This document shows, in pieces, positions 1-59,137 of a stretch of DNA of 59,137 bases. A program made the position numbers and the translations under genes. The stretch's first letter is position 1. Every line of letters begins with the position of its first letter. The DNA lies in contig JAEUSP010000124.1 of assembly GCA_016788565.1 (NCBI GenBank), positions 1 to 59,137 of the forward strand, written 5' to 3'. The notes below the pieces were generated by a model that saw only the letters and a list, made by a program, of their open reading frames with translations, did no database searches and was not told the origin of the DNA. The DNA is from Chlorobiota bacterium (GTDB lineage: Bacteria > Bacteroidota > Ignavibacteria > OLB7).

Positions 1-40
1 TTTTTGGAGGTGGGGAGTTGAGGTTGGGGTGCTTCGCCGT

Positions 41-85
41 TCGGTGGCTCACGTTCATACTTCGACGGGGCTCAGCATGAGCGGA
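41..85 (+). repeat. Palindromic repeat, copy 1 of 6
   Basis: Copy of a dispersed element whose full form reads GGTGGCTCCGCTCAT, then ACTTCGACGGGGCTCAGC, then ATGAGCGGA. The ends TCCGCTCAT and ATGAGCGGA are perfect reverse complements in the best copies (here the left arm is altered to CACGTTCAT). It could form a hairpin in RNA. Other copies are at 266, 10935, 12144, 40857 and 54501. Confidence 0.85.
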
Positions 86-116
86 GGGCTGGGTTCGGTG
101 GAGTTTACTCCACCCT

Positions 117-153
117 GTCATCGCCCCGACGAGTCGGGGTCTTCGACAAGGAG
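117..153 (+). repeat. 37-bp dispersed element, copy 1
   Basis: This 37-bp stretch (GTCATCGC, a CCGACGAGTCGG-type palindrome, then CTTCGACAAGGAG) matches 40917-40953 at 34 of 37 positions by eye. The palindromic core CCCCGACnAGTCGGGG also appears inside the mobile-element-like copy at 7094-7109. Confidence 0.8.
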
Positions 154-265
154 TCTTCGACGAAGCGATCTCGCGGATTTCTGGGATGGCATCGGACACA
201 CAGCTGGCCGCGAGATCGCCACGTCGCTGTGGCTCCTCGCGATGACGAAGAAGAGAGCCGCGCCA

Positions 266-310
266 TCCGGTGGCTCCGCTCATACTTCGACGGGGCTCAG
301 CTTGAGCGGA
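266..310 (+). repeat. Palindromic repeat, copy 2 of 6
   Basis: Same element as at 41-85, with an intact TCCGCTCAT left arm and a right arm altered to TTGAGCGGA. It is followed by GGGCTGGGTTCGG, which also follows copy 1, so the repeated unit extends past the palindrome here. Confidence 0.85.
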
Positions 311-452
311 GGGCTGGGTTCGGAGGTGGCTCCAAAATTCTTTATTCGACATTCCCCTAATAGATTGTGGTCAGTTGCAAGAACCAATTCGGCATTCGAC
401 ATTCGGCATTCCTATCTATGTTTGCCCGAACAACAACATCAACCTGCCTTCA

Positions 453-2690
453 ATGAAACCAACGTTCCTTCTTGCCTGCGCCCTGTTGTTTGCTCCCTTT
501 TGCGTGGCGGTTTCTCAGCCGTTCAATGTGGCCCAGCACCAGATTGCCCTTCAACGCCATTCCAACGTTTTCCAAGGGCCAGCCCTCCGCTCCAGCGACG
601 GCTCCTCGATGTACATGAAACTGAAGGACGACCGCATCACCCCCGCCCCCGCGATTGACAGCACCAGCGTCTATCTGGGAACGGAAAACGGGATACTCAC
701 CGCGTTTGTGGATATGGGAATCACGGTTATTGGCAAGGCCGATGGCGCGGTGAATGCTGCGCCTGCCATTCATGCTGGAAGCCTGTTTGCCGGAAGCAGC
801 GATGGCGCGATCTACGCCTTTGGCGTAACCTCACAGGAGCTTCAGTGGAAGTTCAAAGGGGGAGGGGCCTTCACCACAACACCGCTTGCGGTTGGCGATA
901 TGCTGGTTGCTTCCTGCGATGACCGTTTCATCTACGCGATTAATGCCGGAACATCCGCCAACAAAGGGAGCCTGAAATGGAAATATCAACTTGCCGGCAA
1001 ACCAGCCGCGCCAGCTTGGAACGATGGTGTGATCTACGTGGGAACCGACGAACCCGCCACCTACGCCATTGATGGCGCGACCGGAACGCTGAAATGGAAA
1101 ACAGATGGTTGGGGCGGGCAAGTGGTGCTGGGAAAATGGCAGGTGTTTGCTGCCGGCAAAACCGGGCTGGCAATGCTGAACAACGTGAGCGGGAGCCGCG
1201 TCTGGCAGTTTCTGGAAACCGGAAAAGGTGGCGTGCAAATTTCTGCAAACGATAGCGTCCTTGTGGTTGTGGCCAGCGGCGGAACGGTGTTCGGGCTTGA
1301 CCCAGAAGAGGGAACAAAACGTTGGCAGCTTGATGGCTTGGAGAAACTGTATTCCCCCGCCGCGCTCTGCCAAGATGTTGGCTACGTGGTGGATTTTTCC
1401 TGGAATGTGACCGCCTTCAGTTTGAACGACGGAGCCAAGCTGTGGGAGCAAGAAGCTGGCTTCGGCTACGGCGGGATAGGAACGCCAGCCTTGCTGAACG
1501 GGACGCTGTACGTGGCCACTCCCGAAAAATTGGTGATGATTTCTTCACCAGAAACCAGCGAAACCGTTGCTGCCGAAGCCACCGACGATGCTCCAATTCC
1601 CGATGCAGAAATCAGCGACCCCAACGCTTCTTGGTTCGATGCTGCAAAGCAGGGGAATCTTGAACGGGTGAAAGAATTGCTGGCAACGGGAACCCCGGTT
1701 GACACCACAAATCACGTTGGCGAAACCGCGCTGATGGCCGCCGGTTGGACTGGAAACATTGAGGTTGTTGGGTTGCTGTTGGAGCGTGGTGCCGATGCCA
1801 ACAAACGGGATATGTACGGTGTCACCCCAACAATGCACGCCGCGTTGGAAGGGGAAACTTCGGTGGTGAAATTGCTGCTGGATCATGGTGGCCGCGTAAA
1901 CGACAAGGATACCGCCGGGCGGACAGCCATTGCCCACGCAGCGTGGGAAGGAAAGGATGAAGCCGTGCGGCTGCTGCTGGAAAACGGAGCCAACCCCGAC
2001 ATCCCCGATAACAACGCCATGACCCCGTTAATGCACGCAGCAATCGAAGGGGCGGATGGTTCGATCCGCATTCTGTTGGAAGCAAAGGCGAACATGGCCT
2101 CAATCGCTTCCTCCGGAAAAAGTGCGATAGCCTATGCCATTGAGTTCGATAAACCGGAATCGGTGCGGCTGCTGTATGCTGGCGGTGCAACCCTTCCGCC
2201 ACCCGACTCGCTTGGCTGGACACCGCTGATGCACCAGGCCGCGCTGGGCAATGCCCCCATGGTTCAGCTTCTTATAGATATTGGCGCAAACCCAAACGCA
2301 CGCGCCAACGACGGCGAAACCCCACTGCATAAAGCGGTGCTGAAAGAACAGTTCCAAGTGACGCAGTTGCTGCTGGAGCAACGGGTGGATGTCAACGCTG
2401 CCTCCACGGCTGGCGAAACTCCGCTGATCTACGCCGCCTACCGCGCCAACCCCGAGCTTGTGGCCACGTTGCTGAAGGCCGGGGCAACCGTCCACCACAG
2501 CGATAACGATGGCTACACCCCGTTGATGTTCGCCGCGCAAACAAGGTGCTTGGAGTGCGCAAAACTGATGCTGGCAAAAAAGCCTGATCTGAAAAAGAAG
2601 AACTTGTTTGATGACACCGCTCTTTCCATCGCCACAAAGAATGGGGATACGGAGATGGTGGTGTTATTGAAGAAGGCCGGGGCGAAATAG
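453..2690 (+). CDS. Exported PQQ-type beta-propeller / ankyrin-repeat fusion protein
   Basis: 745-residue protein. An earlier in-frame start would add 26 residues of repeat-derived sequence, so I start at the ATG that opens a clear signal peptide (MKPTFLLACALLFAPFCVAV, cleaved near SQ). Residues about 50-370 form PQQ-like propeller blades, seen as recurring YVGT / LKWK / YAIDGATG patterns as in BamB-like proteins. Residues about 390-745 are roughly ten ankyrin repeats (GETALMAA, GADANKRD, GWTPLMHQA patterns). Both halves are binding scaffolds, so the likely site is the periplasm or cell surface and the partner is unknown. The fusion is unusual. No catalytic residues are visible. Confidence 0.85.
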   Translation: MKPTFLLACALLFAPFCVAVSQPFNVAQHQIALQRHSNVFQGPALRSSDGSSMYMKLKDDRITPAPAIDSTSVYLGTENGILTAFVDMGITVIGKADGAVNAAPAIHAGSLFAGSSDGAIYAFGVTSQELQWKFKGGGAFTTTPLAVGDMLVASCDDRFIYAINAGTSANKGSLKWKYQLAGKPAAPAWNDGVIYVGTDEPATYAIDGATGTLKWKTDGWGGQVVLGKWQVFAAGKTGLAMLNNVSGSRVWQFLETGKGGVQISANDSVLVVVASGGTVFGLDPEEGTKRWQLDGLEKLYSPAALCQDVGYVVDFSWNVTAFSLNDGAKLWEQEAGFGYGGIGTPALLNGTLYVATPEKLVMISSPETSETVAAEATDDAPIPDAEISDPNASWFDAAKQGNLERVKELLATGTPVDTTNHVGETALMAAGWTGNIEVVGLLLERGADANKRDMYGVTPTMHAALEGETSVVKLLLDHGGRVNDKDTAGRTAIAHAAWEGKDEAVRLLLENGANPDIPDNNAMTPLMHAAIEGADGSIRILLEAKANMASIASSGKSAIAYAIEFDKPESVRLLYAGGATLPPPDSLGWTPLMHQAALGNAPMVQLLIDIGANPNARANDGETPLHKAVLKEQFQVTQLLLEQRVDVNAASTAGETPLIYAAYRANPELVATLLKAGATVHHSDNDGYTPLMFAAQTRCLECAKLMLAKKPDLKKKNLFDDTALSIATKNGDTEMVVLLKKAGAK

Positions 2691-2708
2691 AGTGGTGAAG
2701 GTAGAACG

Positions 2709-2752
2709 CCAACCGGCTACCGCCAATGGAACGTTGGACAGTAGCCGGCTGG
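2709..2752. other. Imperfect hairpin between convergent genes
   Basis: CCAACCGGCTAC and GTAGCCGGCTGG form an 11-of-12 bp stem around a 20-base loop that itself contains CCAA/TTGG. It lies between the convergent ends of the propeller/ankyrin gene and the vWA gene. It has no adjacent T-run, so a simple intrinsic terminator is not supported, although a termination or mRNA-end role is possible. Confidence 0.5.
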
Positions 2753-2909
2753 TTGATAGACAGTGTAGGCCTCTACATCACACAAGACTCCGCAAGTGGG
2801 CGAAGTGTCGCACGGCGAAAAAGAATTTTTTTTGGGCTGGGTTGCGGGTCGCTCATCTGCGGGGACGCGGGGGCCTTCCGCGCCCCGCAGTGAACGCTAT
2901 CCAACAGGC

Positions 2910-4634
2910 TTAGCGCGAACGCGGGGCCTGCTTCTCGTTGGATTGATTACGGTGAATCTCCGCGCCTTTCTTGCTGATATTCTCGGCCAGTTTCTCCAGC
3001 AGCTTGATCTCCTTCGTCAGCCCTTCATCCATCAACTGGGCGTTCTGCAACGCCGCCAGAGTTTTGGCGCGAGTGACGGCTTCGGCGGCTTCTTCCCGCT
3101 TCCCTTCGGCAAACAGTGTGCAGCCGTCGCGCAGGCCAAAGTAGATGTTCGTCAGTGCCGTTGCCAGCTTGATTCCGTCGTGGGTGAAGTATTGTGCCCC
3201 AGGCTCCAACCTTGCTTGGCCGTTGTAATGAACCTCCTGCTGTTCCTTGTACTCCTTGCCGTTCACATCGGTGAATCCTAACGTTCCGCTGGCAACCAGG
3301 TCGCCGCTGCTGAAGCCCAATGTTCCGTTGTCTTCGCGCTCGTACCGCAACACAATCGCGCCACGGTTGCTGGAAAGGAAAACCGTTGGGACGTGCAGCT
3401 TTGCGTCGCGGTCGCCGGGCTTCCACGTTGGCAGGCCATACACCGCTTTCAGTTTCAAGCCGGGGGGCGTTTTGATTGTGACGTTCAGGTCATACACCAG
3501 CGGTGTCACCAAGTAGTCGAACTCGGTATCGAACACGTTGGCCACCTTCTCCGGTGTTTCCAGATAGAAGAAATTTCCGCCGCGAAGTTGTGAGATGTGA
3601 TACACCAACTCATGCCCAAAATCAACCCCAACGCCAAATGCGGTTAGCCCAATTCCTTCGTCGGCGTATTTCTGGGTTAGCGTTCGGAAGCTGGCCGAAT
3701 CGGTGCGCCCAACGTTCGGCATGGCATCGGTGAACAGGAACAGCCGTTTGGACGCGCCTTCCCGCGAAGGGACGTTGGCAAGCTGGTTGAATCCAAGCCG
3801 CAACCCCAACTCAATATCGGTCCCGCCGTCGGGGGTGATCCCATCTATCAGTTTGTTCACTGCTGTTTTGTCGCTCACCCGGGTTGCCGGAAGTATCACT
3901 TGCGCCTTGTCGTCGAACTGAATAATGGTCAGTTCATCGTTGGCGTTCAAGTTCTCCACCAATTTGTGCAGTGCTTTTTTTGTTGCCTCCATGCTTTCCC
4001 CTTCCATGGATCCACTGCGGTCAATCACCACTGCCAACTGCAAATTCTGGCGGCGGAATTCATCGGCTTTGATGTTGGAGTTCATTCCCAATTGCAGAAA
4101 CAGCGCGTTGGTGCGGTCGTCAGCAGCCGGGGCAAAGCCGTAGCCAAGCGATAAACAGAGTTTGGCGTTGCATTCCCCCGATGGAGTTGGGATGTCATGC
4201 TCGCTGTACAGGCCTTCCGGCGAGAAGTCAATGAAGTTTGGGACGTGGCCTTGCTCAATCAGCCGCCGTGCGTAGCCAATATCTTTCGCGCCGCCAATGG
4301 TCGCGCCCAACACCCTGGTCATCGTCAGTGGCGAGGCGAACCCGGGGGCCATTCCACCGCCCAATCCGCTTCCCCCCATGGTTTTCAGCGAGGGTGGGGC
4401 TGGCGGGGCAACTTCAAATGAGGTGTTGGTTTGTACCCGGCCCGACCGAACCTGAACGGTTCCATCCAACGGGTCCGACTTCGCTCGCGAGCTATCCACC
4501 GACGAGTTCCCCGATTCCCCTTGCGAAAAAACTGGGATGCTGGAAAGGAGAAGAAGAAGCGCGGCAACAACGGCCCGGTGGGAAATCTTGCTGGCTGTTG
4601 GTTTGCTCACGGTGTAGCTGAACGTGGTTATCAT
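2910..4634 (-). CDS. Exported von Willebrand factor A domain protein
   Basis: 574 residues. The N-terminus has a hydrophobic export signal (residues about 18-38, ALLLLLSSIPVFSQ). The vWA domain runs from about 198 to 375 with a MIDAS motif at D205-R-S207-G-S209, followed by the conserved threonine region (GGTDIELGL) and LFLFTDAMPN. The C-terminal half (about 380-520) is beta-rich and resembles the tail of YfbK-type vWA proteins. Such proteins bind ligands through a divalent metal, but the ligand here is unknown. It is convergent with the preceding gene and divergent from the barrel protein gene at 4879. A second vWA protein lies at 22016. Confidence 0.85.
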   Translation of the reverse strand: MITTFSYTVSKPTASKISHRAVVAALLLLLSSIPVFSQGESGNSSVDSSRAKSDPLDGTVQVRSGRVQTNTSFEVAPPAPPSLKTMGGSGLGGGMAPGFASPLTMTRVLGATIGGAKDIGYARRLIEQGHVPNFIDFSPEGLYSEHDIPTPSGECNAKLCLSLGYGFAPAADDRTNALFLQLGMNSNIKADEFRRQNLQLAVVIDRSGSMEGESMEATKKALHKLVENLNANDELTIIQFDDKAQVILPATRVSDKTAVNKLIDGITPDGGTDIELGLRLGFNQLANVPSREGASKRLFLFTDAMPNVGRTDSASFRTLTQKYADEGIGLTAFGVGVDFGHELVYHISQLRGGNFFYLETPEKVANVFDTEFDYLVTPLVYDLNVTIKTPPGLKLKAVYGLPTWKPGDRDAKLHVPTVFLSSNRGAIVLRYEREDNGTLGFSSGDLVASGTLGFTDVNGKEYKEQQEVHYNGQARLEPGAQYFTHDGIKLATALTNIYFGLRDGCTLFAEGKREEAAEAVTRAKTLAALQNAQLMDEGLTKEIKLLEKLAENISKKGAEIHRNQSNEKQAPRSR

Positions 4635-4878
4635 GGTTCTCTGTTTCTATGTTGTGGTTCTGCGTGCTTGCGTGGCTGGCGGTTGGCCCCGTTGTTGGTT
4701 AAACTCCGCCCGCCGTTTGGCAACTGACGCGCTGCCGATGCTGGAACTGCTTTTCAGTGGAAGATGATTACCGGAACGGCAACCAGCGGCATGACGAAGG
4801 ATATGTAGCTCTGTAACACCCGCGCCCCATTGCCTTGCCGAACGCCCCGCACCGACGTAGTTTGCCCCGGTCGGTTGC

Positions 4879-6297
4879 ATGAATCAACTTAACCGTATGG
4901 CTCGACTTCTCTGCTTTTTCATTGCCTTTGTTGCAAGCGTGGCCTTGCTGCACGCACAGCCTGGTGGGATTACTGTCACCCCGCCAGAACTCTACCCTGG
5001 GCTGAACGAACTAATCATTACTGCCCCGGCAGGAATCCAAGAAATTACCTCGGTAGTTACGCCAAATGTGGAGTTGGAAGGGGGGGGGCTCTATTCTTGC
5101 GAGAAAGAAGTTCGGCTGAACGTGCTGGTGAAGACCGCCAGCCAAGAAGTAACCGTTAATCTGAAAGTTCGGGATTGCCGTGGGAACGAAGCGCAGTTCC
5201 CGATGCGGCTGAACACAACCTGGAATCTGGATACCATCAGGTTTGGAAGGATTGAAACAGGGAAAACCGGCTGCAAGCTGTTCCGAATTTCGCTGAACGG
5301 AATCGTTGGAATTGGCGGAGCGGTGACGCTCGACTCGGTGACAACCACGCTGAACAATGTCCGAATCAAGCTCCCAACAAAGCTCCCGTTGAATATCCCG
5401 CGCGGGTCGGAGTTCAAGTATGAAGTCTGCTTTGATGCCGACGAGCCTGGGTTGTACGAGTTTCCGGTGATTACTTGGATTCGCCGCCCCTATCCCAGCG
5501 GCGGCCAAACAACCTACCCGGTTGCCGATACCGGAGTCGTCCGCGTGGTGAAGCCACATCATATTCCCGATGAAGTGAAAGATTGGCTTCCCGACCCGCC
5601 GTTGGTAGATCCCACAACCTTTCGTTCGGTTGGCGTGCCGAACGCAATCATCCCCAAAAAAGGGAAATTCTTTTTGGGGAGCTACGACCTGCTGGGGCTG
5701 GTTGGAGGCTACTCCTTCAGCAATAACTTTATGGTGCTTGCTGGCGGCGCGTTGCCGCTTCCGGATGATTGGGGTGGGGTTCGTGGCGATGCGTTTGGGG
5801 CGTACTCTATCGGCGCAAAAGGGGGGTGGGATATTGGGAAAAATCTGAACGTTGCGGCTGGCTACCAAGTTGGCCGAAGCGTGCTGGATAAGGAGGCCAC
5901 GCCGGAGTTAGAGTCTAGCATTTTCTTCCACGCGCCCTACGCCGCAATCAGCTACGGGAATGACAGCAGCCGCATTTCAGCAACGGTTGGATATGTCTTC
6001 AAGCGGCATCGCACCTTCATCCAAGATCCAAACGGGAACTTTTTTGATGAGTACGACCGCGACGCTCCGGTGGTGGCAATCGGCGGGGATTACCAGTTTG
6101 CTCGTGGCTGGAAAGTGGCCGGCGAAGCTGCGTACATGAAGACGCTTGGCGTGCTGCCAATTATCGGCACGGTGCGCTACTTCGGCGAAACCTACGCGAT
6201 TGATGCCGGGGTTGGATATGTGGGAATTGCCACCGAAGGAGCCGAAGCCCCAGCCATTCCTCTGGCCCCAATTCTTTCAGCCGTTTTTGTGTTCTGA
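4879..6297 (+). CDS. Outer-membrane beta-barrel protein with N-terminal Ig-like region
   Basis: 472 residues with a signal peptide ending near LLHAQ. Starting at residue 7 (4897) would also leave a good signal. The first half (about 30-250) is beta-rich with cysteines and resembles an Ig-like or DUF1573-style domain. From about 270 onward, glycine-rich amphipathic strands (GGYSFSNN, AAGYQVGRS, TVGYVFKRH) alternate, and the protein ends in phenylalanine (SAVFVF), a typical outer-membrane protein C-terminus. No family name is recognised. The small gene at 6362 follows after 64 bases and is probably co-transcribed. Confidence 0.75.
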   Translation: MNQLNRMARLLCFFIAFVASVALLHAQPGGITVTPPELYPGLNELIITAPAGIQEITSVVTPNVELEGGGLYSCEKEVRLNVLVKTASQEVTVNLKVRDCRGNEAQFPMRLNTTWNLDTIRFGRIETGKTGCKLFRISLNGIVGIGGAVTLDSVTTTLNNVRIKLPTKLPLNIPRGSEFKYEVCFDADEPGLYEFPVITWIRRPYPSGGQTTYPVADTGVVRVVKPHHIPDEVKDWLPDPPLVDPTTFRSVGVPNAIIPKKGKFFLGSYDLLGLVGGYSFSNNFMVLAGGALPLPDDWGGVRGDAFGAYSIGAKGGWDIGKNLNVAAGYQVGRSVLDKEATPELESSIFFHAPYAAISYGNDSSRISATVGYVFKRHRTFIQDPNGNFFDEYDRDAPVVAIGGDYQFARGWKVAGEAAYMKTLGVLPIIGTVRYFGETYAIDAGVGYVGIATEGAEAPAIPLAPILSAVFVF

Positions 6298-6361
6298 TTT
6301 GGGTTCTACATTTGACACAGAACTCTTCTACTCATACCGTGTTTCTGCAACAGTCAAACCG

Positions 6362-7000
6362 ATGAAACAACAACAACCGATGAAACAACAACTTCTGCTT
6401 CTGCTTGGCAGCATTGGGCTTCTGCTTGGCGTTCCGCTTGCTGCGGTGGCCGGATTAACCGAGCCGCTGAGCAGCATTGATGAAAGCCCTATCGTTGAGG
6501 AGTTCGGGTTTGCTCGGGCAGAGTTCTCGGCCGATGCAATCGAACGGATGGGGGGGGAAGAAGCAACCGCACGGGTGGTGGGATACCGCCCCGTGGACAC
6601 CAACTACCACGATAAGGTGGTGATGATTGTCAGGATGGATAGTGCTAACAACATCACGCTGATGAACCTGCTGATCCCCATAAAAATGACCGAAGACTCA
6701 GCAGGATATTGGTATGCGGCCCGGCTGGTGAACGCATTTTTCCGCAGCACGTTGGATGAAGAAGCTATCGTCCCATTCTACCCGCTGTTGGCCCAAATCG
6801 CCTATCCACGGCTGCTTCGCATGACGTTGCCAGAAGAAAAGCCGGAACACCTTCCCGATTTCCCAACCTCCGACTACCTGACGTACATTGCCAGACAGCG
6901 AATTTTTGCCCGCACCTACGGCTCCGTTTCCATGGTGCTAGAGGTGACAAAAGAAGAGGAACGCCTGATGACCTCCATCATCCTGCAACGCGCTTCGTGA
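6362..7000 (+). CDS. Small exported protein of unknown function
   Basis: 212 residues. The start is placed at the first ATG of a good signal peptide (MKQQQPMKQQLLLLLGSIG, cleaved near AAVAG); a second possible start lies six codons later. The mature part shows no motif that I recognise. It has mixed alpha/beta character and ends in TSIILQRAS. It follows the barrel protein on the same strand and is followed by the terminator at 7196-7236, so the two genes likely form one transcript. Accessory or chaperone-like roles for the barrel are possible but unsupported. Confidence 0.65.
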   Translation: MKQQQPMKQQLLLLLGSIGLLLGVPLAAVAGLTEPLSSIDESPIVEEFGFARAEFSADAIERMGGEEATARVVGYRPVDTNYHDKVVMIVRMDSANNITLMNLLIPIKMTEDSAGYWYAARLVNAFFRSTLDEEAIVPFYPLLAQIAYPRLLRMTLPEEKPEHLPDFPTSDYLTYIARQRIFARTYGSVSMVLEVTKEEERLMTSIILQRAS

Positions 7001-7038
7001 TGGCGGAGTAGGAAGGCACGCAAGAGTATGGCTTTCAT

Positions 7039-7195
7039 TATACTCCAAACAGAGTGGTTTGCGAAAAACTTAATCACTGTCATTCCCTGTTTACCCCGAC
7101 CAGTCGGGGCGAAAGCGGGAGCCGAAGGCCTGCGAAGCGTATCCATAGCACACCTGGCTGAGTAGAATTTCGCAAACCAATTTGCTCTGAGTATA
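7039..7195 (+). mobile_element. MITE-like element, copy A (157 bp, with internal insertion)
   Basis: Begins TATACTCC and ends GAGTATA, with inner inverted sequences TGGTTTGCGA and TCGCAAACCA. Compared with copies at 10804-10918 and 11961-12076 it is about 40 bp longer because the middle holds extra sequence including the palindrome CCCCGACCAGTCGGGG. It encodes nothing. Ends of TA plus inverted repeats are what a TA-targeting (IS630/Tc1-like) miniature element would show, but no parent transposase is in this window. It ends exactly where the terminator hairpin begins. Confidence 0.75.
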
Positions 7196-7236
7196 AACAG
7201 GCCGCGCAAGCAATCCTTGCGCGGCCTGTTTTTTTT
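7196..7236 (+). terminator. Strong intrinsic terminator
   Basis: Perfect 15-bp stem (AACAGGCCGCGCAAG / CTTGCGCGGCCTGTT) with a 5-base loop CAATC, followed by a run of T. The T-run is on the plus strand, so it ends transcription of the barrel protein operon. It lies 14 bases from the convergent gpmA stop and may also help there. Confidence 0.9.
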
Positions 7237-7250
7237 GCGCTTGGTTTTGG

Positions 7251-7871
7251 CTACAAATCCCGCTTGCTTACCACCTTCAGCACTCCTTCATCAACATTCA
7301 TCTGGTAGGCTATCGGCACTCCGGTGGGGATATTTAGCTCCAGAATAGATTCGTTGGTGTGGTGGTCCAGCGTGTACATCAGCGAGCGGAGGGAGTTGCC
7401 GTGGGCAACCACCAGCACGTTCAAGCCGGCCAGCAGATCGGGAAGGATATGCTGCTGGTAGTAGGGCATCACCCGCTTCATGCAAAGCTCCAAGCTCTCG
7501 GCTTCTGGGCCGGGTGGTGGAACATCGAAGCTGCGCCGCCAGATATGCACTTGTTCATCGCCATACTTTGCGGCGGTTTCTGCTTTGTTCAATCCTTGCA
7601 AATCGCCGTAGTGGCGTTCGTTCAAAGCCTGATCTTCGATCATGGGAAGTTGCTGCATCCCAGCGGCTTCCAGCGCAATTTTTGCGGTGTTGATTGCCCG
7701 CATCAGCCGCGAAGTATACACCCGATCAATCTTCATCCCGCGAAGTTTTTCCCCGGCTTGTTGGGCTTCCTGGCGCCCGGCATCGCTCAGGTCAATATCT
7801 ACCCAGCCGGTAAATCGGTTCTCAAGGTTCCATTGTGATTGGCCGTGGCGCAGCAAGATCAGTGTTGGCAT
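7251..7871 (-). CDS. gpmA: 2,3-bisphosphoglycerate-dependent phosphoglycerate mutase
   Basis: 206 residues. It interconverts 3- and 2-phosphoglycerate in glycolysis and gluconeogenesis through a phosphohistidine. The family signature LLRHGQSQWN holds the catalytic H9. The acid residue is in NERHYGDLQG (E85), and the second histidine is H157 in VVAHGNS. The protein is shorter than the about 250-residue E. coli enzyme and belongs to the compact form. It lies 23 bases downstream of the MqnA-like gene on the same strand, probably in one transcript. Confidence 0.95.
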   Translation of the reverse strand: MPTLILLRHGQSQWNLENRFTGWVDIDLSDAGRQEAQQAGEKLRGMKIDRVYTSRLMRAINTAKIALEAAGMQQLPMIEDQALNERHYGDLQGLNKAETAAKYGDEQVHIWRRSFDVPPPGPEAESLELCMKRVMPYYQQHILPDLLAGLNVLVVAHGNSLRSLMYTLDHHTNESILELNIPTGVPIAYQMNVDEGVLKVVSKRDL

Positions 7872-7894
7872 GGTGTGTGGTTGATGCTTGTGAG

Positions 7895-8782
7895 TTATTC
7901 GGTTGGTTGATTGCTTGTTCTGTTCTCGGTTGGTTTCGCTGGTTCGGCTGGTTCCGTTGGCTGGGCTGGCGGCGGCGCTAGTGGGGGGCCCGCCAACTCC
8001 CCATCGGGTAGATATTTCAGCGTTGGCATGTCGTGGATTGCGCCGTGATAAAACAGGTAGCCGTAGAGTGCCGTTAGCCCCGGAAGGTCCTCATCACGCA
8101 GGCCATACCGAACATCCCCCAACAGGTATCGTTGGTGAAAACGCCCGGCCAACGTTGGGTTCGCGCTCCGTGCAGCGGTGTCGGGAATGGCCGCCCCTGC
8201 CTCTTTCGCGGCAACAGCAAACCCCTGCAATTGCGGCTCAGTAAGTCTCCCGATGCGTCCCCAGGCCAGAAGATAGGGGAGCATCGTTTCGGCCATATCT
8301 TCCCATTCATCCGAAAGATCAAACATGGAACGCTTGCCGCTGGCATCAAAAATTGCTTCATCCCCAGCAATCAGCGCGGCATCGGCTAGGGCCAGCATCT
8401 GGTCCAAATTGCTCCCGTCTGGGATCGGAATGAACCGTGGGGTGAGGTCATATTTTTCCAGCAGAATAATCCGCGCCACCAACGCCGGAAAACCGTCCGG
8501 CTGCCGCACCGCAACGGTGTTGATGCTTGCCAGCCCCTGGTTGAAAATCAGTTTCAGCATCCCTGCAAACCCTCCGGTCATCACCCCAAACTGCGGAACC
8601 AGCGCGTAATCCACCAATCCCAGCGAGCTTGCATACTCCATCGGCGAGGTGATCACAACATCGGCGGTTCCGGCAAGCAGCATTGCCTCCGGCTCATCGG
8701 TTGGGTGCAGCGTCCAGCCTTGCCGCTGCAACGCAGCAACCATCGGCTCCAGCACAAATTGTGGTGTATATCCAAGAATCAT
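7895..8782 (-). CDS. MqnA/MqnD-family protein (probable menaquinone futalosine pathway or substrate-binding relative)
   Basis: 295 residues with a two-lobe, periplasmic-binding-protein-like pattern. ALIAGDEAIFD followed by MFDLSDEWEDM resembles the region 'GDxAL ... DLGxEW' of chorismate dehydratase MqnA (PF02621). There is no signal peptide, consistent with a cytoplasmic MqnA-type enzyme. The C-terminal 30 residues are an unusual Pro/Thr/Glu-rich tail (PAEPAKPTE repeats). The N-terminus starts close to the first strand, so a few residues may be missing. An alternative is an ABC-type binding protein. It is probably co-transcribed with gpmA. Confidence 0.6.
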   Translation of the reverse strand: MILGYTPQFVLEPMVAALQRQGWTLHPTDEPEAMLLAGTADVVITSPMEYASSLGLVDYALVPQFGVMTGGFAGMLKLIFNQGLASINTVAVRQPDGFPALVARIILLEKYDLTPRFIPIPDGSNLDQMLALADAALIAGDEAIFDASGKRSMFDLSDEWEDMAETMLPYLLAWGRIGRLTEPQLQGFAVAAKEAGAAIPDTAARSANPTLAGRFHQRYLLGDVRYGLRDEDLPGLTALYGYLFYHGAIHDMPTLKYLPDGELAGPPLAPPPAQPTEPAEPAKPTENRTSNQPTE

Positions 8783-8974
8783 GATTACTCAGCAGTTATC
8801 TGTTGTGGAAATTGTTGAAAGTTCGCATGGCGCATCACCAGCGGATGTGCTGTTGATCCCTATTTCAAACAACCAATTACTAATCGCCAACCGGTATCGG
8901 CCTTTCTCCACAACCTCATTTCCTATTTTCGCCACAATTCTATCAACATCAACCGACAGCAGCCGACCGAAGCT

Positions 8975-9748
8975 ATGCCCGAACATCTCATCATCACCAA
9001 GCACGAAGGGCACATTGCCACCGTGCAACTGAACCGACCCAAAGTTCTGAACGCGCTGAATTTAGGACTAATGATTGAGTTGGTGGACTGCTTGGAGCAA
9101 CTTGATAACGACCCCGATGTTCGCTGCATTGTTATCCATGGCGACGAACGCGCTTTTGCCGCCGGGGCCGACATCACCGAGATGGCCGATGCAACCGTGG
9201 TGGATATGATCGAGCGTGACCAGTTCACCCGCTGGGATCGAATCCGCCGCGTGAAAACCCCAATTATTGCCGCCGTCAGTGGGTTCGCGCTTGGCGGCGG
9301 ATGCGAGCTGACGATGATCTGCGACATGATTGTTGCCAGCGAAACAGCCCGGTTCGGCCAGCCAGAAATCAACATCGGCGCAATGCCCGGCGCGGGGGGA
9401 ACGCAACGCCTGACACGGGCTATTGGCAAGGCCCGTGCGATGGAGATGGTGCTTACCGGAAAAATGATCACCGCCGAGGAAGCTCACGCCGCCGGGTTGG
9501 TGAACATGGTGGTCCCGATTGAGTTCTATCTGGAATCAGCAATGAAGCTGGCGCGTGAGGTTGCTTCCCGCCCGCCAATTTCTGTTCGGCTTGCAAAGGA
9601 AGCGGTGCTGAAATCGTTCGATGCCTTCCTGCAAGATGGACTTGAGTTCGAAAGGAAAAATTTCTACCTGCTGTTCGCTACCGACGACAAAACCGAGGGG
9701 ATGCAAGCCTTTGTGGAAAAACGAAAACCGGAGTGGAAGGGGAAATAA
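8975..9748 (+). CDS. paaF: Enoyl-CoA hydratase (crotonase family)
   Basis: 257 residues, normal length for the family. It hydrates 2-enoyl-CoA. The oxyanion hole region AFAAGADI and both catalytic glutamates are present: E111 in LGGGCELTMICD and E131 in FGQPEINIGAMPGAGGTQRL. Its position before a PaaG-type isomerase and a 3-hydroxyacyl-CoA dehydrogenase copies the paaF-paaG-paaH order of phenylacetate catabolism. A general beta-oxidation role cannot be excluded because paaABCDE and paaK are not in the window. Confidence 0.88.
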   Translation: MPEHLIITKHEGHIATVQLNRPKVLNALNLGLMIELVDCLEQLDNDPDVRCIVIHGDERAFAAGADITEMADATVVDMIERDQFTRWDRIRRVKTPIIAAVSGFALGGGCELTMICDMIVASETARFGQPEINIGAMPGAGGTQRLTRAIGKARAMEMVLTGKMITAEEAHAAGLVNMVVPIEFYLESAMKLAREVASRPPISVRLAKEAVLKSFDAFLQDGLEFERKNFYLLFATDDKTEGMQAFVEKRKPEWKGK

Positions 9749-9760
9749 AGGGGGATAGGA

Positions 9761-9953
9761 AGTTGTCAGTTGTCAGTTGTTAGTGGTCAGTTGTTAGTTG
9801 CCGACAACCAGCAACTGACTCCCGATTCCCGAAACCTGATTCCAGATTCCCGACTCCCGACTCCCGACTCCCGACTCCCGACTCCCGACAACCGATTCCC
9901 GAAACCCGATTCCCGATTCCCGACAACCGATTCCCGACAACCGATTCCCGATC
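9761..9953 (+). repeat. Composite degenerate tandem repeat tract upstream of paaG
   Basis: Fills the whole paaF-paaG spacer. The first part (about 9761-9825) is built on TCAGTTGTCAGTTGT and TTAGTGGTCAG variants. The second part (about 9826-9953) is built on ATTCCCGA / ACTCCCGA / ACAACCGA units of 7-9 bp. The last unit runs directly into the paaG start codon. The same two-part order is seen before flhF and the mcrC-like gene. Confidence 0.9.
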
Positions 9954-10739
9954 ATGGAATTTCAAACATTACTCTACGTGCTTGATGGTGGCGCGCTGAC
10001 CATCACACTGAACCGCCCAGAAAGCTACAACGCTTGCAATGAGCAGCTAACCACCGATCTGCAAGCCGCGCTGAAAGAAGCCGAGCGTGACCGCGCTGTC
10101 CGCGCAATTATTCTTACCGGGGCGGGAAAAGCCTTTTGCTCCGGCCAAGATTTGAAAGACGCGCCCGCCCCCGGAACCCGCCGCTCCCTTGCCGATTCGC
10201 TTCAGCGGCGGTACAACCCAATTATCCGGAAATTATCCACAATGCCGAAACCAATAATTGCAGCAATTAATGGTGTGGCAGCCGGTGCTGGTTGCTCGCT
10301 GGCGTTGGCTTGTGATTTTAAAATCATGTCAGAAAATGCTTCGTTGTTGCAGGCATTTGTGAATATCGGCCTTGTTCCCGATTCTGGCTCGTCGCAATTT
10401 TTGGTGGCAGCGGTTGGATATTCGCGCGCGTTTGAAATTGCTACGTTGGGGGAGAAAATATCTGCTGCACAGGCGGGAGAGTGGGGGCTGGTAAATCGTG
10501 TGGTATCCGCTGAAGAATTACTGCCGCAAGCACAAGCCGTTGCTGCACGCTACGCCGAAGGCCCCACAAAGGCGTATGGCTACATCAAAAAAATGCTGCG
10601 CCGCGCCGAAACTCACTCGCTTGATGCAATGCTGAATTATGAAGTATTTCTGCAGGAAGCCGCCGGCCGCACCAGCGATTACCAAGAAGGTGTGCGCTCC
10701 TTTGTGGAAAAACGAAAAGCAGATTTTAAGGGGGAGTGA
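9954..10739 (+). CDS. paaG: Enoyl-CoA isomerase, PaaG type
   Basis: 261 residues. PaaG converts ring-1,2-epoxyphenylacetyl-CoA to the oxepin and also shifts double bonds in later steps. It has the crotonase fold with FCSGQDLKD, ING-VAAGAG (oxyanion loop) and NIGLVPDSG, whose D143 matches the single catalytic aspartate of PaaG rather than the paired glutamates of hydratases. GAGCSL replaces the GGGCE glutamate motif, as expected for PaaG. The degenerate repeat tract ends immediately at its ATG and no Shine-Dalgarno sequence is visible. Confidence 0.87.
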   Translation: MEFQTLLYVLDGGALTITLNRPESYNACNEQLTTDLQAALKEAERDRAVRAIILTGAGKAFCSGQDLKDAPAPGTRRSLADSLQRRYNPIIRKLSTMPKPIIAAINGVAAGAGCSLALACDFKIMSENASLLQAFVNIGLVPDSGSSQFLVAAVGYSRAFEIATLGEKISAAQAGEWGLVNRVVSAEELLPQAQAVAARYAEGPTKAYGYIKKMLRRAETHSLDAMLNYEVFLQEAAGRTSDYQEGVRSFVEKRKADFKGE

Positions 10740-10803
10740 GGGGAATGCCGAATGAAGAGTGGGAGATAGGAGATAGGAAATAGGAGATAGGAAATATCAG
10801 AGT

Positions 10804-10918
10804 TATACTCCCACGAAAGTGGTTTGCGACAAAACCCGCGCTGTCATTCCCGCGAAAGCGGGAATCCATACCACACCCGGCTGAGTAGAGTTTCGCAAAC
10901 CAATTTGCGCCGAGTATA
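10804..10918 (+). mobile_element. MITE-like element, copy B (115 bp)
   Basis: TATACTC at the left end and GAGTATA at the right, with TGGTTTGCGA and TCGCAAACCA just inside, giving imperfect inverted ends of about 27 bp. The centre carries the hairpin ATTCCCGCGAAAGCGGGAAT, a motif dispersed in many bacterial genomes. It has the same orientation as copy A and lies between paaG and paaH. Confidence 0.85.
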
Positions 10919-10934
10919 CCCTCGAATCTTACCC

Positions 10935-10977
10935 TCCGCTCATGCTGAGCCAGTCGAAGTATGAGCGGAGCCACCGA
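10935..10977 (-). repeat. Palindromic repeat, copy 3 of 6
   Basis: Read on the minus strand: GGTGGCTCCGCTCAT, ACTTCGACTGGCTCAGC, ATGAGCGGA. Both 9-base arms are perfect. It starts 17 bases beyond the MITE-like copy B. Confidence 0.85.
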
Positions 10978-11035
10978 ACAGGAAGATTTTTCTCATCTGC
11001 GAAAAAATAACAATCAAACAACGAATTAACTGAAT

Positions 11036-11887
11036 ATGAACAAGACCCTTAACGGAGCTTTTGGAGTTTGTGGGGCGGGGACAATGGGAAGCGGAATTGC
11101 CTACGCCGCAGCAATGGCCGGCTACACCGTCCGGTTGTTCGATATCACCCAAGAAGCTGTGGAGCGGGGGGTGAAAACCGTTAATAAATTTTTGGCATCG
11201 GGGATTGAGCGGGGGAAAATCACGCAGGAAATTGCTGATGCTGCCGTTGCACGGCTGCAACCAACAACATCGCTGGAGCAATTTTCCGACTGCGCCGTGG
11301 TGGTGGAGGCAATCGTGGAGCGGATGGAGGTGAAAAAAAATCTATTCACCCAACTTGCGGCAATTGTTCGCCCCGATTGCATCCTTGCCAGCAACACCAG
11401 TTCGCTTCCGATTACCGAGCTTGCCAACGGCATCCCAAACCCAGAGCGCGTTGTGGGAATGCACTTTTTTAACCCGGCGCACATTATGAAGCTGGTGGAA
11501 GTAATCGAAGGATTCCAAACTTCGCCAACGGTGATGGACGCAACGGTCGCGCTATCAAGCGAATTAGGAAAAACTCCAGTTCGCGCAAAGGATACTCCGG
11601 GATTTATCGTCAATCGTGTGGCCCGCAATTTTTACGGCGAATCGTTCCGCATTGTGGGGGAAGGGGCCGCAACCCACGATCAAATTGACCGCTGCATGAA
11701 AGCTATCGGCTTCAAAATGGGTCCGTTCGAGCTGATGGATTTAATCGGCATTGATGTGAATTTCGCGGTGACGCAATCGGTCTATGACCTCTATTTCAAC
11801 GAGGCTCGTTTCCGCCCCCACTTAATTCAACGAAAAATGGTGGAGTCGGGGCTGCTGGGAAAAAAATCGGGGAAAGGGTTTTATTGA
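11036..11887 (+). CDS. paaH: 3-hydroxyacyl-CoA dehydrogenase
   Basis: 283 residues, the usual length of the short PaaH/PaaC/Hbd form. It oxidises 3-hydroxyacyl-CoA with NAD. The Rossmann motif G13-A-G15-T-M-G18 opens the NAD domain. Residues around 139-154 hold HFFNPAHIMKLVEVI, with the catalytic histidine and glutamate. A C-terminal helical domain ends in KKSGKGFY, the standard family end. With paaF and paaG it forms a three-step hydration, isomerisation and oxidation module. Confidence 0.93.
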   Translation: MNKTLNGAFGVCGAGTMGSGIAYAAAMAGYTVRLFDITQEAVERGVKTVNKFLASGIERGKITQEIADAAVARLQPTTSLEQFSDCAVVVEAIVERMEVKKNLFTQLAAIVRPDCILASNTSSLPITELANGIPNPERVVGMHFFNPAHIMKLVEVIEGFQTSPTVMDATVALSSELGKTPVRAKDTPGFIVNRVARNFYGESFRIVGEGAATHDQIDRCMKAIGFKMGPFELMDLIGIDVNFAVTQSVYDLYFNEARFRPHLIQRKMVESGLLGKKSGKGFY

Positions 11888-11960
11888 AATTTCGGCTGGG
11901 TCAGTTGTCAGTGGTCAGTTGTGATGTTTGAGTTCGGGGATTGCGTGGGCATCGCCATGC

Positions 11961-12076
11961 TATACTCGGCGCAAATTGGCTTGCGAAACTCTACTCAGCT
12001 ATGTGTGCTATGGATTCCCGCTTTCGCGGGAATGACAGTGATTAAGTTTTTCGCAAACCACTTTGTTGGGAGTATA
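11961..12076 (-). mobile_element. MITE-like element, copy C (116 bp, inverted)
   Basis: Opposite orientation to copies A and B. Its reverse complement aligns along nearly its whole length with copy B and shares AAAACTTAATCACTGTCATTCCC with copy A. The ends TATACTC / GAGTATA are intact. The three copies lie within about 5 kb, suggesting local spread or retention. Confidence 0.85.
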
Positions 12077-12143
12077 ACTCACCTCTTCCCCCCAATCTTG
12101 GGGGACGCGAAGCTCGCCAGAGCGAAGCAGGGGGGGCGCGACA

Positions 12144-12190
12144 TCCGGTGGCTACGCTCATACTTCGACGGACATCAGCATGAGTGGGGA
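12144..12190 (+). repeat. Palindromic repeat, copy 4 of 6 (degenerate)
   Basis: CCGGTGGCTACGCTCATACTTCGACGG then CATCAGCATGAGTGGGGA. Both arms carry substitutions relative to the TCCGCTCAT / ATGAGCGGA consensus, so this is a decayed copy. Confidence 0.75.
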
Positions 12191-12223
12191 CGATTTCTGG
12201 CATAAAAACCAATACTCATATTC

Positions 12224-12264
12224 AAAAAAAACGTCGGCTACTCACAGTAGCCGACGTTTTTTTT
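12224..12264. terminator. Bidirectional intrinsic terminator
   Basis: An 11-bp perfect stem ACGTCGGCTAC / GTAGCCGACGT with loop TCACA, flanked by eight A on the left and eight T on the right. It can stop paaFGH transcription on the plus strand and the four-gene murein/aminopeptidase operon on the minus strand. Confidence 0.93.
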
Positions 12265-12279
12265 GATTAATTCTGGCTT

Positions 12280-13182
12280 CTACGAAAGCTCCATCGGGCG
12301 CACCACCATAATTCCGGTGTGCTTGCTGACGGAGGCAAGATAGGTGTGAAGCTCATCATCCAACGTGACCTCTTTTTTCGTCAGCGAAGCATGAAGCAGG
12401 CGGAGTTTCCCCGATTCATCACGGTAGCACAAACCGGTGTGGGAGCAATCAATCCCTTTAATTGTTGTGGTTATTCCAACAATATCTCCGGTTTTTAATT
12501 GCGGTTCTGCGTCAGCGACTTTTTCTTTTGGCACGTAGTACATTTCCCGTGCGTTAATCTGTTCCTCAATCCCAGCAATTATTGGAACCAGCCCAGGGTT
12601 TGCTTTTAATTGCCGGTAGCTGTTCGGGTGGGTGCTCATAAAATTGACGGCTTGCGTAAACCGCTCGGCTCCGGGCAATCCCTTTGTAATATCCAGCACC
12701 ACTTTTTTCACCTGATTATCGTGGAACCAATCGGTGGTGTAATGGAGCCGCGAGGTGTAATCGGTGATTTTTCCGCCGCGATACCGCGTGAAGGTCACAA
12801 CGCGCATCATCTCTTCCGGCAGCAATTCTTTCCCCGATTTCAGCAGCCGCGCAAATGCTAGAGCGTTTTCAAATAACGTCACGCAGTCAAGGCCCATTAG
12901 GTTGATGGAGCAGACTTCGCGGTCGTCGTACAGTTCCAGCGTGCTTCCCACGTAGGGGGTTCCGCGAAGCTCCATTCCAACGCGCCCCATAATTTCTGGG
13001 ATATTTTTTTCGCGCCAACGCTCGTGCCGTGCAAGCTCTGTTAGCTTAAAAAACCTCTCTTTCCCGGTGAAAGAATTCCCCCCTTCATCGGGGAAGAAGG
13101 GGAGGGAATGGAGATTGCGGCGGTTGGCAAACAGCAGCGCGGCGGAAGCAATGCCAGAAGCAAGAAATTGTCTGCGTTTCAT
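12280..13182 (-). CDS. DUF1460 family N-acetylmuramoyl-L-alanine amidase-like protein
   Basis: 300 residues. The N-terminus MKRRQFLASGIASAALLF resembles a twin-arginine export signal. The DUF1460 (NlpC/P60-like fold) pattern is complete: GTPYVGSTLE, the presumed nucleophile cysteine in LDCVTLFE, SRLHYTTDW, NFMSTHPNSY, INAREMYYVPK, TTTIKGIDCSHTG with a histidine, and the C-terminal TGIMVVRP. The family is thought to act on peptidoglycan or its fragments; the exact bond is not shown by sequence. Last gene of the operon running from 16941, 9 bases after deoC, just before the terminator. Confidence 0.88.
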   Translation of the reverse strand: MKRRQFLASGIASAALLFANRRNLHSLPFFPDEGGNSFTGKERFFKLTELARHERWREKNIPEIMGRVGMELRGTPYVGSTLELYDDREVCSINLMGLDCVTLFENALAFARLLKSGKELLPEEMMRVVTFTRYRGGKITDYTSRLHYTTDWFHDNQVKKVVLDITKGLPGAERFTQAVNFMSTHPNSYRQLKANPGLVPIIAGIEEQINAREMYYVPKEKVADAEPQLKTGDIVGITTTIKGIDCSHTGLCYRDESGKLRLLHASLTKKEVTLDDELHTYLASVSKHTGIMVVRPMELS

Positions 13183-13191
13183 GGATGAGTT

Positions 13192-13896
13192 TCAGTAGTC
13201 AGTTGAATGTTCAGAGTTGGAGGGATGCTCCTGTGCGGCAGCAACAATCGCCACCGACGCGCTTGCTCCAATTCGGGTTGCACCGGCTTGGATCATTGCC
13301 ATTGCTGTGGCGTAATCACGGATCCCGCCGGAGGCTTTTACGCCAACATTTTCTGGCACGCATTCCCGCATCAGCCGAATATCTTCCACGGTTGCGCCGC
13401 CGCCGCTGAATCCGGTGGAGGTTTTTACAAAATCGGCCCCGGCAGCAACGGATAGCTGGCAGGCGCGGCGTTTCTCGTCGGTGGTCAGCAGGCTTGTTTC
13501 CAGAATCACTTTTACGATGGCTCCTTGCCGGTGTGCTTCTTTCACCACTTGCGCAATGTCGGTTTGCACAACGTCTTCGTGGCCTGATTTCAACGCGCCA
13601 ACGTTCATCACCATGTCAAGCTCGAACGCGCCATCGCGCAAGGCCGCGCCAGCTTCGGCAATCTTTATTCCCGTTGTGTGTGCTCCATTCGGGAAGCCGA
13701 TGACGGTGCAGACGGGGATCATCGCTCCCAATTCTTTCAGCGTTGTTGCGGCAAGCCGAACCCAGAAGGGCATCACACAGACCGAGGCGAAACGGTGGGT
13801 TGCTGCCTCGGCACAGAGTTCCACAATCTGCGCAGCCGTGGTTTCCGGTTTCAGCGCGGTGTGGTCAATCAGTTGTGCAAGCTGTGATGAAGTCAT
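13192..13896 (-). CDS. deoC: Deoxyribose-phosphate aldolase
   Basis: 234 residues. It cleaves 2-deoxyribose-5-phosphate to glyceraldehyde-3-phosphate and acetaldehyde in deoxynucleoside salvage. The TIM-barrel residues are visible: D94 in [10 protein letters not shown], Schiff-base K158 in [10 protein letters not shown], and K187 in [10 protein letters not shown]. The last codons (STDY, stop) come from sequence resembling the AGTAGTCAGTTG repeat, so the natural C-terminus may have been altered. It sits 10 bases after the aminopeptidase gene, which suggests operon membership rather than a functional link. Confidence 0.95.
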
Positions 13897-13906
13897 GGAA
13901 GTCCGT

Positions 13907-15940
13907 TCAGTGGGCGATCATCACCGGAATATCCTGCACCAGGCCATGCCGTTGCAGCCGCAGCAACGCCGGCCCGGCTGGGGCGTTGCGAACATCAATG
14001 GAAAATTGGCAGTCGTTGCTGGTTCCGGCTGATGCCTGACGGCCAGTGGTGTCGAACAGCACGTAGCTGATTCCGCTGCACCCCTGTTGCGTGGTTTGGG
14101 TGGTGGTTTGGATGATGGTCAGTTTGCCGGTGGTTGTCGGGTTTTGCATCACGCTGCACCCCAGGCTGTTGCTGAAGCCATTCCCCCAATCGGGTTGCAC
14201 GCCGGAGGTTGTTCCCACCACTAACGGTGCCCGCAGCGATGGCCCTTGGTTGAGGGTGAGCGATGTGAAGGCTGGCACCGAGTCTATCGTGAACGTTTCG
14301 CTGCGGCTGTTCATCGTCACAATCCGGTAGCTGAAGTTCCCATCCGTTCCCCGGAAGCCAAGCTCGACGGGAAGGTTAGTGAACACCCCGTACTCTGGTT
14401 TCTGAACTTGGGTCAACGCTACTGCCACCCGATTGAAGTTGGGGCTTTGCGGTTCCTGTTTGGTGGCAACGTCAATCACCGGCCAACCTTTGCCAACCAC
14501 CCATTGATCAAAAAATGGCTGAAGCGACGCGCCGAAATGTTTCTCCAGAATTGCCCGCAGCGAATCGGTTCCGGCATTGCCAAAGCGGTAAGTCTGCAGA
14601 TACTCACGCAGTGCCGCGTAGAACTTGCCATCCCCCATCTGGTACCGAAGCAACGCCACCACCAACGCACCTTTGTAGTAGATAGTGGTGGGGTAGTTGG
14701 AGGAAGGAGCCGCACGCGGAAAATTATACAAGGAGAGAACCCCTTCGCGGTTTGCGACGCTGCGGGTGTAGTCGTTCCAAAGGCCGTTCAGATAGTTCAG
14801 ATAGCCGTTGTATCCCCCGATATCTTCCGAGCGAAGCCCCTCGCAGAATGTGGCGAACGCCTCGTTCAACCAAGCGTGGCGGAAATCGGTGGGGCTAACA
14901 AGGTCGCCAAACCATTGGTGCGCAAGCTCGTGGTAGGCGGTGTGGTTCACGGTGTCGCGGCTGCGGGAGATTTGCTCGGCGATGGAGATCATCGTCTGGT
15001 GTTCCATCGAGCCTTGCGGTGTGTTCACGTAGCCAACTTTCTCGAATGGATATTGGCCGAACCGCGACTCCAACGAACGAACCATTCCCGCAAGCCCACT
15101 GAAAGAAACGCGGGTGGCGGCTGTGTCGCCGGCCATCGAATAGACCACCATCGGAAGCGTGTCGGTGCCGAAATTCAGGGGGTGGAACGGGCCGACGGCG
15201 AACGTCAGCAAGTAGGTGGATGCTGGCGATTGCTGCTGCCACCGAAACACGGTGACGCTATCCCCTTCGGGGTATGTTGTCAGCAGTCCATTTCCGGCAA
15301 CGGTCATTCCATTCCGCACGCGAAACCGCCCGGTGAAGGTGGCTTTGTCGGCGGGGTGATCGTAGCAGGGAAGCCAGTGCTGCGTTGCCGAAATGTAGTT
15401 GTTCTTGAACCCGATCCCCATTGCGTACAGCACCTTCTCGCCTGCGGCGGTGTTCCCCGATGAAACGCCCCCCCAAGTTCCCGGCCCGTACTCATTCCCC
15501 ATTTTTCCGTGATACTTGATGGTGATGATTCCGGTGTCGCCGGTTGCAACCCCGGCTGGTGCTTCGATGGAGTAATGGAACAATGCTGAGGCCGGATCGC
15601 CCGACACCACCGCCGTTCGCGGAACGGCATCGAACATTGTTGGGGAAGTGTAGAAAACGCTATCCACCACAACGTTCCGCAAATGGAAGTAGAACGGATT
15701 GACCCCCGGGTCGGCAGTCCAGCGGAGGCGAATCCGGCAGACCCCCGCCATTTCTGGGGAGGGGGCTGCGGTCAGGTCAATATCGGCATCGTAGTCAAGA
15801 ACATCGAACGCTTGGGGGATGAACTCGGTTGGGCCGGAAATCGGAATCGGAGCGTGGATGTGCGGTGTGGTTTGCGCAACCACTGCCGTGCAAATCAGCG
15901 GCAACAGGAACAATCCCAATTTCAGCATCTGCGTGGTCAT
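13907..15940 (-). CDS. Secreted M1-family zinc aminopeptidase with T9SS-like C-terminal domain
   Basis: 677 residues with a signal peptide ([14 protein letters not shown]). The M1 catalytic core is clear: a GSMEH variant of the GAMEN exopeptidase motif near residue 311, the zinc site H337-E338-x-x-H341 in [10 protein letters not shown], and the third ligand E360 in LNEAFATF. A beta-rich N-terminal domain precedes it. The last about 80 residues ([16 protein letters not shown] ... [13 protein letters not shown]) look like a T9SS type A sorting domain. The likely role is peptide degradation outside the cell or at its surface. Second gene of the operon. Confidence 0.92.
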
Positions 15941-15948
15941 CTGTGCAG

Positions 15949-16941
15949 CTATCCTTCGGTGGTTTTCAGCCGTTGCGCCAGCCCGTAAATGGCATTGACG
16001 TAATCGGTGGAATTGTTGTAGTTCCGCAATGCCCGCTTGATGCTTTCAGGATTTCCAGTTTTGAAACCGGCTTTATCCAAGTAGTTGGCAACCGAGAAAA
16101 TGGCATCGTCGGGGTTGTAGAGGTCAATTTGGGTGTCGCCGTTGCCATCCACTGCGCGGCTGAGGTAGGAAGAAGGGAGGAACTGGCCCCAACCGAACGC
16201 ACCCGCCCACGAGCCATAAATCGAAAGCATCTGGACGTGGCCCCCTTTCTCCATTTGTAGAAGGTTTTTCAGTTCGCGGTAGGCCCAGCTTGATTTTTTT
16301 GCCGAGCGTGCGCGGATATATTCTTCCTGCGAAGCCGCTTGCCGTTTTCCCGATTTTGTCTCCCCGTAGCCGTCGGTTCCGTTGCTGATATTTCGGTTCA
16401 GATACTCCGAATCGCTGACCAATGCGGTGGAGGCATAAGCACTGAAAACGTGATAGTTCCCGGTGACGGTCCCATGCTGGGTTTCGCAGCGGATCAGCGC
16501 GGCAATTACCTCCTTATCCACCCCGTACTTGGTTTCGGCGGCCTGGATGATCGTGCCATATTTTGCCATGAAATCGCGGCAGGCTTGGGCGGATTCAGCG
16601 GTGTTCACCCACGTGTACCAGCCTTTGCTGCTGATCTTTTTCTTGGGGCCGATCACCGTCAGTTTTGGGATGAAGACCGTGTGGGAATCGCTGAAGCAAG
16701 CCCGAACGAACGGTTCCTCCCAGCCGTCGCCAACAAGCCGTTTGATTAGCCCCTCGTAGCGTGGATCAATCCCTTCCACATGCTCAACCGTGAACGATGA
16801 CCCAGCTTTTGTGGCAATCGTCTCCACCCGTACCGTTGGTTTGTTGGTTCCGGCGTTGGTGCCGTTCGATTGCGCCGATACTGGCATTGAAGCCACGCAA
16901 AGCATCATGCACGATGCCATACATCGAAGGAACGTCTTCAT
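15949..16941 (-). CDS. MltB-like lytic murein transglycosylase
   Basis: 330 residues. The start is set at the ATG preceded by GGGAGGGAG about 9-17 bases upstream; a longer frame adds 17 unlikely residues. A signal peptide ends near MPVSAQ. The SLT_2/MltB pattern is present: EVIAALIRCETQHGTVTGNY with the catalytic glutamate (E of CETQ), YGSWAGAFGWGQFLPSSY, and the AVDGNGDTQIDL metal-like loop. It cleaves the MurNAc-GlcNAc bond, forming 1,6-anhydroMurNAc. First gene of a minus-strand operon, followed 8 bases later by the aminopeptidase gene. Confidence 0.88.
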   Translation of the reverse strand: MKTFLRCMASCMMLCVASMPVSAQSNGTNAGTNKPTVRVETIATKAGSSFTVEHVEGIDPRYEGLIKRLVGDGWEEPFVRACFSDSHTVFIPKLTVIGPKKKISSKGWYTWVNTAESAQACRDFMAKYGTIIQAAETKYGVDKEVIAALIRCETQHGTVTGNYHVFSAYASTALVSDSEYLNRNISNGTDGYGETKSGKRQAASQEEYIRARSAKKSSWAYRELKNLLQMEKGGHVQMLSIYGSWAGAFGWGQFLPSSYLSRAVDGNGDTQIDLYNPDDAIFSVANYLDKAGFKTGNPESIKRALRNYNNSTDYVNAIYGLAQRLKTTEG

Positions 16942-17271
16942 GCTGTTTACTCTCCCTCCCAGGAATGTTGTTGAAAATGAAAGCACACACACTTCCCCAA
17001 GCGGTTGGAACGTAGCTGTGAAGAGAGGAGCGGTCAGCGCAGTGAAGGTTGCGGCCCGGTGCGCTCACCGCTCGCCTTGTCGGCATGGTTCACAACGGCG
17101 TTGTGGGAAAATGGAGTTGCCTGTTGTCGTGGCTGCATGATAACGGTTTGATTTGGGAAGGGCAAGGGGGGCTTCAATAAAGAGGCTTCGAGGAAGTACG
17201 GCAAAGCAGAGACAACACTTATTTCGCGGGTGGCTGAAATAAACCTGAACCTGGCTGCTACCTACAGTGGC
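16942..17271. other. Non-coding region upstream of the MltB-like operon
   Basis: About 330 bp with no recognised gene. It should contain the promoter of the four-gene minus-strand operon, but no good TAnnTTTG element was found by eye. Several short open frames cross it on both strands without conserved motifs. Confidence 0.5.
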
Positions 17272-17316
17272 AAAATAAAAAAAGCGACTGAGCATCATGG
17301 CTCAGTCGCTTTTTTT
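17272..17316. terminator. Bidirectional intrinsic terminator
   Basis: A 12-bp stem AAGCGACTGAGC / GCTCAGTCGCTT with loop ATCATG. It is flanked on the left by an A-rich run (a T-run on the minus strand) and on the right by seven T. It ends the exported protein gene at 17329-18210. Confidence 0.92.
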
Positions 17317-17328
17317 ACCAGGCGATGC

Positions 17329-18210
17329 TTATCGCACGATAGTCACCGGAATAGGTTGTCCTGTTCCTTTCACGAAATATGTTCCCGAAGAAAATTGAGA
17401 CATATCTATCAGAGTTGCAGCCCCAACGCCATTTTTCCAAACAGATTGTCCGCTGCTGTTCAGCACCTCTGTTGCAACCTCCACCTTCGGATCAACGCTC
17501 CGCACCGTTAACTGATAATTGTTCTGTGCTGCTGGTGCAGTTTCGATAGCAATATCAGTGTTGTTTTTAATGATGTAGAAGAATGTCTTGTCTTTAGCAA
17601 GATCATCAAAGACATCATAAAGATCATGGTTTGCAGTCGTATAGTTTCTATCAAAATATTCTTGGCCCAATTGGACACCAGGGCTATTTTCAGTTGGCCG
17701 CTCTTTAATAAGATCGTCTATTAGTGCTGCTTCGGCATATCCCCCAATACCAATATCTGGCTTGAGCATCGAGAATTTTGGATTGTTTGGGAATTCTCGT
17801 TCCCATGCTTCTCTGCCTTCCGTTTTTTCTTGTTCATTCAAGCAATTACGGAATTCGAACGTTTGATTATTTGCGTCGGTAATTGTCACCCCTAAACTTG
17901 CACCGGGTGCTGTAATTGGCTGAGATGCGTCACATTGGTCAGAGAAGTTTGTGGGGACAGTAATTGGTCCGGTAGGATTCGCAGAGATTATGTTCAAAGG
18001 ATCAATCCATGATGTTCCGTCGCACCACTCTCGAATTAACCACCGTTTTCCTGTAGATTCATCCCGAATAATCATGTAAGTCAGAATCTTCCCATTACCG
18101 CAAGGTTGACGATGTAGGATTTCTACAGTAGCATTTGCCGTTGTTATTAGCGCAAACAGGCTGACGACTGCTATAATCACGACGTTCGTGAGGTTCCTGA
18201 GATTTTTCAT
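17329..18210 (-). CDS. Exported protein with T9SS-type C-terminal sorting domain
   Basis: 293 residues. The start is placed at the ATG behind AAAGGAAT, giving a signal peptide MKNLRNLTNVVIIAVVSLFA ending near TTANA. The N-terminal part (ILHRQPCGNGKILTY, DESTGKRWLIREWCDG, VPTNFSDQC) parallels the neighbouring gene product at 18233. The C-terminal about 60 residues (VLNSSGQSVWKNG, IDMSQFSSGTYFVKG, IPVTIVR) match T9SS type A sorting domains. The middle (EQEKTEGREAWEREFPNN) is not recognised. Base composition is more AT-rich than neighbours, suggesting separate origin or weak constraint. Confidence 0.8.
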   Translation of the reverse strand: MKNLRNLTNVVIIAVVSLFALITTANATVEILHRQPCGNGKILTYMIIRDESTGKRWLIREWCDGTSWIDPLNIISANPTGPITVPTNFSDQCDASQPITAPGASLGVTITDANNQTFEFRNCLNEQEKTEGREAWEREFPNNPKFSMLKPDIGIGGYAEAALIDDLIKERPTENSPGVQLGQEYFDRNYTTANHDLYDVFDDLAKDKTFFYIIKNNTDIAIETAPAAQNNYQLTVRSVDPKVEVATEVLNSSGQSVWKNGVGAATLIDMSQFSSGTYFVKGTGQPIPVTIVR

Positions 18211-18232
18211 AGTGGTATTCCTTTTTTTGATG

Positions 18233-18703
18233 TTAATTGAATCCAATTTCGGCTCTGGCTATCGAAAGAATAGCATCTTCTTCAAGCTGACTCCCTAAAT
18301 TCCGTTCATAAACAACAACGTTGTTTGGTCCGACTAAATAATATACTCCTGTGCGTGCATTAGGAGTTGTATAATCAGCAGCTTGTACAAGCTGATTATA
18401 GTTAGCTGGCAAACTCCAGTGCTCATCATAACTCATACCAACTGTTTGCTCTGGTTCCCATACTCGGTCTTCGTCTCCACAACATCCTAAGTAAATCAGG
18501 TAATACTTTCCTGTCCTGTCGTCCTGCCATAGCGATAATGAGCGACCTTGTCTCTCACTGCCTAGTGGACAGGCTTCGTACATTAGTACTTGTTTTTGTC
18601 GGGCCTCCAATCTCGGCACAATTATTCCACTAAGGATTATCGCCAATGCGATTGTACTTACTGTGCGGATGGACGAGTGTCGTCTTTGCGTCTGCTTTTG
18701 CAT
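18233..18703 (-). CDS. Small exported protein related to the N-terminus of its downstream neighbour
   Basis: 156 residues from the ATG at 18703, which gives a hydrophobic export segment (TVSTIALAIILSGIIVPRLEA). An ATG at 18760 behind AGAGG would add 19 residues. The mature region shows MYEACPLG, DDRTGKYYLIYLGCCG and LPANYNQL in the same order as HRQPCGNG, DESTGKRWLIREWCDG and VPTNFSDQ of the 17329-18210 product, so they share a domain. There is no sorting domain. It is 22 bases upstream of its neighbour and likely co-transcribed. A poly-C tract lies upstream. Confidence 0.7.
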   Translation of the reverse strand: MQKQTQRRHSSIRTVSTIALAIILSGIIVPRLEARQKQVLMYEACPLGSERQGRSLSLWQDDRTGKYYLIYLGCCGDEDRVWEPEQTVGMSYDEHWSLPANYNQLVQAADYTTPNARTGVYYLVGPNNVVVYERNLGSQLEEDAILSIARAEIGFN

Positions 18704-18781
18704 GGTTGTGTAAAGATTAAGTAGTTGGATTATGAATGAGATAGAGGTGGGAGCAGACATGAAGCCTCTATCTCATTAACA

Positions 18782-18818
18782 GATACAATATAACACGTCC
18801 CCCCCCCCCGTTTGTATC
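18782..18818 (-). promoter_or_regulatory. Poly-C/G tract with flanking inverted repeat upstream of exported-protein pair
   Basis: Eleven C in a row (18799-18809), flanked by GATACAA (18782-18788) and TTGTATC (18812-18818). On the minus strand the G11 tract lies between TTG and TTATATTG, weak candidates for -33 and -7 elements of the downstream exported genes, with a 25-base gap. A homopolymer in such a spacer is a classic arrangement for phase-variable promoters; this is inference. Confidence 0.45.
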
Positions 18819-18982
18819 AAGATGTGCAAATTCTTTTTCGTCTAATACCATAAATATGCTTGCTGAACGTACTTGCGGCACTGTTGAAGAAGTGTGCGAC
18901 GTGGTGACAAGCCCCTCACAATGATGAGAGACGGATATTCTGAAATCCAATCGCTTCGGCAGAAAAAAAAGGGGGGAAGATA

Positions 18983-19099
18983 TTAGTCCCGCTGCTCTCC
19001 CCCTTCCGGCGGTTGGGTTCTTCCGTCAAAAATTTTCAGGAGCAGAATCCCCACCACCAAAAGCAGCACCACCCACAGCACTGTCAGTGTGTTGAGCAT
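18983..19099 (-). CDS. 38-residue single-pass membrane protein
   Basis: A short open frame starting MLNTLTVLWVVLLLVVGI, with one strong membrane helix (residues about 4-22), a short KIFDGRTQPPEGG linker and a charged end (EQRD). It lies 16 bases after the FimV-like gene on the same strand and is probably translated from the flhF transcript. No Shine-Dalgarno sequence is seen. Support comes from the clean helix and tail and the operon position; conservation cannot be tested here. Confidence 0.55.
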   Translation of the reverse strand: MLNTLTVLWVVLLLVVGILLLKIFDGRTQPPEGGEQRD

Positions 19100-19115
19100 T
19101 GTGGCTTGTGCGGGT

Positions 19116-20693
19116 TTATGATCCCTTTCGCTGCAAGTCGCTGATGCGGCGGCGTAGCTCCACGTTATCGCGCGAGACGTTCAGCCGGCGCGCCTCATAA
19201 ACCGCTGGAACTTCTGCCGACAGAACGGTGATCTCACCACGCCGTGCCGCCTCGATTCGCTGCTGCAACTGCAACGCCTGCCCCGACATCCGCCGCGATT
19301 GCCCAGCGGTTGGCTGCTCGGCTGAGTCTGCTTGCTGTGCGGCAGCGGCTGGCTCTGCCGGAGCGTTGCCTGTTTGGGCGGAAGCTGCCGCGGGAGTTGT
19401 TGCCGGAATTGCAGTGGAGTTTGGCGACTCAATCAACGCCCCCACCGGCTGCTTTAACGTTTGCTCGGTGATGGCAACTGCCGCCGCAGAAACCGCCGCA
19501 ATTCCCACAGGTTCTGCAGAAATTTCTGCAACAGGTGTGGCAACCGGAACGGCCTGAACCGTTGCGGCTGGCACGGCAGAAACTGGAACGGAAACCGGAG
19601 CAGGAACCGTGGCCGCCTCCGAAATTTCCGGCGCGGGTTGCGTTGCTGGAACTGAGTTCACCACCGGCGGCGGTGCTGGCTTGGCGATTGGCTCGGCAGC
19701 GGCTGCCATTGCTGGCTGGCTTGGCGGTGGCGCGGTTGGCGTAACCGGTGGCGTGGCAGTTTCGGTTGCGGTTGTTGCTGGTTCCGGCCCGCGCACCACT
19801 CGGATTGCAGGCTCTTCGGCTTGTGCGGAATTGGCCGCTGTGGTTGGGGCTGGTTTCTTCCGCGAGGAGCGGATCAGGATGGCAAGCGCGATGGCAAACA
19901 GCAGCAACCCGCCGATGACCGCAACCACAACGCGCCAATCGTTGAAGGTATCCATGAATGTTGGTGAGGTGGTCGTTGGTGAGGTGGTAGCTGGTGGGGC
20001 AATCCCCGCCGGCGACTGTTGGGAAGTGGATGCGGACCCCGGATGATTGCTGGAATCAGCAATGCTCGCGCTTGGCGATTGCCCACCGTGCGTTGCAAGC
20101 TGCTGCAAGGCTTGGCGGTCGTCTTCATCGGCTGGGGCGGCAAGGTAGCGCGCCGCCAACGAGTCGCGCCCAGTGCTGGCGTACATCACCCCCAGAACCG
20201 AGGCCGCCCGTTGCTCGCCGGTGGCGTAGGCAACTCCAAGAAGTTCCTCGGCTTGTTGGTTCATCCCGGCCTCCAACGCCAACAGCCCTTTGTGATATTG
20301 CTCCTGGCTGTACGGCAGTCCGTTCCAATCGAACGTGTGAACAATTAGCCGTTTGGTGAATGGCCGCCAAAGCGTTGAGTAGCCAAACCGCGAGCGTGAG
20401 GTTAGCGTAAGCCGCAATCCACCATCGGGAAGGGGAGAAAACCCGGCGGCCCGGTGGTTCCGGTTCCGCAGCTGGCTTAGGTTTGCATCGGCAGCAATCG
20501 TGGTGGCGGGGAATCGAATCACCACCACCATGGAGTCTGTCTCGGCCAAATCCACTTGGTAACGAACGCTGTCGCTGAAGGTGATGACAAAATCGCCTCC
20601 ATTCCAGCGGGCTTCCGTCACCTGAGTGGCACGCAGAGCAAGGGGTGAAAGAAGAAATAGGAAGATCAGTACCGGAAGCGAACGTCTAAACAT
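19116..20693 (-). CDS. FimV/HubP-like membrane protein encoded with FlhF
   Basis: 525 residues from the ATG at 20693, which overlaps the flhF stop by 8 bases (ATGTTTAG) and suggests translational coupling. The order is: signal peptide (RSLPVLIFLFLLSPLALRA), an AMIN-like beta domain (about 23-120), one or two TPR-like helices (130-190), a Ser/Thr/Pro linker, a membrane helix (about 254-274, VVVAVIGGLLLFAIALAILI), a long Ala/Pro/Thr-rich cytoplasmic stretch, and a charged C-terminal helix region. This topology resembles FimV/HubP pole-organising proteins, but sequence identity is not shown. A structural partner for FlhF at the cell pole is inferred. Confidence 0.7.
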   Translation of the reverse strand: MFRRSLPVLIFLFLLSPLALRATQVTEARWNGGDFVITFSDSVRYQVDLAETDSMVVVIRFPATTIAADANLSQLRNRNHRAAGFSPLPDGGLRLTLTSRSRFGYSTLWRPFTKRLIVHTFDWNGLPYSQEQYHKGLLALEAGMNQQAEELLGVAYATGEQRAASVLGVMYASTGRDSLAARYLAAPADEDDRQALQQLATHGGQSPSASIADSSNHPGSASTSQQSPAGIAPPATTSPTTTSPTFMDTFNDWRVVVAVIGGLLLFAIALAILIRSSRKKPAPTTAANSAQAEEPAIRVVRGPEPATTATETATPPVTPTAPPPSQPAMAAAAEPIAKPAPPPVVNSVPATQPAPEISEAATVPAPVSVPVSAVPAATVQAVPVATPVAEISAEPVGIAAVSAAAVAITEQTLKQPVGALIESPNSTAIPATTPAAASAQTGNAPAEPAAAAQQADSAEQPTAGQSRRMSGQALQLQQRIEAARRGEITVLSAEVPAVYEARRLNVSRDNVELRRRISDLQRKGS

Positions 20694-21654
20694 GAGCAGC
20701 CTCCGGATCGGGGGTCTGCAGAGCCATTCCTTCAATCGCCCACTCGCCAAGCGGGACTTGGCGCGAGGGGAGAAGGTCGTCGGGGATCATGGTTCCGCTG
20801 CTGATAAATCCCAACGGAAGCCCAAGCCAGCGAAGCGATGAGATCACCCCGCCAAGCGACGGAGCTTCGTCCAACTTGGTGAAGGTGACGTGGTTGATCC
20901 GCTCCCCCAAAAACAGCGCGGCGGTTTCCTGGATTGCGCGCTGGCTCATGGTGGCCGAAAGCACCAGATGAATTTCATCCGGCCCGGCAGCGGCGATGAA
21001 CTCCGAAAGCTCCTCGCGGGCGGCGCGGTCGCTGCGCCCTGCGGTGTCAAGGATCACAAGGTCAATATCGCCGCCCAGCATCTGCTCGGTGATGTCGCGC
21101 GGCTCGAATGCGATGCCGAACGGGACGCTCAAAATATCGGCAATGGTTTGCACGCCTTCCACCGACCCAATTTTGTAGGTGTCGCAGCTGATGATCTTCA
21201 CCCGCAACCCAAAGTTCAGCACCGCCCGAACCGCCAGCTTGTACATCATGGTGGTTTTCCCCGCCCCCGATGGCCCAACCAACGCCACCACAAACGGCTT
21301 CTGGCCGCTGGTGCGGGGGCGGACCTCGGGCAGTGATTCCTTCATCTTCTCGATGGAAGCATCAATTTCATGGGCGGCTGCAATTTTCAGTTCCTCATCG
21401 CTGGGGTCGTTCTTCCCAACCGATTGGAACAACGCCCGCACCAATGCCGATGCGGTGCGGCGGTCGAAATCGGCGGTGATGAGGTTGGAGTAGAGCTTGC
21501 GATACTGCGCCGGAAGCGAGCTGACCTGCTCGGCACGCATCCACTCGTGAAGCTCGCCTAACAGTTCTTCGATCTGTGCCAGCCGTGCCTCAATCGCTGC
21601 CGATTGCAACGTTGAATCGGGAAGTCCTCCGCTGTCGCGTACAAATGCCTTCAT
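20686..21654 (-). CDS. flhF: Flagellar/polar SRP-type GTPase FlhF
   Basis: 322 residues with the NG domain of SRP GTPases: P-loop G127-PSGAGKTT, CDTYKIGSVEGVQTIADIL (a FlhF hallmark), G3 at 203-209 (DTAGRSD) and G4 at 259-262 (TKLD), then EAPSLGGVISSL and FISSGTMIPDDL, closely matching FlhF. FlhF places flagella or other machines at the pole. The N-terminal region (1-115) is short and acidic rather than the long basic domain of many FlhF proteins. No other flagellar gene is in the window. A degenerate repeat tract abuts the start codon. Confidence 0.92.
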   Translation of the reverse strand: MKAFVRDSGGLPDSTLQSAAIEARLAQIEELLGELHEWMRAEQVSSLPAQYRKLYSNLITADFDRRTASALVRALFQSVGKNDPSDEELKIAAAHEIDASIEKMKESLPEVRPRTSGQKPFVVALVGPSGAGKTTMMYKLAVRAVLNFGLRVKIISCDTYKIGSVEGVQTIADILSVPFGIAFEPRDITEQMLGGDIDLVILDTAGRSDRAAREELSEFIAAAGPDEIHLVLSATMSQRAIQETAALFLGERINHVTFTKLDEAPSLGGVISSLRWLGLPLGFISSGTMIPDDLLPSRQVPLGEWAIEGMALQTPDPEAAHV

Positions 21655-21663
21655 GAAATATCT

Positions 21664-21750
21664 GGGAATCGGGTTTCGGGAATCGGGAATCGGGTTTCGG
21701 GAATCAGTTGTCAGTTGTCAGTTGTCAGTTGTTGGCAACTGACTAATGAC
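21664..21750 (-). repeat. Composite degenerate tandem repeat tract upstream of flhF
   Basis: Read on the minus strand it runs CAACTGACAACTGACAACTG, then ATTCCCGAAACCCGATTCCC units, then the flhF ATG about 9 bases later. This is the same order (CAGTTGT-type tract, then CCCGATT-type tract, then start codon) as at paaG, with the first half in the complementary sense. Confidence 0.85.
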
Positions 21751-21902
21751 TTTTGCCGGGTTTCGGTTCGTGGAAGGTGATGGGCAATCTGGCCTTCCTC
21801 TCTTTCTCTCGCGCTCAAAAACTACCGTTTTTCGTTTGAACAGCGATGAAGGGGTGGCGCAAAGTTACATGGGGATTACGGATTGACTTGCGCAGGTGGG
21901 GG

Positions 21903-21930
21903 TTGTGTGGTGATGTTCGCGCTATCTTTG
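21903..21930 (+). promoter_or_regulatory. Bacteroidota-type promoter for the vWA-OmpA lipoprotein gene
   Basis: TTG at 21903-21905 and TATCTTTG at 21923-21930 with 17 bases between, fitting the TTG / TAnnTTTG consensus. The start codon is 85 bases downstream. Confidence 0.6.
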
Positions 21931-22015
21931 GCCTGGCAATCCCAGTTTGGCAATTCTGTTGCGGCTGGAATCATGCCCGGATTCGTCCGTCCCGAACCGA
22001 ATTTTCCTGGTATTC

Positions 22016-23464
22016 ATGCTTCACACTCGGCTTTTTCTTTTTCTGCTTGGCGTTTCCCTTGCCCTGGTTTCGTGCCGCTCCTTCGATGAAAAAATCAAAG
22101 GGGTGATCGCGCTTGATGAGGTGGAGTACGCCGATTCCTCCGGCGCGAAAGGGGTGTTTATGATCGGCCTGAAGCCGTTCAGCCAAGCCGACCCCGCCCG
22201 GCTTGTGGTAGATCCCTGGCGGATTATCACCGATAAATTTCCCGACTCTATCCACCTCTACGTCCGGATTTTTGACCGCGACGGCTACCTGATCACCAAC
22301 CTTGCCCCGCCATACTACGACGGCACGGGAGATTACCGAGCAATCTGGAACGGCCTGACCGAGCAGATTGGAACCGACGGCCAGCCGGAGAAAATTGAGA
22401 ACTTCACCGTACGTGAGTTTAGCGAAAACGATGGCCTGCCGAACGAGCTTGCGCTGGTGCTGGATTACTCCGGCACGATGGGGTCCAGCATTGAGTTGCT
22501 GGAGAACGCCGCCCAAACTTTTGTAAAACTGAAACGCCCCGCCGACCGGATCAGCGTGGTGAAGTTCGACGACAAACCGCAGCTTGCCGCAAAAGCCAGC
22601 ACCCAAACCGATGAGCTTCTTGCCCTGTTTGGCAGCGGGCTGAAAGGGTTCGGAAATTACACCGCCATCTACTCGGCGGCAAAGTTGGGGGGCGAGCAAA
22701 TTGCCGCAGCCCCCGCCGAAAACCCGCGTGCGATGATCCTGTTCACCGATGGCGAGGACAACGCCAGCAAGATCAACGAGTTGGATTTGTACGCCTTCGT
22801 CAAGAAACACAACATCCCGATTTTTACCGTTGCGTTTGGTGCGGTGAACCGTGGGCTGCTGCAGGAACTGAGCAAGTACAGCGGCGGAAAATTCTACCAG
22901 ACGGAAGACCCAAAAAAGCTGCCAGCAATTTTCGAGGATATCTACCGGAGCTTGCGGAATTACTACTTGATCAGCTATCAGCCGGTGAACGCAGGGGGGC
23001 GGCACATTGCGCGGGTGGGGCTGAATCCCCCCGGCGCGCCGGAGCAGATTGCCGGGAAAATTGAGTATGAGACCAGCGGCCCGCGGCTATCCCCGAACAC
23101 CATTGCTGGCAACAACAGTTCCGAACAACCAATCGAGCGGCAGATTCAGTTTGCCTACAACTCGGCAGACTTGTTGCCGGAATCGAACCCCGCGCTGGAC
23201 ACGATTGCCGCACGGATGAAGCGGAATCCACGACTGGAAATTAAAATTGAGGGACACGCTTCGGCAGAAGGGACCCCCGAGCGGAACCAGCTTCTTTCCG
23301 AACAGCGCGCCGAATCGGTCCGCCAAGCACTGATCCAGCGGGGAATTGCCGAACGGCGGCTAACCTCGCAAGGCTACGGAAGCACCATGCCGCTCCAGAG
23401 CAACGAAAGCGAAGAAGGGCGCAAGCTCAACCGCCGTGTTGCCATTGTGGTGACGCGACGGTGA
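22016..23464 (+). CDS. Lipoprotein with vWA domain and C-terminal OmpA peptidoglycan-binding domain
   Basis: 482 residues from the ATG that opens a lipoprotein signal (LFLFLLGVSLALVSC, lipobox C20). The vWA domain (about 140-310) has D150-Y-S152-G-T154 as the MIDAS motif, and LFTDGEDNAS. The OmpA-like domain (about 375-480) has the NQLLSEQRAESVRQAL and GYGSTMP patterns and basic LNRRVAIVV, which anchor such proteins to peptidoglycan. It probably sits in the outer membrane facing the periplasm and links a ligand to the wall. Its own TAnnTTTG promoter lies 85 bases upstream. Confidence 0.88.
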   Translation: MLHTRLFLFLLGVSLALVSCRSFDEKIKGVIALDEVEYADSSGAKGVFMIGLKPFSQADPARLVVDPWRIITDKFPDSIHLYVRIFDRDGYLITNLAPPYYDGTGDYRAIWNGLTEQIGTDGQPEKIENFTVREFSENDGLPNELALVLDYSGTMGSSIELLENAAQTFVKLKRPADRISVVKFDDKPQLAAKASTQTDELLALFGSGLKGFGNYTAIYSAAKLGGEQIAAAPAENPRAMILFTDGEDNASKINELDLYAFVKKHNIPIFTVAFGAVNRGLLQELSKYSGGKFYQTEDPKKLPAIFEDIYRSLRNYYLISYQPVNAGGRHIARVGLNPPGAPEQIAGKIEYETSGPRLSPNTIAGNNSSEQPIERQIQFAYNSADLLPESNPALDTIAARMKRNPRLEIKIEGHASAEGTPERNQLLSEQRAESVRQALIQRGIAERRLTSQGYGSTMPLQSNESEEGRKLNRRVAIVVTRR

Positions 23465-23605
23465 GGGCGGGTTTGGTTTGCCGTAATCATTCAGCCCCAG
23501 CTACTCAATCGTAACCGTTGTTCAGCACCCTTGCTTGTGCTTGCCCAACGCGGGGTGGTTCCACTAAGTTCGCAGGGCTGTGCTCTGCACCAATCGTTTT
23601 TTTTG

Positions 23606-25039
23606 ATGACCATGAGTGACGTGATAAACCAACCACTAACCGCCGAATCCTTGCCCGCCAGCAACCCGGATGCTGGGCGGCCAACCGCTGGCCGAAAGGT
23701 GTATGTTGAAACCTACGGTTGCCAGATGAACGAAGCCGATACCGAGATCGTGCTTTCGTTGATGAACCGCGAGGGCTACCAACCAACCAACAGCATCGAA
23801 ACCGCCGACGTGGTGTTCCTGAACACCTGCTCGGTGCGCGACAACGCCGAGCAACGGATTCATGGCCGGCTGAACCACATCGCCTTCCACAAAAAGAAAA
23901 AACCGGAAATGGTGGTGGGGGTGTTGGGCTGCATGGCCGAACGCCTTCGCCGCAAGCTGATCCACGAAGGCTCCATCGTTGATGTTGTTGTTGGCCCCGA
24001 CGAGTACCGCGCACTGCCGGAATTGGTGAACGAAGCACAGTTCGGCACCAAAGGTCTTGCCGTAAAACTTAGCCGCGTGGAAACCTACGACGACATCACC
24101 CCGCTCCGCACCGAAGGCATCTCGGCATGGCTTTCGGTGATGCGGGGGTGTGATAAATTCTGCACCTTCTGTGTAGTCCCGTTCACCCGTGGGCGCGAGC
24201 GGAGCCGCTCGATGGAGTCAATCGTGCAGGAGGTTCAGAACCTCTCCCAGCATGGCTTCCGCGAACTGACGTTGCTTGGGCAAAACGTGAACAGCTACCG
24301 TTGGGAAGGGCGCGACTTCGCCGACCTGCTGGCTGCGGTTGCCGATGTTGATCCGTTGATTCGTATCCGCTACACCACGTCGCACCCGCAGGATATGTCG
24401 GATAAATTGATCGAGACGATGGCGAGCCGGAAGAACATCTGCAACTACATTCATCTTCCGGTGCAGTCCGGCAGCAACCGCGTGCTTCAGCTGATGAACC
24501 GCACCTACACGATTGAGCACTACCTTGAGCGGATCGCCAAAATCCAGGAGCTGATTCCTGGCGTTTCGATGTCCACCGACATCATCGCCGGATTCCCCAC
24601 CGAAACCGACGACGACCACCGCCAAACGCTGGAGCTGATACGGCGCGTGCGATACGACGGCGCATACATGTTCAAGTATTCCCCCCGCGAAAACACCAAA
24701 GCCTGGGCAATGGGGGATAGCGTCCCCGAAGAGGTGAAAGCCGCACGGTTAGCGGAGATCATTGACCTTCAGCGGAAGATTGCCGAGGAGAACAACCAAC
24801 ATCACGTGGGAACGATTGAAGAAGTGCTGGTGGATGGCGAAAGCAAGAAGGACGCTTCCGAATGGAAAGGGCGGACCGACACCAACAAAGTGGTGATCTT
24901 CCGGCATGGCGATGAGCAGATAGGGGAGTACGTGAACGTCAAAATTCACCGCGCAACCGCAGCAACGCTCTTCGGTTCCATCGTTGATGCCCAGGGGCGA
25001 CCCAGGGAGTTTCCGTTGGAGTTAGTGGTTGGGGGGTGA
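23606..25039 (+). CDS. miaB: tRNA-2-methylthio-N6-adenosine37 synthase MiaB
   Basis: 477 residues, starting at the first of two close ATGs (23606, 23612); a longer frame is unlikely. The N-terminal UPF0004 domain binds one cluster through cysteines in YGCQMNEADTE, NTCSVRDNA and LGCMAE. The radical SAM CxxxCxxC is C182/C186/C189 (CDKFCTFC), followed by VPFTRGRERSR and LLGQNVNSY. A C-terminal TRAM domain (IEEVLVDG ... VNVKIHRATAATLFG) binds tRNA. The motif order and these phrases are specific to MiaB rather than RimO or MtaB. Confidence 0.95.
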   Translation: MTMSDVINQPLTAESLPASNPDAGRPTAGRKVYVETYGCQMNEADTEIVLSLMNREGYQPTNSIETADVVFLNTCSVRDNAEQRIHGRLNHIAFHKKKKPEMVVGVLGCMAERLRRKLIHEGSIVDVVVGPDEYRALPELVNEAQFGTKGLAVKLSRVETYDDITPLRTEGISAWLSVMRGCDKFCTFCVVPFTRGRERSRSMESIVQEVQNLSQHGFRELTLLGQNVNSYRWEGRDFADLLAAVADVDPLIRIRYTTSHPQDMSDKLIETMASRKNICNYIHLPVQSGSNRVLQLMNRTYTIEHYLERIAKIQELIPGVSMSTDIIAGFPTETDDDHRQTLELIRRVRYDGAYMFKYSPRENTKAWAMGDSVPEEVKAARLAEIIDLQRKIAEENNQHHVGTIEEVLVDGESKKDASEWKGRTDTNKVVIFRHGDEQIGEYVNVKIHRATAATLFGSIVDAQGRPREFPLELVVGG

Positions 25040-25177
25040 GTGCCTCCGGAACACTCTATTGTGAGCCAACAATCAACTAAAAAAGGGGTTCTTGCAAACC
25101 ACCTACTAACCAGTCTTCTTCCCATTCAACGCCACACCGCCTAACCCCGGCGCTGGCACACCAACAACGAACCAACC

Positions 25178-25588
25178 ATGTCAAGAACCATTTGCATTAC
25201 CGAAGCCGACAAGAAACGCCTGAAAGAACTTCTTGGAGTAGCGCGCGAGTTCGGCAGCCAACGCAATGATCTGGAGAAACTTGCTCAAGAACTTGCAAGA
25301 GCTGAAATCGTGGAATCGAAAGATGTCCGCCCCGACGTTGTCACGATGAACTCGCGGGTGATACTCGAAGATGTCAGCACCGGCGAAGAAATGAACTATG
25401 CCCTGGTCTTCCCAAAAGATGCTAACATTGAAACAGGGGCCATCTCCATTCTGGCACCTATTGGCACCGCAATTCTAGGATACTCCACGGGGGACATCAT
25501 CGAGTGGACGGTTCCGTCGGGCACACGGCGTATCCGAATTAAGGAAATCGTCTATCAGCCGGAAGCATCCGGCCATTTTCATCGCTAA
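25178..25588 (+). CDS. rnk: Rnk-type GreA/GreB-family protein
   Basis: 136 residues, the exact size of E. coli Rnk. A short N-terminal helical segment (KKRLKELLGVAREFGSQ) replaces the long coiled coil of GreA, followed by the FKBP-like C-terminal domain with VTMNSRVILEDVSTGEEM, LAPIGTAILGYSTGD and GTRRIRIKEIVYQPE. Rnk binds RNA polymerase near the secondary channel without cleavage activity. It stands alone between miaB and the SPOR protein gene. Confidence 0.85.
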   Translation: MSRTICITEADKKRLKELLGVAREFGSQRNDLEKLAQELARAEIVESKDVRPDVVTMNSRVILEDVSTGEEMNYALVFPKDANIETGAISILAPIGTAILGYSTGDIIEWTVPSGTRRIRIKEIVYQPEASGHFHR

Positions 25589-25696
25589 GCATTTGGGAGC
25601 AGGTTATCGCAGCAGAGGAGGGGGGGAAAGGTGAGTTGAACTTGCGTGGCAAGCAGAGTTGCCCGATGCCCAAAAACACACAACCAACCGAAACGC

Positions 25697-26818
25697 ATGA
25701 AGAGAATTTTAGTGATGCTTCTGGTGGCAACCTGCCTGATTACCGCCAACCGGGCATTGGCTCAAGCAACCTACGAAGAACAATCCCTTGCCATTCTGAA
25801 ACTGTACGAAAGTGGAGATAAGGGGAAGCGGGACAGTGCCTACAAACTGGTTGATCGCTTAAAAGCCGACCGCCAAGCACGGTTTGTTCCGGTGGTGTTG
25901 TTTGTCCGTGGCGAGATGACCCCCGACGACCGCTCGCTGAACTTGTACCGCGAAGTTATCGCCCTGGACCCCGGCGGCCCCTGGGCCGATGATGCCGCCG
26001 CAGCATTGGCGCGCCGCTACGCCACCAACCACGATTCGTTGGCGGCGCATACGTGGCTTGGGATGCTGCAATCCAACTATCCCCGTTCCCCACTGGTCAC
26101 GGCAACCCAAGACTCCATTGCTGGAATCAAAAATTGGAGCTTGCCAGAGGCTTCGGCGGCAACCCCAAAAACTGGGGCTTCCACAACAAGCGACACGGTG
26201 CGTTCGCAGGTGCGCAAGCCGGCGCAATCTGCGGGGCAATCTGCCGTCCGGCGCGACACCGCCAAAACCACAAAGCCAGCTACTACAAAATCAACAACCA
26301 CGGCAAAGACAACCGCAACAACAACAAAAACAAGCACGGCAAAAAAACCGGCATCTACTTCTTCGCCAACCAAGCCGGCTGCGCCGAAGTCCTCGTCGCC
26401 AACCAAGTCGGCTGCCACAAAGCCAACCAGCGCTTCATCCAAAACGGTGGCAAAGCCAACGTCATCCACGAAGCCGCCAACTGGGGCATCCAAAACCGGG
26501 ACATCCAAGACTGGAGCATCCAAAACTGGAGCATCCAAAACAGCGGCATCAACGCCCGCATCCGATACCGCGCTCAGCAAGCTGCGGGGATACGCGCTGC
26601 AAGTTGGTGTCTTCCCGTCCAAAGAAGCCGCCCAGCCACAGCTGACCGAGCTTCAGCAAAAAAAACTGCAAGTCTATGCCTTGCCGAAATTTATTGATGG
26701 AAAGAAGCAATACGCAGTGATTGTTGGCCCCTATCCCACGCTGGATGAAGCTAGCAACCGGAAAGCCGAGGTTGCTGCGGCCTGCGATTGCCAAGCGTTT
26801 ATTGTGAAAGTGGAGTGA
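25697..26818 (+). CDS. Exported SPOR-domain protein with low-complexity linker
   Basis: 373 residues starting at the ATG of a clear signal peptide (RILVMLLVATCLITANRALA). Residues about 25-150 are helical and TPR-like. A long Thr/Lys/Ala/Ser/Pro-rich linker (about 165-295) follows. The C-terminal SPOR domain (about 298-373) starts GYALQVGVFPSKEAAQ and has YAVIVGPYPTLDEA. SPOR domains bind denuded peptidoglycan, so a septal or wall role is likely. The linker DNA includes four 15-bp tandem units (26486-26545). Confidence 0.85.
   Translation: MKRILVMLLVATCLITANRALAQATYEEQSLAILKLYESGDKGKRDSAYKLVDRLKADRQARFVPVVLFVRGEMTPDDRSLNLYREVIALDPGGPWADDAAAALARRYATNHDSLAAHTWLGMLQSNYPRSPLVTATQDSIAGIKNWSLPEASAATPKTGASTTSDTVRSQVRKPAQSAGQSAVRRDTAKTTKPATTKSTTTAKTTATTTKTSTAKKPASTSSPTKPAAPKSSSPTKSAATKPTSASSKTVAKPTSSTKPPTGASKTGTSKTGASKTGASKTAASTPASDTALSKLRGYALQVGVFPSKEAAQPQLTELQQKKLQVYALPKFIDGKKQYAVIVGPYPTLDEASNRKAEVAAACDCQAFIVKVE
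26486..26545 (+). repeat. 15-bp tandem repeat inside the SPOR protein gene
   Basis: Four units of the form GCATCCAAAACTGGA with few changes, encoding repeated GASKT residues in the linker. Being a multiple of three, copy number changes would alter linker length without a frameshift. Confidence 0.85.
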
Positions 26819-26895
26819 CATCGCACGTAGGCTGAGAAGCAGGGGGGAAGCAGCACAACAACGGACCCACCAGAAATTTCACAACCCAACCGCCG

Positions 26896-27651
26896 ATGCG
26901 GCTGATACTTCACGGAACCGGGGCCGGCATCCCTTCTGCCGCGCGTTGCGCCAGCGCGCTCACCGCTACGTTCGGCGATGGAAGCGTTGTGCTGTTTGAT
27001 GCTGGCGAAGGTGCCGCGCAAGCGATGTTGCGTGATGGAGTAGATTTATCCCAAATCACCACCGTTGCCATCAGCCACACCCATGCCGACCACTGGTGCG
27101 GGCTTCCCGGATTGCTGACAGCGTTTGCCGTGGCCAAACGGAAATCCCCACTTACCGTGCTTGCTCACCCTGCGGCGCTTGCCTTCTTGCAACAAGCCGC
27201 GCTCCACTCCCACCTGTTCCCCGAACGCCTCAGCTTTGCAATCGAATGGAGGCCGCTTGCCACCTTTGCGTTGCCCGATGATTGGCGTTGTTTGCCGATA
27301 CCCAACACCCACCTCCAGCGTGTGGAATCGTTTGCCGAACAGGCTGGCGTTTGCCCAACAGCCGTGAGTTTCCTGCTGGAAAAAAATGGAGTTGCATCCG
27401 TCTGCTTGTCGCAAGATTTGGGGAGCCAGGAGGACTTGCGGGGGAAGCTGAGCGGGTGCCAGCTGTTGGTGTGCGAATCGGCGCACGTGAACTTGGAGTC
27501 CGTTGTGGCAATGGCCGAAGCCGCTGGCGTGCGGCGGGTGGTTTTTACTCACATCCCGCCCGACCTACTCACATTCCCCGCCTCAACCGCAACAGTTCAG
27601 GTTCTCCCAGCCACCGACGGCTACTCACTTCAGGTGGTCATTAGTCATTAG
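26896..27651 (+). CDS. Metallo-beta-lactamase fold hydrolase, RNase Z-like
   Basis: 251 residues. Motif 2 is S60-H-T-H63-A-D65-H66 (HxHxDH), preceded by LFDAGEGAAQAML, typical of RNase Z and its relatives. LSQDLGS supplies the late aspartate and THIPP the last histidine, so a two-metal site is plausible. The exosite arm of true RNase Z is not obvious, so tRNA 3'-processing is possible but unproven. The last codons (VVISH, stop) are formed by the GTCATTAGTCATTAG repeat that follows. Confidence 0.75.
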   Translation: MRLILHGTGAGIPSAARCASALTATFGDGSVVLFDAGEGAAQAMLRDGVDLSQITTVAISHTHADHWCGLPGLLTAFAVAKRKSPLTVLAHPAALAFLQQAALHSHLFPERLSFAIEWRPLATFALPDDWRCLPIPNTHLQRVESFAEQAGVCPTAVSFLLEKNGVASVCLSQDLGSQEDLRGKLSGCQLLVCESAHVNLESVVAMAEAAGVRRVVFTHIPPDLLTFPASTATVQVLPATDGYSLQVVISH

Positions 27652-27771
27652 TCATTGGTCATTAGTCATTGGTAAGGAGGAAGAAGTCTTTTATTTCTCA
27701 TCTTCAATTCACTGAGTTTCGACAACCGATCCCCGACAACCGATCCCTGGCAACCGATTCCCGATTCCCCG
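27637..27771 (+). repeat. Composite degenerate repeat tract between the RNase Z-like and mcrC-like genes
   Basis: First GTCATTAGTCATTGG units (about 27637-27673), then, after about 40 bases, CGACAACCGATCCCCGACA / ATTCCCGA units (about 27716-27771), which end one base before the ATG of the mcrC-like gene. Same two-part order as at paaG and flhF. Confidence 0.85.
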
Positions 27772-27772
27772 A

Positions 27773-28987
27773 ATGACCATTACCGTCCACGAGCACCAAG
27801 AAACCAGGTTGGCTAACCAGCAGATTAGCAGCCAACAGGGGACTGCGTTGTGGCAACGCTATGGCAGTTACGTGGCGGTGGTGGGGCCATCGCTGACAAC
27901 GAATAATCAGTGGGTGCTGAAGCCGCAAGGGTGGGTCGGGAGCATTGTGGTGGATGCAGAGTTGTGCGTGATGTTGCAGCCCAAAACGCCCGTGGCCAAT
28001 ATCTTCGGAATGCTGGGATATGCGTACCAGTTGAACAGCTTTTTGCTGTTTGATGGCGCGGCCACGTTTGCCACGATTGATGAGATGTTCCAGCAGCTTG
28101 CCACCATTTTTGCCAAGCGCGTGATCCACCGCGCACGGCTTGGATTGCACCGCCAATATCTGGAACGCGATCAGCAATCGGTGGCGATTCGGGGGCGGAT
28201 TGATCTTCCAGAAAATTGGCGCGCCCCGCACCGCCACCCGCCAACCTCACGGTTCCAAGAACGAACCGCCGACTGCAAGGACAACCAGATTATCGCCTTC
28301 ACTCTGCAGACGTTGGCGCGGCACCGTTTGGGCCAGGATGCTTCCGGGGCGGTCCGCACGGCGTTGCACCGGTTTGCGGGGGGCCTTACTCCAACGCCAT
28401 TTCACCCAAGCGATTGCACCAACCGCCACTACACCCGGCTGAACCAAGATTATCAACTCCTGCACGCGCTCTGCCGCTTTTTCTTGGAACACTCCGGCCC
28501 AACTCACCAACTTGGCGACCGCACCATGCTCCCGTTTTTGGTGAACATGGGGCGGCTGTTCGAGCTGTTTGTGGCGCAGTGGTTGCTGGCGCATTTGCCG
28601 GCCCAGTATCGTTTGGCTACGCAGGAGCGGGTGGTGGTGGATGCTGCCGGGGCGTTCCCGATTGTGCTGGATATGGTGATCTACAACGCCACCAGCGGCC
28701 AGCCGTTGCTGCTGCTGGACACCAAGTATAAAATTGCCGATTCCCCTTCCCCCGATGACCTTCAGCAGGTGGTTGCGTACTCCGTTGCGCGTGGTTGCCC
28801 CAACGCTGTGCTGATCTATCCAACCCAACTGCCGCGCCCGTTCAATGGATATTATGGCCAAAGCCAGGTTGCTATCCGAACCGTCGCCTTCGATATTGCA
28901 ACGGACATTGAGGAGGGGGGAAGGAGGCTGATGGAGGAGCTGATGCGGATGCTACGGAGCGGCGCAGCAATCCCGAACTCACCCTGA
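27773..28987 (+). CDS. McrC-family restriction nuclease subunit without an McrB partner
   Basis: 404 residues. An N-terminal beta domain (about 1-130, PKTPVANIFGMLGYAYQL) and central helical region (GRIDL, MGRLFELFVAQWL) match McrC. The C-terminal PD-(D/E)xK nuclease shows D300 (VLDMVIY), D316-T-K318-Y (LLLLDTKYK) and QQVVAYSVA. In McrBC, McrC is the nuclease that needs the McrB AAA+ GTPase to act on modified DNA. No McrB, methylase or other defence gene is adjacent: an RNase Z-like gene is upstream and a convergent CHASE2 gene begins 1 base after. All nuclease residues appear intact. Confidence 0.82.
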   Translation: MTITVHEHQETRLANQQISSQQGTALWQRYGSYVAVVGPSLTTNNQWVLKPQGWVGSIVVDAELCVMLQPKTPVANIFGMLGYAYQLNSFLLFDGAATFATIDEMFQQLATIFAKRVIHRARLGLHRQYLERDQQSVAIRGRIDLPENWRAPHRHPPTSRFQERTADCKDNQIIAFTLQTLARHRLGQDASGAVRTALHRFAGGLTPTPFHPSDCTNRHYTRLNQDYQLLHALCRFFLEHSGPTHQLGDRTMLPFLVNMGRLFELFVAQWLLAHLPAQYRLATQERVVVDAAGAFPIVLDMVIYNATSGQPLLLLDTKYKIADSPSPDDLQQVVAYSVARGCPNAVLIYPTQLPRPFNGYYGQSQVAIRTVAFDIATDIEEGGRRLMEELMRMLRSGAAIPNSP

Positions 28988-28988
28988 G

Positions 28989-31055
28989 TCACTCATCCGA
29001 CTGAAGCCGCTGGCGGTAGTTGCGCACCTCGGTCAGCCCGGGGTGATGTTCCGGCTGGCAGCGGATGGTGCGGCCACCATACACCAAATCAAAAAAATCA
29101 TCCCGCTCGTTGGTGTCCTCCTGCTCGTTGAAGTAGATGAACAGCTCGTCCGTTTTGTGCAAACGGCAGCGGCAACTGATGGTGTAGGGGTAGAAGATGG
29201 GGCCATGCTCCAGCAGTGATTTGTAGTCACGAGCCTCCTCCACCAGCGTGGTTTCGGCCTGGGCCACAAACCGTTCAATCTCGGAATAGAGCGCGTCGAA
29301 ATTTTTGCGGCTTCCCCCTTCACCGGTCAATGCCGTCAGCGCAAGGTCAATGTAATCGGCGGCTGATGTTTCCTCGCCGGTTGGATGCGTCGCCGCCGAT
29401 TCTTCGGCGGTGACCCTTGCGGCGGTTTGCCTGCGGACCTCATTCAGGGCAATGTAGAAGGAGCGCGAAAGCCGAAGTTCTTGGACGATGTGTGGGTGGT
29501 GTGCCATCATCTCAATAATCGCCGCGCCATGTTGGGCATGGGTTCCGGCAAGCCGTAGCTGCTCTTGCTGGGAGCGCACCCCGGCGAACATCCGCTTTGG
29601 TGTGGGTGAGGCAATCGTCAGGCTGGGGAAGCTGATGGTTCCCCGCTCGACCGCTTCATGGAACAGCGCGGCGCACGCAAGGTGGAACTGCAACCGAAGG
29701 AAGTGCAACGCCTGCATGTACTGTTGCTCCACCGGCCCGGCTTGCAGGATGTCGAACACCTGTTCGCGCAGCCACGCCAGCCGGATTTTTTTTGCGCGGC
29801 GGCGGCGGTTGATGTCGCGGGTGAGTTCCAGAATTTTTTGCAGCAGTTCGAACGTTGGAATTGCCAACAGCACCGCAGTGAACGGGGTGTAGATGGAGAA
29901 CTTGTAGGTGGTGTAGCGGAAAGCAACCACCGGAAGCAGCACTGCCAAAAAAAGGAACAGAAAGAAGAGTGAGTATTGGCTGATGGTCCGCAACGTTGGG
30001 CGGCGCAGGCTGCCGATGCGGGTTCGTAGCAGAAGGAACAGAATCGCCATGCCAATCCCCACAAGGATATTCACATAATCGGCCACCACTTCCACCACTC
30101 TTCCTTGCAAGATGGTGTTGACAACGTTGGCATGGATACCCACGCCGTGCATATCGGGAAGTGCGTTCTTCCCGTTTTTCAGCGGGGTGAAAAAGCGATC
30201 CACAACGGAGGTGATTTGGGAGTTGCGGATGTCGGCATATCCCACCAGCACCGCCTTCCCCGAAAGCTGCAACCGGAACGATTCCAGCGCGCTGCTATCC
30301 CCCGACATCGCCGCAGCAAACACCGACTCCAACGGAAGCGTGGGGAATATCTGCTTCCCGCCGGCGTTGTCATCCTCCGCTTCCTCGCCGATTCCGCCGG
30401 CGTAATCAATCACAAAAGTTTTTTGGCTGAAGGAGGTGGCCAGCGCGGCTGCGTTGCTATCCACGGCTCGCGCAATTTTCACATCGAACGACTCAAATTT
30501 TACGGAATCCGGTTCCCCCCACAGCACGGTGTAGGTGCGGATGGTTTTGTCGTCATCGGGCTGAAGGTTGATGCAGCCAAGCTGCGCCCCGGTAAGTTTG
30601 AACCCGGAAGGGGGAAGGCGGAAACGCTTCAGGCTGTCCTCGTAGAAGATGCCGAAAATTAGGTTTGGGTTGGCTTCAATCAATCCGGCCAGCATTGCAT
30701 CACCGTCGGGGGATTCGGGGCGTTCATCTTCCAGCAGAAAATCAACCGCCACCACGCGGGGTTTCAAATCCAACAAGGCGGCCAGCCGGGTTGCCAGCAT
30801 TGTGCGATCCACGCGGTCGCTGCTGTCGAACAAGGTGCGGTCGTAGGTCAGCACGCGAATGTTGGTGTCAATCGGAAGCTCACCCCGTGTTTGCAGCACC
30901 AGGTCGGTGAAGTTCTGGTCGTTCATGGCCACCTCGACCACGTCGAACTGTGGCAGGTCCTGGGAGTATTGGGAGAAGATTGCAACCCCCACTGCCGCCG
31001 CCAAGATCAACCCCCAGCGGCGCGCATCTATCCGAAATCTGTGGCGCAGTGACAC
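28989..31055 (-). CDS. CHASE2-domain membrane protein with unrecognised cytoplasmic output
   Basis: 688 residues. A first membrane helix (about 14-30) leads into an extracytoplasmic CHASE2 sensor (about 31-320; PRVVAVDFLLEDERPES, PDMHGVGIHANVVNTILQGR). Three further helices follow (about 325-415), then a cytoplasmic tail from about 420. In known CHASE2 proteins the tail is usually a kinase, cyclase or GGDEF domain. Here none of those signatures is visible; the tail is mostly helical with a cysteine-containing end (TISCRCRLHKTDELF). A sensor with a different output is likely. Convergent with the mcrC-like gene. Confidence 0.8.
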   Translation of the reverse strand: MSLRHRFRIDARRWGLILAAAVGVAIFSQYSQDLPQFDVVEVAMNDQNFTDLVLQTRGELPIDTNIRVLTYDRTLFDSSDRVDRTMLATRLAALLDLKPRVVAVDFLLEDERPESPDGDAMLAGLIEANPNLIFGIFYEDSLKRFRLPPSGFKLTGAQLGCINLQPDDDKTIRTYTVLWGEPDSVKFESFDVKIARAVDSNAAALATSFSQKTFVIDYAGGIGEEAEDDNAGGKQIFPTLPLESVFAAAMSGDSSALESFRLQLSGKAVLVGYADIRNSQITSVVDRFFTPLKNGKNALPDMHGVGIHANVVNTILQGRVVEVVADYVNILVGIGMAILFLLLRTRIGSLRRPTLRTISQYSLFFLFLFLAVLLPVVAFRYTTYKFSIYTPFTAVLLAIPTFELLQKILELTRDINRRRRAKKIRLAWLREQVFDILQAGPVEQQYMQALHFLRLQFHLACAALFHEAVERGTISFPSLTIASPTPKRMFAGVRSQQEQLRLAGTHAQHGAAIIEMMAHHPHIVQELRLSRSFYIALNEVRRQTAARVTAEESAATHPTGEETSAADYIDLALTALTGEGGSRKNFDALYSEIERFVAQAETTLVEEARDYKSLLEHGPIFYPYTISCRCRLHKTDELFIYFNEQEDTNERDDFFDLVYGGRTIRCQPEHHPGLTEVRNYRQRLQSDE

Positions 31056-31155
31056 GGTGGAAAATGGTTAGAATGATAGGCTTCTTGGAAACTCGCAAGC
31101 AACGGGAATGAGAGTCTGCAGAGTATCTGGCCGATGACCTTGCCCGCCTCCCCCT

Positions 31156-31215
31156 CTCTCCTCTTCCCAACAACTGACAACTGACAACTGACAACTGGCA
31201 ACTGACAACCAACTC
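31156..31215 (-). repeat. CAGTTGT-type degenerate tandem repeat after ribD
   Basis: CAACTGACAACTGACAACTG-type units on the plus strand (TCAGTTG on the minus), filling the spacer between the ribD stop and the CHASE2 gene start. The CCCGATT-type second half seen elsewhere is absent here. Confidence 0.8.
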
Positions 31216-31220
31216 CCTGC

Positions 31221-32333
31221 CTACTTCAGATACGCCGTCAGCATCATATCCTCGCCGATCATCTCCGTTTTGTAGATAGTGAAGTGGTAGGCTTCGTCCA
31301 CGTGCTCCACGGCAAGGCCCTTGAACGGGCTGATCCCATGCCCGAACATTTTTGGCGCGATAAACAAGTTCAGTTTGTGGACCAATCCTTCCCGCATCAG
31401 CGATTCGGCAAGTTGCGCCCCACCTTCCACCATCACCGAAGCAATCCCGTGGTCGCCAAGTGTGGTGAACACTTCGTTCAGATTCAGCCCTCTTGGAGTT
31501 CGGTGAACCCCGTACACCGTCACCCCGGTTGCTTGCAGCAAGTGAGCTTTATCACTTTCCAGGTGGTCGTTATCGGTGAACAGAATGGTGTTGGTGCGGA
31601 ACTGGTCGGTGAAGACTTGCAAGGTGTCGGGCAGGTGCAGGTGCTCATCCAAAATCACCCGTTTTGGGTTGCGTCCGGGGATGTCGAACCGGACGGTCAG
31701 GGCTGGGTTGTCGTGCAGTGCGGTTCCCGCGCCAATCATCACTGCGTCGTTGGTTGCGCGAAGCCGGTGGGTGTGTTCGCGCGCAAGCAGCCCGGTAATC
31801 CATTGCGATTCGCCGTTGGGAAGCGCGATAAATCCATCCAACGTCTGGGCCACTTTCAGCGTGATGAACGGGCTTCCGGTTTTCATAAAATGGATGTACG
31901 CCTCGTTCAGCCGTTTTGCGTCGGCTTCGTGAACGCCAACCACAACCTCAATCCCTGCCTCGCGCAGCTGCTTGTTCCCTTGCCCGCTGACGATTGGGTT
32001 GGGGTCGCGCATGGCCACCACAACCCGCCGGATGCCGGATGCAATAATCGCCTCGGTGCAGGGGGGCGTTTTTCCGTGGTGGTTGCATGGCTCCAGCGTC
32101 ACGTACATGGTTGCTTGGCCCAGGTCGCTCCCTTCTGGCAGGTTGGCCAATGCGGCAGCTTCGGCGTGCGGGCCGCCATATTGTTCGTGCGCCCCCTCGG
32201 CAATAATTCTTCCGTCGGGGTCGGCGATTACTGCGCCAACCATCGGGTTTGGGCTAACCAGCCCCTGGCCGCGCGTGGCAATCTGCAGTGCCCTGCGCAT
32301 CATGGTGTCGTCCCGTTCTTCTATGTCAATCAC
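31221..32333 (-). CDS. ribD: Bifunctional riboflavin biosynthesis deaminase/reductase
   Basis: 370 residues. The N-terminal deaminase domain (about 8-145) has the zinc site H56-A-E58, C83 and C92 (TLEPCNHHGKTPPC), and AMRDPNPIVSGQG. The C-terminal reductase domain (about 155-370) has VAQTLDGFIAL, RATNDAVMIGAGT and MVEGGAQLAESL. It performs the second and third steps of riboflavin synthesis. No other rib gene or FMN riboswitch is seen nearby. It lies 45 bases after the lipoprotein gene at 32379 and may be read from it. Confidence 0.95.
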   Translation of the reverse strand: MIDIEERDDTMMRRALQIATRGQGLVSPNPMVGAVIADPDGRIIAEGAHEQYGGPHAEAAALANLPEGSDLGQATMYVTLEPCNHHGKTPPCTEAIIASGIRRVVVAMRDPNPIVSGQGNKQLREAGIEVVVGVHEADAKRLNEAYIHFMKTGSPFITLKVAQTLDGFIALPNGESQWITGLLAREHTHRLRATNDAVMIGAGTALHDNPALTVRFDIPGRNPKRVILDEHLHLPDTLQVFTDQFRTNTILFTDNDHLESDKAHLLQATGVTVYGVHRTPRGLNLNEVFTTLGDHGIASVMVEGGAQLAESLMREGLVHKLNLFIAPKMFGHGISPFKGLAVEHVDEAYHFTIYKTEMIGEDMMLTAYLK

Positions 32334-32378
32334 GGTGTGTCAAGTAAGGTGTTTTGGATCACGGTTGTGTGGCGCGTG

Positions 32379-32918
32379 TTAGTTTCCGCTCCACGTAAAA
32401 TCTTCGCGAATGATGTATGGCGTTGGCTTTGCGGGGATTGTGACGATAACGCGATACCGCCCCTGCGTCAGCCTTCCGCCGGTGATGTTGTTCCGCCCGT
32501 CCCAGTACTCGCGGTAGTCGGCAAACTCCCCAACGCGAATCGGCTCCACCGGGCCGGTTGCTTGGGTGAACATCTGCCCCGCCGAGGATGACCAGAACTC
32601 TTCCCCAAGCTCGTTCTCAATCTCAATGCGGATTTTTTCACCGCTTGGCAGATACTCACCGTCGGGACCTTCGGCCAAGCGTTCCACCCTCACCAAAAAC
32701 TCCAACCCAACGGTTCGGGTTCGTACATCAACGGTGATGGCAAGCGGGTTGGATGTTGGCTTCTGGGTTTGTGCGGCGGTGGTGTCGGCTGGGATTGTGG
32801 TTTGCTGCGGCTTGCCACAGCCGGCAATCGCAATCAATCCAAACGCCAACGCAACGTAGGCAACGGCCTGGCGGATGGCGTGGAAGTTGTTGAAGCGACG
32901 GTTGAAGGTACTGCTCAT
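32379..32918 (-). CDS. Lipoprotein with BsuPI-like (intracellular proteinase inhibitor) domain
   Basis: 179 residues from the ATG of a lipoprotein signal (VALAFGLIAIAGC, lipobox C34); upstream in-frame codons belong to the divergent spacer. The C-terminal domain (about 65-175) matches the BsuPI family: LEFLVRVERLAEG, EFWSSSAGQMFTQATG, a WDG turn and GRYRVIVTI. Whether it inhibits a protease is unknown, and the family is used as a generic beta-sandwich. It is transcribed divergently from the lipoprotein gene at 33169. Confidence 0.78.
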   Translation of the reverse strand: MSSTFNRRFNNFHAIRQAVAYVALAFGLIAIAGCGKPQQTTIPADTTAAQTQKPTSNPLAITVDVRTRTVGLEFLVRVERLAEGPDGEYLPSGEKIRIEIENELGEEFWSSSAGQMFTQATGPVEPIRVGEFADYREYWDGRNNITGGRLTQGRYRVIVTIPAKPTPYIIREDFTWSGN

Positions 32919-33168
32919 GTTGGCGGGGAAAATACGGTGGAACAAAGGAACGGAGAAAAAGGGGGATGTAAGGAGAAGTGGAACGGCGTGCTTCGCTTGC
33001 GGTGGCGGTCTGTTTCGGCGGAATTTACTTCGGTTAAACTGTTCCTTTTGCTGGCTGTTTTGCCAGCATTCCAAACGATTATTCACTGCAACCAGGCAAC
33101 CGCTGCACCCGTTGCGGCTTGCAGATTTTTCCCACAAACACAACACCAACAAGCACGGAAGAACAACC

Positions 33169-33861
33169 ATGAACATCCGAACATTCCTTCTGCTTTCAGC
33201 CATTGGCGCGGTGGCGATTGCCGGTTGCGGCCACACCAACAAGCTGGCCAAACACAACATCGGCGGGAAAACCGCACTCTACCGAACCTACACCACCGCT
33301 TCTGCCGGAAGCTACGCCTACGTGGAAAGCCCCACCAAAAACAACACCGTGGTGGATATCCTTGCGGCCATTGGCTCGGGCGTTGTTAGCGACCAGGGGC
33401 GGAGGAAACTGCAAAACGCTGTCAACGGCGATAGCATCGCCCAAGCCGTTGGGCGGGGGATCAGCCAGGCAACGGTGGATTACTTGCGGTTGCAGCCGGT
33501 TGCCACCATTGCCGATAACCCAGACTTGATTGTGGAGACGGAACTGACCCAGTACAACGTGGTCTCGGGGACCTACGGCGTGGCGATCTACGTCCGTGGG
33601 AAGTCGCGGGTGATTGAGCGGAAGACCGGGATTATCGTTTGGGAGGACTCCGAATCGCACACAATTCCACTGTCGGAAACATGGGTTGCTGCGCTTGCGC
33701 CAACGGTGGTGCGCTCGGGGGCCAGCATCTTTAACGCGGTGCAGTTGCTGAGTTTAAGCGAGGCGGAAATCCGCAACGTGGTGAACAACGGTGCGGTGGT
33801 GGCCGGGCGCGAAATCGGCGAGACACTGCGCGATGACGTTGCCGAGATGCACGAGGAGTGA
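33169..33861 (+). CDS. Lipoprotein of unknown function
   Basis: 230 residues. The start ATG opens a lipoprotein signal (RTFLLLSAIGAVAIAGC, lipobox C20). The mature part contains a possible beta-rich core (VETELTQYNVVSGTYGVAIYVRG, VWEDSESHTIPLS) of the kind seen in LPS-assembly or curli-like small lipoproteins, and a helical C-terminus. No family was recognised with confidence. It faces the BsuPI-like lipoprotein gene across a 250-bp divergent spacer, so the two may be regulated together. Confidence 0.75.
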   Translation: MNIRTFLLLSAIGAVAIAGCGHTNKLAKHNIGGKTALYRTYTTASAGSYAYVESPTKNNTVVDILAAIGSGVVSDQGRRKLQNAVNGDSIAQAVGRGISQATVDYLRLQPVATIADNPDLIVETELTQYNVVSGTYGVAIYVRGKSRVIERKTGIIVWEDSESHTIPLSETWVAALAPTVVRSGASIFNAVQLLSLSEAEIRNVVNNGAVVAGREIGETLRDDVAEMHEE

Positions 33862-33901
33862 GTAAGAAAACGCGCAGGGGGGAAGTGGCGGAACCGGCAT
33901 G

Positions 33902-33931
33902 TTGGCAAGCGGAACAATCGGCTTATCTTGC
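33902..33931 (+). promoter_or_regulatory. Possible promoter of the ThyX-like gene
   Basis: TTG at 33902-33904 and TATCTTGC at 33924-33931 with 19 bases between. The -7 element departs from TAnnTTTG in its last two bases. The start codon is 64 bases downstream. Confidence 0.4.
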
Positions 33932-33994
33932 GCGAGCCAGCCGCCCGAAAAAACACGCCGTGGCGCGCGAACTCATTCTACCAATCGCCAATTA

Positions 33995-35416
33995 ATGACC
34001 GTAACGCAAGTTGCCCTCCGCCCAACCGAAGCATCCAATGCCGCTAACCGTCCAGCACTCACCCCGGAGCTTTTGGCCGCCAGCGGTGCGCGCTATTCCC
34101 GCAGCAACGATGGGCTGCAAGCAATTTTAAGCAAGATTGACCCGAACAACCTTGATAAGTCGGTTGACGGCATCTTCAAGATGATAGATTATGGCCACCA
34201 GTCCATTGCCGATATGGCTCCGGTGGCCATGTTTATTGATGAGCTATCCATCCATCTTGCCTACTACGTCTGGACGTTGGTCCCGACCGCAGGGGGCCAG
34301 GAATCCAGCACACGCTACATCCGCTTAAGCGCCGATTCGCTGCCGTCCGCCGCAACGTTCGGAATTCCCAACAGCGATGCCGATGAGTGGCGCGGGCTGA
34401 TGGCCGATAGCTTCCAGGCCTACCTTGATGCAGTGGCGTTGTGGGAATCGGTGGCGGCTGCAATCCCAGATGTCACCCGCATTCCCCGCTCGCTTCTGGA
34501 AGACAGTTCAACAAAAGCCCAGAAAACGGTGGCACGAATGCAGCGCAACTATGCGTTCGACCGCGCCCGCTACTTCCTTCCGGTTGCCGCGGCCACCAAC
34601 ATGATGCTGATAATGTCGGCACGGGGGTGGGTGACGCTCTGCCAATCGCTTCTTTCGCACCCGCTGCCGGAAGCTGTTCGGCTGGGGGAATTGATCCGCC
34701 AGGAGTTGGCGATTGCCGCCCCCCGGATGCTTCGCCACGCCACCGAAAAACCTTCGTTTGTGCAAGGCCTCCGCCGTGAATTTGCGCGGTTGCAGCAGGA
34801 TGCGATTGCTGCCGAATCCCCCTACCTTCTGGCAGATTCGCCGCTGGCCGAACACCCCCCAACACCTCACCTTGCCGTGATGCCCCCGCCAGATGTTGAT
34901 GAAGCAATGCTGATGGAGGACCTTGCCGACCACGACAACCGCTACTCCTTTGTTGGCGAACGGCTGAAGCGGGTTGCCGTTCGGTTCTGGTGGGACGCAA
35001 TGGCAATGGGGGAAATCCGCGACCTGAACCGCCACCGCACCGGAACCAAATCGGTTCCGCTTCGCCCCGTTGGTTTTTACGCAGCGTTGGATCAGTGGCC
35101 CCAGCAGTTGCGTGATTCCGAGCAATACAAGCAGCTGTGCCAGTTGGAGCAGATTGGAAAAAACGGGACACGCAGGGCCTATCAACTGCTCCGCAACGGG
35201 GATCACAGCCACCCTTACTGGACGCTGTTGGGGACGCAATATCCATTTGAGCACACCACCACCGCCGATAAATTTTTGTACGAAGCCGAACTGCGAACCG
35301 GAACCGGGGCGCACTACCGCTACGCACGCCATTTGCACGAAGCGTTGCAGTTGTGGTATCAGCACTACCCCGCAACCTGTGGGGTGATTCTGGAAGGAAG
35401 TGCCGAGCCGGAATAG
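33995..35416 (+). CDS. Double-domain ThyX-like protein with altered active-site motifs
   Basis: 473 residues, about twice the length of ThyX, the FAD-dependent thymidylate synthase. The first half has GHQS (67-70), a helix typical of ThyX and ESSTRY (103-108), but WTLVPTAGGQ stands where ThyX has RHR. The second half has RHRTGTK (346-352) and GERLKRVAVRFWW but lacks the NExSxR part. Each half holds what the other lacks, so a composite site in one chain is possible, or the protein may be a non-synthase paralogue. A canonical thyX or thyA gene is not in the window. Confidence 0.7.
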   Translation: MTVTQVALRPTEASNAANRPALTPELLAASGARYSRSNDGLQAILSKIDPNNLDKSVDGIFKMIDYGHQSIADMAPVAMFIDELSIHLAYYVWTLVPTAGGQESSTRYIRLSADSLPSAATFGIPNSDADEWRGLMADSFQAYLDAVALWESVAAAIPDVTRIPRSLLEDSSTKAQKTVARMQRNYAFDRARYFLPVAAATNMMLIMSARGWVTLCQSLLSHPLPEAVRLGELIRQELAIAAPRMLRHATEKPSFVQGLRREFARLQQDAIAAESPYLLADSPLAEHPPTPHLAVMPPPDVDEAMLMEDLADHDNRYSFVGERLKRVAVRFWWDAMAMGEIRDLNRHRTGTKSVPLRPVGFYAALDQWPQQLRDSEQYKQLCQLEQIGKNGTRRAYQLLRNGDHSHPYWTLLGTQYPFEHTTTADKFLYEAELRTGTGAHYRYARHLHEALQLWYQHYPATCGVILEGSAEPE

Positions 35417-35482
35417 CGTTGGATGTGTTGGATAGCCGCCATCGAAAAAAACAACCGAACCATACTGATGCTTGGGGGTGTG

Positions 35483-37171
35483 ATGCTCCGATCAATAAAA
35501 ATCTTGCCTGCGTTCTTTACTCTTCTGCTGTTGCTGCTGTGGCCACCGATAGGGCTGGCGCAAGTGGTGATGAACGAGGTGATGTACGCCCCCGCCGCCA
35601 ACGAGCCGGAGTGGGTGGAGCTGTTCAACGCCGGAACCGATGCCGTGAATTTGGCCGGCTGGCAACTGCACGATGCCACGGCCGCCCGCCCTCCGCTTCC
35701 CACCTTCCTGCTTCCGCCCAAAACGTTTGTTGTGGTGACCGCCGACACCGCCGCGCTTCGCCAGGCGCGCCCGGGGCGGTACCGGATGTTGCTCGTGAAG
35801 CTCCCCACATTCAACAACACCGACGATGACGTGATCTTGCGGAACGACTTGAATATCGTGGCCGACTCATTCCACTACCAAGCTGCATGGGGCGGGGGAA
35901 ATGGAGTTTCGCTGGAGCGGATTAGCCCAAACAACAACCCAACACTTGCCGAATCCTGGGGCGACTGCAAGGCTGCCAGCGGAGCAACCCCGGGCCTGAA
36001 AAATTCGCTGGCCGCGCTGGATTTGAACCTTGCGGTTGAGTCGGTGGTGGTGGAGGGCACAACCGTGGCCGCGCGCATCCGAAACACCGGAACGCTGGCG
36101 GCGGGCGGTACGGCAACGCTCTTCTATCTGCCCGGTGGAGGTGGGAAGGAATCGCTTGCTACGCTCCCATTTGGCCTGATTCCACCCGGGCAAGCCAGCG
36201 CGGTGAAATTGGAATGGAGCCGTGGTATCACCGAGGCCGGCGAGGAGGGTGAGGTGCAGATTGAGGTGGATGGCGACGAGCAAACCGACGACAACCAAGC
36301 GAAGTTTATCATCCGTGTGCCGCCGTTGGATACCGGGCTGATTATTAACGAGGTGATGAACGACCCGAAAGTGATTGGGATCACAACAACCGCCGAATAT
36401 GTGGAGGTGTTCAACCCCCTGGACCGCACGGTGGATATGGCCGGATGGAGGTTGTACGATGCCACAGCAAAGCCGATGGCCACGCTTCCCAACACCCCCC
36501 AGCCGGTTCCCCCAGGTGCCTATGTCGTGATTGCCTCCGACACCACCATCTACCAAGCGTTCCCCCAGGTGGATTCCGCAAAAGTCATCGTGATTGGCAA
36601 GCAGAGTTTCAGCCTGAACGTTGATGCCGACCAAGTGGTGCTGCGGAACTCACGCGGGGTCACGATTGACAGCCTGCATTACTGGAGCGACTGGTGGGGG
36701 CCTGATGTGAACGGCACGCAAGGCGTTTCGCTGGAGCGGGTTTCGCCAACGGGGGGAGCGAATCAACGGGAGAATTGGAGCGGGTCGGTTTCGCTGACGG
36801 GGGGGACGCCGGGTGAGGTTAATTCGCGGTCGCTTTCCGCCACCGCACCCGACGGGCTGTTGTCGGCAATTCCGGAAACGATTTCACCCGATGGAGATAA
36901 TCGGGATGATTTCACACTTCTTGCCTATCAGCTTCCGATGGCGGCTTCGCGGATTGTGCTTCAGGTGTATGATCGGCTTGGCCGCCCAGTGGTTCGGCTG
37001 CTGAACAACGTTCCATCCCCGGCAAAAAGTGAGGTGCTGTGGAATGGCATGGGGGAAGATCGGCTTCCGGTTCCGCAAGGGATGTACGTTGTTCGCTTGG
37101 AGGCCTACGACGCATCGGGGGGGACGGTGGCAACGGCCCAGGCAACGGTGGTGGTAGCAAGAAAGATGTAG
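35483..37171 (+). CDS. Exported lamin-tail-domain protein with gliding/T9SS-type C-terminus
   Basis: 562 residues starting at the ATG of a signal peptide (LPAFFTLLLLLLWPPIGLAQ). Two lamin-tail domains (about 27-160 and 285-430) show VVMNEVMYAPAANEPEWVEL, LAGWQLHDAT, GVSLERISP and the parallel IINEVMNDPK, MAGWRLYDAT, GVSLERVSP. Between them lies a CARDB-like beta domain. The C-terminal about 95 residues (PETISPDGDNRDD, LQVYDRLGRPVVRLL, PQGMYVVRLEA) form a FlgD-like/T9SS domain. It likely acts at the cell surface; ligand unknown. Confidence 0.85.
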   Translation: MLRSIKILPAFFTLLLLLLWPPIGLAQVVMNEVMYAPAANEPEWVELFNAGTDAVNLAGWQLHDATAARPPLPTFLLPPKTFVVVTADTAALRQARPGRYRMLLVKLPTFNNTDDDVILRNDLNIVADSFHYQAAWGGGNGVSLERISPNNNPTLAESWGDCKAASGATPGLKNSLAALDLNLAVESVVVEGTTVAARIRNTGTLAAGGTATLFYLPGGGGKESLATLPFGLIPPGQASAVKLEWSRGITEAGEEGEVQIEVDGDEQTDDNQAKFIIRVPPLDTGLIINEVMNDPKVIGITTTAEYVEVFNPLDRTVDMAGWRLYDATAKPMATLPNTPQPVPPGAYVVIASDTTIYQAFPQVDSAKVIVIGKQSFSLNVDADQVVLRNSRGVTIDSLHYWSDWWGPDVNGTQGVSLERVSPTGGANQRENWSGSVSLTGGTPGEVNSRSLSATAPDGLLSAIPETISPDGDNRDDFTLLAYQLPMAASRIVLQVYDRLGRPVVRLLNNVPSPAKSEVLWNGMGEDRLPVPQGMYVVRLEAYDASGGTVATAQATVVVARKM

Positions 37172-37205
37172 GAGATAGGAAATAGGAGATAGGGGGGGAG
37201 TGAGG

Positions 37206-37709
37206 TTACTGCATTGGCCGAAGCGCCTGGTAGTCCTCGCCGATCACCACGGTTGCCCGTAAGTACAAGCTGCTATCAACTTCAGTCTCAATTCTTTCCG
37301 GCGGGATGCCAAGCGCGTAGGCGACTTTTTGCGCAGAAATGGGGTCGCCAATGCGGTCAATCACCTTGCTGAATCGCTCCAACGTTTTCTCGGTTCCATA
37401 CTCCGGCACATCGAACTTCCGGGCGCGAAGGAACTCCGTGAACTTCAGTGCCACCCCATTCACCCCGCAAGCGTTCACAACGTTCACTTGGATATGCTCC
37501 CCGGCCTTCACATACATGTCGGTTCGCTCCACCTGGGAGTTCACCGAGGGGCGGAGTACGTTCCGCTCCAGAACAGCATAACCCAGCAGCAACACCACAA
37601 CCGCCAACGGGATAATCACCGCCCAATACCGCAGCCGATTGCCTGGCTTGACGGCCGTTGCAACCGAAGCAGCCGCATCGCGCAGCCGGCGTGGTGTCTG
37701 TTGGTTCAT
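37206..37709 (-). CDS. LytR_C-domain membrane protein
   Basis: 167 residues. A membrane helix at about 28-50 (YWAVIIPLAVVVLLLGYAVL) precedes a C-terminal LytR_C domain (about 73-165): IQVNVVNACGVNGVALKFTEFL, DRIGDPISAQKVAYAL and ATVVIGEDYQAL. LytR_C domains are found in cell-wall proteins of the LytR-CpsA-Psr type and in stand-alone forms like this one. The catalytic LCP domain is absent. Convergent with the lamin-tail gene 34 bases away. Confidence 0.85.
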   Translation of the reverse strand: MNQQTPRRLRDAAASVATAVKPGNRLRYWAVIIPLAVVVLLLGYAVLERNVLRPSVNSQVERTDMYVKAGEHIQVNVVNACGVNGVALKFTEFLRARKFDVPEYGTEKTLERFSKVIDRIGDPISAQKVAYALGIPPERIETEVDSSLYLRATVVIGEDYQALRPMQ

Positions 37710-37859
37710 GGTTGGTGCGAGAGAGAGAGGGTTTACGGCAATGGCATGATAGCGGAAGGGTGGATGAGAAGCAGTAGAGGTTTACGCTGGATACGTCTCC
37801 GCAGCGCAAACCTCGGTGCTTGTTATCGGGAATATCTGGATGCTCCCCTGTTCCCCTGA

Positions 37860-38222
37860 TTAACCTTCCCCTTCTTCTTCCTCGCGGGTCAGGTCAGCCA
37901 TGGCTTCTTCGCGGGTGTCGTAGATGTAGAGGACTTGGTCCAGGTGGGCAAGCTCAATCAGCGATTTCACCGTGGGGGTTAGCGCAACGATGATGGAGTA
38001 TCCCCCCGATGCCTTCATCTCACGATGTGCCAGAAGCATTGCCCCAAGCCCCGCGCTATCGCAGTACACGATCTGGGACATATCAATGAACAGCACCTCG
38101 ATCCCGGAACGGCACAACACCACCAACTCCCCTTTGAACTCGGAGGAAGTGAGGGAATCCAGCCGCTCCTCATGGATCATAAGGGTTGCAGTGTTGTCAA
38201 TGTGGTCAACAGAATAACGCAT
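37860..38222 (-). CDS. STAS-domain anti-sigma factor antagonist
   Basis: 120 residues, a single STAS domain with the phosphorylatable serine at S56 in IVYCDSAGLGAML. Such proteins bind anti-sigma factor kinases in partner-switching pathways. No anti-sigma kinase or phosphatase gene is adjacent, so the partner must be elsewhere. A TAnnTTTG element (38251-38258) lies 28 bases before the start. The C-terminus is acidic (EEEEGEG). Confidence 0.9.
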   Translation of the reverse strand: MRYSVDHIDNTATLMIHEERLDSLTSSEFKGELVVLCRSGIEVLFIDMSQIVYCDSAGLGAMLLAHREMKASGGYSIIVALTPTVKSLIELAHLDQVLYIYDTREEAMADLTREEEEGEG

Positions 38223-38250
38223 GTTGGATGGTTTGTTGTTATTGTGGGGG

Positions 38251-38258
38251 CAAAGATA
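38251..38258 (-). promoter_or_regulatory. TAnnTTTG promoter element for the STAS gene
   Basis: TATCTTTG on the minus strand, followed by GCCCCCAC, with the start codon 28 bases downstream. No clear TTG was found at the expected distance. Confidence 0.55.
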
Positions 38259-38287
38259 CGGGAAGATTGCTGGCGGCCAGCCCTCTT

Positions 38288-39607
38288 TTATTCGTACCTA
38301 ACAGCATCGGCGGGAAGCAATTTGGCGGCACGGCTGGCGGGATAGATGGCGGCAACCGTAGAAAGCAGCAACGCCGTCGCGCTGATAATCACAATGTCGC
38401 TAACCCGCATCTGGACCGGAAGCGCGGAGATGATATAGACGCTGTTGTTCAGCGGTATCAGCCCGTACTGCTGCTGAAGCAGGCAGATGATAACCCCCTT
38501 TATCACCCCAGCGATTGTTCCAACCAAGCCAATCAGAAACCCTTGCCGAAGGAAGATGGAGCGAACAGCCGCATCGGTTGCCCCCATTGATTTCAGTATC
38601 CCGACATCACGCCCTTTCTCCTTCACCAACATCGTCAGCGAACCCAGCACGTTGAACACCGCCACGATGATAATCAGCGAAAGAATGATGAACGCCGCCC
38701 ACCGCTCAAGCTCCATCACCGCCAGAAGGTCACGGTGCAAATCTTGCCATGTTTCCACACGGTAGCGGTTTCCCAGCATTGCTTGCAGTTGTTCCCCCAC
38801 GGCCTGGGCTTGCTCAAGGTCCTTCACGCGCACTTCAATCCCCATCACCCCGGTTGGCACGGCGAACAGTGCGCGCGCGGTGGCAAGGTCGGTGTAGGCT
38901 CGGTAGGTGTCGTAATCTTTGTTGCTTGATTCAAACACCCCTGTCACCACCGAGCGGATGATGGTGGGTGAGGCGTACTGCGTCAGCGATTCCTCCAGCC
39001 CGCTTTGGCTTAGCAGAGAAACCGTGTCCCCCCTGCGGATGCGAAGATCGAAGCTGAGTGCGCGCCCCAAAACAATCGGGTGGGGGATCGCCGGGCTGCT
39101 GTCGGGGAGCGAGCCGGTGACCATTGCTTGCGCAAGCCCGGTTGCCGATTTGGCATCGGCGGCCCGCATCCCACGAACCTCAATCACCTTCAACTCATTG
39201 CCAAGCATCAAGGCCGAGCGTCCGTTGATGAACGGGCCAGCAGCCATCACTTCAGGGATTGCTTGAACAACCGCCACCAGCGAATCGCTCTGCTGGATTG
39301 CCCCCTCCACGGCGGTGATGCGGATGTGAGGGTCGAACCCAACCAGCAGCGATTTCACAATCCCGTTGAACCCGTTGAACACCCCCAACACACAGATCAA
39401 CGCCCACACGCCAATGTTGATGCCGCAGACCGAAATTGCCGAGATGATGGTGATAAGGCTAACCCGCTTCCGCTTGTAGATCAGCCAGCCAAAAAAGAAA
39501 ATTGCCGCGAACACATCGAACAGGACGATGCCCAGAATTGCAGCGATGATGCCAAGCTGGAGCTTCCCACGAAGGTATCGCCCAGCCACAAATTGTTCCC
39601 ATGCCAT
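38288..39607 (-). CDS. LolC/E-type ABC transporter permease
   Basis: 439 residues. Four predicted membrane helices with a large periplasmic domain between the first and second, and a C-terminal FtsX-like core (MVKEKGRDVGILKSMGATDAAVRSIFLRQGFLIGLVG) typical of the lipoprotein-releasing LolC/LolE family. It has an N-terminal extension of a second hydrophobic segment before the usual start (IAAILGIVLFDVFAAIFFFGWLIY). A LolD ATPase gene is not in the window. A promoter-like TAGTTTTG lies only 4 bases from the ATG, suggesting a leaderless mRNA. A second permease of this type is at 46673. Confidence 0.88.
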   Translation of the reverse strand: MAWEQFVAGRYLRGKLQLGIIAAILGIVLFDVFAAIFFFGWLIYKRKRVSLITIISAISVCGINIGVWALICVLGVFNGFNGIVKSLLVGFDPHIRITAVEGAIQQSDSLVAVVQAIPEVMAAGPFINGRSALMLGNELKVIEVRGMRAADAKSATGLAQAMVTGSLPDSSPAIPHPIVLGRALSFDLRIRRGDTVSLLSQSGLEESLTQYASPTIIRSVVTGVFESSNKDYDTYRAYTDLATARALFAVPTGVMGIEVRVKDLEQAQAVGEQLQAMLGNRYRVETWQDLHRDLLAVMELERWAAFIILSLIIIVAVFNVLGSLTMLVKEKGRDVGILKSMGATDAAVRSIFLRQGFLIGLVGTIAGVIKGVIICLLQQQYGLIPLNNSVYIISALPVQMRVSDIVIISATALLLSTVAAIYPASRAAKLLPADAVRYE

Positions 39608-39611
39608 GCGC

Positions 39612-39619
39612 CAAAACTA
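39612..39619 (-). promoter_or_regulatory. TAnnTTTG element abutting the LolC/E-type start codon
   Basis: TAGTTTTG on the minus strand, 4 bases before the ATG. If used as a -7 element, transcription would begin at or next to the start codon. Confidence 0.5.
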
Positions 39620-39662
39620 CGAGATTCCTTCCACGGGTACGCCATTGTTCACTCTGTAATTG

Positions 39663-39670
39663 TACTTTTG
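39663..39670 (+). promoter_or_regulatory. TAnnTTTG element abutting the glycosyltransferase start codon
   Basis: TACTTTTG, 6 bases (all C) before the ATG at 39677, with a TTG 15 bases further upstream. Predicts a leaderless or nearly leaderless mRNA. Confidence 0.5.
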
Positions 39671-39676
39671 CCCCCC

Positions 39677-40780
39677 ATGTTTCTTGAAGCCTTCCTTCTG
39701 GGCTCCTGCGCCCTGTACGCCCTGAACTATGTGGTGCTGCTGATTGGCCGGTCGCGGGTGGTTGCGCTGCCCCGCCGCCAACCAACCGAATGGCCCCACG
39801 CCACCATCCTTGTTGCTGCACGGAATGAGGAGCGGAATATCCGCGCTTGCCTGCAATCGTTGCTTGCGCAAGATTATCCGGCGGATCGTTTGCAGCTGGT
39901 TGTCATCAACGATGAATCGGAGGATGGAACCCTGCAGATTATGGAGCAGGCCGCCGCCGCATCCCCCGGAACCTTGCGCGTGGTGAGCACCGTTGCCGAC
40001 AGCACGCCAGTGCACGGCAAGGCGCGCGCGCTGGCGCAAGGGATTGACCATGCCACCGGAGAAATTTTCCTGTTCACCGATGCCGATTGCACCCCGCCGC
40101 CAACCTGGGCACGAAGCATGGTGGAGCATCTTGCCAGCAATGTTGATGTTGCCACCGGATTCACCATTGTTGGCCACAAAAAAACCTTCGGCGCGTTGCA
40201 GGCGTTGGATTGGCTGCACCTTCATGCCATTGCTTCGGCGGCGTTGGAGCTTGGGGTGTTGATGGGGTGCATCGGCAACAATTTCGCGATTCGCCGCAGC
40301 GCGTACCAACGGGTGGGGGGATACCGCGGGATGGAGTTCTCGGTCACGGAAGATTTCGCGCTGTTTGCTGCGGTGATGCGCACCGGCGGGCGGGGAATCT
40401 TTCACTGCCACCCCGATGCCGCAATGCAAACCGAGCCGTGCGCAACATTGTTCGATGTGCTTCGGCAGAAACAGCGGTGGGCGCGTGGCGGGATTGCCAT
40501 GAGCAGCAAAGGGAAAATGGTGCTGGTGATCGCCGTGCTGATGATGGCCTCCATCACCATTGCTCCGTTGTACTCACTTGCAATGTGGGGGATTGTTTGG
40601 GGTTGCAAATTCCTGTGTGATCTTGCCTTGATGATCCCCACCATGGCGCGGCTGCGGATGCTTCCGCTGCTGCGCCATTTTTTGCTGTTCGAGTTCTACT
40701 TCATTGCCCAAGCCCTTGTCACCCCGCTGCTGCTGTTCCGCCGAACTGTGGTGTGGAAAGGGAGGAGGTATCGGAGTTGA
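39677..40780 (+). CDS. Membrane-anchored family 2 glycosyltransferase
   Basis: 367 residues. An N-terminal membrane helix, then the GT2 domain: ILVAARNEERNIRACLQSL, the nucleotide-binding INDES, DXD-like FTDADCTPPP, and the acceptor motif QKQRW (RQKQRWARGG). Two or three C-terminal membrane helices follow. This layout is that of processive or membrane-linked hexose transferases acting on polysaccharide or lipid acceptors. The substrate is not deducible. Divergent from the LolC/E-type gene. An open frame beginning far upstream at 39080 is not used. Confidence 0.88.
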   Translation: MFLEAFLLGSCALYALNYVVLLIGRSRVVALPRRQPTEWPHATILVAARNEERNIRACLQSLLAQDYPADRLQLVVINDESEDGTLQIMEQAAAASPGTLRVVSTVADSTPVHGKARALAQGIDHATGEIFLFTDADCTPPPTWARSMVEHLASNVDVATGFTIVGHKKTFGALQALDWLHLHAIASAALELGVLMGCIGNNFAIRRSAYQRVGGYRGMEFSVTEDFALFAAVMRTGGRGIFHCHPDAAMQTEPCATLFDVLRQKQRWARGGIAMSSKGKMVLVIAVLMMASITIAPLYSLAMWGIVWGCKFLCDLALMIPTMARLRMLPLLRHFLLFEFYFIAQALVTPLLLFRRTVVWKGRRYRS

Positions 40781-40856
40781 GAGTTGGAATGCCGAATGTC
40801 GAATGTCAAATGTCGAATGCCGAATGAAAAATCTTGGGGTTGTCTGCGAACCTCGC

Positions 40857-40904
40857 CCTCTGCTCATGCTGAGCTTCGTCGAAGTATGAGGCGGAACCAC
40901 CGAG
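40857..40904 (-). repeat. Palindromic repeat, copy 5 of 6
   Basis: Minus-strand copy reading GGTGGTTCCGCCTCATACTTCGAC then GAAGCTCAGCATGAGCAGAGG. One arm has an inserted C relative to consensus. Confidence 0.75.
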
Positions 40905-40916
40905 CGTCGAGTGATC

Positions 40917-40953
40917 GTCATCGCTCCGACGGGTCGGGGGCTTCGACAAGGAG
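40917..40953 (+). repeat. 37-bp dispersed element, copy 2
   Basis: Matches 117-153 at 34 of 37 positions. In both places it lies within about 45 bp of a palindromic repeat, so the two elements may move or persist as a unit. Confidence 0.8.
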
Positions 40954-41038
40954 CGGCAGCAACGTGGCGGTGATGATGTGAGATGCCCAAGTGCAAGCTG
41001 CCGATGACAACCAACAACTATCCACGATTCAACCCTTC

Positions 41039-42145
41039 ATGCCTTTCCGCAAAATCTCCCTTCATGGTGCTCTGTTCCTGCTCACCTTCGCGTCGGTGAC
41101 GTTCACCTGCATGATGTACGCCGCGCCGAATCTGGATGATTTCTGGGGAAGTGTTCTGCAAGGGCTTCCGTTCAGCTTCCTGCTGATGTTGTTCCTGACG
41201 GCGCATGAGTTCGGCCACTACATTGCTGCGCGCCGCCACGGGGTTGCGGCCACGCTGCCGTTTTATTTGCCCATGCCGTTCATGCTGTTTGGCACGCTGG
41301 GGGCGGTGATCCGCATTAAGTCGCAGATACCAAGCCGGAGGGCGTTGTTCGATATTGGGGTGGCGGGGCCGTTAGCCGGGTTTGTGGTTGCGCTGGCATA
41401 TTTGATTATCGGCATGGCAACAATTCCCGGTTCGGAATCGCTCTACGCCTTTCATCCTGAGTATCGGGGGCTGGCGGTGTTGCCGGAAGGGGGGATGCAC
41501 TTCGGCGGTTTTTTGCTGTACGATCTGCTGCAATCGTTGCTGATTTCCCCGGGGCAGTTCTTCCCCCCCACCAACGAGATGTACCACTATCCATTCCTCT
41601 GCATGGGGTGGTTTGGGATGTTCGTCACCGCCATTAACCTGCTTCCGATTGGGCAGTTGGATGGCGGCCATATCCTGTACGCCCTGGTTGGCCGCCACCA
41701 GAAAACAATCTCCAAATGGGCCTTGCGAATCCTGATCCTGATTGGCTTGGGAGGCATTGGCCAGATGCTGCTTGAAGCCACCCGATTTGCCAGCGATGAC
41801 CCTTTCTACGAAACCCTCCGCACGATTTTTGGGCCGCCGATGGAGTGGGTTGCGGCCAACGCCAGTTGGTGGTTCAGCGGGTGGATGGGGTGGTTGCTGT
41901 GGGCCGGAATCCTTCGCTTTCTGATCCCCGTTGCTCACCCTTCCCTTCCCGACGAACGCCCGCTTGACCGCCGAAGAATGGTGATTGGCTGGCTCTCCAT
42001 CCTCATCTTTCTGCTCACCTTCAGCGTTGTTGGCATCTACGAACTGCCGTTGCAGCCAGCCCAGCAGCAGGCAGCACCGCCAGCGGTGGTGGTGATGAAC
42101 GGAGTTGTTCCGCCACCCAGATTATCCCCCTTTCCCGGTCCCTAA
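41039..42145 (+). CDS. Site-2 protease family (M50) membrane metalloprotease
   Basis: 368 residues. Zinc motif H56-E57-F-G-H60 in a membrane helix, and the third ligand D208 in NLLPIGQLDGGH, both complete. PAGPLAGF-type FDIGVAGPLAGF is also present, as in this family. Six or more membrane helices are predicted. It has no PDZ domain, unlike RseP. An earlier GTG start would add 16 residues of repeat-like sequence. Its last 24 bases overlap the convergent PHA-system gene. Substrate unknown. Confidence 0.9.
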   Translation: MPFRKISLHGALFLLTFASVTFTCMMYAAPNLDDFWGSVLQGLPFSFLLMLFLTAHEFGHYIAARRHGVAATLPFYLPMPFMLFGTLGAVIRIKSQIPSRRALFDIGVAGPLAGFVVALAYLIIGMATIPGSESLYAFHPEYRGLAVLPEGGMHFGGFLLYDLLQSLLISPGQFFPPTNEMYHYPFLCMGWFGMFVTAINLLPIGQLDGGHILYALVGRHQKTISKWALRILILIGLGGIGQMLLEATRFASDDPFYETLRTIFGPPMEWVAANASWWFSGWMGWLLWAGILRFLIPVAHPSLPDERPLDRRRMVIGWLSILIFLLTFSVVGIYELPLQPAQQQAAPPAVVVMNGVVPPPRLSPFPGP

Positions 42146-42412
42146 CCGTGTGTCCAATTGCCGGTTGATCTCACGCTCGATGGTGCTTTTCATCGGGGAG
42201 AGCATCAGGCCAAGATTGACTTCAAGGACTATCTGGTTTTCGGAAACTTTGATGCGGCCATCGGTGCCCGAGCTTCGGATCACCATCTCGTCGCCGTACC
42301 AATCGCAGGTGGCGTTCAGCGTTGATTTCAGTTGCCGAGCAATTCCATCCACCGAGCGTTTGGCCGATTCTTTGCCAAGTGTGTGGTAGCGTTCTATTCT
42401 GATATCGGGCAT
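42122..42412 (-). CDS. Polyhydroxyalkanoic acid system family protein (PHA_gran_rgn)
   Basis: 96 residues from the internal ATG; a longer frame adds 18 residues without pattern. It matches the family by IRIERYHTLGKESAKRSVDG, CDWYGDEMVIRSSGTDGRIKV and EVNLGLMLSPMKSTIEREIN. Members are small proteins found near PHA granule genes in some bacteria, but no such gene is in this window, so the function remains uncertain. Its 3' end overlaps the convergent M50 gene. Confidence 0.8.
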   Translation of the reverse strand: MPDIRIERYHTLGKESAKRSVDGIARQLKSTLNATCDWYGDEMVIRSSGTDGRIKVSENQIVLEVNLGLMLSPMKSTIEREINRQLDTRLGTGKGG

Positions 42413-42452
42413 GGTGTTGGTTGGTTTGTGATGTTCTGGTGAGTGGTGCTGC

Positions 42453-44432
42453 CTACCCCAACTCACGTTCCACTTTTTCCATCTCGCTGGCGGCGCGCTC
42501 CCAGGCGGCGTACAGGTCGCTTAACTTCCGGTTGGCTTCGGCAAGCTGGGCCTGCAAGTCGCGCATCTTGGTTGGGTTGCCGTAGATTTCGGGGAGTGCA
42601 AGCTGATCCTCGCAGTGGGTTCTCACTTCTTCGTTTTTGGCAATGTCCTGCTCGGTTTTCTCGATCTTCTTTTTCAGATCCTTGGTGGCTGCGTATCTGC
42701 GGTTTCGGGCCTCGGCTTCCAGCCGTTTTTGTTCTTTCCGGTCGCCGGCGGGTGGGGCTGATGTGGCGGTTGCTTCCGGTTGCTTGGTTGCCGATTTGCG
42801 GAACACATCATCAATGCTTCCGGTTTGCCGCCGCCGCAGGTAGTCTTCAATTCCCCCCAGCATCTCCTTCGTTTTCCGGTTGCGGAACTCCACGCATTTC
42901 CCCACAATCCCGTTCAAGAAATCGCGATCGTGCGAGACCATGATGATGGAGCCGTCGAAATTTATCAGTGCTTCCTTCAGCACTTTTTTGCTGGCCATGT
43001 CAAGGTGGTTGGTTGGCTCGTCGAAGATCAGCAGGTTCACCGGCTCCAGCAACAGCTTCGCCAACGCCAGCCGCGACTTCTCGCCACCGGAAAGCACACC
43101 AACATATTTGAAGACATCATCGCCATGAAACAGGAAGGCCCCCAGCAGGGTGCGGAGCTTCAGGCGGATGTCGCCGGTGGCAACTTCATCAAGGGTTTGC
43201 AGCACGGTTTTGCGTGGGTCCAGGTCCTCGGCCTGGTGCTGTGCAAAGTAGCCGATGCTGACGTTGTGGCCAATCACGCGGTTCCCCTGTTGGAACGATT
43301 CAATCCCGGCAATAATCCGGCTCATGGTGGATTTCCCTTCGCCGTTGCGACCCAAGAAGGCAATTTTTTCGCCGCGTTCCACCGCAACGTCCACGTTGTC
43401 CAGCACGTGGTTATCGCCGTACCATTTCCCCAGGCCTTGCATCTCCACCACCACGCGCCCGCTGCGTGGGGCGGGGGGGAACCGGAAGTGAACCGATTCT
43501 TCATCGCTTTCCGGCGGCTCAATCCTGTCCAACTTCTCCAGCATCTTCACCCGCGATTGCACTTGCGCGGCTTTGCTTGCCTTGTAGCGGAACCGCTCGA
43601 TGAAATCCTGCGTCTCCTCAATCATCTTCTTCTGATTTTCGTACGCGGCTTGCTGCTGTTCGCGGCGTGCGTCGCGTTCGGCAAGGTAGCGGCTGTAGTT
43701 GCCGGCGTAGGTGGTTAGCCGCCGCATGGATAGCTCGAAGGTGCGGTTGGTGATCGCATCCAGAAATGCGCGGTCGTGGGAGATGAGAAGGATTGCCCCC
43801 TGGTAGTTCTGCAGAAAGTTTTCCAGCCAGGTGAGCGACTCAATATCCAAGTGGTTGGTGGGTTCGTCCAGCATCAGCAAATCGGGCTGGCGAAGCAGAA
43901 GTTTTGCAAGCTCGATCCGCATCTGCCAGCCGCCGCTGAACGTGGCGCAACTGCGGTCGAAGTCTTTCACCTCAAACCCAAGCCCCATCAAAATTTTCTC
44001 CACCTCACCTTCCAGTGCAAAGCCGTTCATGGCTTCGAACCGGTGTTGCAGTTCCCCCAGGTCATCAAGCAGGGAATGGTATTCTGGCGTTCCGGCTTCG
44101 TCGGCGCGTCGGGCAACTTCTTCGGTGGTTTCGATGATCTCCTGCTCAAGTTCCTTCGCCTCGCTGAAGGCTTTCATCACTTCGTCGCGGACGCTTGCAT
44201 CGCTCAGGACCACCCCTTCCTGTGGAAGGTAGGCCACAACAGCATGGCGGCTGGTTTGCACCTGGCCCGATTCGGGGGCTTGCAGGCGCATCAAGATTTT
44301 CATCAGGGTGGATTTCCCCGCACCGTTTGCCCCCACCAACCCAACCCGGTCGCCCGGGCGGATCATGAAGCTGACATCGCGGAACAGATACTCGCCGCCG
44401 AACTGGACACTAACAACGTTGGTTGCAATCAT
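42453..44432 (-). CDS. ABC-F family ATPase
   Basis: 659 residues with two ABC domains: Walker A GANGAGKST and GRNGEGKST, signatures FSGGW and LSGGEKS, and Walker B/H-loop LMLDEPTNHLD / LLIFDEPTNHLD. The P-site tRNA-interaction linker between them (YENQKKMIEETQDFIERFR) is present, and a C-terminal charged coiled-coil extension (about 540-659) resembles that of Uup/YdiF types. ABC-F proteins act on ribosomes to relieve stalls or regulate translation and have no membrane part. A TATCTTCG element lies 5 bases before the ATG. Confidence 0.93.
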   Translation of the reverse strand: MIATNVVSVQFGGEYLFRDVSFMIRPGDRVGLVGANGAGKSTLMKILMRLQAPESGQVQTSRHAVVAYLPQEGVVLSDASVRDEVMKAFSEAKELEQEIIETTEEVARRADEAGTPEYHSLLDDLGELQHRFEAMNGFALEGEVEKILMGLGFEVKDFDRSCATFSGGWQMRIELAKLLLRQPDLLMLDEPTNHLDIESLTWLENFLQNYQGAILLISHDRAFLDAITNRTFELSMRRLTTYAGNYSRYLAERDARREQQQAAYENQKKMIEETQDFIERFRYKASKAAQVQSRVKMLEKLDRIEPPESDEESVHFRFPPAPRSGRVVVEMQGLGKWYGDNHVLDNVDVAVERGEKIAFLGRNGEGKSTMSRIIAGIESFQQGNRVIGHNVSIGYFAQHQAEDLDPRKTVLQTLDEVATGDIRLKLRTLLGAFLFHGDDVFKYVGVLSGGEKSRLALAKLLLEPVNLLIFDEPTNHLDMASKKVLKEALINFDGSIIMVSHDRDFLNGIVGKCVEFRNRKTKEMLGGIEDYLRRRQTGSIDDVFRKSATKQPEATATSAPPAGDRKEQKRLEAEARNRRYAATKDLKKKIEKTEQDIAKNEEVRTHCEDQLALPEIYGNPTKMRDLQAQLAEANRKLSDLYAAWERAASEMEKVERELG

Positions 44433-44437
44433 GGCCG

Positions 44438-44445
44438 CGAAGATA
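44438..44445 (-). promoter_or_regulatory. TAnnTTTG-like element abutting the ABC-F start codon
   Basis: TATCTTCG (one mismatch) on the minus strand, 5 bases from the ATG. Confidence 0.45.
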
Positions 44446-44496
44446 CGAAGCGGGGAAGAGGAGGGGAGGAAACGGGATGTTGAGAGATGTGAGGGA

Positions 44497-44746
44497 GGGC
44501 AGTTGTCAGTTGTCAGTGGTCAGTGGTCAGTTGTCAGTGGTGAGTTTCCGGCTTTGTCTTCATTTCACTCTTCCCATTTCACTCTTCACTCTTCGCTTCG
44601 GCTCCCTCTCCCACCCGCCAAATGTGAGGCAAGCAGCAGTGGCATCAGCTTGGGAGAGGGCGGGGGAGGTCAGTTGTCAGTTGTCAGTGGTGAGTTCCCT
44701 GTTCTTTCTTCATCTCACTCTTCACTCTTCACTCTTCACTCTTCTT
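44497..44746 (+). repeat. Duplicated composite repeat tract upstream of the DnaQ-GIY-YIG gene
   Basis: Two rounds of the same arrangement: CAGTTGTCAGTGGTCAG units followed by TCTTCATTTCACTCTTC units (about 44497-44600), then CAGTTGTCAGTTGTCAGTGG followed by CTCACTCTTCACTCTTC units (about 44668-44746). The part between (GCTCCCTCTCCCACCC ... GGGAGAGGGCGGGGG) also has inverted GGGAGAGGG-type blocks. No gene is seen in 44446-44809. Confidence 0.85.
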
Positions 44747-44809
44747 TTCCCCGCGAAATATGGAGTATATTTTCTCATCTCAATCAGGGCGGCCACAGCG
44801 TTTATCCCC

Positions 44810-46480
44810 ATGCAGCAACTACTTTCTGACATCCCTTTTGTTGTCACCGACATCGAAACCACCGGGCTATCGCCGGAGCGGAATCGGGTGACGGAGGTGG
44901 CGTGCGTCAGCTTGTTGGATGGTGAGATAGCCGCCCGCAGCCGCACGTTGGTGAACCCCGAGCAGTTCATCCCGCAGCAAATCCAACAGATGACCGGGAT
45001 CACCAACGCAATGGTGTTGGCCGCGCCAAAAGGGGGGGAAATCTTCCCGGAGGTTCGTTCGTGGTTTCCTGATGGGGCGGTGTTTGTTGCCCACAATGCC
45101 CAGTTCGATCACAACTTTCTGCAGGCCAGTTTTGGCCGCTACGGGCTGTCGCCGTTACGCAATTCCGTGGTTTGCACAATCCGCCTGGCCAAGCGGCTGA
45201 TGCCCAAACAGAAAGGATATTCGCTGGGGAATCTTGCGGGATATTTCGGCATTAAAATTCGCGGCCGCCACACTGCGTTGGGCGATGCCGAAGCAACCGC
45301 ACGGCTGCTTGCGGAGTTTTTGGATATGCTGCAAGAGGAGCATGGCTGCGAGACAGTGGAGGATGTTCTGGCGTTCCAGCGGCGGACGATTGGTGCCTTC
45401 CGCGAAACCCCGCGCCACGTCAGCAACCTGGGGCCGAACATCACATCGCTTCCGTCGGGGTCGGGGGTCTATCGGATGCTGGACCGCAGCGGCCAGGTGC
45501 TCTACATCGGCAAGGCAAAACATCTGCGCGACCGTGTGGGAAGTTACTTCCGGCCCAGCGCGGAGCACACCAAGAAAATTCAGGAGATGGTGAGACGGGT
45601 GCGCAACGTGGAGGCAATCCCGACCGGAAGCGAGCTTGAGGCGTTGTTGCTGGAAACGCGGTTAATCAAGGAGCATCTTCCCCCGTACAACACCGCGCTG
45701 AAGCGGTTCCGCCGCCATGCGTTCATTCGGCTGAGTCTTCACGATCCCTTTCCGGCGGTGGGGCTTGCAACCGAAATCAGTGCCGACGGAGCCGAATACT
45801 TCGGCCCCTTCCGCAACCGCGAATCTGCCGAAGCGGTGTTGGATACCATCACGCGGTTGTTCCAGCTACGCAAGTGCCAGGAGATGCCAACCCCCGACCC
45901 CGCATTCCGGCCATGTTTCTACCACCAGATTGCACGGTGTGGCGCGCCCTGTTCGGTTCAGCAATCGTTGGGTGAGTACCAGCAGGAGGTTCACCGTGTG
46001 CGGGCGTTTCTTTCGGGGGCGGAAGATGGAATTTTACGCAGGATGGAGCGGGCAATGGAGCAGAGCGCCGAGGAGTTGAAGTTCGAGGAAGCCGCGATCC
46101 TTCGCGACCGATTAACCGAGCTTCAGCGGATTTTCAGCAGTGGCGAGCGTGTGGCCGATAGCATCAACGCCAACAATATGCTTGTTCTGCTTCCAGCCGA
46201 AGAGTTTGGAAAGCGGCATCTGTTTTTTATCCGCCATGGCCGCCTTGCTGGGCGCCTGCTTGTTGGCGGGCGGCTTCCCGAATCGGCGATACGCAAACAG
46301 CTGTCGCGCCTTTTTTTCACCGCCGAACCGCTTCCGCTGCAAATAGGAAAATTGGAGATTGAGGAAATGAGAATCGTGGCCAGCTACCTGTTCCAACAAC
46401 GTGAGTTGGGGACATTCGTTCGGATTACCGGGGCCGAGGGGGTAGATGCGCTTATTGGCAAGTTGTTGGAGCAGGGGTGA
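44810..46480 (+). CDS. DnaQ-type exonuclease / GIY-YIG (UvrC N-terminal) fusion nuclease
   Basis: 556 residues. N-terminal DEDDh exonuclease (about 8-170): D14-I-E16-T-T, HNAQFDHNF and GRHTALGDAEAT. Residues about 218-300 carry a GIY-YIG domain (GVYRMLDRSGQVLYIGKAKHLRDRV) with the glutamate in GSELEALLLE. Cysteines (KCQEM, ARCGAPC) as in UvrC and a UVR-like region (about 400-440) follow. The UvrC RNase H and HhH parts are missing. This architecture is known in mycobacteria and other phyla (Cho/DnaQ fusions) and probably trims or nicks damaged DNA. Confidence 0.9.
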   Translation: MQQLLSDIPFVVTDIETTGLSPERNRVTEVACVSLLDGEIAARSRTLVNPEQFIPQQIQQMTGITNAMVLAAPKGGEIFPEVRSWFPDGAVFVAHNAQFDHNFLQASFGRYGLSPLRNSVVCTIRLAKRLMPKQKGYSLGNLAGYFGIKIRGRHTALGDAEATARLLAEFLDMLQEEHGCETVEDVLAFQRRTIGAFRETPRHVSNLGPNITSLPSGSGVYRMLDRSGQVLYIGKAKHLRDRVGSYFRPSAEHTKKIQEMVRRVRNVEAIPTGSELEALLLETRLIKEHLPPYNTALKRFRRHAFIRLSLHDPFPAVGLATEISADGAEYFGPFRNRESAEAVLDTITRLFQLRKCQEMPTPDPAFRPCFYHQIARCGAPCSVQQSLGEYQQEVHRVRAFLSGAEDGILRRMERAMEQSAEELKFEEAAILRDRLTELQRIFSSGERVADSINANNMLVLLPAEEFGKRHLFFIRHGRLAGRLLVGGRLPESAIRKQLSRLFFTAEPLPLQIGKLEIEEMRIVASYLFQQRELGTFVRITGAEGVDALIGKLLEQG

Positions 46481-46554
46481 TTGCCAAATGTCGAATCAAG
46501 AATGGGGAATTTTGGAGTTGTCTCCGAATCTTACTCTGCCAACCACGTCCCACG

Positions 46555-46675
46555 ATTCCCGACAAAAGTCATTGGTTATTGGTCATTGGTCATTAGTCAT
46601 TGGTCAGAAGCCCGATTCCCGTCCCCCGATTCCCGTCCCCCGATTCCCGTCCCCCGATTCCCGTCCCCCGACTCA
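46555..46675 (+). repeat. Composite degenerate repeat tract at the convergent gene ends
   Basis: GTCATTGGTTATTGGTCATTGG units (about 46567-46605), then CCCGATTCCCGTCCCCCGATT units (about 46611-46672). It follows the DnaQ fusion gene and overlaps the stop codon area of the LolC/E-type gene on the other strand. Same two-part order as at paaG, flhF and the mcrC-like gene, but without a start codon at its end. Confidence 0.85.
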
Positions 46676-47911
46676 CCGAAACCGCAACGCATCCACCGGA
46701 CGAAAACGGGAGGCAACATAAGCGGGGAAGAGAGTTGAGAGAAGGCAGAGCACCACCGAAACAGAGATCACAATCAGGTAGTGCCACGGGTTCAGCCAGA
46801 CCGGAACGGCATCAATGAAGTAGATATCAGCATCCAGCCGGATGAACTGGAAGTGTTGCTGTGCCAGGGTGAACGCCAGTGAAATCAAGCAACCCAACGC
46901 CGTCCCGACACCCCCGATCAGCAACCCTTGCCCCACAAACACCGACATGATCCCCCCCGGCCCAGCACCCAGCGTTGTCAGCACGCCGATGGACTCCGTT
47001 TTCTCCAAAATCATAATCAGCAATGTGGAAACGATGTTGAAGACCGCTACAATGCTGATAAGGGTCAGCACAATCGGAATCGGGACCCGCTGAAGATCGA
47101 GCCACGCAAAAAACGGGGCGAAGATGTCGTAGAACGTCTGCGAAAAATGGGGGTAGCCCAGCGCGACGCTGATGCGTTGGGCGGTTTCGGCAACGCTATC
47201 CACGTCGCGGATCAGGATGTCGTAGCCGGTAATCTGGTCATCCTGGTATTTCCACAATCGCTGCGCGGTGGCCAGCGAGGTGTAGGTGTAGATGTCGTCA
47301 TGCTCGGCCATTCCGGTGCGGTACAGCCCGCCCACCACAAACTGCTCAATCCCCGCGGGATTATCGGGGCTTGGGGTCCCGTTTGGGGCGAACACCAGAG
47401 CGGTGTCCCCCGGTTTCAGTTTCAGTTTTGCCCCAAGCCGCTGGCCAATCACGATGGTTGGAAGCCCGCCGGGGGCTGGTTCCGGCAGGTCAAATGTTCC
47501 GGCAACGATTCTGTTCCGAATGGTTGAGAGGTCGGTGGCGGCATCAATCCCCTTCACCAAAATCCCCTCCAGCCCGGCTTTAGACCGGATGATCCCCTCG
47601 CGCCGAACAAACGGACTGACGTTGGTGACTTGGGGGTCCAGCGTTGGCAGGTTGGCAACAACGTCGCGGTATCCGGTTAGGGGGCTGCCTTGTTTGATGG
47701 AGGTAACTTCGATATGCCCCATGAAGGAGATCATGTTGCTGCGGAGGGTTTTGTCGAAGCCATCCAAAATGGCCAGCGAGACCAGGAGTGCGGTGGTTCC
47801 GAACATCACGCCAAGCGTGGCAATCAGGGTGATAAAGCCGATAAATCGGTTACGGCGGGCGGGGGCAAGGTAGCGTCGGGCAATGAATAAGGCCCAAGTT
47901 CGGAAGTGCAT
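46673..47911 (-). CDS. LolC/E-type ABC transporter permease (second paralogue)
   Basis: 412 residues, the usual LolC/E length. N-terminal helix region with FIARRYLAPARRNRFIGFITLI (start of LolC/E), large periplasmic domain, and C-terminal FtsX-like core (MILEKTESIGVLTTLGAGPGGI) with helices ending RPVDALRFR. It pairs functionally with a LolD ATPase elsewhere and possibly with the permease at 38288 to form a LolCDE complex. A TATCTTGG element lies 4 bases before its ATG. Confidence 0.9.
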   Translation of the reverse strand: MHFRTWALFIARRYLAPARRNRFIGFITLIATLGVMFGTTALLVSLAILDGFDKTLRSNMISFMGHIEVTSIKQGSPLTGYRDVVANLPTLDPQVTNVSPFVRREGIIRSKAGLEGILVKGIDAATDLSTIRNRIVAGTFDLPEPAPGGLPTIVIGQRLGAKLKLKPGDTALVFAPNGTPSPDNPAGIEQFVVGGLYRTGMAEHDDIYTYTSLATAQRLWKYQDDQITGYDILIRDVDSVAETAQRISVALGYPHFSQTFYDIFAPFFAWLDLQRVPIPIVLTLISIVAVFNIVSTLLIMILEKTESIGVLTTLGAGPGGIMSVFVGQGLLIGGVGTALGCLISLAFTLAQQHFQFIRLDADIYFIDAVPVWLNPWHYLIVISVSVVLCLLSTLFPAYVASRFRPVDALRFR

Positions 47912-47915
47912 GGCC

Positions 47916-47923
47916 CCAAGATA
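47916..47923 (-). promoter_or_regulatory. TAnnTTTG-like element abutting the second LolC/E start codon
   Basis: TATCTTGG (one mismatch) on the minus strand, 4 bases from the ATG. Confidence 0.4.
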
Positions 47924-48058
47924 GGAAGAGAAAAAGAACGCGCCAGCACCCGATTGTGGCCAAAACGGAGGAAGGGGGGGGAAGCCACCGTGGCCTTCTT
48001 AAAACTTCTGAAAAACTTTTTTTACTGTTCGGTAACCCCCCCTCAAAAATGTGTTCCC

Positions 48059-48066
48059 TATCTTTG
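48059..48066 (+). promoter_or_regulatory. TAnnTTTG promoter element of the citrate synthase gene
   Basis: TATCTTTG, 57 bases before the ATG. The -33 region is unclear; a TTCGG at 48028 is too far upstream for the usual spacing. Confidence 0.5.
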
Positions 48067-48123
48067 GCACTCTAAAGGCACATATCCACTCTTACTTTTA
48101 TCCATACAGGAGCACCTGACATC

Positions 48124-49266
48124 ATGGCCGACAGCACTGCAGTAGTAGCAAAGAAGGGTCTAGAGGACATCATTGCCGGAACGTCAGCGGTCTGCTTTAT
48201 TGACGGTCGCGAAGGGCGGCTGATCTATAGAGGTTACGACATCCACGACCTTGTGAACGGTGGCGCGACCTTTGAAGAAGTAGCATATCTGGTTCTGAAC
48301 GGCGCGTTGCCGAACCAATCACAGCTTGATGAATTCATCGGGCAAATCCGTGCTGAGCAGAACTTGCCCAGCGAAATCCTTGCGCAGATGTTGCGCCTTC
48401 CCGCCAGCGCCAACGGAATGGAGGTGCTGCGCACAATCGTCAGCAACCTTTCCTTCTTCGATGAAGACGTTGCCGACAACAGCCGCGAAGCCAACTACCG
48501 CAAAACCATCCGTTTGATTGCCAAAACGCCGTTGGTGGTGGCGCTGTTCCACCGCATCCGCTCCGGTGGCGATTTGGTGATGCCGCGGAACGACCTCTCC
48601 ATTGCCGGGAACTTCCTCTACATGCTGTTCGGGAAGGAACCATCGGCGGCCCACACACGGGTGATTGATGTGGCACTAACGCTTCATGCCGACCACGAGT
48701 TCAACGCCAGCACCTTCACCGCACGCTGCATTGCCGCAACCTTGTCCGATATGCACTCGGCAGTAACCGGCGCAATCGGCGCGCTGAAAGGCCCGCTGCA
48801 TGGTGGCGCAAACGAGCAAGTGATGAAAATGCTGCTGGAGATTGGCGAAGTTGCCGCTGCAAAAGAATGGATCACCGATGCACTGGCTTCCAAGAAAAAA
48901 GTGATGGGCTTTGGCCACCGCGTCTATAAAACCGAGGACCCACGCGCAACGCATCTTCGCCAGATGTCCAAACAACTGGGGGAAGAAGCAGGGGAGACAA
49001 AGTGGTTCGAGATGTCGCGGATTATCGAAGATTACGTGCTTGAGCAGAAACACCTTTATCCAAACGTGGATTTCTACTCAGCCTCGGCCTACTACATGAT
49101 GGGAATCCCGATTGACCTGTACACCCCAATTTTTGCGATGAGCCGCATGGTGGGGTGGACCGCACACATCATGGAGCAGCAAGCCGACAACCGGATTATC
49201 CGCCCAGCAAGCGAATACACCGGCCCAACCGAGCTGAAGTACGCCCCGATTACCGAGCGCAACTAA
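48124..49266 (+). CDS. gltA: Citrate synthase
   Basis: 380 residues, like the small type II/CitZ enzymes. It condenses acetyl-CoA and oxaloacetate in the TCA cycle. Catalytic residues are visible: histidine in LHADHEFNAS, histidine in KGPLHGGANE, and aspartate in PNVDFYSASAYY; MGFGHRVYK is also conserved. The close relative 2-methylcitrate synthase cannot be excluded by sequence alone, but no prp genes are nearby. It has its own promoter and a terminator at 49289. Confidence 0.92.
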   Translation: MADSTAVVAKKGLEDIIAGTSAVCFIDGREGRLIYRGYDIHDLVNGGATFEEVAYLVLNGALPNQSQLDEFIGQIRAEQNLPSEILAQMLRLPASANGMEVLRTIVSNLSFFDEDVADNSREANYRKTIRLIAKTPLVVALFHRIRSGGDLVMPRNDLSIAGNFLYMLFGKEPSAAHTRVIDVALTLHADHEFNASTFTARCIAATLSDMHSAVTGAIGALKGPLHGGANEQVMKMLLEIGEVAAAKEWITDALASKKKVMGFGHRVYKTEDPRATHLRQMSKQLGEEAGETKWFEMSRIIEDYVLEQKHLYPNVDFYSASAYYMMGIPIDLYTPIFAMSRMVGWTAHIMEQQADNRIIRPASEYTGPTELKYAPITERN

Positions 49267-49288
49267 GCCTTCGATTATCAGTTTTTCA

Positions 49289-49328
49289 GGAACGCCCTGC
49301 CAATAATGGTATGGGCGTTCCCTTTTTT
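49289..49328 (+). terminator. Intrinsic terminator after citrate synthase
   Basis: GGAACGCCC / GGGCGTTCC 9-bp stem extended by TGCCA / TGGTA across a short loop, followed by C and six T. Confidence 0.9.
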
Positions 49329-49399
49329 CTGGCATCTGGAAGCCGTACATTTTTCCTCTGCGCTTCAAACTCTTTCGTTCACAATTCCTACCGATCGCC

Positions 49400-51088
49400 A
49401 TGAAGCAAGCCAAAAATTCTTCAACTTCACTCCTATCACCCGATTCCTTGTTCGGGAGCTATCCCACGCTACCGCGTTGGGCATGGGTTGCCGTTTGGGC
49501 AACCATTACAGTGCTGTTGGGAATGACGATCACGTACGTCTGGAGCCCTGACACCGCAGTGTTCTATTTGCTTGGCAAGCAGTTGCTGGAAGGGAAGGTG
49601 ATGTTCCGTGATTTTATTGACAACAAACCACCGCTCATCGCTTGGATTTATGCGGGCGGGATATCCTTGTTCGGCTCGCAATCGTCTTCCATCCGAACCC
49701 TTGATTGCATTGTTCAGATAATTACCTGCGGGGTAATGATTAGCCTTGTGCGAAAGGCAACAGGAAATAGCCTTTGGGCGGTGACAAGCGCTCTGCTGTA
49801 TGCAATCCTGTATTCCGGATTAGGTTTTATGAATTCAGCACAAACGGAGTCGTACGCTGGCATCTGTGCTGTTTCGGCATTATGGCTTCAATTACACAAG
49901 CGGACCGGTTGGGGGTTATTTTCGGCAGGGTTTCTTTTAGGAGGGTTGTTTACCCTGAAATACCCAATGGGAATAATGCTTGCGATTGCGGTGGTGGCTG
50001 AGTTCTGGTTTTTTCGGGATACTGCAAAAAAAATGCTGCAACGGGCTTTGTTCTTAATCGCTGGATTTTTAGTTGTTCCACTGCTGTTGGTTGTGTGGCT
50101 GGTTTCGTCCGGCGCGTGGGCTAATTTTCTTGAAGCCAGTGGGTTCATGTCGAAGTATGGAACAATTCAATGGCAAAACCCTTCGTTGTTACTCAAAGTC
50201 TATTTGTCGGGTGTTCCATCATATTTTGGAGATGATTATTCGATGCTGCTAGTTTTTTCAACAGCGATAGGCATATTCCTATCAATTCAATCGGGTGGGC
50301 TTGCTCGCCAAGAAGTAGGCCAAACACTGCCGATAAACTTCAACAACAATGTTAATTTTACCGGCAGCGTTTTACTCCGCGTAGCAACGTTAGGCTTTCT
50401 AGGGCTTGTTCTGACGGTGTTGATTGAAGGTAAAATGGCAGATTATCATTTCTCTAGAATTTTTTCACTTGGGGCGATTCTTGCGGGGGCTGGGGTGTTG
50501 GTATTGCTATCGCTGCTTCGATATGCGTTCAGGAAGGATTTCTTTGGAAAAATAATTGCTTTGCTGGCTGCGTGTTTGTTACTTGTGTACAGCCCGCTTT
50601 CGCGGATGTTCCGCAACACAATTGCTGTGTATTTTCAAACAGTGCAGGGAAAAACATATTGGGGTTACGAGCCGGTTGTGAAAGGGCAGTATCTAGAATT
50701 ACAGCAGATTGATTCCCTACTTGATGCCAGCGGAACGCCGCAGGATACGCTGTATGCTTCCTCCCTTTCCACTGGGTTGGCGTATGTTGTTACCGAGCGA
50801 ATGCCACCATTTAAATTTACCTATTCAATGTTTTTTTGTGCCGATTTTGCACCGCACCACTGGAAGCAAGAAACCGCTAACTACCTGCTTGCTTCGGTGC
50901 CAAAATGGATATTAACGGAACAGAATGATGAAAGCCCAACAATGACGGGAAATAACTTTTCTTCCGAACAAGGGCTTCGCCGGCTTCCTGGGGTGGATTC
51001 TTTATTGAATACGCGATACCAAGTGGCAATGCGTACTCCGGTGGCGCGGTATATTCTGTTCAAACGAATTGACCCCAACGGAAGCTGA
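49400..51088 (+). CDS. GT39/ArnT-like multi-pass membrane glycosyltransferase
   Basis: 562 residues with about 9-11 membrane helices. The first loop SPDTAVFYLLGKQLLEGKV followed by RDFIDNKPPLIAW is the pattern of dolichyl/undecaprenyl-phosphate-sugar transferases (PMT/GT39), including the acidic residue and KPP. The C-terminal soluble part (about 430-562) is unlike ArnT and not recognised. It likely transfers a sugar from a lipid carrier to an envelope acceptor. The middle section is more AT-rich than neighbours. No partner genes adjoin. Confidence 0.78.
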   Translation: MKQAKNSSTSLLSPDSLFGSYPTLPRWAWVAVWATITVLLGMTITYVWSPDTAVFYLLGKQLLEGKVMFRDFIDNKPPLIAWIYAGGISLFGSQSSSIRTLDCIVQIITCGVMISLVRKATGNSLWAVTSALLYAILYSGLGFMNSAQTESYAGICAVSALWLQLHKRTGWGLFSAGFLLGGLFTLKYPMGIMLAIAVVAEFWFFRDTAKKMLQRALFLIAGFLVVPLLLVVWLVSSGAWANFLEASGFMSKYGTIQWQNPSLLLKVYLSGVPSYFGDDYSMLLVFSTAIGIFLSIQSGGLARQEVGQTLPINFNNNVNFTGSVLLRVATLGFLGLVLTVLIEGKMADYHFSRIFSLGAILAGAGVLVLLSLLRYAFRKDFFGKIIALLAACLLLVYSPLSRMFRNTIAVYFQTVQGKTYWGYEPVVKGQYLELQQIDSLLDASGTPQDTLYASSLSTGLAYVVTERMPPFKFTYSMFFCADFAPHHWKQETANYLLASVPKWILTEQNDESPTMTGNNFSSEQGLRRLPGVDSLLNTRYQVAMRTPVARYILFKRIDPNGS

Positions 51089-51099
51089 TTGCGGCGGCC

Positions 51100-54000
51100 T
51101 TACCAATCCTCCCCAGCAAACTGAAGTTTCACCCGCTCGGCTTCGGCGCGGCGGTTGTCGGCAATTAGGGCTTGCTGCAAAAGCTCGGCAATCTCTTCGT
51201 CGTCGGGAAGCCACTCAAATCCGATTCGCAAAATCTCCTCGGCCCCGGCTGCATCCCCTTCGCGAATCAGTGCTTTGGCAATATCCACCGTTGCCCCGCG
51301 CAGCCGTGTCTCGAAATCTTCGCGGACGGCCTCGAAATAATCATCATACAGTGACGGGAAGGGAACCTCGCCGGCGGCGGTTTGCAACGCATGAAGCAGC
51401 TGGGTGCGGGCGCGCGAAAGTGCGCGCTGTTTGGCCGCAGCCATTGCCCCGTTTAGTGCGTCCCAAGCCTCCAGAATATCCACGCTGATGAAATCGAAAT
51501 TCAGCCGAATGGTCTCGTCATCCCGCAACAATGCTTGGTCGCCAAGCAATTTCCGAAGGCTTGCAATGGCCATGTTGACGGTTTTGCGTGCAAGCTCAAA
51601 ATCTTTCCCTTCCTCGCCAGCCGCCAGCAAATAAAATTCCTGTTTTGATAACGGGCGGCGGCTCATCCGGTCGGCAACTAACAGCCCCAAAATGGATTTC
51701 ATCCGCCCGCCACGCACTGGCTGCACCGTGCCGTCGGCTAGGGTGAACTCCACACGGCCAAGCATGGTGAGCTTGCATTGCTGGCTGCGGGTTGCGGCCG
51801 CGTGCTGCTGCCGAAATTGTTTCTGCAGATCCTCAATCCGCTTCTTCCACATTGCTTGCTCTTTTTCCGGCAAGTGGCGGCCGCAATGCTTCATCATCAT
51901 TTCCATGCAGCCTATCATTGCCCGCTGGTGATACCACTCCAATCGGTTTGTGAACGCTGCGTGGACCTCACGTTCGCGCCCTTCCAGTAGGTTGTTCCCT
52001 GTGGTTTTGCGGACTAACTCTATCAGTTGTAGGCCAATGGTGAACAGGTAAAACCCGCTTTCGTGGGTGGTGACTTCTGGAATCAGAATCTCATTCACGG
52101 TGTTGGCAACCGTTGTTGGGTCATCGTTCAATGCTTCCACCAGACGGCGGTAGGGTGAGAAGGAGGGTTTCTGCAATGCCCCCTGCATCCCACCCCAATC
52201 ACCAGCAAGAACAGCATGACTGTACGCCCAGAAATGATCTTCCGAAATTATTGGAAGATTGAACGTGCGCAGCAACGCATCGGCCCCGGCGGCTTCCCCC
52301 GACAAAATGGTGTGATAGCCCAATGCGTGCTGAAAACTGACCCGCAGTTCGCCCAACATATTTTGCGGCAGCGACCTGATGAATACCTCCCATTCTTGTA
52401 AAACCTCATTGGCATCCTGGCCAAGCATCAGTTTGGCGAACAAGGCTTTGGAACTGGCAAGCGCGTAGTTCCGCCAGTGGCCCATATCTTTGAACGTCCG
52501 CAGCGCGCTTGGGAGCATTTCCGTGAATTTGTGGTATTGCCCCGCCGAATGCAGCAGCCCCAGGGTTGCCACAAACCAATGCGACGTTGGCGGGAAATTC
52601 TCCCGTTCGATTCGCTCCAACAATGCCAATCTCCGTTGCACATCATCGGCGGTGAAGAACAGCGGGAACAACTGCGGGACCAGGCCCTGGGCAATCTCGC
52701 GCCGAACATCGGGGGGGATGTCGTGGCTGTCCAAAAGATCAATCACCCGCTGCTCAAGGTGGTCGCTGCCTTCAATCTGGTTGTAGTAATGGAACCGGGC
52801 AACTCCGTTCAGGAAATAGAGGTAATCGTTGCTGAAACGTAGCTCCGGCGCACGTTCCAGAATTACTTCCCCTTCGTTCCAAGCCTCCAATCCAAGCTCA
52901 ACATTAGGATGGGGCATCTGGGAGTTGAGCAATCCCAGCACGCGCAAGCGGTGGTTAAGCAGATGGTGGGGAAGCTCCCCAGAAGTTTCTTGTAGATACT
53001 CTTGGATGGTGGCGGCCAATGCTGCCGAACGGAACTCACGAATTTGCAGCGTTGTTCGCATGTTCAACGCCCGCAACCGAAGCTCCAGAAACTCGGCTTC
53101 GTTCCACCAGCGGCTGTTGGCATCGTACAACTTCAACGCCACCTGCCCAATCTGCAGCCGAATACTCCAATCGGTGGTTCCCGTAATCCGCAGCCCAATG
53201 CTGATGAGTGAATGAATCAGCACGGCAAGCGTATCGGGGGGAAACGCTATCTGCGTTGCGTGGCGGTCCAGATACTCAATGGGGGCGATTGCAAACAGCG
53301 GCAGTTGCTGCTGGATAATGCTTGCAAGCCGGTGGCCGGTTTCCACCGTTGCGGTTGCGGCCACCTCCTCCAGTAAGTAGTGATGCAGCAGTGTGTGGGT
53401 GAAGGTCAGCAACGGAGTTTGGCTTGCCGAGCTGGTGATGGAGGTTGCCGAAAGCAATGCCGGAGCAAGCACCCCCTTGAAGATCAATCCTGCAATGGCA
53501 TTGGCCGAATCTTCAATTAACAGTGCGGCGGCTTCGCGTGCAAAAATTTCCCCCAGCAACGAAAGCTGCCCGGCAAGCTGCCGCTCCTTGTGATCCAAAT
53601 GCGCAACCATCCCTTCGGCCAGCAACCTCACGTTCCGCTCCAGCGATGTCTGGAAGCCGGCGGTGTCGAACCGGATGTGAACGTTTCCATCGGGTAGCTC
53701 GGTTGCCGGTTCGGCACGCAACGCACCGCGCAGAACCGACCGCAGCGCAAGCGGATTGCCAAGCGTCCGCTGCTGAAGCTGGGCAAGCAACGCAGGATTC
53801 AGATTGCTGCTGAACAGTTGGTTCCACAGTTGTGCAAGTGCGCGTTCTGGAATTCCCGGAAGCTCCAACTCCAACACAAGGTGAGGTTCCAGCACGCCAC
53901 GCACCGGAAGGTCCAACGGGCGCGCAACGCACAGCAGTGTGATAGGCTCGTTGGCAATCCCCCCAAGCAAGGTTGCAAACTCGCCAACGGAGTGCTGCGG

Positions 54001-54402
54001 AAGCAGATGGATGTCCTCGATCACAATCGCCACCGGGCGCAGCCGCGCCAGCCGTTGCAATGCGGCGATGATGGAGTGGAGCGTCCCTTCCGGTTCGGCA
54101 CGCAACAACTGCCGGGCGGTGGGGATCAGATAGAGTGATTGTGCAATCAACGGGGTGATGGCATTGGCCGCCGCAGGGTGAAGTTTGATCCGCACCACAA
54201 TCACGCCGGCGGCTTCGCAGTTGGGGATTACTTCATCCAGCAATCGTGATTTCCCGGAACCAGCTTCCCCCACCACCAACCCCGCACGCAACGCGCCGGA
54301 ATCGGCAGGGCGTTGGCAGAAATCGAGCAACCGCTGGAACTCATACTCCCGCCCAATGAAGGGGAGTATTCCGTGGTTGGCAAAATCAAGCAGTGCTTGC
54401 AT
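51100..54402 (-). CDS. Large AAA-ATPase transcriptional regulator with BTAD/SARP-like C-terminus
   Basis: 1100 residues from the internal ATG, since the longer frame uses palindromic-repeat sequence. Domains: an ATPase with Walker A G45-E-A-G-S-G-K-S and Walker B VIVIEDI near 127-131 (STAND/AAA_16 type), a long helical region of TPR-like repeats (about 400-790), then a winged-helix-like domain (about 830-930: KLTMLGRVEFTLADG, KQEFYLLAA) and a bacterial transcription activation domain (BTAD, about 940-1080). MalT/SARP-type proteins act as ligand-gated activators. No clear target operon adjoins; it may regulate the symporter gene upstream. Confidence 0.8.
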   Translation of the reverse strand: MQALLDFANHGILPFIGREYEFQRLLDFCQRPADSGALRAGLVVGEAGSGKSRLLDEVIPNCEAAGVIVVRIKLHPAAANAITPLIAQSLYLIPTARQLLRAEPEGTLHSIIAALQRLARLRPVAIVIEDIHLLPQHSVGEFATLLGGIANEPITLLCVARPLDLPVRGVLEPHLVLELELPGIPERALAQLWNQLFSSNLNPALLAQLQQRTLGNPLALRSVLRGALRAEPATELPDGNVHIRFDTAGFQTSLERNVRLLAEGMVAHLDHKERQLAGQLSLLGEIFAREAAALLIEDSANAIAGLIFKGVLAPALLSATSITSSASQTPLLTFTHTLLHHYLLEEVAATATVETGHRLASIIQQQLPLFAIAPIEYLDRHATQIAFPPDTLAVLIHSLISIGLRITGTTDWSIRLQIGQVALKLYDANSRWWNEAEFLELRLRALNMRTTLQIREFRSAALAATIQEYLQETSGELPHHLLNHRLRVLGLLNSQMPHPNVELGLEAWNEGEVILERAPELRFSNDYLYFLNGVARFHYYNQIEGSDHLEQRVIDLLDSHDIPPDVRREIAQGLVPQLFPLFFTADDVQRRLALLERIERENFPPTSHWFVATLGLLHSAGQYHKFTEMLPSALRTFKDMGHWRNYALASSKALFAKLMLGQDANEVLQEWEVFIRSLPQNMLGELRVSFQHALGYHTILSGEAAGADALLRTFNLPIISEDHFWAYSHAVLAGDWGGMQGALQKPSFSPYRRLVEALNDDPTTVANTVNEILIPEVTTHESGFYLFTIGLQLIELVRKTTGNNLLEGREREVHAAFTNRLEWYHQRAMIGCMEMMMKHCGRHLPEKEQAMWKKRIEDLQKQFRQQHAAATRSQQCKLTMLGRVEFTLADGTVQPVRGGRMKSILGLLVADRMSRRPLSKQEFYLLAAGEEGKDFELARKTVNMAIASLRKLLGDQALLRDDETIRLNFDFISVDILEAWDALNGAMAAAKQRALSRARTQLLHALQTAAGEVPFPSLYDDYFEAVREDFETRLRGATVDIAKALIREGDAAGAEEILRIGFEWLPDDEEIAELLQQALIADNRRAEAERVKLQFAGEDW

Positions 54403-54500
54403 GGGGAGTTGGTTGGAAGAGTTGGAAGAACAATGGGGCGCGCATCTAAAATTAGCAAGCGAAGGGGGAAAACAGTTGGTGGAAGATCGACGGCTTCCCG

Positions 54501-54545
54501 GTTCGGTGGCTCCGCTCATACTTCGACAGGGCTCAGCATGAGCGG
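54501..54545 (+). repeat. Palindromic repeat, copy 6 of 6
   Basis: GGTGGCTCCGCTCAT, ACTTCGACAGGGCTCAGC, ATGAGCGG. It lies between the regulator and symporter genes. The phrase GTTCGGTGGC recurs 50 bases later, indicating a partial second copy. Confidence 0.85.
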
Positions 54546-54605
54546 GGACGCTGTTCGGTGGCTTGAATCATACTTTGCACACGAGCTTGAGATACGCCAA
54601 AAAAA

Positions 54606-56696
54606 TTACCCGGCAGCGATGCTGGCAACCGCCATGTAGCAGCCGATAATCAGCAGCACAAACCCAACGCAGGCAAGGAATCCCAGAATATCGAACCGTG
54701 TTGGCCGCCAAAACATCAGGTTGGTTCCGGGGAACAACTTGTTCTGTTCAACCAGTTCCGGGTTGTTGATTTTTTCTTGAACCAAGCGGGCATCTTCTTC
54801 AGGGTCGGCAACGGCGGGGGTGTGGATTCGGGCGTAGAAATCGCGCAGCACAGGCTCGGCATTTGGCTTGGTGAGGAGTGAAAAAAGGATCAAGAACAGG
54901 AACGGAAGAATCGCATCTACTAGCAAGTTCGCGGTGGAAATCCCGGCGTTTGACCATTCGGAAAAATCCACCCCAACTGCCGACATCATGTAGATGTTCG
55001 TTCGGAACAACCCTTCGCCGCGCGGCCCCTCCGGCGTTTCCACAACCCGCTCGAAATAGATACCAACCGGAGCCACCCGCTCGGTTTTTGTGATCTTCTG
55101 GCCAACCGTTTTTGCTTTCCCCAACTTCACGTCGTCCGCCGTTGTGCGCGATTCTGCGCTCACAATCCGCTCGGTGGTTTGTTGGGTTAGCGTGGGGTTG
55201 GTGCGCATTCCGGTCAGCTCCGGCAAGGCATTGGGGATGATGATGGTGAGGGTGATGGAGAGAATAATTTGTGCGGCCACCGCCCGCGTGTTCAGCTTCC
55301 GCCAAAAATAGACTAACCAGAATGTTGGCCCCACAATCGCCCCAATCTGCAAGGCATATTTGAAGACGGCAACAATGTCATCGGCACGCAGCGCAAAGTA
55401 GATGGAGGAAGCAAGGATCAGGAAGACGATCAGCCGACCGATCAGCATCTGGCGTTGCTCGGTGGTTGTGGGGCGGAGTGTGAGGTAGATATTTTTCACG
55501 AACGCTGCCGAGGCATCCAGTGATGCGGTTGCCGCGCCATCCATGTTTGCCGAGAAAATGGCAGCAATCATCAGTCCGATTGCGCCAACGCCCAGAAGGT
55601 CGCGGGTCATCACCCCCCAGATGTTGGTGGGGTCCGAGACTTGCCCGGCGTACAGCCCCACCGCCAGCAGCCCAGTAAACGCCCAGCCGATCATCATAAA
55701 CCGTTTGAAAATGCTTCCGGTAACTAAGCCAATCCGTGCCGAGCGGTCATCCTTTGCCGAGCCACCCATGGTGAAATTTTTGGGTGCGTTCACCACAAGG
55801 TTCAGCAGTGCGAAGCTGGCCACGAAGTACCACGTGTAATCGCTTGCCGCGCCGCTGCCGAACAGTTGGAACATGGCATTGGGAACGGTTTGCTGCATCC
55901 CGGAAATGCCGCCAATCTGCGCCAGCGCAATCGGGATCAGCACCAGCGAAAGGAAGATGATAAGCACCCCCTGCACCACATCCAAAATGGCAACCGCGAA
56001 CAACCCGCCAAGCATGGTGTACAGCGCGATTAGCCCAGCGTAGATGAAGTAGAACGTGGTGAGGTCCAGATAGGAGATGAATGCTTTCAGCTTCCCTTGC
56101 TTCTCCAATTCTTGCAGCGATTTCAGTTCCGATTGTTCGGCGGTTGGTAGGGTGGCGTAGTCTTTATTTTTCAGGATTTTCAGGCGTGCAAAGCCATCAA
56201 TGGCGGCTTGTTCATCGGGGGTGTACTCGGTGGCGGGTTTGGCCATCATTGCTTGCAAGGTTTTTCCGGTCAACAGGTATCCGGTGGCGTTGCCGTAGGC
56301 CGCGCCGCACACCAGCACCAGCGCGTACAGCCCAGCAAGGAATCGGCTTTCGAAGCGGTGGAGGAACAGGTCGGCGGGGCCCAGGTAGCGTGCGCGGCGT
56401 TGCAGCGCGGCAATAAACCACTGGAATGGAGTATGGAACAGCACAAGGTTTTGGAACCAGACCCCCTGCAAACCCTGCCGATAAATTTCGCGGGTTACGC
56501 CGGCGGCTTGGCCCGCGTCGGTCATGTTCCCAAAATTCAGGAACGCCGTCAGCCACTTGCCGAAGGAGCGGCTCCCCTGGTAGAAATCGCCAGTGGTTTT
56601 CACCCGCCGCCGCGCCCGCAAGCCAATGGCCAGCATCAGTGCAAAAAAGAGGAGCAGGACAAGCCAGTCTATCAGATGAAGGCCGAGGAAGTTCAT
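54606..56696 (-). CDS. Sodium:solute symporter family transporter
   Basis: 696 residues from the ATG at 56696; the in-frame upstream part is non-coding in character. Fourteen or so membrane helices in the LeuT-like SSS pattern: GSRSFGKWLTAFLNFGNMTDAG, RYLGPADLFLHRFESRFL, AIFSANMDGAATASLDASAAF. A long insertion (about 160-210) and a large C-terminal soluble extension (about 560-640) enlarge it beyond the usual 500-600 residues. The transported solute is unknown. The AAA/BTAD regulator follows on the same strand. Confidence 0.85.
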   Translation of the reverse strand: MNFLGLHLIDWLVLLLFFALMLAIGLRARRRVKTTGDFYQGSRSFGKWLTAFLNFGNMTDAGQAAGVTREIYRQGLQGVWFQNLVLFHTPFQWFIAALQRRARYLGPADLFLHRFESRFLAGLYALVLVCGAAYGNATGYLLTGKTLQAMMAKPATEYTPDEQAAIDGFARLKILKNKDYATLPTAEQSELKSLQELEKQGKLKAFISYLDLTTFYFIYAGLIALYTMLGGLFAVAILDVVQGVLIIFLSLVLIPIALAQIGGISGMQQTVPNAMFQLFGSGAASDYTWYFVASFALLNLVVNAPKNFTMGGSAKDDRSARIGLVTGSIFKRFMMIGWAFTGLLAVGLYAGQVSDPTNIWGVMTRDLLGVGAIGLMIAAIFSANMDGAATASLDASAAFVKNIYLTLRPTTTEQRQMLIGRLIVFLILASSIYFALRADDIVAVFKYALQIGAIVGPTFWLVYFWRKLNTRAVAAQIILSITLTIIIPNALPELTGMRTNPTLTQQTTERIVSAESRTTADDVKLGKAKTVGQKITKTERVAPVGIYFERVVETPEGPRGEGLFRTNIYMMSAVGVDFSEWSNAGISTANLLVDAILPFLFLILFSLLTKPNAEPVLRDFYARIHTPAVADPEEDARLVQEKINNPELVEQNKLFPGTNLMFWRPTRFDILGFLACVGFVLLIIGCYMAVASIAAG

Positions 56697-57019
56697 GGTA
56701 GTTGCGGGATAGGCTGTTGATGTTGAAGGAGGGGCAATTGCAATGCTGTATTCATGGCGCCTGCGATTGCCTTCCGAAAAATGCGGAAACTCGCCAGATT
56801 TCAGCAGAGCAAAAAAAAATCTTGGAGGAGACAGACCGAAATAGCAATTTCCAAGAAACCTTTTTGTGGCAGGTGGTGTTTTGGAACCACGCCTGCCTAT
56901 GCCAATTACTTCAAGGAGCAAACAACAGAACAGACAACCAGCATACCTACATATCTCTGATTGACCTTCATTCGACTCAGTTATACACGTTAACCATTTC
57001 AACCAACTCGGAGGAGACT
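56697..57019. other. Divergent intergenic region
   Basis: A 323-bp spacer between the symporter and the partial exported protein gene. It should hold promoters for both. A TATCTCTG at 56952-56959 is a one-mismatch match to TAnnTTTG for the plus gene, 60 bases before the start. No repeats or other features are seen. Confidence 0.5.
57010..57016 (+). promoter_or_regulatory. Strong ribosome binding site for the GTG start at 57020
   Basis: GGAGGAG, 3 bases from the GTG. Strong Shine-Dalgarno sequences are uncommon in this window, so it supports the GTG start of the following gene. Confidence 0.7.
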
Positions 57020-59137
57020 GTGAATCAATCTACCATTGTAAGACTGTGGCTATCAGTCTTGCTGCTCTTTAGCATTGCACTTCCGCTACAAGCGCAGTAC
57101 GCAATGCAAACCCCACCGGCCAGCAACATGCCATGGAACAACTATGTTGCTGCCATCATCCCGAACAGCTTCAACAGCATCATCGGGCAAACCGGGACAA
57201 CCCTTGTTCCCGGAAGCACTGGCCAAAACTTCCCGTATGAGTGGCGAATTCCGCTGCAATTTACCTTCAACTTCTTGGGGGTAAACTACCCAACCGGGTA
57301 CAACATGGTGGCTTCGATGTCGGGGTTTGTTGGGTTCAATAATCCAACCTACTTGAACGGAGCCTACTACCCTTACTTGTACTACCAAACCAGCACTTTC
57401 TATTCTTGGTACAACAAAGTCATCTGGGTCTATTCAGCTGACTTAACCACAACGCCATCGCAAGCTGGTATTTACTGGCGTACCGATGGCCCAATTGGCA
57501 ACCGTGTGCAAACCATTGAGTGGCGCGTGCAGGGGATCAGCCAACCAGCGGGCAATCCGGGCAACTTCCAGCTGAAGTTGTACGAGACGCCATCGGGGAA
57601 AATGGAGTTCCTGTACGGGCCAAACTCCATCAACCGGAATGAACCGGGCCCAAGCAAATTGGGATATGGCGCATTGGTTGGTGTTAAAAATCTGGGGCAG
57701 GGGCAAGGCGTTCCTGCTGGTAGCGATGCCGAGAAATTTGTGATTCTTCAGAATCCAAAAACGAATCCGGACACGCTTGCCATCACCCGCGTTCCAACCA
57801 TCAACTATGTTGGCGTGCTGGCAAACTACCCGATATTATACGCTTACTACCCAAGCTACGCGCCACCAACGTTCATCTACCGTTCAACGCAGATTTGGCA
57901 CTACGAATTCCCGACAAAAGATGGCCAGCAGATTGGCTATCGGCTTTCGCCGGTGTTCGATGACGTTGCTGCTGATTCGGTCTGGTTTACGCCGGAGCGG
58001 CTTGGCAACACCTACTTGGGTGGAAGCACGATTACCGTGAATGGAACATTCCTCAACGTTGGGAAGAACGTTCGCCAAAATGTTCCGGTGCAGGCAAAAG
58101 TGTACCGCGACCAGGACCTTGTGAATCCAGTGCTGACGTTGGATGGAACGGCGTTTACCACCGGAGCAGGGCAGGGGCAAAAATCCACCATCGTGCTTGG
58201 CCAGGTTACTCCGCCAGTCACCGACATCACCGGCATCTACACGGTGAAAATCTACTCGCGGCTCACCAGCCCGATGGATCAAGATTTCAGCAACGACACG
58301 CTGACAGGTCAGTTCTCCATTGCCAAGCCAAACGATGTTCGGCCCTGGGCAATTTTGCAACCGTATGAGAACAAGCCACCGCTGAACTATCAATACCCAG
58401 TTGGTGTTGGCGTTCCGGTTGAAGTGCGGTTCTTGAACGCAGGATTCAACACTCAGGTTGATGTTCCGGTTGGCTACGAGATTCGCGACAATGCTGGTTC
58501 AGTGGTTTATGCCAGCCCAGCAATTGTGCCGGGGCAATGGCAGCCAGCAACCTTCCGTGATTTGAATTTGAACCCGTGGGTTCCAATCCGTCCGGGGCGT
58601 TATTACCTGAAGGTGATGACCAATCTCCACAATGACGAAAACCGCCTGAACGACACGCTTCCAAACTGGAAGTCATGGGGTCAGCCGTTCGATGTGAACT
58701 ACGAGATTGAGCTTGAAGCACTGCTTGCTGGTGTCACGCCGCACTCACCCGTGGAGTTCCAGTCGTATCCTGACGGTCGCCCAGTTCCGGTAAGCGCAGG
58801 CTTCCGCAACAACGGCTTGGCGGATGCAACGAACGTCCCAGCAACCGTGGTGATTAAAAACGAGGCAGGGCAGATCGTCTATTCCCGCACTGCAACCATT
58901 CTCAGCATTGCAAGCGGTGGCGCGCCAATGACCCAGGGGTTCCCGGATTTTATCCCGAACGGCGCAGGAGGCTATTGCCTGACCGTCACCGTCAGCGACC
59001 CACAAGACCCGGTGACGGAGAACAACTCAACGACATGGTGCTTTAACGTGAAAGCCCGGTACGCAGGGACGTACCGCGTTGGATTTGGCGAACACTTCCG
59101 CACGATCAGCGAAGCATGGGATTCGGTCAGCACCTAC
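57020..59137 (+). CDS. Large exported protein, 3' end outside the window
   Basis: At least 706 residues in an open frame with no stop before the window ends. It starts at GTG behind GGAGGAG with a signal peptide (TIVRLWLSVLLLFSIALPLQA, cleaved near QA). The first about 230 residues are Tyr/Asn/Pro-rich and beta-like (WRIPLQFTFNFLGVNYP). Repeated CARDB-like modules follow (PVEVRFLNAGFNTQVDVPVG, PVSAGFRNNGLADATNVPA). The visible end, GTYRVGFGEHFRTISEAW, matches the start of beta-helix domains in T9SS surface proteins. An adhesin or surface-structure role is likely. Confidence 0.8.
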   Translation, partial: MNQSTIVRLWLSVLLLFSIALPLQAQYAMQTPPASNMPWNNYVAAIIPNSFNSIIGQTGTTLVPGSTGQNFPYEWRIPLQFTFNFLGVNYPTGYNMVASMSGFVGFNNPTYLNGAYYPYLYYQTSTFYSWYNKVIWVYSADLTTTPSQAGIYWRTDGPIGNRVQTIEWRVQGISQPAGNPGNFQLKLYETPSGKMEFLYGPNSINRNEPGPSKLGYGALVGVKNLGQGQGVPAGSDAEKFVILQNPKTNPDTLAITRVPTINYVGVLANYPILYAYYPSYAPPTFIYRSTQIWHYEFPTKDGQQIGYRLSPVFDDVAADSVWFTPERLGNTYLGGSTITVNGTFLNVGKNVRQNVPVQAKVYRDQDLVNPVLTLDGTAFTTGAGQGQKSTIVLGQVTPPVTDITGIYTVKIYSRLTSPMDQDFSNDTLTGQFSIAKPNDVRPWAILQPYENKPPLNYQYPVGVGVPVEVRFLNAGFNTQVDVPVGYEIRDNAGSVVYASPAIVPGQWQPATFRDLNLNPWVPIRPGRYYLKVMTNLHNDENRLNDTLPNWKSWGQPFDVNYEIELEALLAGVTPHSPVEFQSYPDGRPVPVSAGFRNNGLADATNVPATVVIKNEAGQIVYSRTATILSIASGGAPMTQGFPDFIPNGAGGYCLTVTVSDPQDPVTENNSTTWCFNVKARYAGTYRVGFGEHFRTISEAWDSVSTY

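Follow-up and report, generated by a model that had tools for sequence, protein, structure and literature searches.

Predicted leaderless mRNAs with start-proximal -7 elements in a little-studied relative of Bacteroides

Leaderless mRNAs are already known in Bacteroidota, where studies that map transcript starts treat them as a small minority (4-13%). In Bacteroides thetaiotaomicron 3.7% of leaders are under 10 nt (PMC7366714), in Flavobacterium johnsoniae 13% are 10 nt or less (PMC6847099) and in F. psychrophilum 5.5% of mRNAs are leaderless (PMC9723704), while leaders in these bacteria are commonly 23-33 nt (PMC6847099, PMC7366714, PMC9723704). The Bacteroidota type of sigma factor, which lacks region 1.1, reads the -7 element TAnnTTTG (PMC6847099). 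In mycobacteria, the 5' end of such mRNAs is the start codon itself, and an ATG or GTG at the 5' terminus is both necessary and sufficient (PMC4633059). A 2011 survey of 953 bacterial genomes took a TA signal ~10-12 bases before the start as the sign of leaderless genes, and reported such TA-led genes from just one of its 37 Bacteroidetes/Chlorobi genomes, where they made up 2.4% of genes (PMC3160421).

Here we analyse a stretch of 59,137 nucleotides (the window) from a Chlorobiota bacterium, which is a new lineage for this known kind of gene start. Like the three Bacteroidota above, the host has a TAnnTTTG-type -7 element, the same kind of sigma factor and a predicted minority of mRNAs without a leader; unlike those species, whose transcripts have been mapped, it is known from sequence alone. 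What is new relative to them is that TTCG is as regular a form of the element as TTTG, that the distance from promoter to ATG is cleanly and sharply bimodal, and that particular housekeeping genes are shown to keep the arrangement from one genus to another. Compared with mycobacteria, the mRNA 5' end would likewise lie at the start codon, as predicted from promoter position; however, the sigma factor and the promoter element are different, and leaderless genes, a major feature of mycobacterial genomes, amount to ~2.5% of promoter-proximal genes in the host (strict motif). The signal in the 2011 survey was TANNNT whereas that of the host is TAnnTTYG, and both contain TA and lie near the start codon.

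Four start-proximal octamers in the window

We propose that the octamers immediately before four genes of the window are housekeeping -7 elements, and that the corresponding mRNAs would start at or near the start codon, be leaderless or carry a leader of a few bases, and be translated from a 5'-terminal AUG (probability about 0.85). The predicted leaderless state is firm for the first LolC/E-type gene and the GT2 gene, likely for the ABC-F gene and uncertain for the second LolC/E-type gene.

The initial annotation had reported TAnnTTTG-like octamers 4-6 bases before the ATG of these genes, and we found all four, at gaps of 4, 6, 5 and 4 bases (Table 1). Two are exact matches to TAnnTTTG, and the other two differ from it at one base (TTCG and TTGG). 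All four start codons are ATG, at 39607 (-), 39677 (+), 44432 (-) and 47911 (-); the coordinates given earlier for the three minus-strand genes were their low (3') ends. The genes had also been said to lack a Shine-Dalgarno (SD) sequence, and indeed no SD-like sequence lies at the normal distance from any of the four starts, because the -7 element fills that place. The first LolC/E-type gene and the GT2 gene are divergent, and the 69 bases between their ATGs leave no room for leaders. An Rfam search of the window gave no match, so a known leader RNA is not involved.

Table 1. Start-proximal -7 elements, their genes and leadered elements for comparison (window coordinates; gap, bases between element and start codon).
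Feature	Position	Strand	Remarks
-7 element of LolC/E gene, TAGTTTTG	39612..39619	-	gap 4 to ATG (39605-39607); gap 4 kept in three relatives
LolC/E-type lipoprotein-release permease gene, predicted leaderless	38288..39607	-	FtsX and MacB_PCD domains; N-terminus conserved from residue 1; start context TAGTTTTG-gcgc-ATG
-7 element of GT2 gene, TACTTTTG	39663..39670	+	gap 6 to ATG (39677-39679); ortholog gaps 6, 8 and 10
GT2 glycosyltransferase gene, predicted leader 0-2 nt	39677..40780	+	Glycos_transf_2; start context TACTTTTG-cccccc-ATG
Divergent intergenic region, 69 bp, two predicted back-to-back core promoters (LolC/E and GT2)	39608..39676		sequence; alignment with congener
-7 element of ABC-F gene, TATCTTCG	44438..44445	-	gap 5 to ATG (44430-44432); TTCG variant; gap 4 in congener
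ABC-F ATPase gene, likely leaderless	42453..44432	-	domain and model matches; start conserved across class; start context TATCTTCG-cggcc-ATG
Possible -7 element of second LolC/E gene, TATCTTGG	47916..47923	-	gap 4 to ATG (47909-47911); TTGG weakly enriched
Second LolC/E-type permease gene, leaderless status uncertain	46673..47911	-	domain and model matches; start context TATCTTGG-ggcc-ATG
Comparison: leadered -7 element of STAS-domain gene, TATCTTTG	38251..38258	-	gap 28
Comparison: leadered -7 element of citrate synthase gene, TATCTTTG	48059..48066	+	gap 57; AGGAG also before ATG

The top NCBIfam model for the first LolC/E protein is lolCE, at a score under that model's cut-off. This protein has ~40 additional N-terminal residues ahead of the part common to LolC/E proteins, an extension that is kept in all three relatives described below (G001, G002 and G004). 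Here 7 kb separate the two LolC/E-type genes, and they are separate throughout the family, each with its own promoter region, whereas in most other genomes of the class the pair is adjacent in tandem.

The -7 element and its distance to gene starts

To place these four genes in their genomic context, we used a sample of 1.63 Mb (~1/3 of the genome; GC 55%) from the host assembly (4.58 Mb, 137 contigs), made up of stretches picked without regard to the motif. Genes were called with a coding-score method that is blind to upstream signals, and starts outside the window are computed ones. In the first 1.26-Mb part of this sample, TANNTTTG and TANNTTCG were 9.1-fold and 7.1-fold commoner upstream of genes than in coding DNA, and TANNTTGG was weakly enriched (1.9-fold). 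The host -7 element is thus TAnnTTYG, often with a G before it and a C after it (consensus g-TAnnTTYG-C). Because TTCG is strongly enriched upstream of genes, the TATCTTCG of the ABC-F gene is a regular form of the element, and TTCG is a regular -7 variant in this genome; because TTGG is weakly enriched, the TATCTTGG of the second LolC/E-type gene is a weak, marginal case.

The sigma factor is consistent with this element. Only one protein in the genome contains region 1.2 of primary-type sigma factors; it has 287 residues and shares 73% identity along its entire length with sigma-70 family proteins of Hymenobacter, and region 1.1 is absent genome-wide. By its sequence, the primary sigma factor of the host is of the Bacteroidota type, the kind that reads TAnnTTTG elsewhere. 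The -33 element gave a weak signal, with TTG at a spacer of 19-21 bases in 9-11 of 135 cases (mean expected, 3.5); TTTG, the -33 element of Bacteroidota sigma-A promoters, was barely above background 19-21 bases upstream, and no -33 element was evident in the four window promoters.

A histogram of the motif relative to the start codon, which the initial annotation had suggested as a check, has the peak predicted at 4-6 bases. Of 786 promoter-proximal genes, 20 have TAnnTTYG at gap 4-8 (17 when this window is left out), whereas the way the motif itself is spread over 0-141 bases predicts 5.5 (Poisson P 1.5e-6). There are no cases at gaps 0-3, and 5, 9, 4, 1 and 1 at gaps 4, 5, 6, 7 and 8. Gaps 9-24 are near-empty (3 observed, 17.6 expected; P 2.5e-5), and beyond them lies a broad leadered class at gaps of 25 to 140. 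The near-empty zone suggests that leaders of ~5-18 nt are avoided. Genes with a predicted leaderless mRNA are a small class and not the general rule in this genome, and most detected -7 elements imply a leader. An SD peak is present for a minority of genes in the sample, and we found no 16S rRNA gene in the assembly when searching for an anti-SD tail. In the same sample, C is strongly favoured before ATG (54% at -2 and 42% at -1), giving the typical start context aaCCATG.

We considered whether chance alone could account for the four octamers, which come from a short, hand-picked list. The window was chosen by a reader and is richer in cases (3) than the remainder (17 of 756 genes), and a plain genome-wide count of TANNTTTGN(3-7)ATG (104) is near that of the reversed pattern (83). 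This plain count is uninformative because ATG triplets occur everywhere, and the peak is visible only with real gene starts. A column shuffle that keeps positional base composition gave 1.3 +/- 1.1 cases at gap 4-8 (maximum 5 in 300), where 21 were observed without the distance filter, and a dinucleotide shuffle gave 1.6. With 17-18 cases outside the window against ~1.3 under shuffling, and with the arrangement conserved in orthologs (below), we give chance next to no credence for the four octamers as a group, while it could still hold for TATCTTGG alone. No other one-mismatch motif had a peak at gap 4-8.

The same histogram bears on whether the octamer is a translation signal, that is, an AU-rich element of the ribosome-binding or S1/Kozak-like kind within a leadered mRNA, instead of a promoter. 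The octamer does occupy the SD position, and Bacteroidota mostly lack SD sequences and rely on other start-proximal signals (PMC6847099). However, the octamer is also enriched 25-140 bases upstream of other genes with a matching flank preference: G precedes it in 10 of 20 ATG-proximal and 50 of 113 distal copies, and C follows it in 14 of 20 and 71 of 113, such that proximal and distal copies share one extended context. A translation signal also leaves the near-empty zone unaccounted for, and an element found near the ATG of only ~2.5% of promoter-proximal genes is no general start signal. We thus regard a translation signal as very unlikely and favour the -7 element.

The genes at gap 4-8 in the sample are mostly housekeeping genes (products: ribonuclease HI, ScpA, the exonuclease VII large subunit, Fur/PerR-type regulator, ECF sigma factor, rhomboid-like protease, acyl-CoA ligase, SrkA-like kinase and LCP-type protein, among others). 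Thirteen of the 20 are divergent from their neighbour, compared with 257 of 766 other genes (P 0.007). They start with ATG in 18 of 20 cases, a small difference from the 602 of 766 other promoter-proximal genes, and the two that start with TTG may be wrong start calls.

Conservation in relatives

We compared the host with one relative of the same genus (G001) and two of the same family in other genera (G002 and G004). In the LolC/E orthologs of all three, the element lies exactly 4 bases before the ATG, as TAGCTTTG in G001 (94% protein identity), TAGCTTTG (57%) and TACCTTTG (56%). The distance to the divergent GT2 gene varies (~180 and 281 bases in G002 and G004, the more distant pair), although the LolC/E gap is constant, which indicates that the element is anchored to the ATG of its own gene.

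This conservation extends to other genes. For 17 genes with the arrangement (14 of them outside the window), we looked for a strict element 3-10 bases before the orthologous ATG, and found it in 15 of 17 orthologs in G001, 5 of 16 in G002 and 7 of 15 in G004. The background for starts in general is 4 of 248 (~1.6%) in G002 and G004; at an assumed background of 3%, binomial P values are 1.8e-21, 8e-5 and 1.1e-7, respectively. Many other orthologs retain a degenerate TAnnTT at the same place. Within the genus, core bases of the element are 96% identical, versus 69% for the 30 bases upstream (P 8e-9). In small samples of G002 and G004, 4 of 23 elements were at gap 3-5.

ABC-F is an exception, as its element is kept within the genus only; it was sought in the other genera and not found. 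The element of the second LolC/E-type gene is identical in the congener and appears as TATACTGG at gap 6 in G002, and none was seen in G004. The TATCTTGG case gains some weight from a dihydroorotate dehydrogenase electron-transfer-like gene, whose orthologs in G002 and G004 both carry TAAATTGG at gap 8.

Orthologs also speak to the possibility that these are ordinary leadered promoters whose ATG has been misassigned, with the true start codons further downstream. Start prediction is error-prone, and a few of the 20 sampled cases are perhaps wrong calls. However, alignments of the LolC/E, GT2 and ABC-F orthologs begin at residue 1-3 and show conserved N-termini, the element's distance to the assigned ATG is preserved, and random errors would populate the gaps of 9-24 bases that are near-empty. 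We consider misassignment extremely unlikely for this class. A ribosome-binding motif and misassigned starts were both rejected on position and conservation, leaving promoters that reach the start codon as the preferred reading.

That a start-tied element is conserved over orthologs of roughly 50-80% identity argues that selection maintains the arrangement in particular genes. A bolder proposal, which we hold only tentatively and think rather doubtful as a whole, is that leaderlessness is a selected, inherited trait of a fixed housekeeping set in this family (LolC/E, GT2, ScpA, RNase HI, rhomboid protease, ECF sigma factor and an MFS transporter), that leaders of ~5-18 nt are avoided such that two discrete modes of initiation exist, and that translation of the set could be regulated jointly, for instance by the state of the ribosome or in response to stress.

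Elsewhere in the class, a genome of another family (G018) likewise has a peak of TANNTTTG at gap 3-7, and a genome of a third family (G033, sample L245-L254) hardly uses it upstream of genes. The G033 sample has a few TATAAT and a clear SD peak, and promoter type may thus differ within the class. The G001 record JADZEY010000106.1 (L061) is titled Armatimonadetes bacterium SJ842, yet it belongs to the same genus as the host; the host genome has a Bacteroidota-type sigma factor, and the title looks mislabelled.

Proposed mode of initiation

In the mechanism we propose, the octamers would act as -7 elements of the housekeeping promoter in a Bacteroidota-type genome, and RNA polymerase with the 287-residue sigma factor would start ~5 bases downstream of the element's last G. 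The start would fall at the A of the start codon or at most ~4 bases from it, with the exact base placed by analogy to other Bacteroidota. The -7 element of F. johnsoniae spans -12 to -5 (PMC6847099), and on this spacing a gap of 4 would put the start on the A of the ATG and a gap of 6 would give a ~2-base leader. The earlier claim that the transcript would start at the ATG is supported by the peak, the orthologs and the sigma type, with the qualification that at a gap of 6 a leader of ~2 nt would remain. The resulting mRNA would have no leader or one of a few bases only. Its translation would begin at the 5'-terminal AUG with neither SD nor leader contacts, probably by intact 70S ribosomes carrying initiator tRNA (a route known from other bacteria). 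Any of the genes may have a second, leadered promoter further upstream.

For a few percent of genes in this little-studied Bacteroides relative, the first base of the message thus very probably coincides with the AUG or lies no more than a few bases from it. When starts are annotated and promoters predicted in this group, a practical rule is to look for TAnnTTYG at 4-8 bases.

The window has two further features of note. The stretch 44810-46480 encodes a fusion of a DnaQ-like exonuclease with a GIY-YIG domain and a UVR motif (compare UvrC/Cho-like proteins). Intergenic repeats with the unit CCGATTCCCG occur at 9822-9950, 21677-21693, 27754-27763 and 46612-46663 (13 exact copies, 0.2 expected), and CAGTTGTCAGTGGTCAGT-like runs are found near 44500-44550 and 44670-44690.
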